Assembly: GCA_003138355.1 (NCBI GenBank)
Contig: PLFX01000029.1
Span: 1-64,000, forward strand
Direction: 5' to 3'
Origin: Solirubrobacterales bacterium
Lineage (GTDB): Bacteria > Actinomycetota > Thermoleophilia > Solirubrobacterales > Solirubrobacteraceae
DNA: 64,000 nucleotides
Positions 1 through 64,000 of the stretch are shown in pieces. Made by a program: the position numbers and the translations under genes. Positions within the stretch are counted from its first letter, which is position 1. The number at the start of each line of letters is the position of its first letter. Below the pieces are notes generated by a model. The model was not told where the DNA came from. It ran no database searches and worked only from the letters and a program-made list of their open reading frames with translations.

Positions 1-42
1 TCGCCCCTCGCCCCTCGCCCCTCAGCGCTCAGCGCTCAGCCT
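1..42. repeat. short 7-bp tandem repeats (TCGCCCC x3, then TCAGCGC-like x3)
   Basis: direct reading of the first 42 bases. Confidence 0.8.
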
Positions 43-430
43 GACCTGCCTACCCGCCCGGCCATCCACTCCGCCTTGTGCGCGCGCTTGGTCGCCTGAT
101 AGTCGGCGAGCGCCGCCGCCGAGTCGACATCCCCGAGCGTGGGGTGCGCGGGCACGAGGCCTTGAGCGACCGCTATGCCAAGGCGCTTAGCGAGCACGGA
201 CCTGAGCGCCTTCACCTTCATCTCGCCGAACCCGGGCAGCGCCCCGATCCGCGCACGCAGGTCCGCCGCATCCCGCGCCTCACCCCAGATCCGACCCGCG
301 TCGCCCGCGTAGTCGTCGCGCACGCATACCGCGAGCTCCGCCACGCGCGCCGCCATCGCTCCCGGGAAGCGATGGAGCGCGGGTCGTTCGCGAAACGCCG
401 CGTCGAGATCCGGGTGGTGGCCCCCGTCTG
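36..430 (-). pseudogene. N-terminally truncated HhH-GPD family protein (TIGR03252-like)
   Basis: Translation contains FRERPALHRFPGAMAARVAELA...RIWGEA...ALPGFGEMKVKAL, typical of this family's C-terminal half; the expected N-terminal half is replaced by unrelated sequence. Confidence 0.6.
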
Positions 431-637
431 CATCGCCACACCTATGACGAGACGTGGGTCGTAATCGAGGGCAACCTGACATTCCGCTCCGGCGGGGAGG
501 ATCTACGCGCGGGCCCGGGCGACATTGTGATCGTGTCGCCGCACACGCCGCACAAGTTCACCAACGACGGCCCGGGTCGCTCCAGGCTCGTCTGTATCCA
601 CGCCAGCCCGACATTCGTCACCGAGTGGTTGGAGTGA
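416..637 (+). pseudogene. 5'-truncated cupin domain protein
   Basis: Reading frame HRHTYDETWVVIEGNLTFRSGGEDLRAGPGDIVIVSPHTPHKFTN...EWLE* with cupin HxH...E...G motif; no start codon or N-terminus upstream. Confidence 0.6.
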
Positions 638-1256
638 TCTGTTCTTGGGGGCTGGCGCGATGTTCAGCGCTCGCGTCGCTTCCGGCAGCGGCCGGCCACT
701 CGCGCAGGGCGCGATCGAGCGCCACGAGGATCCGCTTGAAGGTCTGCTCCAGGTCGACGTCGATCGCAAACCCGCCCGCCGCCTCGAGCGTCACGAAGCC
801 GTGCAGGGCGACGCGGATCGTCCGCGACGCGTGGATCGCCTCATCCCCCTCCAGCCCGTACCCGCGCAGCACGCCGAGTGTTACCTGCGTCGCTTGTGCA
901 CCCGCGGCCGCCCCTTCCGGATCGCCGCGCAGCTCGCGCGCGCGCTGGGCCGCGGCATAACGCCCAGGGTGGGCGCGCGCGTATTCGCGGTACGCGCGCG
1001 CGAGCGCGCCGAGCGCCTGTGCCCCGGAGCGCCCGATGCTCGCCTCGGTCATCGCCGCCGCGAGTTCGCGTGCGCCGAGCGCGCCGATTCCGCGCCGCAG
1101 GTCATCGAGCCCGCCGACATGCGCGTACAGCGACGGGGCGCGTACGCCGAGCTCGTCGGCGAGCGCCGCGAGCGTCACGCCCTCGAGGCCGCGCGCGTCC
1201 GCCAGCCGCGCGCCGGCCGCGACGACGGCCGCCCTACCCAGCCCGGCGCGCGCCAT
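618..1256 (-). CDS. TetR/AcrR family transcriptional regulator
   Basis: N-terminal HTH (AAVVAAGARLADARGLEGVTLAALADELGVRAPSLYAHVGG). Confidence 0.85.
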   Translation of the reverse strand: MARAGLGRAAVVAAGARLADARGLEGVTLAALADELGVRAPSLYAHVGGLDDLRRGIGALGARELAAAMTEASIGRSGAQALGALARAYREYARAHPGRYAAAQRARELRGDPEGAAAGAQATQVTLGVLRGYGLEGDEAIHASRTIRVALHGFVTLEAAGGFAIDVDLEQTFKRILVALDRALREWPAAAGSDASAEHRASPQEQITPTTR

Positions 1257-1920
1257 GGCTAACCCGCGCTATCGCCTTGTCCATCGCCGCGAGCGGCGTG
1301 CGCACCGGCTGTCCATGCCCGACGACGAGCAGCGCCGGCTCGAGGGCGCGCAGCGCGCGCGCCGCCTCGACGACCTGCTCACGGTCCTCGGTCCCCATCG
1401 CCGCGAGCGGGAACGGCTGGCCGATCCGGTTCGGGATGTCGACCCGGACGGTGCTTGTATAGGTGTCCCCGGCGATCAGCGTCCTGTCCCGGACGTCCAT
1501 GAACGCAACGTGTCCCGGCGTGTGACCCGGGTTCGCGACGACCTCGAGGCTCCCGATCCGCTCGCCGCCGTGAAGCAGCTGATCGGGCCTTGTCGCGACC
1601 GCCGGCCACGAACCGCGTGTCTTCGGGGCCTCGCCCGCGTGGATTCGCGCATCCGCCTCGCCGAGCGACACCGGCACCTCCGCGCCCAGCAAGTCGCGCA
1701 GCGCATCGAGCGAGCCGCTGTGGTCGCCGTGCCCGTGGGTAAGCGCGATCCGAACGATCTCCCCACCGGCCGCGCGCGCCGCCTTCACGATGTCTTCCGC
1801 CGCCCCCGACAGCGTCGTGTCTACCAGCGTGAACCCGTCGTCCTCGCGTACCAGGTACGCGTTCACGAACCGCGCCCGATCGAGCTGGATGAGATTGTCC
1901 GTTACTCGCTTCGCCTTCAT
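1234..1920 (-). CDS. MBL fold metallo-hydrolase
   Basis: HGHGDHSGSLD metal-binding motif, NPGHTPGHVAF, GDTY; overlaps downstream TetR gene. Confidence 0.9.
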   Translation of the reverse strand: MKAKRVTDNLIQLDRARFVNAYLVREDDGFTLVDTTLSGAAEDIVKAARAAGGEIVRIALTHGHGDHSGSLDALRDLLGAEVPVSLGEADARIHAGEAPKTRGSWPAVATRPDQLLHGGERIGSLEVVANPGHTPGHVAFMDVRDRTLIAGDTYTSTVRVDIPNRIGQPFPLAAMGTEDREQVVEAARALRALEPALLVVGHGQPVRTPLAAMDKAIARVSHGARRAG

Positions 1921-1940
1921 CGTCTATGCCTCCTAGGAAA

Positions 1941-1961
1941 TTACCTAATGAGCATAGGTTA
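1941..1961. promoter_or_regulatory. putative TetR operator
   Basis: TTACCTA-atgagca-TAGGTTA inverted repeat just upstream of the MBL-TetR operon. Confidence 0.4.
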
Positions 1962-2401
1962 GCACGCGCCTAGGCGCCGCAGCCCTCGCGTCGCGATCAG
2001 TGCGGTGGCGCGCGGCGGCGAACGCGCGACGTTTGCGTTGCGCTAGCGGCGCGACGACCGCAAGCCGGAGGTCACCGCCACCTGAGCCTGCGCGGCGTCG
2101 TCGTCCGTGGCGCTGGCTGCTTGAGCCCGCGGCGCTGTCCGCACCGCGGATAGAGGTGGCGGTGCCTCCCGTCCGGCTAGCGAAGTGCTCGTAAACACGA
2201 GTAACTTCATCACCGTCCGCAGTACCCAAACTGGACGCCGATTATGCGAAGGCGCCGGTAAAGCGCGCAAATAGCGCGATCTTCCAGTCCCCCGGCCTTG
2301 CCGCGATGGCGTAACGCCAGACCGGCCTTCGCGGACTGAACATCTAGCGCCTCTTTAGCGAGGCTCCGTAGCCTCCCGAGGACCATGCGACGCAATGCCC
2401 G

Positions 2402-2995
2402 ATGACCGATCCGGACGCCGAGCTTCTGAGCCGTTTTCGCGCGGGCGACGAGCAGGCGTTCGTCGAGCTCGTGGCGCGTCATCACACGACGATGCTCCGC
2501 CTCGCCCAGAGCTTCGTCGCGAGCCGGGCGATCGCCGAGGAGGTAGCTCAGGACGCCTGGCTTGCCGCATTGCGCGGGATCGGCGGCTTCGCAGGGCGCT
2601 CCACGTTCCGTACCTGGCTCTTCGCAATCCTCGCCAACCGCGCGCGCACAACAGGCATGCGTGAGCACCGCACGACACCACTCGAGAGCCCGGAGCCCGC
2701 AGTCGACCCGGCGCGCTTCGGCGCCGGCGGCATGTGGACCAGCCCGCCCGTCGACTGGACCGATGCAGCCGCGGAGCGCCTCGATGCGCAGGCCCTCGCG
2801 ACGGCCCTCCAATCTGCCCTCGACGGGCTGCCACCGCGGCAACGCCAGGTCGTCCTACTGCGCGATGTCGACGGGCTCAGCTCGGAGGAGGTCTGCGAGG
2901 TTCTCGAGCTGAGCGAGGCAAACCAGCGCGTCCTCCTGCACCGCGGGCGCTCTCACCTGCGCACCACCCTCGAAGCCAACTTCGGAGCGCGCTGA
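2402..2995 (+). CDS. RNA polymerase ECF sigma factor
   Basis: sigma region 2 (RFRAGDEQAFVELVARHHTTMLRLAQSF..) and region 4 (LPPRQRQVVLLRDVDGLSSEEVCEVLELSEANQRVLLHRGR). Confidence 0.9.
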   Translation: MTDPDAELLSRFRAGDEQAFVELVARHHTTMLRLAQSFVASRAIAEEVAQDAWLAALRGIGGFAGRSTFRTWLFAILANRARTTGMREHRTTPLESPEPAVDPARFGAGGMWTSPPVDWTDAAAERLDAQALATALQSALDGLPPRQRQVVLLRDVDGLSSEEVCEVLELSEANQRVLLHRGRSHLRTTLEANFGAR

Positions 2996-2997
2996 GC

Positions 2998-3264
2998 ATG
3001 CCGCTGCGATTGCGCCGCCAACCAGACCTCGTCTGCCAGCAGATCGTCGAGCTCGTCACCGACTACCTCGACGGCGCGCTCCCGCGCGCCGATCGCGGCC
3101 GCTTCGAGCGCCACCTCGCCGGCTGCCCGCAGTGCACTGCGTACCTCGCGCAGATGCGCGAGACGATCCGCCTCACGGGACGCCTGCGAGTCGCTGACCT
3201 CAGCCCCGCGATGCGCGCGGACTTCGGCGAGCTCTACCGCGGCTGGCGCGCGGAAGCGACGTAG
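2998..3264 (+). CDS. anti-sigma factor, zf-HC2 type
   Basis: VTDYLDGALPRADRGRFERHLAGCPQCTAYL immediately downstream of sigma gene. Confidence 0.8.
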   Translation: MPLRLRRQPDLVCQQIVELVTDYLDGALPRADRGRFERHLAGCPQCTAYLAQMRETIRLTGRLRVADLSPAMRADFGELYRGWRAEAT

Positions 3265-3366
3265 GCGAAGTCCCGCTGCAACCCGCGGCGGCGGGTAGTT
3301 CTCCGTGGCCCCTGCCGTCCTTCCTCCCGATGCGTCGCGCGCCCGCGCGCGTAGCGTCTGGTCCCA

Positions 3367-4917
3367 ATGAGCGCAACCGCCCCCGCCGTGCCGACCGCGC
3401 CGCGCGCGGGCACCGAGCGGCGCCGAACCCCGTGGCTGATCCTGCCGGTCCTCTGCATCGCGGTTCTCGTGGTCAACATCGATGCGACGATCCTCAACGT
3501 CGCGCTTCCAACCCTGGTCCGCAAGCTCCACGCCAACCAGTCGGACCTCCAGTGGATCGTCGACGCCTACTCGCTCGCCTTTGGCGGCCTCTTGATCGTC
3601 GCCGGCAGCCTCGCCGACCACCTTGGCCGCAAGCGGGCCTTCATCTCAGGCTTCGCGGTCTTCGCTGTCGGCTCACTGGGCGCCGCCCTTTCTTCGAGCG
3701 TTGACATGCTCATCGCCTTCCGCGCAGTCATGGGCGCCGGCGCCGCGCTCCAGATCCCGGCCGGTCTCTCGATCCTCAATGACGTCTTCCGCTCGCCGAG
3801 CACGCGTCGCACCGCGATCGGGCTGTGGGGCGGCACGATGGGCGTCGGCGTGGCGATCGGACCGCTCACCGGCGGGGTCCTGCTCGCACACTTTGCCTGG
3901 GGCTCGATCTTCCTCGTCAACGTCCCGCTCGTCCTCCTCGGCGGCCTCGCCGCGGCTCGCCTCGTCCCCGAGTCACGCGACCCGCAGGCCGACGAGCCCG
4001 ATCCAACCGGGGCCGCTCTCTCGATCCTCGGCCTCGGCCTCGTGCTCTGGGCGGTGATCGACGCGCCGCTGCGCGGGTGGAGCTCCACCATCGTCCTGGC
4101 CACCCTCGCGGCGGGCCTCGCGACGCTGGCCCTCTTCACCGCCTTCGAGCGCCGCTCGACCCACCCGATGCTGAAGCTCGAGTTCTTCCGCTCACGCCGC
4201 TACACGGGTGCGATCGCCGCGGTCGGCCTCGGCGTCTTCGCCCTCTTCGGCGCCCTCTTCATCCTCTCGCAGCTGCTCCAGAACGAGCTCGGTTACACGC
4301 CCCTCCAGGCGGGCGTGCGCATCCTCCCGATCGCGGGCGTCCTCGCGCTCACAGCACCGGCCTCGACGCTGCTCGTCCGCCAGGTCGGCTCGAAGCTCGT
4401 CGCCGGATCCGCTCTGCTCGCGATGGCCGCCGGTTTCTGGCTGATTCGCGGCGCCTGCACACCGGCGGTCTCCTATGACTCGCTGCTGCCCGGCATGCTC
4501 TGCCTCGGGCTCGCGTCGGGCCTGCTCATGCCGACCTGCGCTGACGCGATCCTTGGCGCCGTTCCGCGCGCCAAGGCGGGCGTCGGATCAGCCACCTACG
4601 GCGTCTCGATCCAGACGGGCGGCTCGATCGGCGTCGCCGTGATCGGTTCGATCGTCGCGACGCGCTACAGCCATCGTCTCGCGCCGCTCGTCGCCCACCT
4701 CGCTCCAGCTCCCGTGCTCCACGCGATCACGGGCTCGCTCGGCGGTGCTCTGGCTGTCGCTGCCCGGCTCTCGCCGCCGTACGCCGCCATCCTCGCCCAC
4801 GCCGCTCGCACCGCCTTCATCAGCGGCATGCAGCTGAGCGCCACCGTTTCCGCCGCCGTCGCCCTCGCCGGCGCACTGCTCACGCTCGCCCTGCTACCGG
4901 CGCGCGCGGATCGTTAG
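3367..4917 (+). CDS. MFS transporter, DHA2 (EmrB/QacA) family
   Basis: NIDATILNVALPTLVRKL..., DHLGRKRAF, about 14 hydrophobic segments. Confidence 0.9.
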   Translation: MSATAPAVPTAPRAGTERRRTPWLILPVLCIAVLVVNIDATILNVALPTLVRKLHANQSDLQWIVDAYSLAFGGLLIVAGSLADHLGRKRAFISGFAVFAVGSLGAALSSSVDMLIAFRAVMGAGAALQIPAGLSILNDVFRSPSTRRTAIGLWGGTMGVGVAIGPLTGGVLLAHFAWGSIFLVNVPLVLLGGLAAARLVPESRDPQADEPDPTGAALSILGLGLVLWAVIDAPLRGWSSTIVLATLAAGLATLALFTAFERRSTHPMLKLEFFRSRRYTGAIAAVGLGVFALFGALFILSQLLQNELGYTPLQAGVRILPIAGVLALTAPASTLLVRQVGSKLVAGSALLAMAAGFWLIRGACTPAVSYDSLLPGMLCLGLASGLLMPTCADAILGAVPRAKAGVGSATYGVSIQTGGSIGVAVIGSIVATRYSHRLAPLVAHLAPAPVLHAITGSLGGALAVAARLSPPYAAILAHAARTAFISGMQLSATVSAAVALAGALLTLALLPARADR

Positions 4918-4965
4918 TCCGCCTCACCGCCCGAGCGAGTCGCTAGCGTCGTTCCGCTTGCGGAC

Positions 4966-6456
4966 CTATCCCTCGGCGACCGCTGCGGTCTCGCCGGGTG
5001 CCGCAGGCGCTGCGCCGCCCGGCACCATCGCCGGTACGTTGGAACTCGCGCGTAGCCCGAACACGGTGACGAAGAATGCGATCAGCGCAAAGCCGGTGCC
5101 GATCCAGAACGCGAGGTGATAGCCGCCGACGAGCGCGGCGAGGTGGCCGTCCCCCGTGTGCAGCAACGAGGTGGTGCGCGACGCGGCGAGGCTTGCGAGC
5201 ACCGCGAGACCGAGCGCGCCACCCATCATGAACGAGGTGTTCACGAGGCCCGAGGCGAGGCCCGAGTCTTCGGGCGGCACGTCGCCCATCGCGGCGAGCA
5301 GCATCGGGTTGAAGACGATCCCGCCGCCGAGGCCGAGCAGGATCATCGACGGGAGCACGTCGGCCGCGAAATTCCCGTGCACCGGCAGCCGCGTGAAGAG
5401 CGCGAGCCCGGCGGCCGCGAGCAGCAGGCCTACCGCGAGCGGGCGCTTGAGCCCGAAGCGCATGACGAGCATCGCCGACACGCCGAGCGAGAGGCCGCCC
5501 ATGATCAGTGTCGCCGGCAGGAACGCGAGGCCAACCTGGAGCGAGCTGTAGTGCAGAACGCCCTGGAGGTAGAGCGCAGAGAGGAAGAACCAGGCGAACA
5601 GCGCGCCCGCCCAGAGGACGCCGAGACTGTTCGCTGTCGAGAGGTTGCGGTGACGGAAGAGCCCGAGCGGCATCAGCGGCGCGCTGTTCCGCGACTCGAT
5701 TGTCAGGAACGCGCCGAGCAGCACGACCGCCCCGCCGAGCAGCCCGAGCGTCTGCGCCGAGGTCCAGCCGGCGCTGTTGCCGTTGACGATCGCGTAGACG
5801 GCAAGCATGAGCGCTGCGGTCACGCTGACCGCGCCCCCGAGGTCGAGCTTCGTGTCGGCCATACCACGGTTACCTTCCGGCAGCACGCGCAACGCGAGGA
5901 CCGCCACGATCATTCCGATCGGCACGTTGACGAGGAAGATCCAGTGCCAGCTGAGCACGTCGGTGAGGATGCCGCCGAGGATCACGCCGATCGTGCCGCC
6001 GCCGGACGCGACGAAGCCGAAGATCCCCATCGCCTTCGCGCGCTCGCCCTGCTCGGTGAAGAGCGCCATCGTGAGCGCGAGCGAAACGGCATTGACTGTC
6101 GCGCCGCCAAGGCCCTGGATCACACGCGCCGCGACGAGCATCGTCTGGCTGCTCGAAAGGCCGCACGCCAGCGAGGCGAGCGTGAACAAGGCGATGCCGC
6201 CGAGGAACAGGCGCCGCGGCCCGAACATGTCCCCGAGGCGCCCGCCGAGCAGCAGGAACCCACCGAACGTCAGGAGGTACCCGTTCACAACCCACGCGAG
6301 CGAGGACTGGTTGAAGCCGAGCGAGCGTTTGATCGTCGGTAGTGCAACGTTCACGATCGTCGTGTCGAGCACGATCATCAGCGTGCCGAGGCAGAGGACG
6401 AGTAGTGCGATCCAGCGTTCCCGATCGGCAGCGCTGCGTCCAGTCCCAGCTTCCAT
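4966..6456 (-). CDS. MFS transporter, DHA2 (EmrB/QacA) family
   Basis: LDTTIVNVALPTIKRSLGF, GGRLGDMFGPRRLF, ARVIQGLGGA motifs. Confidence 0.9.
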   Translation of the reverse strand: MEAGTGRSAADRERWIALLVLCLGTLMIVLDTTIVNVALPTIKRSLGFNQSSLAWVVNGYLLTFGGFLLLGGRLGDMFGPRRLFLGGIALFTLASLACGLSSSQTMLVAARVIQGLGGATVNAVSLALTMALFTEQGERAKAMGIFGFVASGGGTIGVILGGILTDVLSWHWIFLVNVPIGMIVAVLALRVLPEGNRGMADTKLDLGGAVSVTAALMLAVYAIVNGNSAGWTSAQTLGLLGGAVVLLGAFLTIESRNSAPLMPLGLFRHRNLSTANSLGVLWAGALFAWFFLSALYLQGVLHYSSLQVGLAFLPATLIMGGLSLGVSAMLVMRFGLKRPLAVGLLLAAAGLALFTRLPVHGNFAADVLPSMILLGLGGGIVFNPMLLAAMGDVPPEDSGLASGLVNTSFMMGGALGLAVLASLAASRTTSLLHTGDGHLAALVGGYHLAFWIGTGFALIAFFVTVFGLRASSNVPAMVPGGAAPAAPGETAAVAEG

Positions 6457-6674
6457 GCATCCCTCGCTTCCCGCCGAAGTCCCCGCTCCCATTGAAGCAG
6501 GTGGCCGTCGGCCGCCCGGCTGCGCAAGCTCGAGCAAGCCGAGAACGTGGCGAGCGAGAAGACCAGAATCCGGCCCGACCTCGAAGACCGTCGTAGCGCA
6601 GAGCCAGCGGGGACGCGCCGCCCTCGAGGCTACACGGGGACGCCCCGGGGTCTGCTCAACGGGTCGTAGACCGG

Positions 6675-6902
6675 CTAGTCGGTCGGATATGTGTCGTCGC
6701 TGAGGGTGCTCCAGGGCACCAGCCCGTCGTAGACGAACTCAGCCGGAGGAGTGGAGACGGTCTCGATCCGGTGCAGGCGATAGGCATCTGCGGTGCCGTC
6801 GCCGCGCGCGGCGTAGAACGTCGTCCTGATCCCCTCCGGTGGAAGCTCTGACTCGTCAACGAAGCTGCCGTCGAGAGGACCACCAACCAACTCGAGTTTC
6901 AT
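6675..6902 (-). CDS. hypothetical protein
   Basis: ORF MKLELVGGPLDGSFVDESELPPEGIRTTFYAARGDG... Confidence 0.5.
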   Translation of the reverse strand: MKLELVGGPLDGSFVDESELPPEGIRTTFYAARGDGTADAYRLHRIETVSTPPAEFVYDGLVPWSTLSDDTYPTD

Positions 6903-6998
6903 GATCGCGATCGTACGCCCGCGAGCTGACGCTACGCGTCTGTGCGCTCAAGTCGGCAACGCGCGGGCCGGCCGCCGACCACGGCCCCGGGCAGTCTG

Positions 6999-7862
6999 CT
7001 ATTGCGACTGCCCGGCCTGTGCCTGCGAGGCCCGCGCGCGCGGATCGAGGTCGGCCAGCGTTAGCTGGTGCGCCGGCGGGCGGTCGATGATGCGGCGCGA
7101 GTCGACCCGCAGCTGCGGGTCGACGTGGAGCAGATCGCCGCTGTCAAGTAGCCGCCAGGCGGGGTCGTCGTCCATCCGCTCGCTGGCGACCACGACGAGC
7201 GGACATTTGCGAGCGTCGGCGGAATGGACGTGCGTCCCGAGGCGGCTTCGGTGGTGCAACTCCTCGCCGGCGTCGCGCTCGAGCACGTAGAGCTCGTGCG
7301 TCTGTGGGTAGCGGAGCGCCCAGAGCTCGTCCGCGCTGGTTAGCACGAAGTTGAGCGCGTAGAGCGGCAGCTGCTCCGCGATCCATGTGACCGCCGCGGT
7401 GATGCCTGCCTCGACGTCTCCACCCTGCTCGTCGATCCGCTTCGTGATCAGCGCGAAGGCGCGCTCGGAGTCAGTTTGGCCATGCACGTGCGCGAGTGCG
7501 GCGCCAAGCTCGGCGTCGAGCGTGGGGAGGTCTCCGAACGCGCCGTTGTGGGCGAACAGGCGGTGTTCCAGCTCGAACGGGTGCGTGTTCTCGCGCGCCG
7601 CCGGCCCGGTCGAGGCGAAGCGGATGTGGGCGAGGAAGGTATGCGAGCGGATCTCGTGGGCCTCGCGTACGAAGCGCTTGTCGTCGTGCGCGGCGAGCGG
7701 CTGCTTGCTGACGTGGGCCGCGCCGCGCTCGTCGAACCAGCCGATGCCGGTCCCGTCCGGCTCGCGGAAGCTCTGCCGGAGGAGGCTGTCCGGCGCGTCG
7801 AGGAGCCAGAACGTCGCCGTGGTCGGCTGCGTGCCGGAGGTCATGCCGAACAGGCGGCACAT
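6999..7862 (-). CDS. class II glutamine amidotransferase (YafJ-like)
   Basis: MCRLFGM start with Cys2 nucleophile; HIRFASTGPAARENTHPFELEHRLFAHNGAFGD. Confidence 0.85.
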   Translation of the reverse strand: MCRLFGMTSGTQPTTATFWLLDAPDSLLRQSFREPDGTGIGWFDERGAAHVSKQPLAAHDDKRFVREAHEIRSHTFLAHIRFASTGPAARENTHPFELEHRLFAHNGAFGDLPTLDAELGAALAHVHGQTDSERAFALITKRIDEQGGDVEAGITAAVTWIAEQLPLYALNFVLTSADELWALRYPQTHELYVLERDAGEELHHRSRLGTHVHSADARKCPLVVVASERMDDDPAWRLLDSGDLLHVDPQLRVDSRRIIDRPPAHQLTLADLDPRARASQAQAGQSQ

Positions 7863-7991
7863 GCGTGGAACGGTAGCTGGCGAGCGGACCTCGGTTGCGT
7901 CGCGCCGCCTCGCTGCTGGCGAACGGCGAATCGCGATCGCTGCGATCAGTGGGGACAGACCAACCGCCTGACCGCCGCTATCGTGGCCCGG

Positions 7992-8100
7992 ATGACCACG
8001 CGCGCGTGGACGCTCTTCGGCGCCCTCTCGGTCGTCTGGGGCGTTCCCTACCTCTTCATCAAGCTCGCCGATGATGGCGGCGCGACGCCGGGCCTGCACG
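7992..8100 (+). pseudogene. N-terminal remnant of EamA/DMT-type transporter
   Basis: MTTRAWTLFGALSVVWGVPYLFIKLADDGGATPG then loss of similarity. Confidence 0.5.
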
Positions 8101-8243
8101 ACCGACCGGCTCGCGCTCGATTTCGCCTCGCCCGATTTCGATCGCGTCGACGAGCCCCCTTGCTTGGCGCTTCACCTACTCGTCGAGGGGCGGATCGTCG
8201 TGCCGTGTCCGGTTCGGCGCGGCTCGAGCGTCTTAGTTGATAG

Positions 8244-9359
8244 ATGGAGCGCCAGACACTGATCGAAGACGAGCGCGGGCCGCTCGTCGCGCGCCTCACA
8301 GCCGTCCTGGGTGGCGATCGCCACGCGGCGGAAGATCTCGCCCAGGAGGCGCTGTTCCGCGCCTGGCAGCGCCTTCCGGAGGGGCTCGACGCGTCGCGTC
8401 GGCGGGCCTGGCTCGCGCGCACGGCGCGCAACCTCGCGATCGACGAGCTGCGCCGCCGCTCGCGCCGTCCGCTCGCGAGCGCGGCGGATACCGCAGGGCT
8501 GCCGGCCGCCGAGCCTGACGCCGCGCGCGAGGCGCTCGCCCGGCTGAGTCCCCACGAGCGCTTCGCGCTGCTGCTGCGCTTCGAGGCCGGCTTTACGCAC
8601 GCGGAGATCGCGGCGCTCCTCTCGACGACCGAGGAGGCGGCGCGCAAGCGCGTGTCAAGAGCGCGCGCCGCGTTCCTGCGCTCCTACCGCGCCGAGCGCG
8701 CCGGCAGCGAGCCGCTGATCCTCCTCGCAATCGGCGAGCAGCAGTCGGCGGCGCCGTACGTCCGCTGGCTCGAGCAGGCCGGCGCGCGCGTGCGCCAGAT
8801 GCGCAGTGGTGTCGGCGAGCGTGATCTCGCGACCGCCGACGGGATCGTCTTCACCGGCGCAGGCAACGACATCGATCCGCGCCTCTATGGCGAGCGCCGG
8901 CGCGCGGTCTGCGTGGAGCCTGATATCGCCGCCGACCGACTCGAGCTGGCCGCGCTATCAGGCGCGCTCGCACTCGATCTACCCGTCGTCGGCATCTGTC
9001 GCGGCGGCCAACTACTCAACATCGCCTCGGGCGGCAGCCTCTACCAGGACGTTCACGCCGACGGCCTGACCAAGCTCACCCACAACGGCACGCCACACCT
9101 TGTGCGCACTGAGCGCGCCGGGCTGATTCGCCGCCTCGCGGGCGCTTCGCCGCAGGTCCACAGCGAGCACCATCAGGCGGTCCGCAGCCTCGGCCGGCGG
9201 CTGCGCGTCACCGCTCAGTCTGCAGACGGCGTGATCGAGACCATCGAGCGCGACGACCGGCGTTTCGCGATCGGCCTCCAGTGGCATCCCGAGCACTCCG
9301 ACAGCGCGGCCGGCGCGCTCGTCGCCGAGGCGCTCGTCGAGGCCGCCGCGACGCGCTGA
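8244..9359 (+). CDS. ECF sigma factor fused to class I glutamine amidotransferase / gamma-glutamyl hydrolase (peptidase C26-like) domain
   Basis: Single ORF: sigma regions 2 and 4 (residues about 1-150), then GATase1 domain with PVVGICRGGQLLNI nucleophile elbow and LQWHPEHS. Confidence 0.85.
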   Translation: MERQTLIEDERGPLVARLTAVLGGDRHAAEDLAQEALFRAWQRLPEGLDASRRRAWLARTARNLAIDELRRRSRRPLASAADTAGLPAAEPDAAREALARLSPHERFALLLRFEAGFTHAEIAALLSTTEEAARKRVSRARAAFLRSYRAERAGSEPLILLAIGEQQSAAPYVRWLEQAGARVRQMRSGVGERDLATADGIVFTGAGNDIDPRLYGERRRAVCVEPDIAADRLELAALSGALALDLPVVGICRGGQLLNIASGGSLYQDVHADGLTKLTHNGTPHLVRTERAGLIRRLAGASPQVHSEHHQAVRSLGRRLRVTAQSADGVIETIERDDRRFAIGLQWHPEHSDSAAGALVAEALVEAAATR

Positions 9360-9416
9360 TGGCGGTCGCCGCATCTGAATGGGGACTGCCTGTGTGGTGG
9401 TTCGCCCAGGCGGCGC

Positions 9417-10082
9417 CTACCGCCCGTCCTCGTAGCGTGGCGTCGGGGGGATCGGTTGCCCGTCATCCAGCGCCGCCACTACCGCCTGCGCGTCGGCGAG
9501 TCGGTACTCCTCCCCGTACACGGCCCCCGGCCGGCGCGGCGCCTCCATGACCGAGCAGTCCGCGGTGCCGCCGACGTCGACCGCGACGAAGCCGGCATCT
9601 TCGATCAAGCCGCTGACGAGCCGCTTCGCCGAGTCGTCGTCGCCGCACAGCCATTGGACGACGCGGCGCTCGCCTTCGCGTCCCGCGGCCTGGGCCTGGA
9701 AGCCGGCGGTGAGCGTGTTGAACGATTTCGTGTAGGTGGCGCCGGACATCCGCGCCGCGTTGAAGTGCGCCGCCGTGTCTCCCTCGGGCGGCAGCGGCGG
9801 ATTGCCGAACTGGTTGGTCGTGTCGATCACGATCTTGCCTGCGAGCGAGCCCGCCTGCTCGAGCGCGTTCGGCAGCTCGCTCCACGGGACGGAGAACACG
9901 ATGACCTCGGCGAACTGCACCGCCTCGGCGGGCGGTCCGCTGCTTCCGCCCAGCTCCCTGGCGAGCTCCTCGAGTTTCTTTGCGTCGCGGCTGAACGACA
10001 GCTTGACCTCGTGCCCTGCCGCGGCGAGCTGGCGCGCGATCCCGCCACCGATGCGGCCCGCGCCGACGATCCCAATTCTCAT
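9417..10082 (-). CDS. NADPH-dependent F420 reductase-like NAD(P)-binding oxidoreductase
   Basis: MRIGIVGAGRIGGGIARQLAAAGHEVKLSFSR Rossmann motif; DTTNQFGNPP. Confidence 0.8.
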   Translation of the reverse strand: MRIGIVGAGRIGGGIARQLAAAGHEVKLSFSRDAKKLEELARELGGSSGPPAEAVQFAEVIVFSVPWSELPNALEQAGSLAGKIVIDTTNQFGNPPLPPEGDTAAHFNAARMSGATYTKSFNTLTAGFQAQAAGREGERRVVQWLCGDDDSAKRLVSGLIEDAGFVAVDVGGTADCSVMEAPRRPGAVYGEEYRLADAQAVVAALDDGQPIPPTPRYEDGR

Positions 10083-10169
10083 CGTGTCCTTCTATACCCG
10101 GCTGCGATGCGCGCGAACGTGAGCTGGCTGACGTTGCGCACGAGCGGGTCGGTCCTATGCTGGTCAGCC

Positions 10170-10559
10170 ATGAGCAAGGCATACCGTAAGCGCAACCTCG
10201 GTGATGTAGAGGACTCGGCGGCGAAGCACGGTCTCTCCGAGACGCAGGAGGCGCGCTTTCCTCGCGTCGAGCTTGGCGCGGAGCAGACCGCAATGAACTA
10301 CCTGAAGGTCAAGCCGAACAAGCGCGAGGCGTTCGCTCACCGCCATCACGAGGCGGAGGAGATTTACGTCGTGCTTGCCGGCGGCGGTCGCGTTAAGCTC
10401 GATTACGAGATCGTCGAGCTGGTCAAGCTTGACGCGGTGCGCGTCAGTCCCGGCACGGCACGCTCGTTCGAGGCCGGGCCGGACGGCCTCGAGGTGCTGA
10501 TCTTCGGGCGCCGCTTCGAGGGCGACGGCGAGATCGTCGAGGACTTCTGGGGCCCATAG
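10170..10559 (+). CDS. cupin domain protein
   Basis: AFAHRHHEAEEIYVVLAGGGRVKLD...VRVSPGTARSFEAG. Confidence 0.8.
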   Translation: MSKAYRKRNLGDVEDSAAKHGLSETQEARFPRVELGAEQTAMNYLKVKPNKREAFAHRHHEAEEIYVVLAGGGRVKLDYEIVELVKLDAVRVSPGTARSFEAGPDGLEVLIFGRRFEGDGEIVEDFWGP

Positions 10560-10616
10560 CCGCCGGTCGGCGTCCGCTTTACTCTGGTCCTGGCCACCAC
10601 GAGCTAGGAGTACCCC

Positions 10617-10889
10617 GTGACCCCCTGCACGCATCTCGACCAGATCGCCGTCGCGCGCCCTGACCAGGTTCCCGGCTGCGAGGACTGTCTGGCGATCGGC
10701 GGACGCTGGCTGCACTTGCGCGTCTGCCGTAGCTGCGGCCACATCGGCTGCTGCGACTCATCGCCCAACCAGCACGCGAGCAAGCACGCGCGGGCAAGCG
10801 CGCACCCGATCGTGACCTCCGTCGAGCCTGGCGAGCACTGGTCCTACTGCTACGTCGACGACGCGGCGTTCGTGCTCGAGGGCGACTGA
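10617..10889 (+). CDS. UBP-type zinc finger domain protein
   Basis: CTHLD...GCEDC...WLHLRVCRSCGHIGCCDSSPNQHASKHARASAHPIV; GTG start. Confidence 0.85.
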   Translation: MTPCTHLDQIAVARPDQVPGCEDCLAIGGRWLHLRVCRSCGHIGCCDSSPNQHASKHARASAHPIVTSVEPGEHWSYCYVDDAAFVLEGD

Positions 10890-12556
10890 TGGCGGAGCGA
10901 GCTAAACCGCTCGGCACGGGCGTCCCGGAGCCGGAGAACGTCGGCGGCGCGTTCCCTCGCCTGACGGATGCGCAGCTGGCGAAGGTACGGGCCGCGGGAA
11001 CCGTGCGCGCGGTAGCGGCCGGCGAGGTTCTCTTCCGCGAGGGCGATCTCGACTACGACTTCTTCGTCGTCGAGGCCGGCAGCGTGACGATCGTCCAGGG
11101 CTACGGCGCCGAGAACCGCGTGATCGCGGTCCACGGCAGCGGCCGCTTCCTCGGCGAGCTCAACCTGCTCACCGGCGCGCCGCCGCTGCTCAGCGCGATC
11201 GTACGCGAGCCCGGCAGCGTGATTCAGGTCCCGGTGGCCGAGCTGACACGCCTCGTCGCCGCCAACGAGGACCTCTCGAACCTGATCTTGCGCGCCTTGC
11301 TCGCGCGGCGCGCGATCATGATCGATCGCGGCGCCGGGATCCGCGTGATCGGCTCACGCTTCTCGCGCGACGCGCAGCGCCTGCGCGAGTTCTTGCGGCG
11401 CAACCGCATGCCCTACCAGTGGCTCGATCTTGAGCAGGACGAGGAGGCCGCGGCGCTGCTGGACGCGCTCTCGATCGCGCCGGATGAGACGCCCGTCGTG
11501 CTCGCCGCAGGCGGCGTGCTGCGCGATCCGACGAATGCGGAGCTCGCGGGGATGCTCGGCCTGAGCGCACGCGGCGCGCCCCCCGCGCTGTGCGACCTGA
11601 TCATCGTTGGCGGCGGACCGGCCGGGCTCGCCGCGGCCGTCTACGGGGCCTCGGAGGGGCTCGACACGCAGCTGATCGAGAAGCTCGCGTTCGGCGGGCA
11701 GGCGAGCACGTCCGCGCGGATCGAGAACTACCTCGGCTTCCCGACCGGGATCTCAGGCAGCGAGCTCGCGGAGCGCGCGACCCTCCAGGCGCGGCGCTTT
11801 GGCGCGCGCCTCGTTGTGCCCGCCCAGGCTAGAACCCTCGCCTACGAGGACGGCCACTTCGCGATCGAGTTCGCCGACGCAACGACGGTGCGAGGCCGGT
11901 CGATCATCGTCGCGACCGGGGCGAGCTACCGCAGGCTCGACATCCCCGGATTCGAGCGCTTCGAGATGGGCGGGGTCTTCTTCGCCGCAACCCAGGCGGA
12001 GGGTCAGCTCTGCGCCGGCGACCCGGTGGTCGTCGTCGGCGGCGGCAATTCTGCCGGCCAGGCGGCGATGTTCCTATCGCAGCGTTCAGCTTCGACGACG
12101 CTTGTCGTGCGGGGACCCGATCTGGGAAAGTCGATGTCGCGCTACCTGATCAACGAAATCGAGGACCGCGAGCAGATCGACGTGCTACCGAACGCCGAGG
12201 TGATCGAGCTCAAGGGCACGGACGAGCGGCTCGAGTCACTCGTCGTCCGCGACACGCTGGACGGCGCGCAGCGCGAGATCGACTGCAAAGCGCTCTTCGT
12301 GTTCATTGGCGCCGAGCCGCACACCGACTGGCTGCGCGGCCATGTTGCGATGGACGAGCACGGCTTCCTGCTCACCGGGCGCGATGTCCAGGCCGAGTCG
12401 CTCAGCGGTGAGCGACCGCTCTTCCTCGAGACGAGTCAGCTCGGCATCTTTGCCGTCGGCGATGTCCACGCAGGCTCGGTGAAGCGCGTCGCCTCCGCCG
12501 TCGGCGAGGGCTCGATGGCGGTCCAGCTCGTGCACCAGCGCCTCGCTGCCCTCTAG
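10889..12556 (+). CDS. cyclic nucleotide-binding domain / thioredoxin-reductase-like FAD oxidoreductase
   Basis: N-terminal cNMP-binding domain (GEVLFREGDLDYDFFVVEAGSV); GGGPAGLAAAVYGASEGL, VVVGGGNSAGQAA, FAVGDVHAG; start overlaps preceding stop (TGATG). Confidence 0.9.
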   Translation: MAERAKPLGTGVPEPENVGGAFPRLTDAQLAKVRAAGTVRAVAAGEVLFREGDLDYDFFVVEAGSVTIVQGYGAENRVIAVHGSGRFLGELNLLTGAPPLLSAIVREPGSVIQVPVAELTRLVAANEDLSNLILRALLARRAIMIDRGAGIRVIGSRFSRDAQRLREFLRRNRMPYQWLDLEQDEEAAALLDALSIAPDETPVVLAAGGVLRDPTNAELAGMLGLSARGAPPALCDLIIVGGGPAGLAAAVYGASEGLDTQLIEKLAFGGQASTSARIENYLGFPTGISGSELAERATLQARRFGARLVVPAQARTLAYEDGHFAIEFADATTVRGRSIIVATGASYRRLDIPGFERFEMGGVFFAATQAEGQLCAGDPVVVVGGGNSAGQAAMFLSQRSASTTLVVRGPDLGKSMSRYLINEIEDREQIDVLPNAEVIELKGTDERLESLVVRDTLDGAQREIDCKALFVFIGAEPHTDWLRGHVAMDEHGFLLTGRDVQAESLSGERPLFLETSQLGIFAVGDVHAGSVKRVASAVGEGSMAVQLVHQRLAAL

Positions 12557-12611
12557 CGCACGATCCCGTCCGCAATCGGATTGCTCTCGCCGACGAGCTG
12601 GCAGCCTTGTC

Positions 12612-15600
12612 TCAGGCCAGGTTCAGCCGGTGCGCGACCGCGGCAGCCTGCGTACGGCTCTGAACGCCGAGCTTGCCGAGGATGCGCGAGACGTGGACGC
12701 TCGCCGTCTTCTCGGCCATGAAGAGCGCCGCGCCGATCTGTCGGTTGGTCGCACCCTCCGCCAGCAGCGCGAGGACCTGACGCTCACGTGCCGTCAAGCC
12801 GAACGGATCCTCGCTCGCCGGCTCCTCGACATCGCCTGCGGCCGCCGCTGTGGCGATCCGCGCCCGCTCCGCCAGGGTCGTGAGCTCGGCGACCAGCCAG
12901 CGCGAGCCGATCCGCCGCGCGAGCTCGAGCGCCGGCTCGAGCGCTGCTGCCGCGGCCGCGCGGTCATCGTGCTCCGCCAGCGCCTCGAACTCGCGCCAGC
13001 GCGCGGTCGCCTCGCGGTAGGGACGCTCGACCTCCTGCCAGGCCATTGTCGCGGCGTGCCAGGCCTTGGGGTCGTTGCGGCCCCTCGCCCGCCCAAGCTC
13101 TGCGGTCCCGGTGGCGATCCAGGCCTGCTCGATCGGGCCGCCGTCTTGTGCCGCCGCCTTCAGACGGTCGACATGAATGCGCGCCCGCGCGATCGCATCA
13201 CGCTCGGCCGCCTTGTCGCGCAGGTCGCGCGAGCGCTGCGCGAAGTCGGCTTCGATCCGCACGCCCGCGGCCGTGACGCGCGCGATGCGGATGACGTCCT
13301 CGGTGCACAGTTCGAGGCGGTCGAGCGCCTGCGCCACGGCGGCGCGCGCCGCCGGCAGGTCACGGCGGCGCCGATGAAGCTCGGCCCGGAGCGCACCGTA
13401 TTTGCCGATCCACTGTGGCTCGGGTGAGCTCGCGACGAGCTCGGCGACGTCCTCGAGCGCCAGCGCGGCGCGGTCCTCCTCGCCCTCCACGAGCGCGATG
13501 TCGGCCTCGCAGAGCCCGCGGAAGATGCGCAGCAGCCCGACGAGCTGTGGCGGCACACTGGCGAGGAGGTCCTTGGCCTCGGCGATGTTGCCGAGGTCGA
13601 ACGTGATCTCGCAGATGCACAGCCGCAGCCAGTCGTGGTTGCTGCGCGCGACGGAGACCGCGAGCCCGTCGCGCGCGAGGGCGAGCCCCTCCACGGTGCG
13701 GGCGTGGGCGTGCAGCACCTCGGCGAGATTCGCGAAGGCATAGCTTGCGCCGTCGGGGTCGTCGCTCGCCTGGGCGACGGCGATCGAGCGACGGAGCAGC
13801 TCGACGCCTTCGTCAACGCGTCCGAGTGCGGCGTGCGCCATGCCGAGCGTGTTCAGGAGCTCTGCCTGGGCTTCGCTGTCGTGCGCGGTGGTCGCGGCCG
13901 CCAGCGCCTGCTCGCCGTCGCGCACGGCGTCGCGGTAGCGCCCGCGCAAGACGAGCGTTCGCGCAAGCCAGGCGAGCAAGAGCGTGCGCTCGCGCGTGCC
14001 GTCCTCCTCGCTCAGCATCGCCAGCGCTAGCTGCGCGCCGGCGAGCGCGTCGTCGCCGCGGCCGAGCGCCCATTGCAAGCGCGCGAGGCGCGCGAGGATC
14101 GCCGCGTAGCGCTGGTGATCGACGCTCGGGTCGAGCTCTTGCAGTGCGCTCTCGAGCAGATGCTCCCCGCGCACGCGGTTGCCGCTGAGCGAGTGCGCCT
14201 GGGCTGCGAGAGCGAGCAGTCCGACGTGATCCAGCTGTGCCACCGCAGACGCGTTCTCGACGCGCGGCCACAGCTCGATCGCGCGGTCGCTGAGCTCGGC
14301 CACCTCGGCGTAAGCGTGGACCCGTGTTGCAGCGATCGCCGCCTCGGTGCTTGCGCGCAGCGCCGCCGGCTGGTCGCCGGCCGCCGCGTAATGGAACGCG
14401 ATCGCCCCTGCGCGATCGATCGCGTCTCCGGCCTCGGCCGCCCACGTGCGCTCGAAGGCGCGCGCGAGCGCGAGGTGGAGCGCGCCGCGCTCGCCCGGGA
14501 GCAGATCGTCAACGACCGCTTCGCGTAGCAGGGCGTGGCGGAATGCGAGCCGCCCGTCATCGGCGCTCACAAGCACCTGTTCGTCGACGGCTTCGCGCAG
14601 CGCCGTGGTGAGCGCCGGGCCGTCGAGTCCGGTTACCTCGGCGATCGTTGCCTGGTCCAGCTGGCGGCCGGCGGCGATCGCGCGCGCTGCTCGCTGAGCA
14701 TCGGGCGAGAGGCGCTCGACGCGCAAGAGGAACGCGTCGCGCAGGCTCGCCGGCGCGGCGCCGCGGCCGTCGAGTCCCGCGGCGAGCAGCTCCTCGGTGA
14801 AGAGCGCGTTGCCCTCGCTGCGTTCGTACAGCCGCGCAACCAGCTCCTCGGCGGGCGCGTCGCCGAGGATGTCGGCGAGCGCCTCGGTCAGCTCGGCGCG
14901 GTCGAAGGGCTCGACATCGATGCGCCGCGCGCGACCAAGTCGGTCGAGCTCGGCGAGCAGCGCGCGAAGCGGGTGCCGGCGGTGCAGCTCGTCGGTACGG
15001 AACGTGAGCACGAGCAGCACGCGTTCGCTGCGCAGGCTGCGCGCGAGGAACGAAACGAACATGCGCGTCGAGCTGTCGGCCCAGTGCATGTCCTCGAGCA
15101 CGAGTGCCACCGACTGACGCTCGCTGAGCGCGTTCAGTAGCTCGAGCAGGGCTTCGAACAGGCGCAGCTGGCCGCTCCCGTCGCGGCTGTCGGGCGGCGG
15201 CGGGGCGGCGTCGAGCCCCGGCAGGAGCGTCGCGAGCTGGGTGCGAGTCCTCTCCGGCAGCGTCGCGAGCGCCGCGTCCTGGCCGCGCACGAGCGGACGC
15301 AGCGCGTTCAACAGCGGCGAGTAGGGCAGCTCGCTGTCGCCTTGCTCGACCGCCTCGCCGCGCAGTACGAGCATCTCGCCGCTCAGGCGGCGTTCGAGCT
15401 CGTCGACGAGGCGCGTCTTGCCTACGCCCGACTCACCGCCCAGCAGGACGAGTGTCGGGCAACGCCCCTGCGCTTCCCGCGCCGCCAGCTCGAGCTCGCC
15501 GAGCTCGCCGACTCGTCCGACGAAGTGGCTGCTCGTGAGCCGCATTCGCACCTGCGAAGTATCGCCTGATTGCGCTCCAGGGACGCGCCCTGCTGACGCG

Positions 15601-15632
15601 ACCGCGCCGTGCCGCACGGTCCCGTAGCTCAT
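12612..15632 (-). CDS. LuxR-family regulator with AAA ATPase domain (LAL type)
   Basis: LLGGESGVGKTRLVDEL Walker A; C-terminal LTARERQVLALLAEGATNRQIGAALFMAEKTASVHVSRILGKLGV. Confidence 0.9.
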   Translation of the reverse strand: MSYGTVRHGAVASAGRVPGAQSGDTSQVRMRLTSSHFVGRVGELGELELAAREAQGRCPTLVLLGGESGVGKTRLVDELERRLSGEMLVLRGEAVEQGDSELPYSPLLNALRPLVRGQDAALATLPERTRTQLATLLPGLDAAPPPPDSRDGSGQLRLFEALLELLNALSERQSVALVLEDMHWADSSTRMFVSFLARSLRSERVLLVLTFRTDELHRRHPLRALLAELDRLGRARRIDVEPFDRAELTEALADILGDAPAEELVARLYERSEGNALFTEELLAAGLDGRGAAPASLRDAFLLRVERLSPDAQRAARAIAAGRQLDQATIAEVTGLDGPALTTALREAVDEQVLVSADDGRLAFRHALLREAVVDDLLPGERGALHLALARAFERTWAAEAGDAIDRAGAIAFHYAAAGDQPAALRASTEAAIAATRVHAYAEVAELSDRAIELWPRVENASAVAQLDHVGLLALAAQAHSLSGNRVRGEHLLESALQELDPSVDHQRYAAILARLARLQWALGRGDDALAGAQLALAMLSEEDGTRERTLLLAWLARTLVLRGRYRDAVRDGEQALAAATTAHDSEAQAELLNTLGMAHAALGRVDEGVELLRRSIAVAQASDDPDGASYAFANLAEVLHAHARTVEGLALARDGLAVSVARSNHDWLRLCICEITFDLGNIAEAKDLLASVPPQLVGLLRIFRGLCEADIALVEGEEDRAALALEDVAELVASSPEPQWIGKYGALRAELHRRRRDLPAARAAVAQALDRLELCTEDVIRIARVTAAGVRIEADFAQRSRDLRDKAAERDAIARARIHVDRLKAAAQDGGPIEQAWIATGTAELGRARGRNDPKAWHAATMAWQEVERPYREATARWREFEALAEHDDRAAAAAALEPALELARRIGSRWLVAELTTLAERARIATAAAAGDVEEPASEDPFGLTARERQVLALLAEGATNRQIGAALFMAEKTASVHVSRILGKLGVQSRTQAAAVAHRLNLA

Positions 15633-15962
15633 AGGAGTGCGCTTCGGCGAGTTGGCTCGTGAGGGCTGGATGCACTGCGACTCCCTTCGGTTGTGTCCAC
15701 GCTCGAAGGCTCCACTAAGGAGCCGCCGCTCACATCGGCAATCCGCAGCCAGTTCGCGCAGTCGACCCCTTAGCTGGCGGCGTCGGAGCCTTAGCCGTCG
15801 GCGGCGCGCCGGCCGGTTCGGTAGCGCCGGCGCGACGGACGATGCATACGCCCCGCTCCTGGCGGGTAGGCCTGGTTCGTGAGCCCACTGGCCGAACAGA
15901 TTGCGCGGATGCGGCGCGAGGTGCGCCGCCGGAGCGTACCGGCGAGCAGCCGGATGCCCGGC

Positions 15963-16646
15963 TTAGGCAGGCACGGAGGCGTCTTCGAGGGCGCGCAAGA
16001 TCGCGGCGGCATCGGGACGCGTGAGCGGGCCCGGCTGGTTCAGCTGGCGCGCGAGGCGGCGCGGGGCGTAGAGTCGGAAGTCCGCGATCCGCAGGGTCCA
16101 GAGCGTCGGTAGCGCGGACCGGGCGAGGCGGCCCGACGGGTTGACGAAGCAGAAGCACCCGTAGACGGGCACTTCGTCCGCGAGCACGCCGCGTACCGCT
16201 CGTACCTGTTTGGCGAGCGCGTCGACGAGCCGGGTGTGGTTGCGCCCACCGATGATCAGGCGCGGCTTGCCGAGCAGTGGATTGATCACCTCGACATTGC
16301 CTCGACAGCGCTTCGTGTCGATCACGTAGACGCCCGACGGTGCGATCGCAATGTGGTCGATGTTTGTGCCCGAGCCGGCGAGTCGACGGTCATGCAGGAC
16401 CGGCACGGATGGGCAGCGCGCGGCTATTACCTGGGCTACCTCCTCCTCGCCACCGGCGCCGGTTTCCCAATTGCGCTCGTCCGGGCGCGACATGCGCTCG
16501 CGCTCGGAGAAGGCGTCGATCACGCGCGAGGCTCGCGTGCGTCCGGCGGCGCGCTCTGCCGATTCGCCCGCGCTCGTTTCACGACGGCTCTTGGGATCGC
16601 GCGCCATCATCGCTCCAGCGTTGCAGCTCGGGCGGCGGGCCGGCAC
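15963..16646 (-). CDS. NERD domain-containing protein (nuclease-related domain)
   Basis: VLHDRRLAGSGTNIDHIAIAPSGVYVIDTKRCRGNVEV. Confidence 0.85.
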   Translation of the reverse strand: MPARRPSCNAGAMMARDPKSRRETSAGESAERAAGRTRASRVIDAFSERERMSRPDERNWETGAGGEEEVAQVIAARCPSVPVLHDRRLAGSGTNIDHIAIAPSGVYVIDTKRCRGNVEVINPLLGKPRLIIGGRNHTRLVDALAKQVRAVRGVLADEVPVYGCFCFVNPSGRLARSALPTLWTLRIADFRLYAPRRLARQLNQPGPLTRPDAAAILRALEDASVPA

Positions 16647-16692
16647 ACCGTCGATCGATTCCCGTCACGGCCGGTTTGCGAAATCGCTGTTC

Positions 16693-17610
16693 TTATGGGG
16701 ACGCTTCGCGTCCCGGCGGTCTTGTCTCGATGTGCAGCAGCTCCTGGCGAGCGTGATCGACCTGGAGTGTCGTGTGCTCGATCGCGAAGCGATCTCGCAG
16801 CGCGGCCGCGAGCTCGCGGCGCGCCTCGTGGCAGTCCGCCTGCGCGTCGACGAGGACATGGGCGGACAGCGCTGGGAAGCCACTTGTGACCTCCCACACG
16901 TGCAGGTCATGGACCTCCTGGACGCCCGCGACGCCCACCATCGCGCGCCCGATCGCCGCGACATCGAGCCCCTTCGGCGCTGCCTCGAGGAAGATGCGCC
17001 CGGAGTCGCGCAGCAGCCGGTATGACGCAGCGAGCATGGTCGTCGCGATCACGAGCGACGCGATCGCGTCCGCGCGGCGAAAGCCCGTCGCGATGATCAC
17101 CCCGCCCGCCGCAGCCGTCGCGAGGAACGCGAAGAGATCCGTCGCCATGTGCCGGAGGGCGCCCTCGATGTTGAGACTGCGCGGCCCGCCTCGCGCGAGG
17201 ATCAGGGTCGCCGTGAGGCTCACGACGGCGCCCGCGAGCGCGACGATCAGCACCGCGCGCCCACCGACCCGGGCGGGGTGGACGAGGTGCGCGATGGCCT
17301 CGTAGACGATTACGCCGCCGAGCACGAGTAGCGTCGCGCCGTTGAACTGCGCTGAGAGGATCTCGGCCCGCCGCAGCCCGTAGGTCATCGCGCCGCGCGC
17401 CGGACGCCGCGCGAGCCGGACGGCCGCGACAGCCACACCGAGTGCAGCCGCGTCGGTCAGCATGTGGGCCGCGTCTGAGAGCAGCGCGAGCGAGTGCGCG
17501 AGCACCCCGACGGCGACCTCCACACCCATGAACGCCAGGATCAGCGCCAGCGCCACCGCCAGGTGGCGTTCGCCTGCGCTCCCATGGCTGTGTCCGTGGT
17601 GGTCGCTCAC
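16693..17610 (-). CDS. cation diffusion facilitator (CDF) transporter
   Basis: MSDHHGHSHG His-rich start; SLALLSDAAHMLTDAAALGVA. Confidence 0.9.
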   Translation of the reverse strand: MSDHHGHSHGSAGERHLAVALALILAFMGVEVAVGVLAHSLALLSDAAHMLTDAAALGVAVAAVRLARRPARGAMTYGLRRAEILSAQFNGATLLVLGGVIVYEAIAHLVHPARVGGRAVLIVALAGAVVSLTATLILARGGPRSLNIEGALRHMATDLFAFLATAAAGGVIIATGFRRADAIASLVIATTMLAASYRLLRDSGRIFLEAAPKGLDVAAIGRAMVGVAGVQEVHDLHVWEVTSGFPALSAHVLVDAQADCHEARRELAAALRDRFAIEHTTLQVDHARQELLHIETRPPGREASP

Positions 17611-17673
17611 CGCCTCGGATTCTCCTCGTCTGCCCCGCGGCGGTGGGCCGCGGTGTGCGGCGATGTGCTGACG

Positions 17674-18111
17674 CTAGCTTTCGGCGATCTGGCGCAGCAG
17701 CGGCAGTGCCCGCGTCAGCGTTTCGAGCTCGGGCGGGCTGAGGGCGTTGAGTTCACCGGCCAGCCAGCCCTCGCGCTGACGGCGACATTCGGTCAACGTT
17801 GCGATCCCGCCGCCGGTCAGCGTGACGAGTGCACGCCGGCCGTCGCGCGGGTCGCGCGCGCGTGCGATCAGGCCCTGCTCCTCGAGCTCCGCGAGCATCT
17901 GCGCCATCGACTGCGGGCGCATCCGCTCCGCCGCCGCGAGTTCGCTCGCGCTGTGTGGGCCGCCGCGCTCGAGGCGTGAAAGGACCGACGTCTGAGTAAG
18001 CGGGAGGGGTTGGCGCTCGGCGCGCATGCGCCGCACGAGTTGGCCGAGGACGACGCGCAGGTCGCTGGCGAGGAGTGTCTGGTCGGTGTCCGTTGGGCTC
18101 GGCACGGGCAC
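17674..18111 (-). CDS. MarR family transcriptional regulator
   Basis: LTQTSVLSRLERGGPHSASELAAAERMRPQSMAQMLAELEEQGLIARARDPRDGRRALVTLT; GTG start chosen; longer ORF has no better start. Confidence 0.8.
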   Translation of the reverse strand: MPVPSPTDTDQTLLASDLRVVLGQLVRRMRAERQPLPLTQTSVLSRLERGGPHSASELAAAERMRPQSMAQMLAELEEQGLIARARDPRDGRRALVTLTGGGIATLTECRRQREGWLAGELNALSPPELETLTRALPLLRQIAES

Positions 18112-18159
18112 GGAAAAATCGACAGGTAAACTGATCAGGCGGCCTGTATAGTAGCTGAT

Positions 18160-19929
18160 GTGCGAGACGGGTCGACACGGATGCGCTCCGCCCGCTCGGC
18201 GGGCCGGCGGACGCCGGACGCGCGCTACAAGTGGATCGCGCTTTCCAACGTCACGCTCGCGGTACTGCTCGCGACGATCGACCTCTCGATCACGATCATC
18301 GCGATGCCCGACATCTTCCGCGGCATCCGCCTCGATCCGCTGGCGCCCGCGAACAGCTTCTACCTGCTGTGGATGATCCTCGGCTACATGGTCGTCTCGA
18401 GCGTCCTGATCGTCGGGCTCGGCCGGCTCGGGGACATCTTCGGGCGCGTGCGGATCTACAACCTCGGCTTTGTCATCTACACGGTCGCGTCGTTGATCCT
18501 GACGGTCGATTGGATGCACGGTCGGGCCGGTGCGACCTATCTCGTCGTCTTCCGCGTCGTCCAGGGGGCCGGGGGCGCCTGCCTGCTCGCCAACTCGGCG
18601 GCGATCATCACCGACGCCTTTCCGCGCAACCAGCGTGGCATGGCGCTCGGCATCAACAACATCGTCGGCGTCACGGGCATGTTCATCGGGCTCGTCCTCG
18701 GCGGCCTGCTCGCGCCGATCGACTGGCGCCTCGTCTTCCTGATCTCGGTCCCGGTTGGGCTATTCGGCACGGTCTGGGCCTACCTGCGCCTCGAGGAGCG
18801 CAGTGAGCCGCAGCGCCGCCCGATCGACTGGCTCGGCAACCTCACCTTCGCGCTCGGCCTCATCCTGCTGATGGTCAGCGTGACCTACGGCATCCGCCCG
18901 TATGGCAGCTCGCAGACCGGCTGGGGCAGCCCGCGCGTCATCGCGCTGCTCGCGAGCGGCGTTGCCTGCCTCGTCGCATTCGTCGCGATCGAGGCGCGCG
19001 TCGCGGACCCGATGTTCCGCCTGCCGCTCTTCAGGATCCGCGCGTTCAGCTTTGGCTCGATCGCGACCTTCCTCTCGGCCGTCGCGCGTGGCGGTCTGAT
19101 GTTCATGCTGATCATCTGGCTGCAGGGCATCTGGCTGCCCGAGCACGGCTACAGCTTCTCTGACACGCCGCTCTATGCAGGCCTCTACATGCTGCCGCTG
19201 AGCTTCGGCATGCTCGTTGCGGGCCCGGTCTCGGGCTACCTCTCAGACCGCTTCGGCGCGCGCCCGTTTGCGACCGCTGGGATGCTCGGCTCGGCGGCGG
19301 CCTTCGGCGTGCTCTGGATCCTGCCGACGAACTTCGGCTACCCCGAGTTCGCGCTCGCGCTCCTGATGATGGGCCTCTCGATGGGTCTCTTCGCCTCGCC
19401 GAACCGCGCTGCAGTGATGAACAGCCTGCCGGCTGCGCATCGCGGTGCCGGCGGCGGCATGAATCAGACCTTCCAGAACTCGGCCCAGGTGATCTCGATC
19501 GGGATCTTCTTCACGCTGATGATCTTCGGCCTCAGCTCGACCCTCGCGCACACGCTGCGCAGCGGCCTCGAGGCGCACGGCGTCGGCGCCGCCGCCGCCG
19601 CCTCGGTTGTGCACCTTCCCACCGTCTCGGTCCTCTTCGCGGCTTTCCTCGGCTTCAACCCGGTCCAGCATCTCATCGGGGCGCACGCGCTCGCCGGTCT
19701 GAGCGCGCACAACCGGGCGCTGCTGCTAGGTCACCGCTTCTTCCCGAGCCTCATCTCCGCTCCCTTCCGTGCGGGCCTGCACGAGGCGTTCACCTTCGCG
19801 ATCGTCGCCTGCATCGCCGGCGCCGGAGCGTCGCTGATGCGCGGCACTTCTCGCAAGTCGAGACAACCGGCCGGCGAGATCCGCGCGGGGCGAGCTGAGG
19901 CGGACGTCACGGCAACACCCGTCGCCTAG
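18160..19929 (+). CDS. MFS transporter, DHA2 family
   Basis: LATIDLSITIIAMPDIF, LGRLGDIFGRVRIYNLGF; divergent from MarR. Confidence 0.9.
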   Translation: MRDGSTRMRSARSAGRRTPDARYKWIALSNVTLAVLLATIDLSITIIAMPDIFRGIRLDPLAPANSFYLLWMILGYMVVSSVLIVGLGRLGDIFGRVRIYNLGFVIYTVASLILTVDWMHGRAGATYLVVFRVVQGAGGACLLANSAAIITDAFPRNQRGMALGINNIVGVTGMFIGLVLGGLLAPIDWRLVFLISVPVGLFGTVWAYLRLEERSEPQRRPIDWLGNLTFALGLILLMVSVTYGIRPYGSSQTGWGSPRVIALLASGVACLVAFVAIEARVADPMFRLPLFRIRAFSFGSIATFLSAVARGGLMFMLIIWLQGIWLPEHGYSFSDTPLYAGLYMLPLSFGMLVAGPVSGYLSDRFGARPFATAGMLGSAAAFGVLWILPTNFGYPEFALALLMMGLSMGLFASPNRAAVMNSLPAAHRGAGGGMNQTFQNSAQVISIGIFFTLMIFGLSSTLAHTLRSGLEAHGVGAAAAASVVHLPTVSVLFAAFLGFNPVQHLIGAHALAGLSAHNRALLLGHRFFPSLISAPFRAGLHEAFTFAIVACIAGAGASLMRGTSRKSRQPAGEIRAGRAEADVTATPVA

Positions 19930-20614
19930 CTCGGGGGCTCGGCAAGTTGGTCGCAGGCTCAGCCGTCGGCGCGGCGGCGCGCACGGTGTTCCAGCTCTCC
20001 CAGGTGATCCGGAGGATCAGCAGCGTTATCGCGAGGCCGATGATCGGATCGGCGATCGGCACCCCGAGTGCGACGACGCCGGCGCTCACGATCACGCCCG
20101 CGGATACCAGCGCGTCCGAGCGAGCGTGCTGGCCGTCGGCGATGAGCGCCGGGCTTCGCAGGCGCCGGCCGCCCCGAAGTCGCACGATCGAGGCCACGGC
20201 GTTGCCGGCCATCCCGACCGCACCGGCGAGCGCGAGCGCGAGGAGGTGCTCGGGAGCGAGCGGGTGCACGATGCGAAGGACCGCGAAAACCCCTGCGGTC
20301 AGCGCGCTCGCGAGAATCGTCAAGACGACCGCGATCCCCGCACGCCGCTCGGCGCGCTCGGAGCGCAGCAGGAACGCCGCGCCGAGCGGGACGGCGGTCA
20401 GCGCGTCGCCAAGGTTGTGGATCAGGTCGGCGAGCAGTGCGATCGACCCCGTCGTGATGTAGATGACCGCCTGCAGCCCGCCCGTCACGCCGAGCAGCGC
20501 AAGCGAGTAGAGAACTACGCGCAGCCCGTCCCTCGATCGCCTAATCGACGGGTCGATCAGGCCGTGCGAGTGCTCATGCGGTGCGACGCCGTGATCGGCA
20601 TGGGCGTGAGCCAC
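19907..20614 (-). CDS. cation diffusion facilitator family transporter
   Basis: TTGSIALLADLIHNLGDALTAVPLG; ADGQHARSDALVS. Confidence 0.85.
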   Translation of the reverse strand: MAHAHADHGVAPHEHSHGLIDPSIRRSRDGLRVVLYSLALLGVTGGLQAVIYITTGSIALLADLIHNLGDALTAVPLGAAFLLRSERAERRAGIAVVLTILASALTAGVFAVLRIVHPLAPEHLLALALAGAVGMAGNAVASIVRLRGGRRLRSPALIADGQHARSDALVSAGVIVSAGVVALGVPIADPIIGLAITLLILRITWESWNTVRAAAPTAEPATNLPSPRARRRVLP

Positions 20615-20623
20615 GCCAGGGAC

Positions 20624-20657
20624 TATAGCCGCATAGCTGTTCAGCTATGCGGCTATA
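20624..20657. promoter_or_regulatory. perfect 16-bp inverted repeat (2-bp spacer), putative ArsR operator
   Basis: TATAGCCGCATAGCTG-TT-CAGCTATGCGGCTATA between divergent CDF and arsR genes. Confidence 0.75.
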
Positions 20658-20684
20658 CAGGCTTTCCGCGCTATCCTCCGGCGG

Positions 20685-21062
20685 ATGACCCGAGGGCACC
20701 TTCGGACGGCCGATCAGCTGGACGCGCCGTTCGCGCTCAGCGTGGCCGCGACGATGCAGGCGCTGGCGACGGCCAGTCGCGTGCGAATCCTCGGGCGTTT
20801 GCGCGGCGGCCCGCTCAGCGTGGGCGAGCTCGCGGAGGCGGTCGACATGGACCCGTCAGCCGTCTCGCAGCAGCTGCGCGTGCTGCGCCACCTAGGCTTC
20901 GTCGTCGGGCGGCGCGAGGGGCGCCGCGTGCTCTACGACCTGCACGACGACCACGTCGCAGACCTCCTGGACGAAGCGATCTCGCACGTCGAGCACGTCC
21001 AGCTCGGTCTCTCGGGGCGCACCGAGGCCCGGGCGCAAAGCCGCTCGGCCGCTGTCGGCTGA
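20685..21062 (+). CDS. ArsR family transcriptional regulator
   Basis: ALATASRVRILGRLRGGPLSVGELAEAVDMDPSAVSQQLRVLRHLGFVVGRREGRRVLYDL. Confidence 0.9.
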   Translation: MTRGHLRTADQLDAPFALSVAATMQALATASRVRILGRLRGGPLSVGELAEAVDMDPSAVSQQLRVLRHLGFVVGRREGRRVLYDLHDDHVADLLDEAISHVEHVQLGLSGRTEARAQSRSAAVG

Positions 21063-21072
21063 TCGGCCTCGC

Positions 21073-22023
21073 TTAGCCGGCCGACTCGAGCCGCGCCTGC
21101 GCCTCGTCGATGTCTCCGGGCTGCCTTTCGAACACCAGCCGAAAATGGTCGAGCAGCTCGCGCTCGAAGCAGACCTTGTTTGCGCTCACGCCCGAGGTGA
21201 AGCCGTAGCGGAAGGTGGGGCTCCGCAGCCAAAGCGGCAGCAGCGACAGCTTCAGCAGGCGCTTGCGCAGGCTCGGTGCGCCGATCCGCCGGCTCCACTG
21301 CGTGATCGTCTCGATGTAGTCGAGCCGGCCGCTGGAGCTCGCGATCAGGCGGAAGTGCGGCTCGGCGCAGCGTGCGACCTGCTCGCGCCCGAACGGCAGA
21401 AACGACGCCGGGAACTGGCAGCCGAGCAGGAACAGGATGAACGCGTCGGAGTCGCGCGGCGCATGCTCTGAGACCTCCTCGATCGGGATCATCTTCGGCC
21501 CGAACACCATCGTCTGGAGGTAGAAGCGCCCGCCAACCGGCAGCAGGCTCGCCGTGTTCGCAAAGAACTGGCGGTAGACCGCCTCCTGGCGCCCGGCGCG
21601 GTAATCCTTGGGCGAGCAGAAGTGCTCGAACGCTCCGAGGCTTGCGAGCGCATCGAACTGACCGAAGCGCTCGCGGGTGACCGTGCGCGCATCGCACAGG
21701 TGCACGTCGAGGCCGTGGCGACGGCATGAGGCAACCTGAGCCTGCGAGAGCGCGACGCCGACCCCGTTGCTGCCACGCTCGCGCGCATAGTTCAGCAACC
21801 CACCCCAGCCGCAGCCCAGATCGAGCAGGCGCCGGCCCTCGCCGATCCCGATCTGCTCGGCGATGTAGTCGTGCTTACGGCGCTGAGCCTGCTCCAGCGT
21901 CAACGAGAAGTCACCGTCGTACTTCGCGCCGCTGAAGTCCGCCAGTTCGCCCAGGCTCAGCCGAAAGATGCGGTCGATCGACGTGTACGTGAACTCGATC
22001 TCGGCCCGATCGGCCACCCGCAC
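21073..22023 (-). CDS. cyclopropane-fatty-acyl-phospholipid synthase family SAM methyltransferase
   Basis: LTLEQAQRRKHDYIAEQIGIGEGRRLLDLGCGWGGLLNYARERG. Confidence 0.85.
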   Translation of the reverse strand: MRVADRAEIEFTYTSIDRIFRLSLGELADFSGAKYDGDFSLTLEQAQRRKHDYIAEQIGIGEGRRLLDLGCGWGGLLNYARERGSNGVGVALSQAQVASCRRHGLDVHLCDARTVTRERFGQFDALASLGAFEHFCSPKDYRAGRQEAVYRQFFANTASLLPVGGRFYLQTMVFGPKMIPIEEVSEHAPRDSDAFILFLLGCQFPASFLPFGREQVARCAEPHFRLIASSSGRLDYIETITQWSRRIGAPSLRKRLLKLSLLPLWLRSPTFRYGFTSGVSANKVCFERELLDHFRLVFERQPGDIDEAQARLESAG

Positions 22024-22074
22024 AGAATACGAGGCCGTGAGGCGAGCACCGGGCTCACCACGCGCCGTTGCGCG

Positions 22075-22710
22075 TCAGCTGATCGAAGCCACGATCACGG
22101 GACTCACCGTTGGCGCGGACGTGCCTCCTGCGGGCTCCTCGGTGACGAGTAGGCGGCGCACGCCGTGCACGGAGCCCGCGACCGCCACGTCGCTGCCGCC
22201 GCGCGAGTCCACGTTGAACAGGGTGCTCCGCTGCGGCGCCGCGCTGCCGCGCTGCAGCCAAATCTCATACGTACGCCCCGCTGACGCGCGCGGGAGGTGG
22301 GCGACGATCAGCTCGGCGCGCTGCCCGCTGATTCGCACGCTCGCCGAACCGATGCTGGCCCGCACGAGGCGGCTCCCGTTGCTGGAGCCGGCGACGATCA
22401 CGGCGGCAAGCGCGATCGCCGCCGCGGCGCCCGCGAGAGCCAGGCGGGGCGTCCATCCGAGCCGTCGGCTGTGCGCGGTCCCCGCTTCGCGGCGAACCGC
22501 GCGCAGCACCCGGCCACGCAGACGGCGGGGCGGCGTCAGCGCGGGTGCCGAGGCGGCGAATGCGTCGAGCGTCCCGCGCAGCGTCTCAACCTCGCCGGCG
22601 CACTCGCTGCAGGTCGCAATGTGCCGCTCGAGCGCGTCGGCCTCTTCGGGCTCGAGCGCGCCGAGGACGTATGCCGCGGCGTCCTCTACGTAGTGTCGGT
22701 TCTCGCTCAT
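22075..22710 (-). CDS. anti-sigma factor (RskA-like) with zinc-finger N-terminus
   Basis: DAAAYVLGALEPEEADALERHIATCSECAGEVETL; C-terminal YEIWLQ; next to sigma gene. Confidence 0.85.
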   Translation of the reverse strand: MSENRHYVEDAAAYVLGALEPEEADALERHIATCSECAGEVETLRGTLDAFAASAPALTPPRRLRGRVLRAVRREAGTAHSRRLGWTPRLALAGAAAAIALAAVIVAGSSNGSRLVRASIGSASVRISGQRAELIVAHLPRASAGRTYEIWLQRGSAAPQRSTLFNVDSRGGSDVAVAGSVHGVRRLLVTEEPAGGTSAPTVSPVIVASIS

Positions 22711-22725
22711 CGTCGGCTCACCAGC

Positions 22726-23343
22726 TCATACCATCGCGTTTTCCGGCTCGCCGAGGGCTGCGCGCAGCCTCATCAGTCCCAGGCGCATGCGCCCCTTCAC
22801 CGTCCCCGGTGGCAGCCCGAGGATGACGGCGATCTCGCTGTGCGTGAAGCCGCCGAAGAAGGCGAGCTCGATCACGCGCTGCTGATCGGCGGGCAGCCCC
22901 CGGAGGGCGCCGCGCACGAACTCCGCGTCGCTGCGCCGTTCGACCTCGACGTCGGTGCGCTCGAGCGCCGGCAGCGTCGCCGCTACCTCCTCGTCGTGCA
23001 GATCGCGGCTGGTCGTCACGCTCGCGTGGCGGACCGCGTCGATCGCGCGGTTGCGCACGAGCGTGAGGATCCACGGCCGCAGGCCGCCACGCGTGCTCTG
23101 GTAGCTCGCCCGGCCGCGCCACGCCGCGAGGAAGGCCTCTTGTACGACGTCCTCCGCGGAGGAGCGCCGTCCGCAGATCCGGTAGGCGAGCGCGTAGGCG
23201 ACCGCCGCGTGACGGTCGTAGAGGACTGCGAACGCTCGCGTGTCGCCGGCGGCGACGAGTCCCATGAGGTCCTCATCGGCGAGCACCCGGTGGTCGAGCG
23301 AGCGGGATCGGCCGAGGCTGCGCAGCGCCTGCGCTAACGCCAT
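22726..23343 (-). CDS. ECF RNA polymerase sigma factor (SigK-like)
   Basis: DTRAFAVLYDRHAAVAYALAYRICG..EDVVQEAFLAAWRG; LPADQQRVIELAFFGGFTHSEIAVILGLPPGTVKGRMRLGL. Confidence 0.9.
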   Translation of the reverse strand: MALAQALRSLGRSRSLDHRVLADEDLMGLVAAGDTRAFAVLYDRHAAVAYALAYRICGRRSSAEDVVQEAFLAAWRGRASYQSTRGGLRPWILTLVRNRAIDAVRHASVTTSRDLHDEEVAATLPALERTDVEVERRSDAEFVRGALRGLPADQQRVIELAFFGGFTHSEIAVILGLPPGTVKGRMRLGLMRLRAALGEPENAMV

Positions 23344-23543
23344 TGCCGGTCCGCCACGCGTCCGCTTGCTCGCACCGGCTCAGACCACGGTCTCGTAGTC
23401 AAAGACCGCCGGTGCCGCAGGCTGCGGACAGCGTTGTCGAGTCTCATGAGCGCCACCTAACTTCATCACTTGGCGGAGTGTGCGACGGACCCGGTGCAAC
23501 AGGCGCCGGCTGGGCGAGCACCGCACCGGGCTCCGCGCCTCAG

Positions 23544-24197
23544 TCACGCGTTCGGGAACCCGGCCGCCTCGAGCCGCGCGGTCAGATTCGGGATGTAGGG
23601 AGTGAGGGTGCTCGCTGCCTGAGCGACCGTCACGGTCGATGGCAGTGGCGGCAGCACGCCATGGCCGCCGGCTGCGGCGTCGAAGAAGCTGAAGTGCGTC
23701 GCTTCGTTGGCCCCGACTTTCGCCGCCACGAGCTTCAGATCGGCCGAGGACAGCGTCTCGACCGCCCCGAGGTAGGTCTCGACGAAGGCCGTTTCGAGCG
23801 CCACGCCGAAGTTGAGCACGGCCTGTCCCGACTTGACCGCCGACGGCGGGATCTGCAGCGTTAACCCGCTCGGGGCCTTCGATCCGAGCGCGTTGCCGAG
23901 GAAGGCGAGATGCGCCTGCTCGTCGATGAGCGCCTTCTGGAAGTAGTCGATGTTCATCAGCTTCGGGTGCGAGAACTTGTTGAAGTTCGCGAGCACCGTC
24001 TTGTAGACGTGCACCGCCAACGTCTCCGCCGCGTACGCCGCCTGCAAGGTCGAGTTGTCGCTCACGCCGCTGGCGAGCGCGACCCCCTGGACGCTTGCGA
24101 GGACGCCGCCTCCGACTGCGAGGGCGATCCCGCCCTTCGCCGAGTTCCGCAGGAACTGCGCACGGTTCACTCGCTGCTCGATGATCGTCTCGCTCAT
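23544..24197 (-). CDS. ferritin-like domain protein with twin-arginine-like leader
   Basis: NRAQFLRNSAKGGIALAVGGGVLAS; repeated DEQAH / NEATH metal-ligand motifs. Confidence 0.8.
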   Translation of the reverse strand: MSETIIEQRVNRAQFLRNSAKGGIALAVGGGVLASVQGVALASGVSDNSTLQAAYAAETLAVHVYKTVLANFNKFSHPKLMNIDYFQKALIDEQAHLAFLGNALGSKAPSGLTLQIPPSAVKSGQAVLNFGVALETAFVETYLGAVETLSSADLKLVAAKVGANEATHFSFFDAAAGGHGVLPPLPSTVTVAQAASTLTPYIPNLTARLEAAGFPNA

Positions 24198-24303
24198 CTC
24201 TGTCTCCCGCTGTGTGTAATTGCCGGAAGCGAGCTGCGCTTCCCTGTCAGCACGGAGATACGGCGAGCGCGACGACCCGGATCACTCGGTGGCGTTCGAG
24301 GCG

Positions 24304-25332
24304 TTACTGGCGCAGCCCGGCGGGCCGCAGCGACGGGTTCTCCCAACCGCCGTCGGCAGCATTCACGTTCGTCCCCGGCGCGACGATCTCGTCGATCCGG
24401 TCGAGCACGTCGCCCGGCAGCTTGAGGTCCGCCATCGGCAGCAGCGATTCGAGCTGCTCGATCGTGCGCGGCCCGATGATCGCGGCCGTCACGGCCGGGT
24501 GGTTGAGCACGAACGCCATCGCCATCTCGATCAGCGGAATCCCGCTCTGCTCCGCGAGCTGCGCGAGCGACTCGGTCGCCTCGAGCTTGCGCTGCACGCC
24601 CGGCAGCGAAAGGTCGTAGCGCTCGACGAGGCGCTGGCGAGCGTGCGAGGTCGGCGTCGTGCTCTCGGCGCCCTTACGCCAGCGCCCCGTGAGCCAGCCG
24701 CCCGCGAGTGGGCTCCACGGGATCACGCCCATCCCGTAGCGCTGACAGGTCGGGAGCACATCGGCCTCGATCCCGCGCACGAGCATCGAGTACGGCGGCT
24801 GCTCGCAGCGGTAGCGCTCGAGGCCGCGCTCGGCGGCCTTCCACTGCGCCTCGACGATCGCCGAAGCCGGGAAGGTCGAGGATCCGATGTAGCGCACCTT
24901 GCCCTGATGAACGAGGTCGCTCAGCGCTCCGAGCGTCTCCTCGAGGTCGACCTCGGGGTTGTAGCGGTGGATCTGGTAGAGGTCGATGTGGTCGGTGCCG
25001 AGACGGCGCAGCGACTCCTCGACCTCCTGGACGATCCAGCGCCGCGATACGCCGCGGCGGTTTGGATCCTCACCCATCGGTCCGTGCACCTTGGTCGCGA
25101 GGACGACGTCATCGCGCCGGCCACCGGCGAGCGCCTTGCCGACGATGACCTCCGATTCGCCCTGCGAGTAGACGTCGGCCGTGTCGATGAAGTTGATCCC
25201 GGCGTCGAGGGCGCGGTGGATGATGCGAATCGAATCCGCGTGGTCCTTGTTGCCCCACTCGCCGAACATCATCGCGCCGAGGCAGAGATTGCTCACAACG
25301 ACGCCCGTACGCCCCAATGCTCGATGTTCCAT
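24304..25332 (-). CDS. aldo/keto reductase
   Basis: LGRTGVVVSNLCLGAMMFG, GINFIDTADVYSQGESE, DHIDLYQIHRYNP. Confidence 0.95.
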   Translation of the reverse strand: MEHRALGRTGVVVSNLCLGAMMFGEWGNKDHADSIRIIHRALDAGINFIDTADVYSQGESEVIVGKALAGGRRDDVVLATKVHGPMGEDPNRRGVSRRWIVQEVEESLRRLGTDHIDLYQIHRYNPEVDLEETLGALSDLVHQGKVRYIGSSTFPASAIVEAQWKAAERGLERYRCEQPPYSMLVRGIEADVLPTCQRYGMGVIPWSPLAGGWLTGRWRKGAESTTPTSHARQRLVERYDLSLPGVQRKLEATESLAQLAEQSGIPLIEMAMAFVLNHPAVTAAIIGPRTIEQLESLLPMADLKLPGDVLDRIDEIVAPGTNVNAADGGWENPSLRPAGLRQ

Positions 25333-25341
25333 CGGACCTTC

Positions 25342-25749
25342 CTATTCCCCGACCGGCGACGAGTATTCCTCGTCGCTCACGTGCGTGCCCCAGTCAGCCG
25401 CGTTGCCGGCCTCGTCAACCTCGACCATCGCGATGTGGGTCATGAACCGGTCGGGCGCCGCCCCGTGCCAGTGCTCCTCTCTGGGCTCGAAGAAGACGCG
25501 GTCGCCGGGACGGATCACCTCCACTGGTCCGCCGCGGCGCTGGCAGCGACCGACGCCCTCCGTGACATAGATCGTCTGGCCGTTCGGGTGCGTGTGCCAG
25601 GCGGTTCGCGCCCCGGGGGTGAAGCGGACCGCGCTCGCGGAGATGCGCGAGCCCTCACCCGGCGCCGCCACAGCGTCGATCAAGACGCTGCCCGTGAACC
25701 AGTCGGCCGGTCCGGGCGCGGTCTCGGTCGCGTTGCGCGTGATCTGCAT
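25342..25749 (-). CDS. cupin domain protein
   Basis: RTAWHTHPNGQTIYVTEGVGRCQ...VFFEPREEHWHGA. Confidence 0.85.
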   Translation of the reverse strand: MQITRNATETAPGPADWFTGSVLIDAVAAPGEGSRISASAVRFTPGARTAWHTHPNGQTIYVTEGVGRCQRRGGPVEVIRPGDRVFFEPREEHWHGAAPDRFMTHIAMVEVDEAGNAADWGTHVSDEEYSSPVGE

Positions 25750-25842
25750 CTGTCCTCCCCTGTGTCTCGTGCCGGTCTGCTCCCGGGCTGATCGTGGCGG
25801 CGTCCGTCCCGCGCGTCGCTCCACGCTCATTGTGACTGACCT

Positions 25843-26886
25843 CTAGTCTCGGCCCGCTGCGACGGCTGACGCCGGCCGCTCGCCGCGCTGCCAGCCGATC
25901 GCCGGCGCGATCTCATTCGCGATCGTCTCGAGCATCGCCACGTTGTAGTCCACGCCGAGCTGGCTCGGCACAGTCAGCAGCAGCGTGTCCGCCGCCGCAA
26001 CCGCTTGATCGCGCGCGAGCTCCGTGGCGATGCGCTCCGGCTCGCCGGTGTACGTTCGCCCGAAGCGGCTGATCGCTCCGTCGAGCCAGCCGACCTGGTC
26101 TTCGTTCGCGTCGGCGCCGAACAGTCGGCGATCGAAGTCCGACTTGATCGGGATCACGCTGCGACCAACCGACACGCGCGGCTCACGCTCGTGCCCGGCC
26201 TTCGCCCAGGCCTCACGAAACATTCGGATCTGCTCGGCCTGGAGCTGGTCGAAGGGAACCTGCGTGTCCTCGAGAAGGAGTGTCGAGCTCATCAGGTGCA
26301 TGCCCTGCTCGCCGGCCCACACCGCGGTCTGGCGCGAGCCCGCACCCCACCAGATCCGCTCCGCAAGGCCGGGCGCCTGCGGCTGCACCGCGAGCATCGC
26401 GCTCCCGGGACCGCCACCGACATCGGCGGCGACTACGCCGGCACCGGCGATCGCGGCGCGGAATAGCTCGGTCTTCGCGCGAGCCTCATCGGGGTCGAGC
26501 GAATAGCCGAATGCCTCAGCCCCGCGCCACGCCGGCTCCGGCGAGCCGCGGCTCACGCCCAGCTGCAGGCGCCCGCCCGCCAACAGGTCCGCGGCGGCGG
26601 CATCCTCGGCCATGTAGAGCGGGTTCTCGTAGCGCATGTCGATCACGCCGGTGCCGATCTCGATCCGGCTCGTCCGCACTCCGATCGCAGCGAGCAGCGG
26701 AAACGGCGAGGAGAGCTGTCGAGCGAAGTGGTGGACTCGCACGAACGCGCCGTCGATCCCGATCTCCTCGGCGGCGACGGCCAGTTCGACGGTCTGGCGC
26801 AGCGCGTCGGCTGCGCTGTGCGTCATCCCGCCGCCCGGGTGCCACGCTCCGAAGGACAGGAAGCCGATGCGCTTGGGATGGGCCAC
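25843..26886 (-). CDS. LLM class flavin-dependent oxidoreductase
   Basis: RIEIGTGVIDMRYENPLYMAEDAAAADLLAGGRLQLGVSRGSPEP; GTG start. Confidence 0.85.
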   Translation of the reverse strand: MAHPKRIGFLSFGAWHPGGGMTHSAADALRQTVELAVAAEEIGIDGAFVRVHHFARQLSSPFPLLAAIGVRTSRIEIGTGVIDMRYENPLYMAEDAAAADLLAGGRLQLGVSRGSPEPAWRGAEAFGYSLDPDEARAKTELFRAAIAGAGVVAADVGGGPGSAMLAVQPQAPGLAERIWWGAGSRQTAVWAGEQGMHLMSSTLLLEDTQVPFDQLQAEQIRMFREAWAKAGHEREPRVSVGRSVIPIKSDFDRRLFGADANEDQVGWLDGAISRFGRTYTGEPERIATELARDQAVAAADTLLLTVPSQLGVDYNVAMLETIANEIAPAIGWQRGERPASAVAAGRD

Positions 26887-26935
26887 GCGCTCAGTCTCGC
26901 AGGCGCGATCGGCGGTGCGGCTAGAGTGGTGCAGC

Positions 26936-27931
26936 GTGATCAAGCTGCACGCAACGGGCATCCTCCCGTCGAGTGGGTTCGCCGACCAGATCCGCGCGAT
27001 CGACGCCGCGGGCCTGGACGGCGTGTTCGTCAGCGACCACCTGTTCGTCAGCCACGGCAAGTCGCGTCGCGAGGCGGCCCCGGGCGGCGATCCCTTTGTC
27101 AAGCTCGGTGCCGCGGCGGCGCTGTCGGACCGCCTGATCCTCGCGACCCTGGTCGTCAACATCGGTCTCATCCACCCTGCACTGGCGGCGCGCGGCTTCC
27201 TCGAGCTGGCCAACCTCGTCGGCGGGGAGCGTGTCTTCGCCGGCATCGGCGGCGGCTGGAATCGCGAGGAGTTCGAGGCGCTGGGCCAGGCCTTCCCGCC
27301 CTTTGCCGAGCGGATGGACCGGCTCGAGGAGGCCGCAGCGCTGACCCGGGTGCTCTTCGACGAGGGTTTCGCGGATCTTCACGGCGAGCACGTCGCGGCC
27401 CTGGGCGTGCGGCTCGAGCCGCCGCCCGGCTCACCTCCGCGTCTGCTTCTCGGCGGCGGATCCGACCGTATGCTCGAGATCGCTGGGCGCCACGCGGACG
27501 TCGTGGACCTCAACGGCTCCTCGCGCCGTCTCAAGCTCGGGGGAGCGCACCCTGCACTCAAGGACCCGGTGCGCCGCTTGACAACGACGGTGGACGACCT
27601 CGCCGATTCCGTTCAGCGGGTGCGCAGCAGCGCGCAAGCGTCAGGCCGCGACCCCGATCGCATCGAGTTCTCTGTGCTCGTGTCCGCGGTCCGCTTCTGC
27701 TCTGACGCGGAGGTCACCGCCGTCGAGGGCGAGCTGTGCGCCGCGGCCGGCCTCGACCCCCAGCCGCTGCGGGACTGCCCCTACGTGTTCGTCGGCCCGC
27801 CCGAGCGCATGGTTGAGCAACTGACCGAGCGCATCGAGCGCCTGCGCCTCAGCCACCTGATCCTCAGGCCGGCCGAGCCCACCGTCGTACGCCGCTTCCG
27901 GGAGGACATCGTCCGGGCCGCGGCTCGCTGA
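26936..27931 (+). CDS. LLM class flavin-dependent (F420-type) oxidoreductase
   Basis: AGLDGVFVSDHLF..., ANLVGGERVFAGIGGGWNREEFEALG; GTG start. Confidence 0.85.
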   Translation: MIKLHATGILPSSGFADQIRAIDAAGLDGVFVSDHLFVSHGKSRREAAPGGDPFVKLGAAAALSDRLILATLVVNIGLIHPALAARGFLELANLVGGERVFAGIGGGWNREEFEALGQAFPPFAERMDRLEEAAALTRVLFDEGFADLHGEHVAALGVRLEPPPGSPPRLLLGGGSDRMLEIAGRHADVVDLNGSSRRLKLGGAHPALKDPVRRLTTTVDDLADSVQRVRSSAQASGRDPDRIEFSVLVSAVRFCSDAEVTAVEGELCAAAGLDPQPLRDCPYVFVGPPERMVEQLTERIERLRLSHLILRPAEPTVVRRFREDIVRAAAR

Positions 27932-27944
27932 GCTTGAGTCCCTG

Positions 27945-28123
27945 ATGGGCACGGCTGGTTTCGAACCGGCGACCTCTCGCGTGTGAAGCGATACGTCACC
28001 CCGCGCAGAATCGCCGGTTTTGCCTGCAAATGCGGCCAATGTGAATCGACTTCTCGAAACCGAGTCTTACGGAGTTTGCGTGTGTTTCACGGGAGTTTGG
28101 GCCACTGGAGGGCGCCAGTGGCC
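27945..28123. repeat. direct repeat copy 1, bordering putative island
   Basis: First 53 bp match 50256-50308 at 52/53; diverged similarity continues colinearly (offset 22311) through CCTGCAAAT (28023) to a hairpin (28100-28123). Confidence 0.75.
27946..27994 (-). other. tRNA-Val(CAC) 3'-half fragment (putative attachment site copy 1)
   Basis: Reverse complement TATCGCTTCACACGCGAGAGGTCGCCGGTTCGAAACCAGCCGTGCCCA: anticodon loop TTCACAC, variable loop, T-arm, 3' acceptor CGTGCCC-A, but no 5' half. Confidence 0.75.
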
Positions 28124-28159
28124 ATTCAGCGGCGGCCATCGCCGGGACCAACCGCGCGG

Positions 28160-28340
28160 GCTTGTGCCGCGTCGGAGAGCAGGGCGAGCGAGTGCACAAG
28201 CGTGCCAACGACGACGTCGACCACCATGAATCCGACGATCAACGCGAGCGCGGCGGTTAGCTTGCCCGCGTCGGCGTCCGCCGACACACCGTGGGAGTGG
28301 ACCACGTGCTCATGGTCGTGTGAATGTGGTTCGCTGACGT
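28160..28340 (-). pseudogene. CDF transporter N-terminal remnant
   Basis: VSEPHSHDHEHVVHSHG...ALALIVGFMVVDVVVGTLVHSLALLSDAAQ then unrelated sequence. Confidence 0.7.
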
Positions 28341-28393
28341 CCAATCCCGCATTCTCGATCTGCGCTCCGGCTGCGTTGCGTTCACGTGCAGCC

Positions 28394-28612
28394 GGCGGGC
28401 TCGCGGCACTCGCCGGCGAATACAACCACCTGTTGTTGCTTGGCCCGGCGATGCGCGGCTTTTTCTCCACTCCGGCCCAGATGCCTGGCGCCGTGATCGA
28501 ACCGCTTTACGTCACCGACCCGTTCGAAGGATCGATCGCAGACAGCGTGATGGACCAACAGGTCATCGCCAGCGGTATCGCGAGCGCCATCGAGCGGTTC
28601 GTTGCTCGGTGA
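28394..28612 (+). pseudogene. C-terminal remnant resembling N-acetylmuramoyl-L-alanine amidase
   Basis: MPGAVIEPLYVTDPFEGSIADSVMDQQVIASGIASAIERF resembles the amidase_3 C-terminus; no N-terminal part present. Confidence 0.4.
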
Positions 28613-28681
28613 GGTAGTCAAACCGACACCCGGCTCGAGGCTCGAGCCGACACGTCGGATCGATGACCGCTGGCGGGCGAG

Positions 28682-28801
28682 CTAGAGCAGCGCGCCGGCG
28701 GCGGCGACGAGCGGCGAGGGGATGCCGAGCGCGGCCACCACGGTGGCAAGCCAGCGTGTAGCGAGCGCAGCGGCGAGCAGTGCGGCGAGCAGTTCAACCA
28801 T
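28682..28801 (-). CDS. possible 39-aa hydrophobic small protein
   Basis: MVELLAALLAAALATRWLATVVAALGIPSPLVAAAGALL*, just downstream of the P-type ATPase. Confidence 0.25.
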   Translation of the reverse strand: MVELLAALLAAALATRWLATVVAALGIPSPLVAAAGALL

Positions 28802-28889
28802 GAGCGGCACGATAGAAGTCGTTGTGGCGTGAGAGGTGACCGTATCGTTACGAGCGCGTTAAAAACCGGTTAATTGCAGCTATTTTGTT

Positions 28890-31800
28890 TCACGCCGACG
28901 CGCCGGTCAGCAGCGCGCGCGGACGCGGACGCGGGAGGCCGCGAAGAGGGTGTTCTACCTCACCGACGCCGCCGGCCAGGAGCACTGAGGCGATCGCTGC
29001 GCCGGCGATGAGCAGGATCCCCGGGATCGTCGGGGCGGTCAGGCCGAGGAATCCGGCGAGCGGTGGAACGTACATCGCTGCGAGCGTGAACCCTCCGGAG
29101 CCTCCGACCGCCGCGAGCACCGGCGGGGTCAGCGCTCCCTCGGCGCGTCCGAGGCTCAGGGTCTGTCCCAGCTGTGTCGCTGTGATTGCGCCGAATGCCA
29201 CGGTGCGGGCATGGGCGAGGCTGCCCAGGCGCGTGGCCAGGACATACGCGGCCAGTGCAGGGCCGGCAGTTGCTAATCCGCGGCGCAGGATGTCGGAGCG
29301 TAGTGCCGCGTCGCTGTCGCCGCCGCCTTCGCGTGCGAGGACGGTGAGGTCGCGGTTCTCGGGCTGTTGGGCGGCGACGGCGACCGCTGGCAGCGTGTCC
29401 GTGATCAGGTTCACGGTCAGGATCTGCCGCGTGGTCAGCGGCGCAGTGTGGCCGAGCATGCTGGCGCCGACGATCATCCCGAGCTCGCCGAGATTCCCGC
29501 CGAGCAGCAGACCGAGCGAGCGTCGCAGGTTCAACCAGAAGCTGCGGCCCTCGACCAGCATCTCCACGAGCGTCGCGAAGTCGTCGTCGGCGAGCACGAC
29601 ATCGGAGGCCTGGCGCGCGACCTCGGTGCCTCGGAGCCCCATCGCGACGCCGACGTCGGCCAGCCGCAGGGCCGGAGCGTCGTTGACGCCGTCACCGGTC
29701 ATCGCGACCGTGTTGCCGCTGGCCTGCAAGCGCTCGACGATGCGGAGCTTGTCCAGCGGCGTTATCCGCGCGATGACTGTCGCTCGCTCGAGCCGCTGGT
29801 CAAGCTGGTGGTCGTCGAGGTCGGCCAGCTCGGCGCCGGTGAGCAAGGCATCGGGTGTGACCCGCAGTCCTGCCTGTTCGGCGACAGCTCTCGCCGTGGC
29901 AGGGTGATCGCCGGTCAGCATGATCACGCGCACCGCGGCCTGGTGGCAGCGCACGATTGCGGCCGGGACGCCGTCACGGAGGGGATCGCTGATGCCGATA
30001 AGTCCGATGGCAACAAGTCCTTCCGGGTCCTCGGGCGCCGTGCTGTTGGTTCCCTCCGCCACCATCAGCACCCGCAGGCCCTTGCTCGCGAGACGCTCGG
30101 CTGCGTCGAGCAGCGCGGCGGTTCCTTCGCCATCCAAGGGCAGGTCGCGGTCGCGACGGCGAACCGTCTTACAGCGCGGCGCCAGCGACTCGGCGGCGCC
30201 CTTGACCAGCACACGGTCACCGAGGACGCTTGAGTGAAAGCCGCGCGCCGGGTCGAACGGCACCTCATCGTCGCGCTCAGCGCGCATTTCCGTGTCAAGC
30301 CCGTGCTCCCGTGCCGCTTCGAGAACTGCGACGTCCGTCGGGTGAGCGCCCACCCCCGGAGAGTCGGGGTGCGGACTCGCCAGGGCCGCTGACAGAAGAA
30401 CGTCGCGCAGCTCGTCTGGAGTCGCTCGTTCAGCCGCGAACGTCTCGATGGCCGTGAGCTTCAGACGGCCTGCCGTGAGCGTTCCAGTCTTGTCTGTGCA
30501 GGCGACATCGACGCGTCCGAGGGCTTCGACTGCGGCCAGTCGGCGCACGAAGGCGTTGCGGCCCGCGAGGCGGCGCGCGACCGCCGCCTCAGCGACACCG
30601 GCCAGCAACGGAAGCCCCTCGGGCACCGCCGCCGTCGCAACGCTCGCGGCAACCGCAAGCTGGCCGGCGAGCGGACGCCGCCAGGCCAAAGCGCTCAGCG
30701 CGATGACTCCGCCGCCTCCCAGCACCACCGGAAGGCTCTGGCGGACGAGCCTGTTCAGGCGTGAGTCGAGTGCGCCACGCGCCGGCTCGACCGCGGCCAG
30801 CGCCGCCGCCGTCGCTCCCATGCGGGTCCCGCGACCAGTGGCGAAGACGACGGCAACGACGCTACCGACCGTGATATCTGTGCCATCGAGGAGTACTCGA
30901 CCGGCCTCAGAGGGATCTTCTGCGTCCTTGGTCACCGGCAGCGACTCCCCGGTCAGCGCGGCCTCGTCGACCTCGAGCGAGTCCGACTGAATGATCCGCG
31001 CGTCGGCGGGCACCCGGTCGCCAGAGCTGAGCGAGATCACGTCGCCCGGCACGAGCTCGTGGGACCTCACCATCGTGCTCGCGCCATCGCGCAGCACACT
31101 TACCGTCGCCGCTTCCTCTTGCGCGAGCAGCGAGATCACGCGGCCGGCCTGATGCTCCTGCCAGACGCCGACGGCGGTATTGGCCAAGATGACAGAGGCG
31201 ATCAGCGCGACATCAGCGACCGCACCGAACATCAGTGAGATCCCCGCGCCAGCCATTAGCGCGCCGTTCAGTGGAGAGCGCAGCTGCTCACCCAGCGCGG
31301 CCGTCAGCGGGTTCTCGGAGCGCAACACGGGCAACTGAACCGCTCGCTCGGCCGCGCTCTGCTTGCTCAGACCCTCGCGTGAACTGTCGAGCTGGCGAAA
31401 CAGCTCCGCGAGGGCTGGTCGTCCCCAACGCTCGGGCTCAGGATCGATCAGACTCGCGGTCGCGGAGCGTGATGGCTTGCCGCCGCTCAGCCGCGCGACG
31501 GCCAGCCCGCTCGCAGCGAGCGCCGTGACGTACGTGGCGTGTGAGCCGCGCTCGATGCCCGGCCGGCCGGCCAGTCCCCACACGGCGCCGGCGACGTTGG
31601 AGACTGCTGAAAGCGCGATCGCGTCGTCCGAGGCCGCCTGTTTGAGCGCGGCGGCCTTGATGATGCTCCCGACTGAGCCGAGGTCGGGAGCGAGCACGTC
31701 CGCGCGCGCGGCGAAGTGCCCGCTGCGCCCGGATGTCAGAGCGATCGCTAAATCCGCGGCGGCAAAGGCGGCCGCCGCGTGCTGGCTATCGGAGAGGAAC

Positions 31801-33761
31801 GCCACGATCTGCCCATCGCGCTGGTGGCGGCGGACCACCTCGACGCCATCGCCCTCGCTGACGGGTAGCCCGACGCGGGCAGCCAGCGCCTCGGCTCGAG
31901 CCGTGTCCGACCCGGCGAGCAGCTCGACGCGTACGCCACGCTGCTCACACCCCGCGAGCATCGCCGCGGCCCCCGGCTCCAAGCGTGGCCGCAACGCGAC
32001 CAGGCCGAGCGCGACGCCGTCGACTTCACGGCTGACGACGAGCACGTAGTTGCCGCGCTCGTGCTGACGCGCAGCCTCCGGCCAGGCATCCAGGTCCCCG
32101 CACGGCTCGAGTCGCAGTCGCAAGCGCCCAACCTGTGCGAGAGCAGCGCCGGCCTCGAACACCCCATCGTGCGCGTTCGCGCGGTCGGCGACGGGAAACG
32201 CCGGGCCCCACGGCGAGCCGCTCGCGGCGGCGATGCCGGCAGCTATCGCGAGGACCTGCGGCGAGTCGAGATCGGCGCGCAGGCTAGATACGTGAGCGAC
32301 CTCGAGTCTCCGGTCGCTGAGGACTCGCGGGCCATCGACCAGCAGTACCCCCGGCATCCGCACGCTTCGCCCGAAGCGAGTGCTCACCACGGTGATCCCC
32401 GCCCGCATGACGCGCGTCGAGGCCGACGCCTCGGCGGCATCGTCGCCGATCAGCGCGGGACGCGCGTTGACCAATAGCAGCGCCGTCATCGTTCGCGTTG
32501 CCGACCGCGTGAGAACGGCCGTCAGCGCCGCGTAAGCGATGGATACGGGACCCACTATCTGCAGGTAGTGATTCAGGTGCGTCGCCGACTGCGGAACCGG
32601 CCGTGACAAGGGTACGAACGCGTCGTCGGCCGTCAGCTCGACAACGAACGGACCGCCGCTCACGCGGGCCCCGCCCGTAACCGTGTCGCCCGGACCTAGC
32701 GGCTTGGGCAGGCCGTTGCGGCCGATCATCGTGCCCGCCCCCTCGATTACCCTGCCCGCCAACGGCGCACGCTCGCCGGCGCGCAGACGGATCGTCTGCC
32801 CCGGACTGGCGTCCTGCGCATCAGCAAGGCGCGCCTCGTACGCTCGCCAAGAGTCGCGCCGGGCTTGGATCTCGGTGAAGCGGCGCAGAGCCACCGCAGC
32901 GCTGACAGCCAAACCGAGCGGGCTACCCGCGAGGCTGAGGGCGAGCACGTTGACGGCACCGACCAACAGCTCCGCCCGATCGCGACCCAACCCTGCGAAC
33001 ATCGCCCGGCGAAGCGGAGGCAGACCCTCGAGCACCCCCACCACTGCGGCCACGGCCAGCGGACCACCTGCCGCGACCGGAGGCCCCTCCGCGCCCGCAA
33101 CGCGACGTGCGGCGATCACGCCAAGCCCGGTAAGCGCCCCCGCCGCGCGCGTCCCGCTCTGGATCAGCGCTGCGCGATCGAGCGGGTGCGTCGGGCAGTC
33201 GTCTTCGGGCAGGTCCGGAAGCTCCATGCCAGTGAGCTGGGCGACGAGATCCTCGACGGCCAACTGATGCTCGTCGAACTCGATCAGCAGCCGTCCCGTC
33301 AAGCGGCTGACGCTGACGCGTCGAACCCCCGCTAACTGCCCGAAGCTGCCGACCAGCCGTTGCCCCAGCTCGGGGTCACGCTCCAGTCCACGCACCCCGA
33401 TGCGCACACGGGCGAGCAGCCCGCCGCGCTCAAGCAGGAGGGGCGGACCCTCGCGGCGTCGCTCGACAGGGTCATGTGAATGAGCGCCTGGCTCCTCGGC
33501 GCGCCGACGATGCGAGACGCTCGCGGCTCCTGTTTCGTGCTGGACGCGCGCGAGAAGCTCCGACGGCTCGCCAGCCGCCTCATCAAACTCGATCAGGATA
33601 TTCCGCGTAGCGGGGCTCGCTCGCACCCGCCGCACGCCCGGCAGCCCGCGGAGACCGGCTTCGACCTGCAACGCCCCGTGGCCCGTCCAACCGGGCGCAT
33701 GGACACGCACGCGCCCACTGCACTGGCGCACGACGCGCGCCGCATCTGTCGTGGGGCTCAT
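28890..33761 (-). CDS. ctpI: very large P-type cation ATPase, CtpI-like (1623 aa)
   Basis: C-terminal half has TGES, CTDKTGTLT, PEGLP, TGDGVND; N-terminal half is a degenerate ATPase-like module; size and layout like mycobacterial CtpI. Confidence 0.8.
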   Translation of the reverse strand: MSPTTDAARVVRQCSGRVRVHAPGWTGHGALQVEAGLRGLPGVRRVRASPATRNILIEFDEAAGEPSELLARVQHETGAASVSHRRRAEEPGAHSHDPVERRREGPPLLLERGGLLARVRIGVRGLERDPELGQRLVGSFGQLAGVRRVSVSRLTGRLLIEFDEHQLAVEDLVAQLTGMELPDLPEDDCPTHPLDRAALIQSGTRAAGALTGLGVIAARRVAGAEGPPVAAGGPLAVAAVVGVLEGLPPLRRAMFAGLGRDRAELLVGAVNVLALSLAGSPLGLAVSAAVALRRFTEIQARRDSWRAYEARLADAQDASPGQTIRLRAGERAPLAGRVIEGAGTMIGRNGLPKPLGPGDTVTGGARVSGGPFVVELTADDAFVPLSRPVPQSATHLNHYLQIVGPVSIAYAALTAVLTRSATRTMTALLLVNARPALIGDDAAEASASTRVMRAGITVVSTRFGRSVRMPGVLLVDGPRVLSDRRLEVAHVSSLRADLDSPQVLAIAAGIAAASGSPWGPAFPVADRANAHDGVFEAGAALAQVGRLRLRLEPCGDLDAWPEAARQHERGNYVLVVSREVDGVALGLVALRPRLEPGAAAMLAGCEQRGVRVELLAGSDTARAEALAARVGLPVSEGDGVEVVRRHQRDGQIVAFLSDSQHAAAAFAAADLAIALTSGRSGHFAARADVLAPDLGSVGSIIKAAALKQAASDDAIALSAVSNVAGAVWGLAGRPGIERGSHATYVTALAASGLAVARLSGGKPSRSATASLIDPEPERWGRPALAELFRQLDSSREGLSKQSAAERAVQLPVLRSENPLTAALGEQLRSPLNGALMAGAGISLMFGAVADVALIASVILANTAVGVWQEHQAGRVISLLAQEEAATVSVLRDGASTMVRSHELVPGDVISLSSGDRVPADARIIQSDSLEVDEAALTGESLPVTKDAEDPSEAGRVLLDGTDITVGSVVAVVFATGRGTRMGATAAALAAVEPARGALDSRLNRLVRQSLPVVLGGGGVIALSALAWRRPLAGQLAVAASVATAAVPEGLPLLAGVAEAAVARRLAGRNAFVRRLAAVEALGRVDVACTDKTGTLTAGRLKLTAIETFAAERATPDELRDVLLSAALASPHPDSPGVGAHPTDVAVLEAAREHGLDTEMRAERDDEVPFDPARGFHSSVLGDRVLVKGAAESLAPRCKTVRRRDRDLPLDGEGTAALLDAAERLASKGLRVLMVAEGTNSTAPEDPEGLVAIGLIGISDPLRDGVPAAIVRCHQAAVRVIMLTGDHPATARAVAEQAGLRVTPDALLTGAELADLDDHQLDQRLERATVIARITPLDKLRIVERLQASGNTVAMTGDGVNDAPALRLADVGVAMGLRGTEVARQASDVVLADDDFATLVEMLVEGRSFWLNLRRSLGLLLGGNLGELGMIVGASMLGHTAPLTTRQILTVNLITDTLPAVAVAAQQPENRDLTVLAREGGGDSDAALRSDILRRGLATAGPALAAYVLATRLGSLAHARTVAFGAITATQLGQTLSLGRAEGALTPPVLAAVGGSGGFTLAAMYVPPLAGFLGLTAPTIPGILLIAGAAIASVLLAGGVGEVEHPLRGLPRPRPRALLTGASA

Positions 33762-33777
33762 CTTCGCCCGCGGCAGG

Positions 33778-33954
33778 CTACGGGCGACTAGGTGGCTTCA
33801 GTGACTTCGCCTCCGCCCAGATGTCCTCGAGCTCCTCGCGCGCCCGCGCGAACGTGCGAGCGAGAAACAGTGCGCCGCGGTCCTTGTACTGCTCAACCAG
33901 CTGCTCGGCCCGCTCGATCCGGGCCTCGGCATCCGCTTTGGCATTCTCGCCCAT
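33778..33954 (-). CDS. 58-aa hypothetical protein in ctpI operon
   Basis: MGENAKADAEARIERAEQLVEQYKDRGALFLARTFARAREELEDIWAEAKSLKPPSRP*. Confidence 0.6.
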   Translation of the reverse strand: MGENAKADAEARIERAEQLVEQYKDRGALFLARTFARAREELEDIWAEAKSLKPPSRP

Positions 33955-33959
33955 CGACG

Positions 33960-34373
33960 CTAAGACCCGGAGGCCGGCACAGCGGCGATACCCGGCGCGG
34001 CAGCGACAGGCTCCGGAGTCGCGGCCGCACGAGCGGCGGCAGGACGCCGAGCAGCGGCAGGACGCCGAGTGGTCCGCGCGCGCGTCCCGCGCGCCGAGCT
34101 GGCGCCGCTCGACACGCGAGCAGCAGCAGGACGCTTCGGCGAGGCGGACGCGGCGTCCGCGTCGCCTGATTGTCCGATGCCGATAGGCACTACGGCGGCG
34201 ACAGTTCGGCCTGCCGTCCGAGTCGCGCCAGTTACGGTGCGAGCGGCGACAGTCGCCCCGGCCACGCCATAGACCAGGCCCTGGCGAAGCACGTCACGCA
34301 CGCGCGGCGAAAAGACGGCCGCCGTCAGCGCCACAGCTATCGCCACCTCAGACTCAAAAAAATCCTCCGGCAT
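33960..34373 (-). CDS. hypothetical protein with Ala/Arg/Pro-rich tail, ctpI-associated
   Basis: MPEDFFESEVAIAVALTAAVFSPRVRDVLRQGLVYGVAGA... Confidence 0.6.
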   Translation of the reverse strand: MPEDFFESEVAIAVALTAAVFSPRVRDVLRQGLVYGVAGATVAARTVTGATRTAGRTVAAVVPIGIGQSGDADAASASPKRPAAARVSSGASSARGTRARTTRRPAAARRPAAARAAATPEPVAAAPGIAAVPASGS

Positions 34374-34573
34374 CTGACACTCCAATCTCCGTTTCGGCTG
34401 CGCCGGACACATCGCGCCCGTACACATTCCGACTCATCGTACTCGCTACCGAACACCGGCAAACCGCCTCATCGGGAGCGCATCGCGCGCCAGCCGTAGA
34501 TCCCCAGCAACGGGACTCCATCGTTTGCCAGGCCGGCCTGTTCCCGGAACCTTCGGACACGCGTATCCTGTGT

Positions 34574-34867
34574 TTGATGTCCGAGCCGACGCAGAAAGAG
34601 CCCACCGAGAGCGCTCCCGCCGCGCACAACCACACTGAGCTCAAGGTCGCAGCCGCCGCCCTCGCCGCCGCAGCCTCGCCGCCGCTCGGAATCGCCGTCG
34701 CCGCCGGTGCGGCCCTCAGCTCGCCCAAGGTGCGCGACGTCCTGCGCCGCGGAACCGTAAACGCCGTCGCGCGCGCCATCCAAGCAAGCGACCAGATCAC
34801 AACAGCCGTCACGCGCCGCGCCACGCCGACCGACAAGCCTCCAGAGCACTCCGAACCCGCCGCCTGA
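34574..34867 (+). CDS. hypothetical protein, distant paralog of the divergent gene
   Basis: TELKVAAAALAAAASPPLGIAVAAGAALSSPKVRDVLRRGTVNAVARAIQ shares SPxVRDVLRxGxV. Confidence 0.6.
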   Translation: MMSEPTQKEPTESAPAAHNHTELKVAAAALAAAASPPLGIAVAAGAALSSPKVRDVLRRGTVNAVARAIQASDQITTAVTRRATPTDKPPEHSEPAA

Positions 34868-35210
34868 GCAAGCCACAGATCGCAGCGCGCGGGCTTCTGC
34901 CGCGGACATTTGCCGACTAAACCGAAGCGCCTCGTGCGCCCGGAACGCCTCGTGCCAGACGCTCCCTCGTCGCGCGGAGCGAGCGCTAGGAGTGGGCGCT
35001 CGCGCACGATCGCTTTGCCTCGAGAGCAGTCACGCTCACCGGCGCCTCCTTCGATGCCCGAGGGCGTTGCATGAGGATCGGGTGAGGCTCGGGAGGATGA
35101 GACGTTGGGCTGGGAAGCCTCCAGCCGTTGGTAGGCTTCGCTGAGTAGGCGATGAGGCTCGCCTTCGCCCGCGCTACCGGCGCTGATGGCCTCTACCGAC
35201 CGTAGAGACC

Positions 35211-36749
35211 ATGAGCGAATCGCCTTTTCAGAGCGTTCTCACCCCTGAGGATGCGCGGCTGGTTGTGGAGGGGGGCGAGCCGCCGTACTTCCGTGACCTC
35301 AACCTGGACCAGGTCGTCGCGAGGATCGTCAGGGGCTACGAGGAGTACGAGCTCGGCGCGATCTTCCGAACGCGGCTGTCGAGGACGGACGATGTCCTCT
35401 ACCGCCAGGAGGTCTTCAGCGACCTCGAGGTCGATGAGACGCGAGCCCACGTCGTCGCGTTCGCCGGTGCGATGCGCACGATGCGCCGCCAGCTCGCGCA
35501 GGTCGAGCAGCGCTACTACGCCCGGGAGCGCCAGGGCTGGTTCCTGTTGGTCGCCGCCACCTATGCGGAGGCGGTGACGCGGCTTGACTCGGCGCTCGCT
35601 CCGATCGAGCTTGGCTCGCGTGGCATGCGAGGACTGCGGGATCACCTCCACGCGCACGTCGAAAGCGCCGAATTCAAGAGGCTGGCCGCCGACATTGCGA
35701 GCGTCACCGGCGCGCTTGCCGCGATCCGCTTCGCCGTCAACATCAAGGGCCCGCGCGTCACGATCACGCGCTTCGCGGAGGACGAGGACTACGGCGCCGC
35801 GATTGTGCGCACCTTCGAGCGCTTCCGGCAAGGCAAAGTTGCCGAGCAGAGCTCGGGGGTTCAGAGCTGGCCCGAGAACAGTCACGTCAGCGCACAGATC
35901 CTCGATCGCGTCGCGCGCTTTCACTCTGACGCGTTTGTGGCGCTTGACGAGTTCTGCACCCGCCACCGGCAGTTCAGCGACGCGCTGATCGGGACGTTTG
36001 ACTGCGAGGTCCAGTTCTACATCGCATATCTCGCCCACTGCTCGCAGCTACAGGAAGCCGGTCTGCGCTTCTGCCATCCACGCGTGAGCAGCCGCGCGAA
36101 GACGACGCTCGTTCGGGACGCGTTCGACATGGCGCTCGCACAGAAGCTCGTCGCTGAGGGCGCGCCGGTCGTGACCAACGACATCAAGCTGGATGGTCCC
36201 GAGCGCGCGATCGTCGTCAGCGGCCCAAACCAGGGCGGCAAAACGACGTTCGCCCGGATGTTCGGGCAGCTTCACCACCTGGCGGCGATCGGCTGTCCGG
36301 TCCCCGGGACGCGCGCGCAGCTGATGCTCTGCGACCGGCTCTTCACACACTTCGAGCGCCAAGAGAACATCGCGACTCTCGCCGGCAAGCTCGAGGAGGA
36401 GCTGCAGCGCGTCCACGCGATCCTCGAGCAGGCCGGCGGGCGTAGCGTCGTCGTGATGAATGAGAGCTTCAGCTCGACCTCGCTGCACGACGCCTTCGTG
36501 ATCGGCAGGGCCGTGATCGGCCAGCTGGTCGAGAGCGACCTGCTCTGCGTCTACGTGACGTTCATCGATGAGCTCTCGCGACTCAGTCCGGCCACCGTCA
36601 GCATGGTCAGCAGCATCGACGTGGCCGACCCGGCGACGCGAACGTTCAAGATCCTGCGCCGGCCGGCTGACGGCCTTGCCTACGCTGCCGCGCTCGCCGC
36701 CAAGTACCGGCTCGGCAGCGACCAGGTGGGGGAGCGACTGCGCGGATGA
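35211..36749 (+). CDS. MutS-like ATPase (standalone, uncharacterised subfamily), copy 1
   Basis: GPNQGGKTTFARMFGQLHHLAAIGCPVPG Walker A; VVVMNESFSSTS. Confidence 0.85.
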   Translation: MSESPFQSVLTPEDARLVVEGGEPPYFRDLNLDQVVARIVRGYEEYELGAIFRTRLSRTDDVLYRQEVFSDLEVDETRAHVVAFAGAMRTMRRQLAQVEQRYYARERQGWFLLVAATYAEAVTRLDSALAPIELGSRGMRGLRDHLHAHVESAEFKRLAADIASVTGALAAIRFAVNIKGPRVTITRFAEDEDYGAAIVRTFERFRQGKVAEQSSGVQSWPENSHVSAQILDRVARFHSDAFVALDEFCTRHRQFSDALIGTFDCEVQFYIAYLAHCSQLQEAGLRFCHPRVSSRAKTTLVRDAFDMALAQKLVAEGAPVVTNDIKLDGPERAIVVSGPNQGGKTTFARMFGQLHHLAAIGCPVPGTRAQLMLCDRLFTHFERQENIATLAGKLEEELQRVHAILEQAGGRSVVVMNESFSSTSLHDAFVIGRAVIGQLVESDLLCVYVTFIDELSRLSPATVSMVSSIDVADPATRTFKILRRPADGLAYAAALAAKYRLGSDQVGERLRG

Positions 36750-38236
36750 AGGTCCGCCTGCTGCACCCCAACAGAGACTACGAGCTCAACGAGAAGCTCG
36801 CGCCACAGCATGAGGACACGGTCTCAGACCTCGCGCTCGAGACACTGTTCGCGACGATGGCCGCCGGCGACACGCGGGTCCATCAAATCGCGCGTGACGT
36901 CATGCTCGCCAGCCTCGACGAGGTGGCGACGATCGAATACCGCCAACGCGCGCTCCAGGACTGCCTCGCACAGCCGCTCGTCGTCACCGAGCTCTACGAG
37001 CTGGCGGTCGGCGTGCGCGAGGCGGAACGACACATTTTCGGCTCGATGTGGCGCTCCCCGACCTCGATTGTCCACCGCTCGGTCCAGGTGCTCGAGCTGT
37101 TCATAGACGCGCTCAAACGCGTCAGCGCGCTGCGCCAGCAGGCCGCGGCGCGCTTCGAATCCGAAGCCTTCGTCAACCTTTTCGCGACACTCGCCAACGA
37201 GCTTGACGACGAGTTCTTCGCGGAGGTTGACCTCCACCTCAAGCGCCTTCACTTCCGCAGCGGCGTACTGGTGAGCGCGGTGCTCGGGCCCGGCAACCGC
37301 GGCGAGCGCGTCGTCCTGCGCGCGCCGCGCGAGCGCAGATGGCGCGAGCGTCTCGCGCTCGCTGAGCGCTCCAGCTACAGCTTCGTCATCCCGCCGCGCG
37401 ACGAGGCCGGCGCCCGCGCGCTCGATGACATCCGCAACCTCGGCATCGGCGACGCCGCCGACGCGCTCGAACAGTCGTGCGAGCACATGCGCAGCTTCTT
37501 CCGCCAACTGCGCGACGAGCTCGGCTTCTATGTCGGCGCGATCAACCTCCACCAAGCGCTCACCACGCGTGGCGCCCCAATCTGCTTCCCGCAAGCCCGA
37601 CCCGCGGACGAGACAACGCTCGCGTTCAGCGACCTGCATGACGTCGCGCTCTGCCTCACGACTGATGCGCCGGTCGTCGGCAACGACCTCGAAGCGACCG
37701 GCAAGCGGCTCGTCGTCATCACTGGTGCCAACCAGGGCGGAAAGTCGACCTTCCTGCGCAGCGTCGGCATCGCCCAGCTGATGGGCCAATGCGGCATGTT
37801 CGTCAGCGCGCGCTCGCTCACGACCGACGTGCGCGACGCGGTCCGCACACACTTCCGCCGCGAAGAGGACGCAACGATGCAAAGCGGCAAGCTCGACGAG
37901 GAGCTGGCACGCATGAGCAAGACGATCGACGCGATGACCGCGCGATCAATTCTGCTCTGCAACGAGTCGTTCGCATCGACCAACGAACTGGAAGGCTCCG
38001 AGATCGCACGCCAGATCGTGTACGCGCTGCTGCAGGCAGGTGTCAAGGTGCTCTACGTGACGCACATGTACGACCTCGCGCAGCGCCTCCACGAGGACGC
38101 AAGCCTCGACGCGGTGTTCCTGCGCGCGCCGCGCGCAACCAACGGCGAGGCTCGCTTCCAACTGCGCGACGGCGCACCGCAGCCGACGAGCCACGGCGAG
38201 GACATCTACGAGCAGATCTTCGGCGAGACACCGTAG
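36746..38236 (+). CDS. MutS-like ATPase (standalone, uncharacterised subfamily), copy 2
   Basis: GANQGGKSTFLRSVGIAQLMGQCGMFV Walker A; ILLCNESFASTNELEGSEIA; ATGA overlap with copy 1. Confidence 0.85.
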   Translation: MKVRLLHPNRDYELNEKLAPQHEDTVSDLALETLFATMAAGDTRVHQIARDVMLASLDEVATIEYRQRALQDCLAQPLVVTELYELAVGVREAERHIFGSMWRSPTSIVHRSVQVLELFIDALKRVSALRQQAAARFESEAFVNLFATLANELDDEFFAEVDLHLKRLHFRSGVLVSAVLGPGNRGERVVLRAPRERRWRERLALAERSSYSFVIPPRDEAGARALDDIRNLGIGDAADALEQSCEHMRSFFRQLRDELGFYVGAINLHQALTTRGAPICFPQARPADETTLAFSDLHDVALCLTTDAPVVGNDLEATGKRLVVITGANQGGKSTFLRSVGIAQLMGQCGMFVSARSLTTDVRDAVRTHFRREEDATMQSGKLDEELARMSKTIDAMTARSILLCNESFASTNELEGSEIARQIVYALLQAGVKVLYVTHMYDLAQRLHEDASLDAVFLRAPRATNGEARFQLRDGAPQPTSHGEDIYEQIFGETP

Positions 38237-38359
38237 AAGAGCTGCTGCGGCGGGTCTATCGTGTGTCCGTGCTCCTGGGCCTTTCCGTCATGCCGATCGT
38301 CCGCTGAGATGTGCCAGCGCTTTCCCGACTGATTGAGCTGCCCACGACTCGTTCGCCTG

Positions 38360-39180
38360 ATGCCCAGCTCGACTCGGAAGCTGCAAAGCTGGACTGATCA
38401 GCGCATCGAGCGTGAGCTGCGCGAGTTTTTGGTTGGCCGCGACGAGTGGCCTTCGTATCGTGACTTCCAGCGCGCCGGGCGCAAGGTTCTGCGCGACGCG
38501 GTTACCCAATTGGGGGGCGCCTGTCATTGGGCGCGTCGCCTCGGTGTCACCTACGTGGAACGCAAGCCCGGCTACCCAATTCGCTGGACGGATGACCGCA
38601 TCCGCCGGGAGCTCGGCGAGTTCCTGCGTGGCCGCACTGTTTGGCCGCTCCGAATCGAATTCGAGCGATCCGAACGCAAGCCGCTGCGGGACGCCGTCGG
38701 CCGTAGCGGTGGCCCCGAACGGTGGGCGGCAGAGTTCCGCCTGTCCCTCGCGAGTCTTCGCTCCGGTTCCAAGCGCGTCTGGGGCGAGGATCGGATCGAA
38801 CGTGAGCTCCGCCGGTTTCTGAGCGGTCGGTCGCAATGGCCGTCACGGCGCGCCTTCGAGCAAGCTGGGCTGTCCTCGATGCTGTCTGCGGTCTACTGTC
38901 GCGGCGGCCCTGGATACTCTGGGCAGGCCGCATGGGAGTGCAGCACACCGCCCGGCCGGGCGGTGGTGGACCGCGGATCTGGACGGACGAGCGGTTGCGG
39001 GCGGAGCTCGAGGAGTTCTGTCGCGGGCGCACGACCTGGCCGCCAGAACGCGTTTTCCGCGAAGCCAGCAAGGAGCGCCTGTACAACGCCGCTAGTGGCC
39101 ACGGTGGCGTCGGCTACTGGGCCGACCGCCTCGGCCTTGAGCGGTATAGCCGGGTAGGCGTGAAGAGCGGCAGCCCGTGA
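38360..39180 (+). pseudogene. tandem-repeat (about 60 aa x4) DNA-binding-like protein with apparent frameshift
   Basis: Repeats WT[DE].RI.REL..FL.GR..WP....F..A....L..AV...GG..YWA.RLG; 4th repeat is in another frame after about 38920. Confidence 0.6.
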
Positions 39181-39518
39181 CAGCACCCGCGGCAGCTGTT
39201 GCGAGGCCCCGGTACGGTCGGTTGCGCGAAGCGAAGAGGGAATGGTGATGACACTCCAACATGCTTCGCGATCCGCCCACAGGGGCGGCTTTGAATGACG
39301 CAGCCGCACGTGGCTGCCGATACCGAACCTTGGGCGTCGCGCTCGACGGAGCGGCGCCTTGGTATTGGCGAGGATCGATGTTCGCGCCTTGACACCCGGT
39401 GTGCCGCTGCGCTAGAAACCGGGACGCAGTACGCGATGAGGTCCGCGTGAAGCTCGCCGTCTCGGCTAATGACTTCTACCCGACGCGACAAGGGTGGAGT
39501 CGTTAAGCGGAGGCGCCG

Positions 39519-40466
39519 GTGGATTACGTCGTCCAGTTACTGCAGAGCCTGGTGGTGCTTTTCCTCGCGCCGCTGTACAGCGGCGCGATCGCGCGAGCCG
39601 AGGCTGTTGTGCAGTCCAAGCGCGGCCCGAGCGTGCTGCAGCCCTACCGTGATCTCGCGAAGCTGCTGCGCAAAGGCAGCGCGATCTCGCAGGAGGCGTC
39701 GTGGATCTTCCGCGGCGCGCCGTTCGTCGCGTTCGCGTGCTACCTGACGGTGTCGGTGATCGTGCCGGTGATCACCGACGAGCCGCTGCCGCTCGCGTTC
39801 CTCGCCGACCTGATCGGCGGCGCGTTCGTCCTCGGACTGGCAAGCTTCGCGATCTCGCTCGCGGCGCTCGACACCGCCAGTCCACTCGGCGGTCTGGGCG
39901 CGAGCCGCACGACCTGGATCGGCAGCTTCGCCGAACCGGCGCTGATCCTCGTCTTCTTCACCGTCGGGGTGCTCTCAGCGTCAGACAACCCGTATCTGAT
40001 GAACCACGCGATCGCGCACTCGCCCTATGCGCTCGTGCTGCCGACGCACATCCTCGGCGCGGTCGCCTTCTTCATGATCGTGCTCGCCGAGAACGGGCGG
40101 ATCCCGATCGACAACCCGGCCGGCACGATCGAGATCTCGATGATCGAGGAGAGCCGCGTGCTCGAGTACTCCGGCCGCGAGTACGCGCTCGTCAAGTGGG
40201 GCAGCTGGATGAAGGTCTTCCTGATGTCGGCGATCCTCATGAACGTGTTCGTGATCCCCTGGGGGCTCGGGGGGGCGAGCGACCTGCCGAGCGCGCTGCT
40301 GGGGATCCTCGCGCTCGCGGGCAAGCTCGTCGTCTGCGGCACAGCGATCGTGATCGTCGACAGCTCGTTCGCGAAGCTGCGCTTCTTCCGCATCGCCGAG
40401 TTCCTCGGTGCCGCGTTCCTGCTCCCACTGGTCGGCGTGGCGACCTCGTTCGTGATCGGCCAGTAG
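39519..40466 (+). CDS. Ehr/hydrogenase-4-like complex, HyfC/NuoH-like membrane subunit
   Basis: RAEAVVQSKRGPSVLQPYRDLAKLLRK; ENGRIPIDNPAGTIEISMIEESRVLEYSG. Confidence 0.9.
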   Translation: MDYVVQLLQSLVVLFLAPLYSGAIARAEAVVQSKRGPSVLQPYRDLAKLLRKGSAISQEASWIFRGAPFVAFACYLTVSVIVPVITDEPLPLAFLADLIGGAFVLGLASFAISLAALDTASPLGGLGASRTTWIGSFAEPALILVFFTVGVLSASDNPYLMNHAIAHSPYALVLPTHILGAVAFFMIVLAENGRIPIDNPAGTIEISMIEESRVLEYSGREYALVKWGSWMKVFLMSAILMNVFVIPWGLGGASDLPSALLGILALAGKLVVCGTAIVIVDSSFAKLRFFRIAEFLGAAFLLPLVGVATSFVIGQ

Positions 40467-40469
40467 GCG

Positions 40470-41144
40470 ATGGAGAGCCTCTCCGCGCTATCGACTGAGG
40501 GCGTCCTGCTCAACCTCGCGGCGGTCGTGATCCTGCTGTGCGCGTTCGCCTGTCTGGGATCGAAGCTGTTCGACCGCTACATCGCCTACTACGGGCTGCA
40601 GTCCCTGACGCTCGCGTTCGCGGTCGGCGTCGTCGCCGACCAGCGAAGCGAACCGGGGCTGTGGGCGTTGGCGGCGATTACGCTCGTCATCAAGGGCATC
40701 GCGATCCCGCTGGCTACGCGACTGTTCCTGCTCGACCGCTTCGACCTCAGCCGTGATGTGGCGCTCTCCACGGGACTTTCGCGCTCGCTGGTGCTCGGTG
40801 CGGCGCTGACGGTGTTCGCCTACCTGACGATCGGGAGCGGCGAGATCGGCGTCGCGCTGGACACGCGCGCGGTTGTCCCGATCGCCGTCGCGGTGATCCT
40901 GCTCGGCGGTCTGTGCATGGTCGTGCGCCGGCACACGATCGCGCAGCTCGTCGGCTGGCTGATCATCGAGAACGGCGCGTTCCTGATGGCGATCGCGACC
41001 GTCGCCACGTTTCCGTTCATCGTCGAGGCAGGCGTCTTCCTCGACCTCGTCGCGGCCGTGCTGATCATGCTCACCTTTGTGTCCGGCCTGGCGGCGCGTC
41101 TGGCCGAGGCGAGCGCATCCGAGCTGCGGCAGCTGAGCGAATGA
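40470..41144 (+). CDS. HyfE-like membrane subunit
   Basis: Hydrophobic NuoK/HyfE-like protein between HyfC- and HyfF-like genes (LVGWLIIENGAFLMAIATVATFPFIVEAGVFLDLVAAVLIM). Confidence 0.8.
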   Translation: MESLSALSTEGVLLNLAAVVILLCAFACLGSKLFDRYIAYYGLQSLTLAFAVGVVADQRSEPGLWALAAITLVIKGIAIPLATRLFLLDRFDLSRDVALSTGLSRSLVLGAALTVFAYLTIGSGEIGVALDTRAVVPIAVAVILLGGLCMVVRRHTIAQLVGWLIIENGAFLMAIATVATFPFIVEAGVFLDLVAAVLIMLTFVSGLAARLAEASASELRQLSE

Positions 41145-42634
41145 CGATCGCACTCGCCCTGGCCGTCGTCGGCCTGCCGTTGCTGCCAGCGCTGGCAGCG
41201 ATTTTCACGGCGCGAGCCCGGCCGCTCGGCTTCATCGCCGTCGCAGCCGGGCTCCTCACGCTGGCAGGGGCGGTCGCGCTCGCCATACATCTCGCTGGCG
41301 GGTCGCGCACGCACGCGTTGAGCGGCTTCGTCTCGCTCGATGCGCTGAGCGGCTTCTTCGTCTTCACGGTCGCGCTCGTCGTGGCGCTGGCGAGTTTCGG
41401 CTCGGCTGCCTACCTGCGCACGGAGGAGCAGCGCGGCGAGCTCAGCCCACTCCAGGTTCGCCTCTACTTCGTTTTCTTCGCGCTGTTTGCGTCGCTGATG
41501 CTGGCGGCGTTCGAGACTGGGAACCTCGGCCTGCTGTGGGTGCTGATCGAGGCGAGCACGCTCGCCAGCTGCGTCCTCGTGGGACTGGAGGCCAAGGCCG
41601 TCTCGCTCGAGGCGGCGTGGAAGTACATCATCATCAGCTCGTTCGGCGTGACGATCGCGCTGGTCGGCACGCTCTTCCTCTATTACGCTGCGAGCGGCCT
41701 GACCGGGTCGCCGACCGAGCACCTGACCTGGTCGTTCCTGTTCGCGCACGGCGGCGGACTGCAACACAACAGCCTGCGGCTGGCGTTCCTGCTGATCGTC
41801 GTCGGCTACGGGACGAAGGTCGGGCTGGCGCCGATGCACACCTGGCTGCCCGACGCGCACTCCGAGGCGCCCAGCCCTGCGAGCGCGATGCTGTCGGCGG
41901 CGCTGCTCAACACCGGCATGTACGCGATCATCCGCTTCCAGGCGATCGCGGATGTCGGGCTCGGCAGCGGATTCGCGAGCGACGTGCTGCTCGTGTTCGG
42001 CTTCTTGTCGATCACGATCGGGGCGCTGTTCATCGTCCTGCGCGGCAACTTCAAGCGGCTGTTCGCTTATTCCTCGGTCGAGCAGATGGGCATCATCGCG
42101 GTCGCGCTCGGCTTCGGCGGCCCACTCGGGTTCTACGGCGCTTTGCTGCAGACGCTCTGCCACGCGATCGCCAAGGCCGTGCTGTTCCTGACCTCCGGGG
42201 ATCTCGTCCTGCGCTTCCGCACGCGCCTCGTCGACGAGGTCCGGGGCGTGATCGGGCTGATGCCGCTGACCGGCGCGGCGCTGCTGCTTGGCGCGCTTGC
42301 CGTTGCCGGCTCGCCGCCGTTCGGGCTGTTCCTCAGCGAGCTGACGATCGTGCGCGCCGGCTTCGCCAGCTCGAACGCTGTGCTCGTCGGCCTTTTGCTG
42401 GTGCTGCTCGTCGTTGCGTTCATCGCGCTGATGCGCTCCTGTGCCGCGATGGCGCTGGGCGTAAGCACCGACGCGGATGGGAGCGAGGTAACGGTCGCAT
42501 ACGCCGAACGCTCCGGCCGGCTGCTGGCCGGAGCGCCGCTGGTCGTCGGGCTCGCCGCGCTGCTGGTCCTCGGCGTCTGGATCCCCGGCGTTCTCGACCG
42601 GCTGATCACGCACGCGGTCGGAGTCATCACATGA
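41141..42634 (+). CDS. HyfF/NuoN-like proton-conducting subunit
   Basis: GTKVGLAPMHTWLPDAHSEAPSPASAMLSAALLNTGMYAIIR; ATGA overlap. Confidence 0.9.
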   Translation: MTIALALAVVGLPLLPALAAIFTARARPLGFIAVAAGLLTLAGAVALAIHLAGGSRTHALSGFVSLDALSGFFVFTVALVVALASFGSAAYLRTEEQRGELSPLQVRLYFVFFALFASLMLAAFETGNLGLLWVLIEASTLASCVLVGLEAKAVSLEAAWKYIIISSFGVTIALVGTLFLYYAASGLTGSPTEHLTWSFLFAHGGGLQHNSLRLAFLLIVVGYGTKVGLAPMHTWLPDAHSEAPSPASAMLSAALLNTGMYAIIRFQAIADVGLGSGFASDVLLVFGFLSITIGALFIVLRGNFKRLFAYSSVEQMGIIAVALGFGGPLGFYGALLQTLCHAIAKAVLFLTSGDLVLRFRTRLVDEVRGVIGLMPLTGAALLLGALAVAGSPPFGLFLSELTIVRAGFASSNAVLVGLLLVLLVVAFIALMRSCAAMALGVSTDADGSEVTVAYAERSGRLLAGAPLVVGLAALLVLGVWIPGVLDRLITHAVGVIT

Positions 42635-44145
42635 CGGCGCGTACACAGACACAGAAGCTGCCGGCCGCCTTCGCGCAGGTCGCCCCCGGAGTCAGCGCCG
42701 CACAGATCGACAGCGCCCAGCTCGGAGCGATCACCCACGAGCTGGCCGACGTCCACCGCGCACGCCTCGCTGACCTCTTCGCGAGCGAATCGGAACAGGG
42801 CGCCGTGGTCCTGCGCGCCGTCTACGCACACGACACCGAGAGCCGTTACCTCGTCCTCGAGTGTCCCGTCAGCGGACCGCTGTTCCCGGCGCTCTCGGAC
42901 CTCGACCCGGCAGCGTTCGTCGAGGAGTGCGAGATCTACGAGCAGTTCGCGATCCGACCCGACAGCGTCAAGCCGCTGAACCGCATGCTAATGCCGCCGC
43001 ACGCCGAGGAGAGTTTCCCGCGGCTCGGCCGCCGCCCGCGGCCGCCACTCAAGGACGTGCACGCGCGGCACGTGGTCGCCGGCGAGGCGTTCGAGTTCCC
43101 GTTCGGCCCGGTTCGCGCTGCGGGCTGGGAGAGCCTTTACATGGGGCTCGTGACGACGGGCGAGGAGGTGCTCGACCTTTACCTCGCGCACTGGCACAAG
43201 CACCGCGGCATCGAGCGGCGCCTGGCCGGCCTCGAGTCCGAGCGGGCGCTGTTCTTCACCGAGCGCATGGACGGCTTGAACGCGGTCGGCAACGGGCTGG
43301 CGCTGTGTCGCGCGATCGAGAGCGCCGCAGGCGCCACGGTGCCCACGGCGGCCGCGCACACCCGCTCGATCGCGCTCGAGCTGGAACGGATCTACAACCA
43401 CGCGGCGGCAATCGCCGCGACATGCCAAACGACCGGGCTGTCGGTCGGTCAGGCCCGTGCCGAGATCGTGCTCGAGCGGCTGCTGCGGCTCAACGCAGCC
43501 GCGTTCGGTCACCGCTACCTGTTCGACGTCCTGGCGCCGGGCGGCGTACGCCGCGCGCCCGACACGGCAGCGATACGCGAGCAGCTGCCGGGAGCGTGCG
43601 CCGAGTTCCGGCGCGTCGTGCAAGCCCTGCTGCGGACCAACTCGCACGTCGACCGCCTCGAGACGACGGGTGTGCTGACGCGCGAGCAGGCGGAGCGCCT
43701 GAGTCTCGTCGGACCGCTCGCGCGAGCATCGGGCTGCACGATCGACTCGCGTGCCGACCATCCGTTCGCGCCCTACGATCAGCTCGAGCTCGCGCCGGCC
43801 GTCGGCGAAGGTGGCGATGTGCTCGCCCGGATGAAGGTGATGGTGGCCGAGGTCGCGGCCTCGGAGCGGCTCGTGCTCGACCAGCTCGGCGACGCCGGGC
43901 CTGGGCGGATCGATGTCTCGCCGCGCTCCGCGGCGGCGCTCGGCTGGGCGGAATCGCCGCGCGGGGAGGCACTGGTGTGGGTCGCGTTCGACTCGCGAGG
44001 TTCGATCGAGCGAGCGCGGCTGCGCCCGGCGGCGGTGCGCAACTGGCGCGCGTTCGATGACGCAGCACGCGCCCAGAACGTGTTCACCGACATCCCGATC
44101 ATCGAGGCCAGCTTCTGGCTGACCGTCGCGGGGTTCGCGCGCTGA
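42631..44145 (+). CDS. HyfG/NuoCD-like large subunit lacking Ni-Fe cysteines
   Basis: FFTERMDGLNAVGNGLALCRAIESAAGATVP...LELERIYNHAAAIA; C-terminus DIPIIEASFWLTVAGFAR. Confidence 0.85.
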   Translation: MTARTQTQKLPAAFAQVAPGVSAAQIDSAQLGAITHELADVHRARLADLFASESEQGAVVLRAVYAHDTESRYLVLECPVSGPLFPALSDLDPAAFVEECEIYEQFAIRPDSVKPLNRMLMPPHAEESFPRLGRRPRPPLKDVHARHVVAGEAFEFPFGPVRAAGWESLYMGLVTTGEEVLDLYLAHWHKHRGIERRLAGLESERALFFTERMDGLNAVGNGLALCRAIESAAGATVPTAAAHTRSIALELERIYNHAAAIAATCQTTGLSVGQARAEIVLERLLRLNAAAFGHRYLFDVLAPGGVRRAPDTAAIREQLPGACAEFRRVVQALLRTNSHVDRLETTGVLTREQAERLSLVGPLARASGCTIDSRADHPFAPYDQLELAPAVGEGGDVLARMKVMVAEVAASERLVLDQLGDAGPGRIDVSPRSAAALGWAESPRGEALVWVAFDSRGSIERARLRPAAVRNWRAFDDAARAQNVFTDIPIIEASFWLTVAGFAR

Positions 44146-44483
44146 TGGCGTACTGGTTCCTGCGCGGCCTCGGCCACGGGATCGTGACGACGCGCTACCC
44201 AAAGGCGATCGACGTCTGGACGCAGACGCTCCCGACCCCGCCGGCGTTCCACTCCGATCGGCTGACGCTTGCGCTTGCCGACAGGCTGGTCGCCGTCTGC
44301 CCCTCGCGAGCGCTCGCGCGCGAAGCCGACGAGCTGGTCGTCGACCTTGGCGCCTGCACGGCCTGCGGGCGCTGCATCGACGAGGGTCGCGGTGCCGTCG
44401 AGGCGAGCGGCGTCTTCGAGCTCGCCAGCACGAGCCGCGAGCGGCTCGTCAAGCGCGTGCGGATCGGCGGAGGAGCCGGGTGA
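44145..44483 (+). CDS. HyfH-like ferredoxin subunit with a single retained 4Fe-4S ligand set
   Basis: VAVCPSRAL...GACTACGRCIDEGRGAV. Confidence 0.75.
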   Translation: MAYWFLRGLGHGIVTTRYPKAIDVWTQTLPTPPAFHSDRLTLALADRLVAVCPSRALAREADELVVDLGACTACGRCIDEGRGAVEASGVFELASTSRERLVKRVRIGGGAG

Positions 44484-44968
44484 GCGAGCCGACAGCAGAT
44501 CAGCTGCGTCGCCGAGCGCTCGCGCTGTTTGGGCGCAGCCTGCATATCCGCACCGTCGATACGGGCTCGTGCGCAGTCTGCGAGTCGGAGATCCGGCTGC
44601 TGTCGGCGCCGCCCTACGACCTGCACCGGCTCGGCTTCTTCCTCACGCCGGCGCCCCGTCACGCGGACCTGCTGCTCGTCACCGGCCCCGCCGTCCGTGC
44701 GATGGATAACGCGCTGCTGAAGGCCTACGAAGCGACGCCCGACCCGAAGGCGGTGGTCGCGGTCGGCGCCTGCGCCCTCGGCGGCATCTACGAGGAGGAC
44801 GGGCTCGTCCACGGTGCGCTCGACCGTGTCTTGCCCATCGACGTTTACATCCCCGGCTGCCCGCCGAGCCCGCTCGCGCTGCTGCAGGGACTGCTCGTTG
44901 CGGTCGGCCGTCTGGAGGAGCGTGTCGCTGCGCTCAGCTTCGATCTCGTGGCGGAGGCCGAGCGATGA
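44480..44968 (+). CDS. HyfI/NuoB-like small subunit
   Basis: DTGSCAVCESEIRLL, AVGACALGG, PGCPPSPLALLQGL. Confidence 0.9.
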   Translation: MSEPTADQLRRRALALFGRSLHIRTVDTGSCAVCESEIRLLSAPPYDLHRLGFFLTPAPRHADLLLVTGPAVRAMDNALLKAYEATPDPKAVVAVGACALGGIYEEDGLVHGALDRVLPIDVYIPGCPPSPLALLQGLLVAVGRLEERVAALSFDLVAEAER

Positions 44969-46983
44969 GCCACGCGATCACGGTGCTGGTGCTCGCTACG
45001 GGTGGGCTGTGGCTGCTCGCAGCGATGACGGGCCTGGCCGCCGCTCGCCGCGAGCTATGGCTGCGCGCTGCAGCGCTGGCGTCTGGGCTCGGCGGCGCCT
45101 GCGCGGTCACGGGCGGTGTGCTACTCGCGATCCACGGGCACGCGACCAACGTCAGCGTCGGCTCGAACGTCGTCGGCACGGCAAATCTGCGAGTCACGCC
45201 GCTCGCCGCGGCGTTCATCGTCCTGCTCGGGATCATCGCCGTGGCGATCGCGCTCTACGCGCCGCGCTACCACTCGCCGGGGCGAGGCACAGCGCTGTAC
45301 ACCTGCGTCTACAACCTCGCCCTGATCGCCTCGCTGGTCGTGCTCGCCGCCGGCAGCGTCGTCACGTTCCTCGTCGCGTGGGAGTCGATGGCGCTGCTCA
45401 GCTATCTCCTGATCCTGCGCCACCAGGAGCGCGAGGGCGTCGCGCGCGGCGCGTTCCTGTTCCTCGCGTTGAGCGAGATCGGCTTCGCCCTGATCGTTGC
45501 CGCGTTCGCGATCCTCGCCACCCAGACCCACACGCTCGATCTGGCGACGATGGCCGCGCGCGCGAGCCACGTCGGTGCCGGCTGGCGCACAGCGGCCTTC
45601 CTGCTCGCGCTGCTCGGCTTCGGCTTCAAGGCCGGCGTCGTCCCGCTCCACGTCTGGCTCCCCGCGGCGCACCCGGTCGCACCCGCCGACGGCTCGGCAT
45701 TCCTCTCAGGCATGGTGATCAAGCTCGGCATCTACGGCATCGCGCTATTCACCGTCACGCTGCTGCGCGACGGCCCCGCCTGGTGGGGACTGCTCATCAT
45801 GGGGCTTGGCGCAGCCTCAGCCGTGCTCGGCATCCTCTACGCCCTGATGGAGCGCGACCTCAAGCGCTTCCTCGCGTTCTCGAGCATCGAGAACGTTGGC
45901 ATCATCCTTGTAGCGCTCGGGGCGTCACTGACGTTCGCCGCCTACCACCAGCGCGCGATCGCGACGTTCCTGCTGATCACCGCGCTCTACCACGCCGTCA
46001 ACCACGGCGTCTACAAGACGCTGCTGTTCCTCGAAGCCGGCGTCATCGAGCACACGACCGGTACCCGCGACCTCGACCGCCTCGGCGGCCTGATCCGGCG
46101 GCTGCCGCGCACCTCGGTGATCTCGCTGATCGGCACGATGGGGATCGCGGCGCTGCCGCCGCTCAACGGCTTCGTCACCGAATGGATGCTGTTCCAGGGT
46201 CTCTTCCAGGGCTTTCGCATCGCCAACCACACCGTCGGCATCCTGATCGTCGTCGCGGGCGCCGTCGTCGCGCTCACCGCCGGCTTGGCACTGAACGCGT
46301 TCGCGCGCGCCTACGGCATTCCGTTCCTCGGCATGCCCCGCTCGCGCGGCGCGGCGCGCGCGCAGGAGCGTGGACAGCCAATCGCCGGCCCGGCTCTGCT
46401 GGCCGTTATCTGCGTCTTCCTCGGCGTCGGAGCGCCGCTGGTGCTCACCGTGCTGTCGCGCACGGCGCACTTCATCACTGGTGTTGACATCCACGCTGAG
46501 CTGCTGCTCCCGCAGCTCACGGTGATCCCGGCGCACACGAACTTCTCGGGCTTCTCGCCGACCTACCTCGCCGCGTTCATCCTCGCCGTCACTGCCGTTC
46601 CGATCCTGATCTACCTGGCCGGGCGTCCCCGCGCTGCGAGCCGCACCGTACCCGTCTGGGACGGCGGGATCCGCGCGTTCGAAGCGCGGATGCAGTACAC
46701 AGCGACGACCCACGCGAACCCCGTGCGCGTCACCTTCGACCCGCTCTACAGGCCGGCGGTCGAGCTCCAGCGGGCGTCCGACGACCCCGCCGGACGCTCC
46801 GGTCCCGTGCACTACGGCTTCCGCGTGACGCCGATCTTCGAGCGCTACCTCTACCAACCAGTGGTCCGCGCCGTCGAGTGGCTAGCCGACCGCGCGCGGC
46901 CGATCCAATCCGGCGACGTGAGCCTCTACCTCCTCTACGTGTTCGTCGCGGTGATCGTCGCGTTCGCCATCTACGCAAAATGA
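44965..46983 (+). CDS. HyfB/NuoL-like proton-conducting subunit
   Basis: WESMALLSYLLI, GFGFKAGVVPLHVWLPAAHPVAPADGSAFLSGMVIKLGIYGI, HAVNHGVYKTLLFL. Confidence 0.9.
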   Translation: MSHAITVLVLATGGLWLLAAMTGLAAARRELWLRAAALASGLGGACAVTGGVLLAIHGHATNVSVGSNVVGTANLRVTPLAAAFIVLLGIIAVAIALYAPRYHSPGRGTALYTCVYNLALIASLVVLAAGSVVTFLVAWESMALLSYLLILRHQEREGVARGAFLFLALSEIGFALIVAAFAILATQTHTLDLATMAARASHVGAGWRTAAFLLALLGFGFKAGVVPLHVWLPAAHPVAPADGSAFLSGMVIKLGIYGIALFTVTLLRDGPAWWGLLIMGLGAASAVLGILYALMERDLKRFLAFSSIENVGIILVALGASLTFAAYHQRAIATFLLITALYHAVNHGVYKTLLFLEAGVIEHTTGTRDLDRLGGLIRRLPRTSVISLIGTMGIAALPPLNGFVTEWMLFQGLFQGFRIANHTVGILIVVAGAVVALTAGLALNAFARAYGIPFLGMPRSRGAARAQERGQPIAGPALLAVICVFLGVGAPLVLTVLSRTAHFITGVDIHAELLLPQLTVIPAHTNFSGFSPTYLAAFILAVTAVPILIYLAGRPRAASRTVPVWDGGIRAFEARMQYTATTHANPVRVTFDPLYRPAVELQRASDDPAGRSGPVHYGFRVTPIFERYLYQPVVRAVEWLADRARPIQSGDVSLYLLYVFVAVIVAFAIYAK

Positions 46984-47022
46984 CCACAGCCATCTTGAGG
47001 ACACCGCCGCGGCCATACTTGA

Positions 47023-48333
<1,311 letters not shown>

Positions 48334-48418
48334 GAAATAGCCAGCCGGCGGTGGACGTCACCTTCGCGTTTCGGCGCACCGCCGGCGAGGTTGCACGACG
48401 ACCAGAGGCCGGCGCTCG

Positions 48419-48622
48419 ATGAGTCTCTTGCTGCTCCTGTTGCCGTTCGACGTGATCGGGGCAGCGATGGCGTTTCTAATCTCCTACGACGAGCTCCAGC
48501 GCCACCGCCTGGGTTCACGCCACGCGAGGTTAGAGGCGGCGCGGCGGGCCGCGGTCACGTTCGCGTTTCTGGCCGTGCTGTCGGTGGTCGTTGTGCTTGT
48601 TCTCAAACAAGCAAACGTCTGA
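48419..48622 (+). CDS. small two-TM hypothetical membrane protein
   Basis: MSLLLLLLPFDVIGAAMAFLISYDELQRHRLG...FAFLAVLSVVVVLVLK. Confidence 0.5.
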   Translation: MSLLLLLLPFDVIGAAMAFLISYDELQRHRLGSRHARLEAARRAAVTFAFLAVLSVVVVLVLKQANV

Positions 48623-48700
48623 TACAGCGAGACCAACCTCCAACCTCCAACCCGGGGGGCGTTTCATTCCCCGGCGGGCATAGGGGCACCCCGGCGAACG

Positions 48701-49876
48701 TCAGCCGGGTTCGCCGATCAGGATCTCGGCCGGTTCGGGCGGCAGCATGTGCGGATGGTGCTCGGTCGGCCGGCGTGGCGAGAACCATCGCTGGGCGATG
48801 GCTGTGGGGACGATCGCGGAGAGAACGACGACCGTGACCAGGAGTGAGAATTGTGTGCGGTCGATGATGTGCGCGGTGAGGCCGTATAGCGCGCTGATCG
48901 TGCCGAACGTCAGCCCGGTGCTCATCAGCAGCGTCGTGAAGGTCGCGTTCGGCTTGGCGTAGCGGCGGGCGAGCGGATAGATCAGCCCGAGCTTGGGAAC
49001 CATCTTCGCCGCGACCAGCACGCCGAGAATGCCGAGGTTCGCGAACACCGCGGCGAGCGAAACGTTCATCCCGCCGCGCAAGAAGAAGAACGGCGTCAGG
49101 AACGCAAACGCCACCACGCGCAGCCGCCGCTGTTCCTCTTGGTGTCGCTGGTAGTGGCGCGACATAACCAATCCGAGGACGAACGCCGGCAGCACGGCCT
49201 GGCTGTTGGCCTGGTCGGCCAAGACCATCAGTCCCAGAAGGATGGCGAAGACGATCTTGATTTCCGGCTCGATCACACGGTCGCCGTAGCGCTTGAAGAA
49301 CCATGGCGAGAGCTTTGGCAGCGCGACGATCACCGCCACGGATACGGCGAGGAAGACCGGGAACCAGGCTGTCGGCTTGATGAAGATCACCGACAGCGCG
49401 ATCACCGTGCACATGTCGGTTACGAAGCAAGCGCTCATGATCAGCTTGCCGACGCGAACCGTGTTGAGCCCCGTCTCGACCAGCACGGCGTAGACGACGG
49501 CAAGGCTCGTGGTCGAGAGCGCGGTGCCCGCGATCAGCGACGCCTTGGTCGTCCATCCGAGCGGGCCGAGCGCGACGAGTGTGGCGACCGCGAATGGGCC
49601 GGCAAACGACACGACACCGACTGTGATCGCGGCGCCGAACCGCTCGCGGAAGTAATCGGGATCAACCTCCGCCCCAGCGAGGAACGTGAGCACGACTGAC
49701 GCGAAGCTTGCGATGAACACGAGCCAACTCGCGTCCGGGTTCAGATGGAACGTGTTGCCCAGCGTGATGCCGAGCGCGAGCTCGATGAGCGCGACCGAGA
49801 CTCCGACCTCGACCGACACCACGCTGGCCAGCAAGAACGCGCCAGCAAGAATTGCTGCGAGCGAAACAGGCGTCAC
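48701..49876 (-). CDS. CPA2-type cation:proton antiporter (Kef/NapA-like)
   Basis: ALIELALGITLGNTF, FLAGAEVDPDYFRERFG, GTALSTTSLAVVYAVLVETGLN. Confidence 0.85.
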   Translation of the reverse strand: MTPVSLAAILAGAFLLASVVSVEVGVSVALIELALGITLGNTFHLNPDASWLVFIASFASVVLTFLAGAEVDPDYFRERFGAAITVGVVSFAGPFAVATLVALGPLGWTTKASLIAGTALSTTSLAVVYAVLVETGLNTVRVGKLIMSACFVTDMCTVIALSVIFIKPTAWFPVFLAVSVAVIVALPKLSPWFFKRYGDRVIEPEIKIVFAILLGLMVLADQANSQAVLPAFVLGLVMSRHYQRHQEEQRRLRVVAFAFLTPFFFLRGGMNVSLAAVFANLGILGVLVAAKMVPKLGLIYPLARRYAKPNATFTTLLMSTGLTFGTISALYGLTAHIIDRTQFSLLVTVVVLSAIVPTAIAQRWFSPRRPTEHHPHMLPPEPAEILIGEPG

Positions 49877-50255
49877 TAGTAGACCTCCGCGATGCGTCGT
49901 TTGACGTTGTCGTAGAGGCCATCAGCGGCCAACAGCCGCAGTTACCGGGGCGAGCCTCATCGCCTCACCACAGAATGCTACCCAGTCCGATGGTGTCACG
50001 CCGTCGCAGCAAAAGCACGCGCCAAGCCCATCAGCACGCCGCATCAAAGACAGTTGCTTTGACTGTGGCGAAAGGAACAGCGCGACCCGCCCGGCCCACG
50101 TTGCTGCTTCCGCGTGATTTGGAGCGTCTGCGTTGCGTCGTTCACGTGACCGCCGCGCATCGGCTCGATCGCGGGACAACGTCCCGGCGAGAGCGCTCGC
50201 GTGCAACGGAACGACATTATCGGCCTAAAAAACGGCCTATTTGCAGGTCCTTTCT

Positions 50256-50435
50256 ATGGGCACGGCTGGTTTCGAACCAGCGACCTCTCGCGTGTGAAGC
50301 GATACGTCCGTCCGCGCGGAAACGCCCGTTCTGCCTGCAAATCAGGAGAATCTCCGAGCACGTCGCAAACAGCAATTTCCCGTAGTTTGCGTTCATTTAC
50401 CCGGAGTTCGGGCAGTTGGGGCTCCAGAACTGCCC
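50256..50435. repeat. direct repeat copy 2, bordering putative island
   Basis: 52/53 identity to 27945-27997 in first 53 bp, colinear CCTGCAAAT (50334) and hairpin GGGCAGTT...AACTGCCC (50410-50435). Confidence 0.75.
50257..50305 (-). other. tRNA-Val(CAC) 3'-half fragment (putative attachment site copy 2)
   Basis: Reverse complement TATCGCTTCACACGCGAGAGGTCGCTGGTTCGAAACCAGCCGTGCCCA: complete T-arm and 3' acceptor, no 5' half. Confidence 0.75.
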
Positions 50436-50828
50436 ATACGAAGAGGCGCCGCTGAGCTGCGCAGCCGACCGTATGCACGCCTGCTTCAGTCAGAAGCAGG
50501 CGTAGGTCATGCCTGTCCCCGAGTGCTGCTTCTCGTCCATTGCTGTAGTGACGGCGGCTGCGTGAAGACGCTTCCCTGTGGGCGCGAGCGGGAGCGAGCG
50601 GCTTGGGTCGCGCGCTCTCACTCTTCGTTCGTTGGGGGAGCGACCGCTGCCCAGAGTGTCCCTGTCACGTCGGGAGGGGCGTGTGGTTCGAGTGTGTCGC
50701 GCGGTTGCTTTCGTAGGCCAAGCTGGCGCGCCAGGCCGTTGGTGCGGGAGCGTCCGGCGTCGGCGCGCAATATCCGCGTAACAGCGCGAGCGTACGACCC
50801 GTGGCGAGCCGCAACGAGTGTCCAGGAG

Positions 50829-51278
50829 ATGAGCGACCGTCCGTTGAGGATCTCGATGGTCGCGCTTGCTGCGATCGGCGTCGCGGTCATGATCTACCTC
50901 ACAGTCCTCCACTACGACACCGCCGTGGTGCCGTGCCTCGCACGCAACAATCCTTGCGAGGCGGTGCAGCCCTCGATCTACTCCAAGCTCGCCGGCGTGC
51001 CCGTCGCGGTGCTTAGGCTGATCGGCTACGTCGCGATGCTCGCCGCGCTGCTGGCGCCCGACCGCGACTATCTGAGGCTCGCAGCGCTCGCCGTCGCGCT
51101 GTTCGGCGTCATTTTCAGCGGCTACCTCACCTACCGCGAGATCTTCACGCTGAAGATGATCTGCGAGTGGCGCGTGACTAGCGCCGGCATCATGGTGGTG
51201 CTGCTGATCGGGGCGATCGCGCGCTCCTGGCGCGGCTTGGACTCCTCGGCCGGCGGCGAGGCCCCGGCGTCCTCATAG
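50829..51278 (+). CDS. vitamin K epoxide reductase (VKOR) family protein with CXXR in place of CXXC
   Basis: NNPCEAVQPSIYSKLAGVPVAVLRLIGY...YLTYREIFTLKMICEWRVTSAG. Confidence 0.75.
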   Translation: MSDRPLRISMVALAAIGVAVMIYLTVLHYDTAVVPCLARNNPCEAVQPSIYSKLAGVPVAVLRLIGYVAMLAALLAPDRDYLRLAALAVALFGVIFSGYLTYREIFTLKMICEWRVTSAGIMVVLLIGAIARSWRGLDSSAGGEAPASS

Positions 51279-51619
51279 CCCGCACGTGCGGCAGCTCCCA
51301 GTTCGTGGAGAACGATGGTGCGAAGCCGGCCGTGAGGGTCGGCGAGCACGGCTGGCTTGCGATCTGCGGTCATGACGAGGCATCGCGTGGCGGGATGGCG
51401 CGGCGCGCGCTCGAGCCCTATCGCAAGACGCAAGGTTGGGCGGAAGAGCGGTGGGGCGCCCCGCTGAATCGAGACAAGCCACCGGAACTTCATCGGAGCG
51501 CGGGTCGAAGCTCGGGCTCGCCGACGGTTGCCCTAGATGACACGCTGCCGCAAACCACGGGAGCAGCCACCAGCCTTTCGTCGAGTCCCACGTTCGCGCC
51601 GGCGAGCCTTTGCGACTGC

Positions 51620-51673
51620 GTTCGATCAAGTTGCGGAGGGGGCGGTGTCTTGTGTGGCGCGTTGGGTGAGCCA
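51620..51673. repeat. direct repeat copy A (relic of LysR gene 3' end)
   Basis: 49/54 match by eye to 55532-55585; minus-strand translation WLTQRATQDTAPSAT* resembles LysR C-terminus WLTQHTTQNTAPAAT*. Confidence 0.7.
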
Positions 51674-51915
51674 AGCTCTTGCCGGAGATGCAGCTGCACG
51701 CCGACTGGGCCGTAACGATGGGCTGCGACGACGCCTGCCCCCTACGTGCCGACGACGAACCCCGGCCGAGGCACCCCGTCAAGCTAAGACCCATCCCACC
51801 GTAAGCTCGCCTGGCGTCCGCCGCTAGCAGACTGCAGGCGCGGCTGGCGGTTCGTGGCCTCGCGGCATCGATACGCGAACGTCGTAGCCCGGACCATCCA
51901 AACGAGTGGCTGTGG

Positions 51916-52137
51916 CTATGCGGCCTTGCGCATGGCCTGTGCGCGCTCGGCGGCGGCGCAGCGGCTGCAGCGCAGGTGACGGACTGACGGACTGACCTGG
52001 ACCTCACGGTTGATGACAGCCGTGAACGTGAGGTGGTCCTCGGACTCGACTAGGTGCTCGGCGCAGAGGCCGGCGCCGCAGCGGCCGCAGACGGCGACGG
52101 CGGGGGTTGTGTGTGGGTGGCAGTCCAGGCAGTTCAC
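51916..52137 (-). CDS. DUF2180 family small zinc-ribbon protein
   Basis: MNCLDCHPHTTPAVAVCGRCGAGLCAEHLVE. Confidence 0.8.
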   Translation of the reverse strand: MNCLDCHPHTTPAVAVCGRCGAGLCAEHLVESEDHLTFTAVINREVQVSPSVRHLRCSRCAAAERAQAMRKAA

Positions 52138-52175
52138 TGTGTCTCGGTTCTTGAGCGTCGTAGGCAGACCGACTT

Positions 52176-53327
52176 CTATGCCGTCACGGTAGGAGCTGGA
52201 ATGTGTGCGACCGGGACTGTTTTGACGGGTGCGGCATCAGCGAGTTGGGGCTCGGGCGGCCACCAGCGGCGGCGTAGCCACAGCGCGACATAGACGAGCG
52301 TGACGAGCACGGGTACCTCGATGAGCGGGCCGACGACGCCGGCGAGCGCCTGCCCGGACGTGGCGCCCCACACGCCGACGGCGACGGCGATGGCGAGTTC
52401 GAAGTCGTTGCCGGCGACCGTGAACGCGAGCGTGGCCGTCTTCTCGTAGCCGAGCTTCATCGCCTTGCCGACGAGGAAGCCGAGCGTCCACATGCTCGCG
52501 AAGTAGCAGAGCAGCGGCAGGGCGATGCGCGCGACTGTCAGCGGCGCGGCGGTGATGTGGTGGCCCTGAATGGCGAACAGGACGACAATCGTGAACAGCA
52601 GTCCGTAGAGCGTCAGCGGCGCGATGCGCGGTATGACCTTCGCTTCGAACCACACGCGGCCGTGCGTGCGCAGCCCCCAGCGTCGGGTGGCATAGCCGGC
52701 TGTCAGCGGGATGCCGAGGAAGATGAGCGTCGTCCGCGCGACCTCCCAGATGCTGATCGTGAAGCCCTGGGTGTTCAGGCCGAGCAGGTGCGGCAGCTCG
52801 TTCAAGTAGAACCAGCCGAGCAGCGCGTAGGCGGCGACCTGGAAGATGGCGTTGAAGATGACGAGGACGGCGGCGCGGTCGCGGTCGCCGCCGGCGAGGT
52901 CGTTCCAAACCAGCACCATCGCGATACAGCGCGCGAGCCCGACGACGATGACGCCGGTGCGGTACGCGGGCTCGTTGGCGAGAAACACCCAGGCCAGCGT
53001 GAACATGACGGGTGGCGCGACGACCCAGGAGAGGAACAGCGAGACACCGAACATGCGGCCATCGCCGCGCATCTTGCCCATGTCCTCGTAGCGGACCTTC
53101 GTGAGGACCGGGTACATCATCAGCAACAGGCCCAGGGCTATGGGAACGCTGACGGAGCCGACCTGCAGCGCGTTCAGCGCTGTGTTCAGTCCCGGCACCA
53201 GCGAGCCCAGGCCGAGGCCGGAGGCCATTGCCGTGGCAATCCACAGCGGCAGGAAGCGGTCGAGCGTCGACAGGCGCCGGATGACCGCTACCTCGTCCGT
53301 CACCGTGGGGGCGGTCAACTCAGCCAT
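52176..53327 (-). CDS. acr3: ACR3 family arsenite efflux transporter
   Basis: LSTLDRFLPLWIATAMASGLGLGSLVPG; GLARCIAMVLVWNDLAGGD; AGNDFELAIAVAVG. Confidence 0.95.
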   Translation of the reverse strand: MAELTAPTVTDEVAVIRRLSTLDRFLPLWIATAMASGLGLGSLVPGLNTALNALQVGSVSVPIALGLLLMMYPVLTKVRYEDMGKMRGDGRMFGVSLFLSWVVAPPVMFTLAWVFLANEPAYRTGVIVVGLARCIAMVLVWNDLAGGDRDRAAVLVIFNAIFQVAAYALLGWFYLNELPHLLGLNTQGFTISIWEVARTTLIFLGIPLTAGYATRRWGLRTHGRVWFEAKVIPRIAPLTLYGLLFTIVVLFAIQGHHITAAPLTVARIALPLLCYFASMWTLGFLVGKAMKLGYEKTATLAFTVAGNDFELAIAVAVGVWGATSGQALAGVVGPLIEVPVLVTLVYVALWLRRRWWPPEPQLADAAPVKTVPVAHIPAPTVTA

Positions 53328-53659
53328 CCGGTCAGGTCATCGAACGCGCCAGGAGCGATGGAGTAGTAGGCCCACCGGTGGCGGCGCTCGACTGTGACCA
53401 GGCCTGCATCCACGAGCTTGTTGATGTGGTGGGAGAGCGTGGACTGCGGAACGTCGAACAGCGGAATCAGCTGGCACTGGCACAGTGGCCCGTTGTGCCG
53501 ACGCAAGAGGTCCAGAACGTCGACGCGGAGCGGTTCGGCGAGCGCCTTGCCGACGGCGGCGATGCGCTCCGTATCAAGCGAAGCATCGAGCGGCGTCGAT
53601 GGCGCAGCGCACGAGGCGGCGGGCGGTCCGGCGGGAGATATCGTGCTGGGCATGCTCAT
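53315..53659 (-). CDS. arsR: ArsR family arsenic-responsive regulator
   Basis: ALAEPLRVDVLDLLRRHNGPLCQCQLIPLFDVPQSTLSHHINKLVDAGLV; overlaps acr3 start. Confidence 0.9.
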   Translation of the reverse strand: MSMPSTISPAGPPAASCAAPSTPLDASLDTERIAAVGKALAEPLRVDVLDLLRRHNGPLCQCQLIPLFDVPQSTLSHHINKLVDAGLVTVERRHRWAYYSIAPGAFDDLTGWLS

Positions 53660-53661
53660 AT

Positions 53662-53719
53662 CGAAAGATGTCGGTACGAACAGCGTAGCACTCCCACGCC
53701 GTCATATCAGTATCTTTCG
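53662..53719. promoter_or_regulatory. putative ars promoter inverted repeat
   Basis: CGAAAGAT (53662-53669) ... ATCTTTCG (53712-53719) upstream of arsR. Confidence 0.4.
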
Positions 53720-54026
53720 TTTCGAAGCCAGACACGTGCGAGCGTCACCTTGCACGGCTATGTAGGCAGGACACGCTCTAGGAGGCTGGGCTGCGCGCAG
53801 TGCTCGCCTCCACGCACTACCGCGCCGTTCGCTCCGACGGGAGTGTCCTCGCGTAGGCAGGCACGAGGACTCGCATCGCTTGATCGTCGGTGATCCAGGG
53901 GCATGCGGCGATCCGCGGAAAGCGCGGTTCCCGCGCAGTGGACGCCCGCATCGGCCGAGCCTGTCTGGGTCAATGCAGACTGGACGCTGGCGGTGGGCGC
54001 TCGCGGCAATGCGCAAAGCTCTGACC

Positions 54027-54658
54027 ATGGCTGCTGGCCGCGCCCACTGGGAGCGCACCTATACAGACAGGACGGTCGACCAGGTGAGCTGGTACGAGCC
54101 GCAACCACGACGCTCCCTCGCGCTTATCGAAGCGACGAAGCTCGGCCATGACGCAGGGATTCTCGACGTTGGCGGGGGTGCTTCGAGCCTTGCGGCGCGG
54201 CTCGTGGGACTGGGCTACAGCGACCTCACAGTCGCGGATATTGCGCCCGCCGCGCTTGCCCACGCCAGACCGCGCTCGGCAGCGACGCGGCACGCATCAC
54301 CTGGGTCGAGGCCGACATCCGCAGCCACGATTTCGGCCGTTGGTATGACCTGTGGCACGATCGTGCCGTGTTCCACTTCATGGTCGAGCCGGCGGATCGG
54401 GAGGGCTACCTCCACGTGCTGCGCAAGACGCTGCGACCAGGCGGCCACGTCATCCTCGCGACCTTCGGGCCGCAAGGACCCACCCAATGCAGCGGCCTCC
54501 CGGTCGAGCGCTACGGCGCAGAGGACGTGCAACGGGTCCTCGGCGACGGCTTCGAACTCTTATCGTCCACGCTCGGCGATCACCGTACGCCCTCCGGGCG
54601 CAGCCAACAGTTCCACTACGCGCACCTGCGGCAGCGGGCAAACGCCGACGCTACCTGA
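54027..54658 (+). pseudogene. class I SAM-dependent methyltransferase, apparently frameshifted
   Basis: RAHWERTYTDRTVDQVSWYEPQP...ILDVGGGASSLAARL in one frame; ALGSDAARITWVEADIRSHDFGRWYDLWHDRAVFHF... continues in another. Confidence 0.7.
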
Positions 54659-55007
54659 CTGGAGCGCCGTCACTGCAGGCGTTCGACAGGAGCGTTCCCA
54701 GCGGTCTTCTCGGACCTCCCGTTCGTGAGTCACTGCGGGAGCAACAGAATCCCGGAGGTCGCAGAAATGCACGGTTGGCAGATGCCGCAGGCCGTCGTTG
54801 CCAACGACACTTCAAACCAGCGCGACAGGAGCGGGATCATGCGAGCCAGCCTCGCCCCAAGCAGCCACGAAGGATGATAGACCCACCCGGCGCGACGGAA
54901 GCGACGAGTTGGTCCGTCATTTGCGGCTGAACGGTGCGGCACCCGCCGACAAGCGCCTCGCAGAGCGAGGGTACACTGCGCGACGACTCTGAAAGCGAGG
55001 CTTTGTT

Positions 55008-55295
55008 GTGTACTACAACGGAGACCATATGGGCGCCGGCGGCTGGGTTCTCATGGCGATCATCATGGTCGTACTGCTGGGCCTGCTTGTGGCGTTCATC
55101 GTGTGGCTCGTCGGGGACCAGCGGCGCCGCCCACACCGCGACCACTACCCGGTCGGCGGGTCCGCGAGCGAGATCCTCGATCGCCGCCTCGCCACGGGCG
55201 AGATCAGCGTCCAGGAATACGAGCGCGTCAAGGCCAGCCTCGCAGCACCGGCAGGCCCTCCACCCTCGACCACCGAGCCGCCAACCGCGCCATAG
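55008..55295 (+). CDS. SHOCT domain-containing membrane protein
   Basis: one TM segment then ASEILDRRLATGEISVQEYERVKASL. Confidence 0.75.
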   Translation: MYYNGDHMGAGGWVLMAIIMVVLLGLLVAFIVWLVGDQRRRPHRDHYPVGGSASEILDRRLATGEISVQEYERVKASLAAPAGPPPSTTEPPTAP

Positions 55296-55531
55296 ATCCA
55301 GGCACGACGGCTGGCTTGAAAGGCGCGATCCGCAACGAGGCGAGGATCACCTGCCCACTATGCGGCACGTAGGCGAGGGAGACGATGCCCGAGAACGCGT
55401 GCCAACACCCCTACCGCTGCACAGGCAGTGGCGGCCCGCTGACGCCCAAGGGGGCGTTTTTCCGACAGTCTCCGCGACCGGTGGCCTGCCTGGTCTCGGG
55501 CTGCCGGTGGCTTGTCCGGTGTTGCGGCGGG

Positions 55532-55585
55532 GTTCGATCAGGTTGCGGCGGGGGCGGTGTTTTGTGTGGTGTGTTGGGTGAGCCA
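55532..55585. repeat. direct repeat copy B (LysR 3' end)
   Basis: see copy A at 51620-51673. Confidence 0.7.
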
Positions 55586-56473
55586 GCGCCAGAAGCTGCG
55601 GGCGGCAGCGGTGGCCGCGGGTCGTCGTCGGCGGACTGCGCGGAGTTCTCGCCCTAGATCGAGGTCGCGGATGGGTATGCCGGCGAGTGTGCCGGCGCGT
55701 TGTTCGGCGCTGATTGCGAGTCGCGACATCAGCGTGAATCCGCCTGCGACGAGGGCGCGTTTGAGGCTTTCGGCGCTCGCGGCTTCTAGGGTTGGGGTTA
55801 GTTCGACTCCAGCGGCGCTGAGAGCGGCTGTCGCGACGGCGCGCGTGCCTGACGCTGTCTCTCTGCTCAGGTAGGTCTGGCTGGGTAGTTCGCGGGCCGC
55901 GATCGATTTCCGTCTGGCCCAGCGGTGCCCCGTTGCGACGACGACGACGAGCTCGTCGCGAGCCACGGTGAGCGACTCGAGGCCGTCGAGCTCGTCGAGG
56001 CCTTCGACGAAGCCGATTTCGCTGCGGCCATCGCGGATTGCATCGAGAACTCCTCGCGAGTTGACGATCTCCAGTTGGGGATGCACGTCGGGTCGCTCAG
56101 CGCGGAACTGGGATAGCCAGTCGGGTAGAAGGAACTCGCCGATTGTGTGGCTCGCGCTCAGCCGCAGGGTGAGGCTGGCATCGGCGTGTGCTGCTGCGGC
56201 GGCTTGGTTGACGCTTTCGAGCTGCGCGAGTGCCTGTTTCGCGGGGAGGTAGATCAGGCGGCCGAGGTCGGTCGGGCGCGCGCCGAAGCGTCCGCGTTCC
56301 AGCAGTCTCCCGCCGAGGCGTCGCTCCAAAGATTGGATGCGTTTCGTCGCTGCGGACTGGGTTAGCTGTAGCGAGTCGGCGGCGCCCTGGACGCTGCCGG
56401 TGTCGACCGCTGCCACGAATGCTGCCAGCTCGCCTCCGGAGGGCGGATTGGCGGGTGATGTCGTGGTGGGCAT
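55538..56473 (-). CDS. LysR family transcriptional regulator
   Basis: FVAAVDTGSVQGAADSLQLTQSAATKRIQSLERRLGGRLLERG. Confidence 0.9.
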   Translation of the reverse strand: MPTTTSPANPPSGGELAAFVAAVDTGSVQGAADSLQLTQSAATKRIQSLERRLGGRLLERGRFGARPTDLGRLIYLPAKQALAQLESVNQAAAAAHADASLTLRLSASHTIGEFLLPDWLSQFRAERPDVHPQLEIVNSRGVLDAIRDGRSEIGFVEGLDELDGLESLTVARDELVVVVATGHRWARRKSIAARELPSQTYLSRETASGTRAVATAALSAAGVELTPTLEAASAESLKRALVAGGFTLMSRLAISAEQRAGTLAGIPIRDLDLGRELRAVRRRRPAATAAARSFWRWLTQHTTQNTAPAAT

Positions 56474-56558
56474 CTTCCGAATCTAGCATTCCAGACAGGA
56501 ATACCTGCGTGTTCAGATCGACTGGTTCGCGTGGCCGGCGGCGACGACGATTGGGAGA

Positions 56559-57620
56559 ATGCAATCCGGACCGCTGGCACCCGCGCGACTTGGTGCTGTC
56601 GTGCGTGGCTCGGGCCGGGACGCTCCCGGCACCGGGCGGCGTCCCGGGTTGGCGCTAGCGGTCGCTGTCGCCGCCGTTGCGACCGTCGCCGCGCACTGGA
56701 TACCGATCGTGGGCGGCCCCGTGCTTGGGATCGTGCTCGGCGTGTCGCTGGCAACGGCACATCGGCCGAGCCGAGCGCTCGAGCCCGGGATTGCTTTTGC
56801 CGGTAGATCTGTGTTGCAGGTCGCGGTGGTCGTGCTCGGGGCGCAGCTGTCGCTTGGCGAGGTCGTGAGCATCGGGTTGCGTTCGCTGCCCGTCCTTCTG
56901 GGAACGCTCGCGGTCTGCTTGCTCCTAGCCGCGGCTCTGGGCCGTCTGCTGCGCGTCCCGTCGGATTTGCGCACGCTGATCGGTGTCGGGACCGGGATCT
57001 GCGGAGCGTCGGCGATCGCCGCCGTTACTCCGGTTATCGATGCCGCGGCGATCGATGTCGCCTACGCGATCTCAACGATCTTCCTGTTCAACATCGCAGC
57101 CGTGATCCTGTTTCCGATCCTCGGCCACGCGCTGGGATTGGGCCAGCAGGCGTTCGGTGTGTTTGCGGGGACGGCCGTCAATGACATGTCCTCGGTCGTT
57201 GCGGCTGCGACGACCTACGGCAGCGGCGCCGCGCACACGGCCGTGGTGGTCAAGCTCACGCGGACGCTGATGATCATCCCGATCTGCGTCGTTCTCGCGA
57301 TCGGCGAGCGCCGCCACGACAGAGCATCGCGAGCCCATCGCTTCTCCGCTCGATCAGTCCTCAAGCTGGTGCCGGCATTCCTGTTCGGGTTCCTTGCGCT
57401 CGCGGCGGCCAACAGCGCGGGCCTGATCCCCGCCTCAACTCACCATGCACTCACCGAGGTGGCGACGCTGCTGATCACGGTCGCGCTCTCAGCGATCGGC
57501 CTGTCGACCGACCTCGCCGGCTTCAAGCGAACTGGCGCGCGACCGATCCTGCTCGGCGCGGCGCTTTGGGTAGCGGTCTCGGCAACGAGTCTCGGGCTCC
57601 AAAGCCTGACCGGCCTATGA
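56559..57620 (+). CDS. YeiH family (UPF0324) putative sulfate exporter
   Basis: VGTGICGASAIAAVTPVIDA; FAGTAVNDMSSVVAAATTYG; divergent from LysR. Confidence 0.9.
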   Translation: MQSGPLAPARLGAVVRGSGRDAPGTGRRPGLALAVAVAAVATVAAHWIPIVGGPVLGIVLGVSLATAHRPSRALEPGIAFAGRSVLQVAVVVLGAQLSLGEVVSIGLRSLPVLLGTLAVCLLLAAALGRLLRVPSDLRTLIGVGTGICGASAIAAVTPVIDAAAIDVAYAISTIFLFNIAAVILFPILGHALGLGQQAFGVFAGTAVNDMSSVVAAATTYGSGAAHTAVVVKLTRTLMIIPICVVLAIGERRHDRASRAHRFSARSVLKLVPAFLFGFLALAAANSAGLIPASTHHALTEVATLLITVALSAIGLSTDLAGFKRTGARPILLGAALWVAVSATSLGLQSLTGL

Positions 57621-57673
57621 GCACTCGGATTCGCCCCCGGCCGGCGCACCGGTCACCCTAATCCCACAGGCAA

Positions 57674-57687
57674 ACAGTTGTGTAGAT
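57674..57687. promoter_or_regulatory. putative operator, motif copy 1 (ACAGTTGTGTAGAT)
   Basis: Shared with 59255-59268, 59318-59330 (rc) and 59385-59400. Confidence 0.5.
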
Positions 57688-57701
57688 GCTACTGTTGGGC
57701 T

Positions 57702-58193
57702 GTGAACGGTGCTCTGGATCGCATGCAGCGTAGGGCGGTGCCGATGCGGGTTCCGCGAGCTGTCGCTGGTGAGGTCGGGCTGTTCGAGGTTGACGCGACT
57801 TGGGGGGTGATCCAGCCCTTGAAGCTTGACGCGCGTGTCGAGACTGTGGGGGAACTCGAGCTGCGCGAGCACGCGCGCGCAGGAGCGCTGCTCGTCGATG
57901 TCCGCCTGCGCCGCTACCTCGGCGGCGGCACGATTCCGGGCGCCGTCAACATCCCAAGAGCCGAGATCGTCGAGCGGCGTGACGAGCTTGGTGACGGGGT
58001 GGTCGTCGTCTTTTGCAATGGGCCGCAGTGTCCGGCGAGCGGCCAGGCAATCGCGGCGCTGCTGTCCGTCGGTTGGCCGGCTGGCTCGCTGCGCTATTAC
58101 CGCGGCGGGATTCACGACTGGGTCACACTCGGGCTGCCTTTGGCGCCGACCGTACCCGCACCGCCCCGAGCGCCGGCGAGCGTGGCGAGGTGA
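57702..58193 (+). CDS. rhodanese-like domain protein
   Basis: ALLVDVRLRRYLGGGTIPGAVNIP...VVVVFCNGPQCPASGQAI. Confidence 0.85.
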   Translation: MNGALDRMQRRAVPMRVPRAVAGEVGLFEVDATWGVIQPLKLDARVETVGELELREHARAGALLVDVRLRRYLGGGTIPGAVNIPRAEIVERRDELGDGVVVVFCNGPQCPASGQAIAALLSVGWPAGSLRYYRGGIHDWVTLGLPLAPTVPAPPRAPASVAR

Positions 58194-58206
58194 GGCGCGC
58201 ACAGTG

Positions 58207-58803
58207 ATGGCGGAACGCGACCCGAAGAAGTTCGACCCCGCCCGCGCGGCGAGCCTCGACGCAGCGGAACGCGAGGACTACCTGCCCAGCGAGAAGCTCG
58301 TCGCACTGCTCGAGCTCGACGGCAGCGAGACCGTCCTCGACTACGGCGCAGGCACCGGCCGACTGGCACTGCTCGCCGCGGAGAGAGCGCCGGGAGGGCG
58401 CGTGGTCGCGGTCGATGAGAGCCCGGAAATGATCGAGCACCTGAAGCGCCGTCTCGCCGCGGCGCCGAACACCGAGGCAGTGCTGATAGTCGCCAACCAG
58501 GTGCCGCTCGCCGACCACGTCGTCGATCGGATCCTCGCTGTCAACCTGCTGCACGAGATTCGCGGCGAGGGGGCGCTCAGCGAGATGCGCCGCGTCCTGG
58601 CACCGATGGGCGTGCTGCTCGTGGTCGACTGGGAACGCGGCGGGAGGAGACAGGGCGGGCCACCCGACGAGATCCTTTACACGGCCGGCGAAGCGGCCAG
58701 CGAACTGCGTTCCAACGGATTTGACACGGCGGAGATCGACGCCGGACTGCCGTTTCACTTCGCAATCCGAGCGACCCCACCGGCCGACACCAACAGCTAC
58801 TGA
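58207..58803 (+). CDS. class I SAM-dependent methyltransferase
   Basis: ETVLDYGAGTGRLALLAAERAPGGRVVAVDESPEM. Confidence 0.9.
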   Translation: MAERDPKKFDPARAASLDAAEREDYLPSEKLVALLELDGSETVLDYGAGTGRLALLAAERAPGGRVVAVDESPEMIEHLKRRLAAAPNTEAVLIVANQVPLADHVVDRILAVNLLHEIRGEGALSEMRRVLAPMGVLLVVDWERGGRRQGGPPDEILYTAGEAASELRSNGFDTAEIDAGLPFHFAIRATPPADTNSY

Positions 58804-58874
58804 GGCGCGAATAGCAGGACGCGCGTCCTCGCGTAGGCGGGCTCGCGTACTTGGTGGCCCGTGTGGTGCGCCGC

Positions 58875-59231
58875 TCAGGCGGCCGTTACGGACTGGAGGG
58901 CTGCGTCGAGCTCGTTGAGTTGGCGTCGCACGCCGCCACAGACCTGTTCGCAGAGCTCGAACACGCCGTCGTCGGCGATCGCGTAGTTCACGTGGTTGCC
59001 ATTCTTGGTGCGCGTGACCATGCCGGCGGCGTGGAGGATGGCGAGGTGCTTGGAGACGTTTTGCTGGGTCGCTCCGACGGCCTCCTGGAGCTCGCTGACG
59101 GTTGCGCTGCGCTCACGCAGCTGGTCCAAGAGCTTGATTCGCATCGGCTCGGAAAGCACGCGAAAGCGCTGCGCGATCAGCTCGATCAGCGGGTCCGAAA
59201 GCGGGTGCGTGACGGTCAGAACCCGGGCCAC
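58875..59231 (-). CDS. ArsR family helix-turn-helix regulator
   Basis: FRVLSEPMRIKLLDQLRERSATVSELQEAVGATQQNVSKHLAILHAAGMV; FELCEQVC near C-terminus. Confidence 0.9.
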   Translation of the reverse strand: MARVLTVTHPLSDPLIELIAQRFRVLSEPMRIKLLDQLRERSATVSELQEAVGATQQNVSKHLAILHAAGMVTRTKNGNHVNYAIADDGVFELCEQVCGGVRRQLNELDAALQSVTAA

Positions 59232-59254
59232 AAAGCCAAGCGTAGCACGCCGTC

Positions 59255-59400
59255 ACAGTTGTGCAGTTGACGCAGTGAGGCCTGCCGGGCGCCCTCGAGG
59301 CACCGTCGACAGCCACCAATTGCACAACTGCACCGGCGTGCGGTTGACAAATGGCCGGCCTGGAGCTAGGCTGACGGCACAAGTACACAATTGTGTAGAT
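59255..59400. promoter_or_regulatory. cluster of three putative operator copies between arsR and DUF2892 gene
   Basis: ACAGTTGTGCAGTT (59255), rc CAGTTGTGCAATT (59318-59330), ACACAATTGTGTAGAT (59385, containing perfect palindrome ACACAATTGTGT). Confidence 0.6.
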
Positions 59401-59424
59401 CGCCACGCTGGTCTAGGAGCCAAG

Positions 59425-59703
59425 ATGCCCCCGAAGGATCAACCGCCGTCACGTTGGCCGCTGGAGCGAGCGCTGTTTGCGCTCACCGCCACGATCACGC
59501 TCCTGTCGGTCGGGCTTGGCGCGTTCGTATCGCGCTGGTTCCTGTTGGCCGCCGCGCTGGTCGGTGTCGGCCAATGGTTGTATGTCACCGTCGGTGACTG
59601 CCCCGGCGCGATGCTGCTACGCCGTGGCTGCCGGCTGCGCTCAGCGATCTACCCCAACGAAACCGTCCCCGCCGAGAAACCGGTCGTCCCGGCCGCGACC
59701 TGA
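59425..59703 (+). CDS. DUF2892/YgaP-TM-like membrane protein
   Basis: PLERALFALTATITLLSVGLGAFVSRWFLLAAALVGVGQWLYVTVGDCPGAMLLRRG. Confidence 0.8.
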   Translation: MPPKDQPPSRWPLERALFALTATITLLSVGLGAFVSRWFLLAAALVGVGQWLYVTVGDCPGAMLLRRGCRLRSAIYPNETVPAEKPVVPAAT

Positions 59704-59720
59704 ACGAAGGAAACCCAGTC

Positions 59721-60140
59721 ATGAGCTTCACAGCAAGTGCACGCTCAATCGACGGAACACTGCGGCACGAGATCGACGTCAACGGGCGCCACACGATCAT
59801 CACCGACGAGCCCGAAAGCGTGGGCGGCACAGACACCGCGCCGGCACCTCACGAGCTGCTGGCGGCGACGCTCGCCTCCTGTGTGTCAACGATGATCGTG
59901 CTGTACGCGCGCCGCCACGACTGGCATCTGGGGGACGTCCACGTCGACGTCGTCTACGACGCCGATACCAGCCCGCGGCACGTGGACATCGAGGTCCACC
60001 TCCCCGAAGGCCTCACCGGCGAGCAGGCCGACCGCCTCAAGCGCGTCGCCGATACCTGCCCCGTGCGCCGCGCACTCGAAGCCGGCTTTGCCTTCGAGGA
60101 ACGACTCGAGTTTGACCCGCCCCAGGCACTCCACGCCTGA
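59721..60140 (+). CDS. OsmC family protein
   Basis: DEPESVGGTDTAPAPHELLAATLASCVSTMIVLYARR...TCPVRRAL. Confidence 0.9.
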   Translation: MSFTASARSIDGTLRHEIDVNGRHTIITDEPESVGGTDTAPAPHELLAATLASCVSTMIVLYARRHDWHLGDVHVDVVYDADTSPRHVDIEVHLPEGLTGEQADRLKRVADTCPVRRALEAGFAFEERLEFDPPQALHA

Positions 60141-60197
60141 GCAAGACACCCCGGCGCCAACACGACGCCGGACAAACACGACGAAACGGAGGACGCG

Positions 60198-60557
60198 ATG
60201 GGCTGGCTAAAGACAGCACTGGGCGGAGGTCAGGGCGTCGATGCGCGCGCCGCAGACGGACTCGTGCGCGCTGGAGCAACACTCCTTGACGTACGCAGCA
60301 CCGCTGAATGGCGCGCCGGCCACGCACCCGGAGCACGACACGTTCCCCTCGGCGAGCTCGAGAGCCGGCTCGACAAACTCCCACGCGATCAACCCGTCAT
60401 AGCCGTCTGCCGCGCAGGAGGACGCTCCGCCAGAGCCACCGCGCTACTTACCCGCAACGGCTTCGACGCAAAGAACCTCAGCGGCGGCATGCGCGCCTGG
60501 GCCTCAGCCGGCCTCGCCGTCAAGACCGACAACGGGCGCAACGGCACAGTCGCCTGA
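60198..60557 (+). CDS. rhodanese-like domain protein
   Basis: ATLLDVRSTAEWRAGHAPGARHVPLGELESRL...VIAVCRAGGRSARATALL. Confidence 0.95.
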   Translation: MGWLKTALGGGQGVDARAADGLVRAGATLLDVRSTAEWRAGHAPGARHVPLGELESRLDKLPRDQPVIAVCRAGGRSARATALLTRNGFDAKNLSGGMRAWASAGLAVKTDNGRNGTVA

Positions 60558-60833
60558 CCCCGCATCGACCCGCGCCCTCGCGGGTCGCTCCTCCCAAGCA
60601 CGCGAGTAGGCGTCCCAGGCAACTCATCGCACGCTCCCGCTTCGGAAGAAGAGCGAGCGCAGAGCCCGGTGGCGATGTCGTTGGCGGCCCCAGCTGGGCA
60701 TCACGGTGCGAGGCTGCGGCCAGAATCGCTCGACGTAGGGTGGGGATCCGTGGACGCCGCTTGTGATTGCGAAAGACTCTGCAATCTCTTACACAGCTCG
60801 CGCCGGCTCACGGGGTGAGTCGCGGACTACTGC

Positions 60834-61073
60834 ATGAAGGTCAGGCCCAACGAGCCGACACCCTCCGGCAGAGTCGCGCGCCGCCAGCCCAGGGACCCAC
60901 CGGGCAGCTCGGACAACACCACCCCCGGCCAGGTGCTGAAGATCATCGCCACCGACCGCGGCTCCGCCGCCGACATACCCGCCTGGGCTCGGGACACCGA
61001 CAACGAGCTGCTCGGCTCCCATGAGGACGACGGCGTCTTCACCTATTACGTACGCAAGGGCGCCGAGGACTGA
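60834..61073 (+). pseudogene. TusA/SirA-like protein lacking the N-terminal CPxP region
   Basis: PGQVLKIIATDRGSAADIPAWARDTDNELLGSHEDDGVFTYYVRKG matches the TusA fold C-terminal part; no CPxP motif upstream. Confidence 0.6.
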
Positions 61074-61225
61074 TTTGAAACCGGGGGTGGGAGCATCCGA
61101 TCAGCTCCGTTCCACGCGCCTGCTTCCGAAGACGAGCGAGAGCGCGCGAGCCAGGCCGCCCGGTAGTGAGGCGCTGACCATGCAACCGAACCAAGAAATG
61201 GCGTGTTTACAGCACCTGTTCTCAG

Positions 61226-61299
61226 TGGGCGGTGCTGGGTTCGAACCAGCGACCTCCTGCTTGTAAGGCAGGCGCTCTGACCAGCTGAGCTAACCGCCC
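61226..61299 (-). tRNA. tRNA-Val(TAC)
   Basis: GGGCGGT...CCTGC-CTTACAA-GCAGG...GCTGG-TTCGAAC-CCAGC-ACCGCCC-A cloverleaf on minus strand. Confidence 0.93.
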
Positions 61300-61339
61300 G
61301 GGTGCGATCGCGCACCCAATCTAGCGAGCCCGCGGGCGA

Positions 61340-61846
61340 TCAGGCGGGCGTCATCGAATAGGTGACGGTGAATTCAGCTTCGACGTTGCAAGAGCCCACC
61401 GGGTCGATGATCGCGGGGACCATCGCACCGTGCTTGACCTTGTGCCGGCTGGAAGGAGTGCTCCGCGGCTTGGCTCCCTGCGCGTAGAGGACCGTACCGG
61501 TGCAGAGATTGCTCGAGTCCGAGGTTTCGGTCACGTTCGTGATCGGGCCGAGGGTCGCGCCGATCTGGTTCGCGATGAAGGTCGCTTTCTGGCTTGCATT
61601 GGTCAGGGCGTTCCCGAGCGCGGTCTGGTAGGTCGACTGCGCCGTGGTCTGATCGGTCCCGGTCGGGAGCGTCATGACGTCGCTGCCGTTGACGATGATC
61701 GTGTCGCTCGATGTCGTGGCCGTCGCTCCAGTCGTCCCGGTCGGGCCGGTTGAAGAGTTATCTGCCTGGGCGCTGCCAAGCTGGCTGGCGCCGACGCCGG
61801 CGATCAGCGCGGCGAGTGCGATGAGGGTGGTGCGCTGTCTTGTCAC
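61340..61846 (-). CDS. SIMPL (DUF541)-like secreted protein
   Basis: signal peptide; SDTIIVNGSDVMTLP...YQTALGNALTNASQKATFIANQIG. Confidence 0.55.
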   Translation of the reverse strand: MTRQRTTLIALAALIAGVGASQLGSAQADNSSTGPTGTTGATATTSSDTIIVNGSDVMTLPTGTDQTTAQSTYQTALGNALTNASQKATFIANQIGATLGPITNVTETSDSSNLCTGTVLYAQGAKPRSTPSSRHKVKHGAMVPAIIDPVGSCNVEAEFTVTYSMTPA

Positions 61847-61959
61847 GCGGGCCTCCGTACGTAGTGGATCTACAGCACCTACGTACGAGCAACGGATCCG
61901 TCACGCTCGGCGGACAGGGAGAATGAGCCTGTGGCAGCTGCTAGCTGGACGAAACGCTG

Positions 61960-62709
61960 ATGGATCTGGGCCTGGACGGCAAGGTTGCGCTCGTGCTCGG
62001 CGCCTCGCGCGGGATTGGCGAGGCGGTCGCGATCGAGCTGGCAGGCGAGGGCGCCCGTGTAGCGATCGCTGCCAGGTCGCTCGATCGGCTCGCGCCCGTT
62101 GCCGCGGCGAGCGGTGCCGTCCCCTTCGAGCACGACAACGCGAAGCCGGACGCGGCAGCAGATCTGGTCACCGCTGTGGGAGAGCGCCTGGGTGCGCTCG
62201 ACATACTCCTGACCAATACCGGCGGCCCGCCGGCAAGCCCGCACGCTCTCGAGGCCACCGCGGGTCAGTGGTACGAGGCTTACGAAACACTCGTGCGCTC
62301 GCCGCTCGAACTGATCCGCGCGGCACTGCCCGGGATGCGCGAGCGTCACTTCGGCCGCGTCGTGAACATCGCGTCTTCGGCGGTGCGCGAGCCGATCGAG
62401 GGGCTGATGCTCTCCAACAGCCACCGCGCGGCGACACTTGCGGCGTTCAAGACGCTGTCGCGGGAGGTCGCCGCGGACGGAGTCACCGTGAACAGCGTGC
62501 TGCCCGGGCGGATTGCGACCGAACGAATCTATGGCCTCGCAGGCGGACGCGAGGAGGCGCAGGCGCAAGCGCGGGCGGAGGTGCCTGCAGGCCGGCTCGG
62601 CGAGCCACGCGAGCTCGCGGCAGCTGTCGCGTTTCTATGCTCGGCGCGCGCCAGCTACATCACGGGCGTAGCTCTGCTCGTCGACGGTGGGCTGACGCGG
62701 CTCGTATGA
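61960..62709 (+). CDS. SDR family oxidoreductase
   Basis: VALVLGASRGIGEAVAIELAGEGARVAIAAR; C-terminal SYITGVALLVDGGLTR. Confidence 0.92.
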   Translation: MDLGLDGKVALVLGASRGIGEAVAIELAGEGARVAIAARSLDRLAPVAAASGAVPFEHDNAKPDAAADLVTAVGERLGALDILLTNTGGPPASPHALEATAGQWYEAYETLVRSPLELIRAALPGMRERHFGRVVNIASSAVREPIEGLMLSNSHRAATLAAFKTLSREVAADGVTVNSVLPGRIATERIYGLAGGREEAQAQARAEVPAGRLGEPRELAAAVAFLCSARASYITGVALLVDGGLTRLV

Positions 62710-62772
62710 GGCGGAGCTGCGGACGATCTGGGCTTCGCCGCAGGCCGCCGGATCGGCGACCGCGCGCAGGGG

Positions 62773-62844
62773 AGTACCCCCAGGGGGAATCGAACCCCCG
62801 CTACGGCCGTGAAAGGGCCGCGTGCTGACCGCTACACCATGGGG
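62773..62844 (-). tRNA. tRNA-Glu(TTC)
   Basis: GCCCCCA...CGGCC-CTTTCAC-GGCCG...GGGGG-TTCGATT-CCCCC-TGGGGGT. Confidence 0.93.
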
Positions 62845-62910
62845 GCACGCCGCCAGAGTGTACGCACCAGGTCGCGCAGCCACCTTGAACGACCAGGGGA
62901 GGAGAGGCGC

Positions 62911-63447
62911 GTGAGCAGCGCGCTCGCCGGCGTGTTCCTCGCGCGCCATGGAGAAACCGACTACAACGCGGGCGGGCGCTTTCAGGGCCTCCTGCCGATC
63001 CCGTTGAACGAGACCGGACAGCGCCAGGCGCGCGAGCTCGCGGAGCTGGCCGCGGGCTACCCGTTTGCCAAGCTGTGGTCGAGCCCGCTGCTGCGCGCAC
63101 GCCAGACTGCTGCGATCGTCGCCGAGCGAATTGGGCTGGAACCGGTCGAGGACGCTCGTCTCGTGGAGACCGATACCGGCGAATGGACCGACCGCTGGTT
63201 TCGTGAGATGGACGCGGAACATCCGCAGGAGATGGCCGCGTTTCGCAGAGGCGACCTGGATTTCGCCTTCCCGGGTGGCGAGTCTTATCGCGAGCAGACC
63301 GTTCGCGTGATGGCGGCGCTCCGCGACATCGCCGCCGACGTCCGACCGGCACTCGTCGTCTGCCACGCAATGGTCGTCCGGCTGGCGCTCGCGCACGAGG
63401 GACGACCGCTCGATCGGGTCCCGAACGCCGGGCTCATCGAGCTCTGA
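62911..63447 (+). CDS. histidine phosphatase family protein
   Basis: VFLARHGETDYNAGGRFQG; SSPLLRARQTA; VVCHAMVVRLAL; GTG start. Confidence 0.92.
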   Translation: MSSALAGVFLARHGETDYNAGGRFQGLLPIPLNETGQRQARELAELAAGYPFAKLWSSPLLRARQTAAIVAERIGLEPVEDARLVETDTGEWTDRWFREMDAEHPQEMAAFRRGDLDFAFPGGESYREQTVRVMAALRDIAADVRPALVVCHAMVVRLALAHEGRPLDRVPNAGLIEL

Positions 63448-63466
63448 TAGCTGGGAAACTGCGCGG

Positions 63467-63538
63467 GCGCGGCTAGCTCATCGGGCAGAGCACCGGACTT
63501 TTAATCCGGCGGGCTGGGTTCGAGTCCCAGGCCGCGCA
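63467..63538 (+). tRNA. tRNA-Lys(TTT)
   Basis: GCGCGGC..GCTC..GAGC.CCGGA-CTTTTAA-TCCGG..CTGGG-TTCGAGT-CCCAG-GCCGCGC-A. Confidence 0.94.
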
Positions 63539-63810
63539 TGAAAAGAAAAACCTGCAAAACGGCAGTATAGCGGACGGGCCGGAGGGTCGAAAAGGCAAAC
63601 CGTGTCCCCAATATGTCCCGAGACGTTTGCAGTTTTGGGCGATTCCACGAGCGGGAAGATCGGATCGCCCACCAGTTCGGACGGGCGCGCGGGAGCTATT
63701 GGACAAGGGCCTTCCGCATGGCGCGAGCGAGCGATGGAGACGCACGCTCCTGCTTGGCGGCATAGGCTTGAGCGGTCGGCTGATCGAGCGACTGCCTGGG
63801 CCGGTGACCG

Positions 63811-64000
63811 ATGCTTGATTACACCGCTCTCGACTTCGAGACGGCCAACGCGTATCGCGGTTCGCCGTGCGCTGTTGGCTTGGTGCGGGTCCGTGATGGG
63901 CGTCCAGTTGACGAGCAACGGTGGCTGATCCGTCCGCCGGCGAAGGTCGACTACTTCGACGGCTTCAACATCGGCTTGCACGGCATTACGCCAGCGATGG
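63811..64000 (+). CDS. DnaQ-like 3'-5' exonuclease (partial, runs off window)
   Basis: MLDYTALDFETANAYRGSPCAVGLVRVRDG...YFDGFNIGLHGITPA. Confidence 0.8.
   Translation, partial: MLDYTALDFETANAYRGSPCAVGLVRVRDGRPVDEQRWLIRPPAKVDYFDGFNIGLHGITPAM

What the first reader, a model, noticed from the sequence alone, without database searches (positions are those of the whole stretch)
8244..9359. ECF sigma factor fused in one ORF to a class I glutamine-amidotransferase / gamma-glutamyl hydrolase domain
One uninterrupted 371-aa ORF starts with sigma regions 2 and 4 (LAQEALFRAWQRLPEG...LSPHERFALLLRFEAGFTHAEIAALLSTTEEAARKRVSRARAAF). It continues directly into a peptidase C26/PuuD-like domain with an apparently intact nucleophile elbow (VVGICRGGQLLN) and QWHPE motif. 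ECF sigma factors with C-terminal sensor extensions are established (e.g. SnoaL-like in ECF41, TPR in ECF42), but I do not recall a GATase1 fusion as a described group. No anti-sigma gene is adjacent, so the GATase domain could be an in-cis sensor of gamma-glutamyl metabolites or polyamine/GABA intermediates. The alternative is a fusion in which one half is passive.
Basis: partly seen in the sequence, partly recalled or inferred. Interest (0 to 1): 0.8.

Follow-up and report, generated by a model that had tools for sequence, protein, structure and literature searches.

The report
Self-regulated sigma factor with hydrolase domain
Soil actinobacteria of the order Solirubrobacterales carry a conserved protein that joins a transcription-starting sigma factor to a glutamine-type hydrolase domain and very probably switches on its own gene, so one molecule may both sense a nitrogen metabolite and direct RNA polymerase.

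Summary
Window 8244-9359 (+) is one 371-aa ORF: ECF sigma regions 2 and 4, then a class-I GATase (Peptidase C26/PuuD-like) domain. It is not an artefact. The fusion family is found in 28 of 232 genomes of its order, Solirubrobacterales (one hit is a GATase half at a contig edge), including cultured Conexibacter. None turned up outside the order in samples of 399 class and 398 phylum genomes. The GATase halves form one clade, both halves evolve together under purifying selection, and the sigma4-GATase junction has fixed length (17-19 aa).

New result: 25 of 26 readable homologues carry an ECF-type promoter, TGTCCGSTT-N14-CGTCT, about 10 nt before the start codon. In the window genome it occurs once, before this gene. 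I infer autoregulation without an anti-sigma factor, with the GATase domain as in-cis sensor. In one genus the same promoter also precedes a cupin gene (which in a third species directly follows the fusion gene) and a stand-alone GATase-like gene. Two members lost the catalytic His/Glu but kept the Cys, which favours sensing over catalysis there. Ligand and direction of control are unknown. [quoted passage not shown]

The parts
8206..8214 (+). -35 element TGTCCGGTT of the conserved ECF-type promoter
   Evidence: Same element at the same place before 25 of 26 readable homologues; only 0-mismatch site in the window genome
8229..8233 (+). -10 element CGTCT, exactly 17 bp after TGTCCG, 11 nt (from CGTC) before the ATG; transcript probably leaderless (inferred)
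8244..9359 (+). ECF sigma factor - class-I GATase (Peptidase C26) fusion gene, 371 aa
8277..8468 (+). Sigma-70 region 2 (residues 12-75)
   Evidence: Pfam PF04542
8523..8672 (+). Sigma-70 region 4 (residues 94-143); recognition helix AARKRxxRAR invariant at its key positions
   Evidence: Pfam PF08281; alignment A2
8715..9356 (+). Class-I GATase / Peptidase C26 domain (residues 158-371; Pfam match 169-350, profile 26-219 of 219)
8997..8999 (+). Cys252 codon, predicted nucleophile, invariant in 21 of 21 full-length homologues
9285..9293 (+). His348-Pro-Glu350 codons, predicted rest of the triad; His and Glu kept in 20 of 21 (K and Q in G010; also Q and Q in incomplete member G063)

Best explanation
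It is a one-component, autoregulated ECF sigma factor. Sigma2 and sigma4 direct RNA polymerase to TGTCCGSTT-N14-CGTCT promoters, above all that of its own gene (inferred from its position). There is no anti-sigma factor; the C-terminal PuuD-like GATase domain, held at fixed distance from sigma4, acts as regulator in cis, binding a glutamine or gamma-glutamyl type metabolite in its Cys active site and so allowing or blocking holoenzyme formation or promoter binding. SHOWN by sequence: fusion, its conservation, selection on both halves, fixed junction, conserved promoter, its single occurrence in the window genome, loss of His/Glu in two relatives. INFERRED: that this sigma reads that promoter, that the GATase domain is the sensor, the ligand class, and that signal binding changes sigma conformation. 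Whether most members also hydrolyse the ligand (a trigger enzyme) is open; the intact triad in 20 of 21 makes it likely that many do.
For: Fusion in 28 of 232 genomes of the order, 13 genera (in one of these only the GATase half is seen). GATase halves are one clade against stand-alone C26 proteins, support 100/99. Mirror r = 0.869, 0 of 5000 permutations as high; dN/dS in 5 pairs 0.19-0.49 (sigma) and 0.14-0.44 (GATase). Distance from sigma4 end to first GATase strand 17-19 aa in 21 of 21, against 24-41 aa for the sigma2-sigma4 linker. Promoter before 25 of 26 readable starts with exact 17-bp spacer, including G063 (score 22.2) and G069 (19.6), which were not used to build the matrix; chance rate of scores >= 19.5 is 0.25 per Mb per strand and no score >= 22 in 20 Mb simulated. 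One 0-mismatch site, none with 1 mismatch, in the window genome. Same promoter 9-15 nt before a cupin gene in G031 and G066, whose 67% identical homologue directly follows the fusion in G063; and 9 nt before a PRK06186-like GATase gene in G031 and G066. No anti-sigma among annotated neighbours. Architecture parallels ECF41, promoter TGTCACA-n16-CGTC (PMC3426412). G010 and G063 keep Cys but lack His/Glu.
Against: No experiment. Autoregulation rests on motif position; another ECF sigma could read the same promoter. The intact triad in most members is also what a plain enzyme would show. In the window genus no target besides the gene itself stands out, so the output may be the hydrolase itself. 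Outside genus g8 further targets are few; gltB is a single-species hit (G010 26.1; G066 17.1, G031 10.7, none elsewhere).
Confidence: 0.6

Rival explanations
1. Trigger enzyme: the GATase domain is first of all a working gamma-glutamyl hydrolase, and the sigma half serves to raise its own synthesis when substrate is present. The enzyme is both output and sensor, so the loop needs no other target.
For: Cys-His-Glu triad intact in 20 of 21 full-length members; in the window genome the only strong promoter is its own. Bifunctional enzyme-regulators such as PutA are established (own knowledge; trigger enzymes discussed in PMC3178575, found, not read in full).
Against: G010 and G063 lost His and Glu yet keep the fusion, the promoter and the Cys. 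The beta1-alpha1 segment of the enzyme family is shortened (Pfam match starts at profile position 26). Separate target genes exist in genus g8.
Confidence: 0.25
2. Passive fusion: the GATase domain is cargo, or only stabilises the protein, and sigma activity is set by transcription level alone.
For: No ligand or activity known; two members have lost catalytic residues.
Against: Equal conservation of both halves, purifying selection, single origin with co-divergence over several families, fixed junction length; invariant Cys, HHQ and two Glu (332, 335) in all members.
Confidence: 0.1
3. Assembly or frameshift artefact joining two neighbouring genes.
For: The window comes from a 64-contig draft; one relative (G069) has frameshifts.
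Against: The same single ORF in complete single-contig genomes (G010, G031, G062, G073, G080) and in cultured Conexibacter strains, always with the same junction.
Confidence: 0.01

Closest known systems
ECF41 sigma factors (SigJ, Ecf41Bli)
   Same: ECF sigma2/sigma4 with a large C-terminal extension in place of an anti-sigma factor; autoregulated promoter of the same layout (TGTC....n16..CGTC; PMC3426412); very small regulon
   Different: Extension is SnoaL-like, not GATase; -35 is TGTCACA rather than TGTCCGS; partner genes are carboxymuconolactone decarboxylases, oxidoreductases or epimerases
ECF42 (TPR) and ECF238/CorE (Cys-rich) sigma factors
   Same: C-terminal extension carries regulation, no anti-sigma factor (PMC8999054)
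   Different: Extension is a TPR array or metal-binding Cys-rich domain; neither is an enzyme fold
PuuD / SpuA gamma-glutamyl-GABA and gamma-glutamylpolyamine hydrolases (Peptidase C26)
   Same: Fold and Cys-His-Glu triad; best structural matches 6vtv, 3fij, 7d50/7d53
   Different: Stand-alone enzymes; the fused domains form their own clade, have a shortened N-terminal segment, and two members lack His/Glu
PutA-type trigger enzymes (from own knowledge)
   Same: Metabolic enzyme and transcription control in one polypeptide, controlling its own gene
   Different: PutA uses a DNA-binding repressor domain, not a sigma factor

Membership tests
ECF (group 4) sigma factor | Regions 2 and 4 only, no region 3 or 1.1 | tested here: met
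   Pfam r2 12-75, r4_2 94-143, 18-residue linker between; TIGR02937 sigma70-ECF 62.7 bits against a cut-off of 42.9
ECF (group 4) sigma factor | Recognises an ECF-type -35/-10 promoter, often its own | tested here: inconclusive
   Conserved promoter before 25 of 26 homologues; binding itself not tested
ECF41 | SnoaL-like C-terminal extension | tested here: not met
   Extension is Peptidase_C26/GATase
ECF41 | Promoter TGTCACA-n16-CGTC | tested here: not met
   TGTCCGS-n16-CGTC: same layout, other -35 letters
ECF42 | TPR-rich C-terminal extension of about 200 residues | tested here: not met
   No TPR match
A numbered group of the 2021 ECF classification | Match to a group HMM | not testable with these tools
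   Neither the models nor the paper (10.1093/nar/gkaa1229) are held
Peptidase C26 / PuuD-like class-I GATase | Pfam model match and alpha/beta fold | tested here: met
   145.8 bits against a cut-off of 20.5; Foldseek 6vtv 4.6e-17
Peptidase C26 / PuuD-like class-I GATase | Cys-His-Glu catalytic triad | tested here: met
   C252, H348, E350 in the window protein; H and E lost in G010 and G063
Peptidase C26 / PuuD-like class-I GATase | Hydrolyses gamma-glutamyl amides | not tested
   Needs an assay; no NCBIfam equivalog cut-off is reached (PRK11366 82.8 bits against 266)

The most novel reading that the evidence does not exclude
The GATase domain is a covalent sensor: Cys252 takes a gamma-glutamyl group from its substrate, and the acyl-enzyme (thioester) state, rather than turnover, sets sigma activity. 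Members without His/Glu (G010, G063) would be natural counterparts of the SpuA H221N mutant whose glutamyl-thioester was trapped in a crystal (7d50). This would be a sigma factor switched by acylation of its own active site.
Probability: 0.1. Interest if true: 0.88.

Novelty: new variant of a known kind. Interest (0 to 1): 0.62.

Why it matters
ECF sigma factors with built-in sensors are the least understood branch of bacterial signal transduction; PMC8999054 counts at least 26 groups with N- or C-terminal extensions, 15 of them unstudied. Here the extension is an enzyme of known fold and chemistry with a plausible ligand class, in cultured strains, and with its target promoter already read from the sequence. 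It makes the question 'how does a fused domain switch an ECF sigma factor?' directly testable with one purified protein, one promoter and a small panel of amides. It may also be an orthogonal sigma/promoter pair with a metabolite input for synthetic circuits.

Tried and rejected
Single-protein scan of genome contigs found nothing; the alignment scan recovered ten fusion-family contigs, nearly all Solirubrobacterales. Gene-neighbourhood clustering found no conserved operon partner across genera, apart from a syntenic block in genus g22. Major-facilitator transporters lie within about 8 kb in five lineages (window, G010, G024, G069, G073) but I did not measure the background, so no link is claimed. 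A stand-alone PuuD gene about 4 kb from an ECF gene in the window genome (G000:C42) sits among unrelated genes (ogt, PAP2, DUF1015) and was dropped. gltB as a general target was tested and not supported outside G010. Cupin homologues outside G031, G066 and G063 lack the promoter. Two-mismatch promoter sites in G000, G001 and G003 are no more frequent than the reversed control. Anti-phage models: no match. Literature: no paper found naming a sigma-GATase fusion; the main ECF classification paper is not held.

Full report
1. Observation. The ORF at 8244-9359 (+) is open for 371 codons. Pfam finds Sigma70_r2 (12-75), Sigma70_r4_2 (94-143) and Peptidase_C26 (169-350), the last at 2e-42, with the class-I GATase model overlapping. 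A predicted structure built on 21 homologues has mean pLDDT 87 and pTM 0.72, with low confidence only in the sigma2-sigma4 linker (75-86). Its best structural matches are PuuD, lin1909 and SpuA.

2. Not an accident. The same single-ORF architecture is found across the order. Of 232 genomes of the order searched, 28 in 13 genera and three families match at E <= 1e-55. One of these, G578 in the third family, shows only the GATase half at a contig edge. Outside the order none was seen among 399 genomes drawn from the class and 398 from the phylum. Matches are bimodal: fusions score above 270 bits, stand-alone C26 proteins at most about 170. Named records show the order is Solirubrobacterales (Thermoleophilia, Actinomycetota), with two cultured Conexibacter strains. 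Several carriers are single-contig genomes.

3. One origin, both halves kept. The GATase halves of 21 fusions form one clade against 29 stand-alone C26 proteins (100/99). Distances of the two halves correlate (r = 0.869, 0 of 5000 permutations as high), and both have mean pairwise difference 0.50. In five close pairs dN/dS is 0.19-0.49 for the sigma half and 0.14-0.44 for the GATase half. The stretch from the end of sigma region 4 to the first GATase strand is 17-19 residues in all 21, whereas the sigma2-sigma4 linker varies from 24 to 41 and has no invariant residue. This argues for a fixed geometry between sigma4 and the GATase domain.

4. The promoter. Upstream DNA of the homologues is unrelated except for one element: [TC]GTCCG[GC]T[TC]-N14-CGTC[T/A], with exactly 17 bp between TGTCCG and CGTC, and CGTC 8-20 (mostly 10-12) nt before the start codon. 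In the window it is TGTCCGGTT at 8206-8214 and CGTCT at 8229-8233. A matrix from 23 of these sites finds it again, with good scores, at the starts of two members not used to build it, G063 (22.2) and G069 (19.6). G056 has a weak version (13.1) and G103 none, giving 25 of 26 with the site. In 20 Mb of simulated sequence with the same dinucleotide make-up, scores of 19.5 or more occur 0.25 times per Mb and strand, and 22 or more never. In the full 64-kb window the next best site scores 13.7. In the whole window genome the motif occurs once without mismatch, before this gene, with none at one mismatch. Because the -10 lies so near the ATG, the transcript is probably leaderless (inference). The layout equals that of ECF41 promoters (TGTCACA-n16-CGTC; PMC3426412) with other -35 letters.

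5. Further targets. The strict pattern was counted in 27 carrier genomes: 52 sites against 12 for the reversed control. 25 of the 52 are the fusion genes' own promoters or their remnants. Among the rest, some stand at the right distance from a start codon in more than one species. (a) A Cupin_2 protein in G031 and G066 (11-15 nt); its 67% identical homologue in G063 lies immediately downstream of the fusion gene on the same strand. (b) A stand-alone GATase-like protein of the PRK06186 type (CTP synthase C-terminal region-related) in G031 and G066, 9 nt. (c) A short protein directly after the fusion in G031. (d) A 70-78-aa protein in two Conexibacter-genus genomes, G024 and G080. (e) A perfect site about 190 bp upstream of gltB in G010 only. 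Items (a) and (b) are the safest. Item (e) is tentative.

6. Mechanism. No neighbour I annotated is an anti-sigma factor. The simplest reading is a one-component, autoregulated ECF sigma factor whose GATase domain replaces the anti-sigma factor. Most members keep the full triad (Cys252, His348, Glu350; 20 of 21), so hydrolysis is possible. G010 (QWKPQ) and the incomplete member G063 (QWQPQ) have lost His and Glu but keep the Cys, the HHQ motif, the fusion and the promoter. In these the domain can hardly be an ordinary hydrolase, which favours a binding or sensing role. The ligand is unknown; glutamine or a gamma-glutamyl amide is the natural guess from the fold and from targets (b) and (e).

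7. Membership and novelty. It is an ECF sigma factor (TIGR02937 above its cut-off) and a Peptidase C26 domain. It is not ECF41 or ECF42: their defining extensions are absent. A 2022 review lists groups with regulatory extensions and names no GATase or hydrolase extension (PMC8999054); a 2021 review likewise has no mention (PMC8103513). The full 2021 classification is not held, so a numbered group that includes these proteins cannot be excluded. I call it a new variant of a known kind.

8. Limits. All evidence is from sequence and prediction. The sign of control, the ligand and the claim that this sigma reads this promoter need experiments, listed under next steps.

Noticed in passing
L091 (G003) about 10380-10530 (-) and L092 (G001) about 12200-12345 (-): Upstream of the fusion gene in the two sister species lies a second, near-identical copy of its promoter followed by about 50 degraded codons of its N-terminus: the remnant of a tandem duplication.
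   Followed up: partly
L091:9979-10344 (-), L092:11791-12156 (-), L096:9272-9661 (+): A small protein without Pfam match (reads like a truncated GNAT: LLxxELxGRPVAAxSL...ADDVVALLRLRALQL) lies next to the fusion gene in two genera, under a copy of its promoter in G031.
   Followed up: partly
window 6999-8099 (-): A class-II glutamine amidotransferase (GATase_4) is divergently transcribed right next to the class-I GATase fusion; not conserved in other genera.
   Followed up: partly
window 3367-6537; L095:6596-8080: Two convergent major-facilitator transporters upstream in the window; in G010 a related transporter gene overlaps the fusion gene by 4 nt. Background frequency not measured.
   Followed up: partly
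L280:3-776 (= L089, G578): A GATase half of the fusion clade preceded, at a contig edge, by a TPR-like stretch instead of sigma domains: possible second fusion partner or a chimeric contig.
   Followed up: partly
L108 8471-9500 (-), G069: This copy has frameshifts near both ends; its promoter is intact. Draft-assembly errors or a decaying gene.
   Followed up: no
window 10170-10559 (+): A cupin-like gene lies 0.8 kb downstream of the fusion in the window; it has no fusion-type promoter and is not the close homologue of the cupin target in genus g8.
   Followed up: partly
L178 and L184 (G024, G080): A GAF/histidine-kinase gene with a promoter-like site about 120 nt upstream in both Conexibacter-genus genomes.
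   Followed up: no
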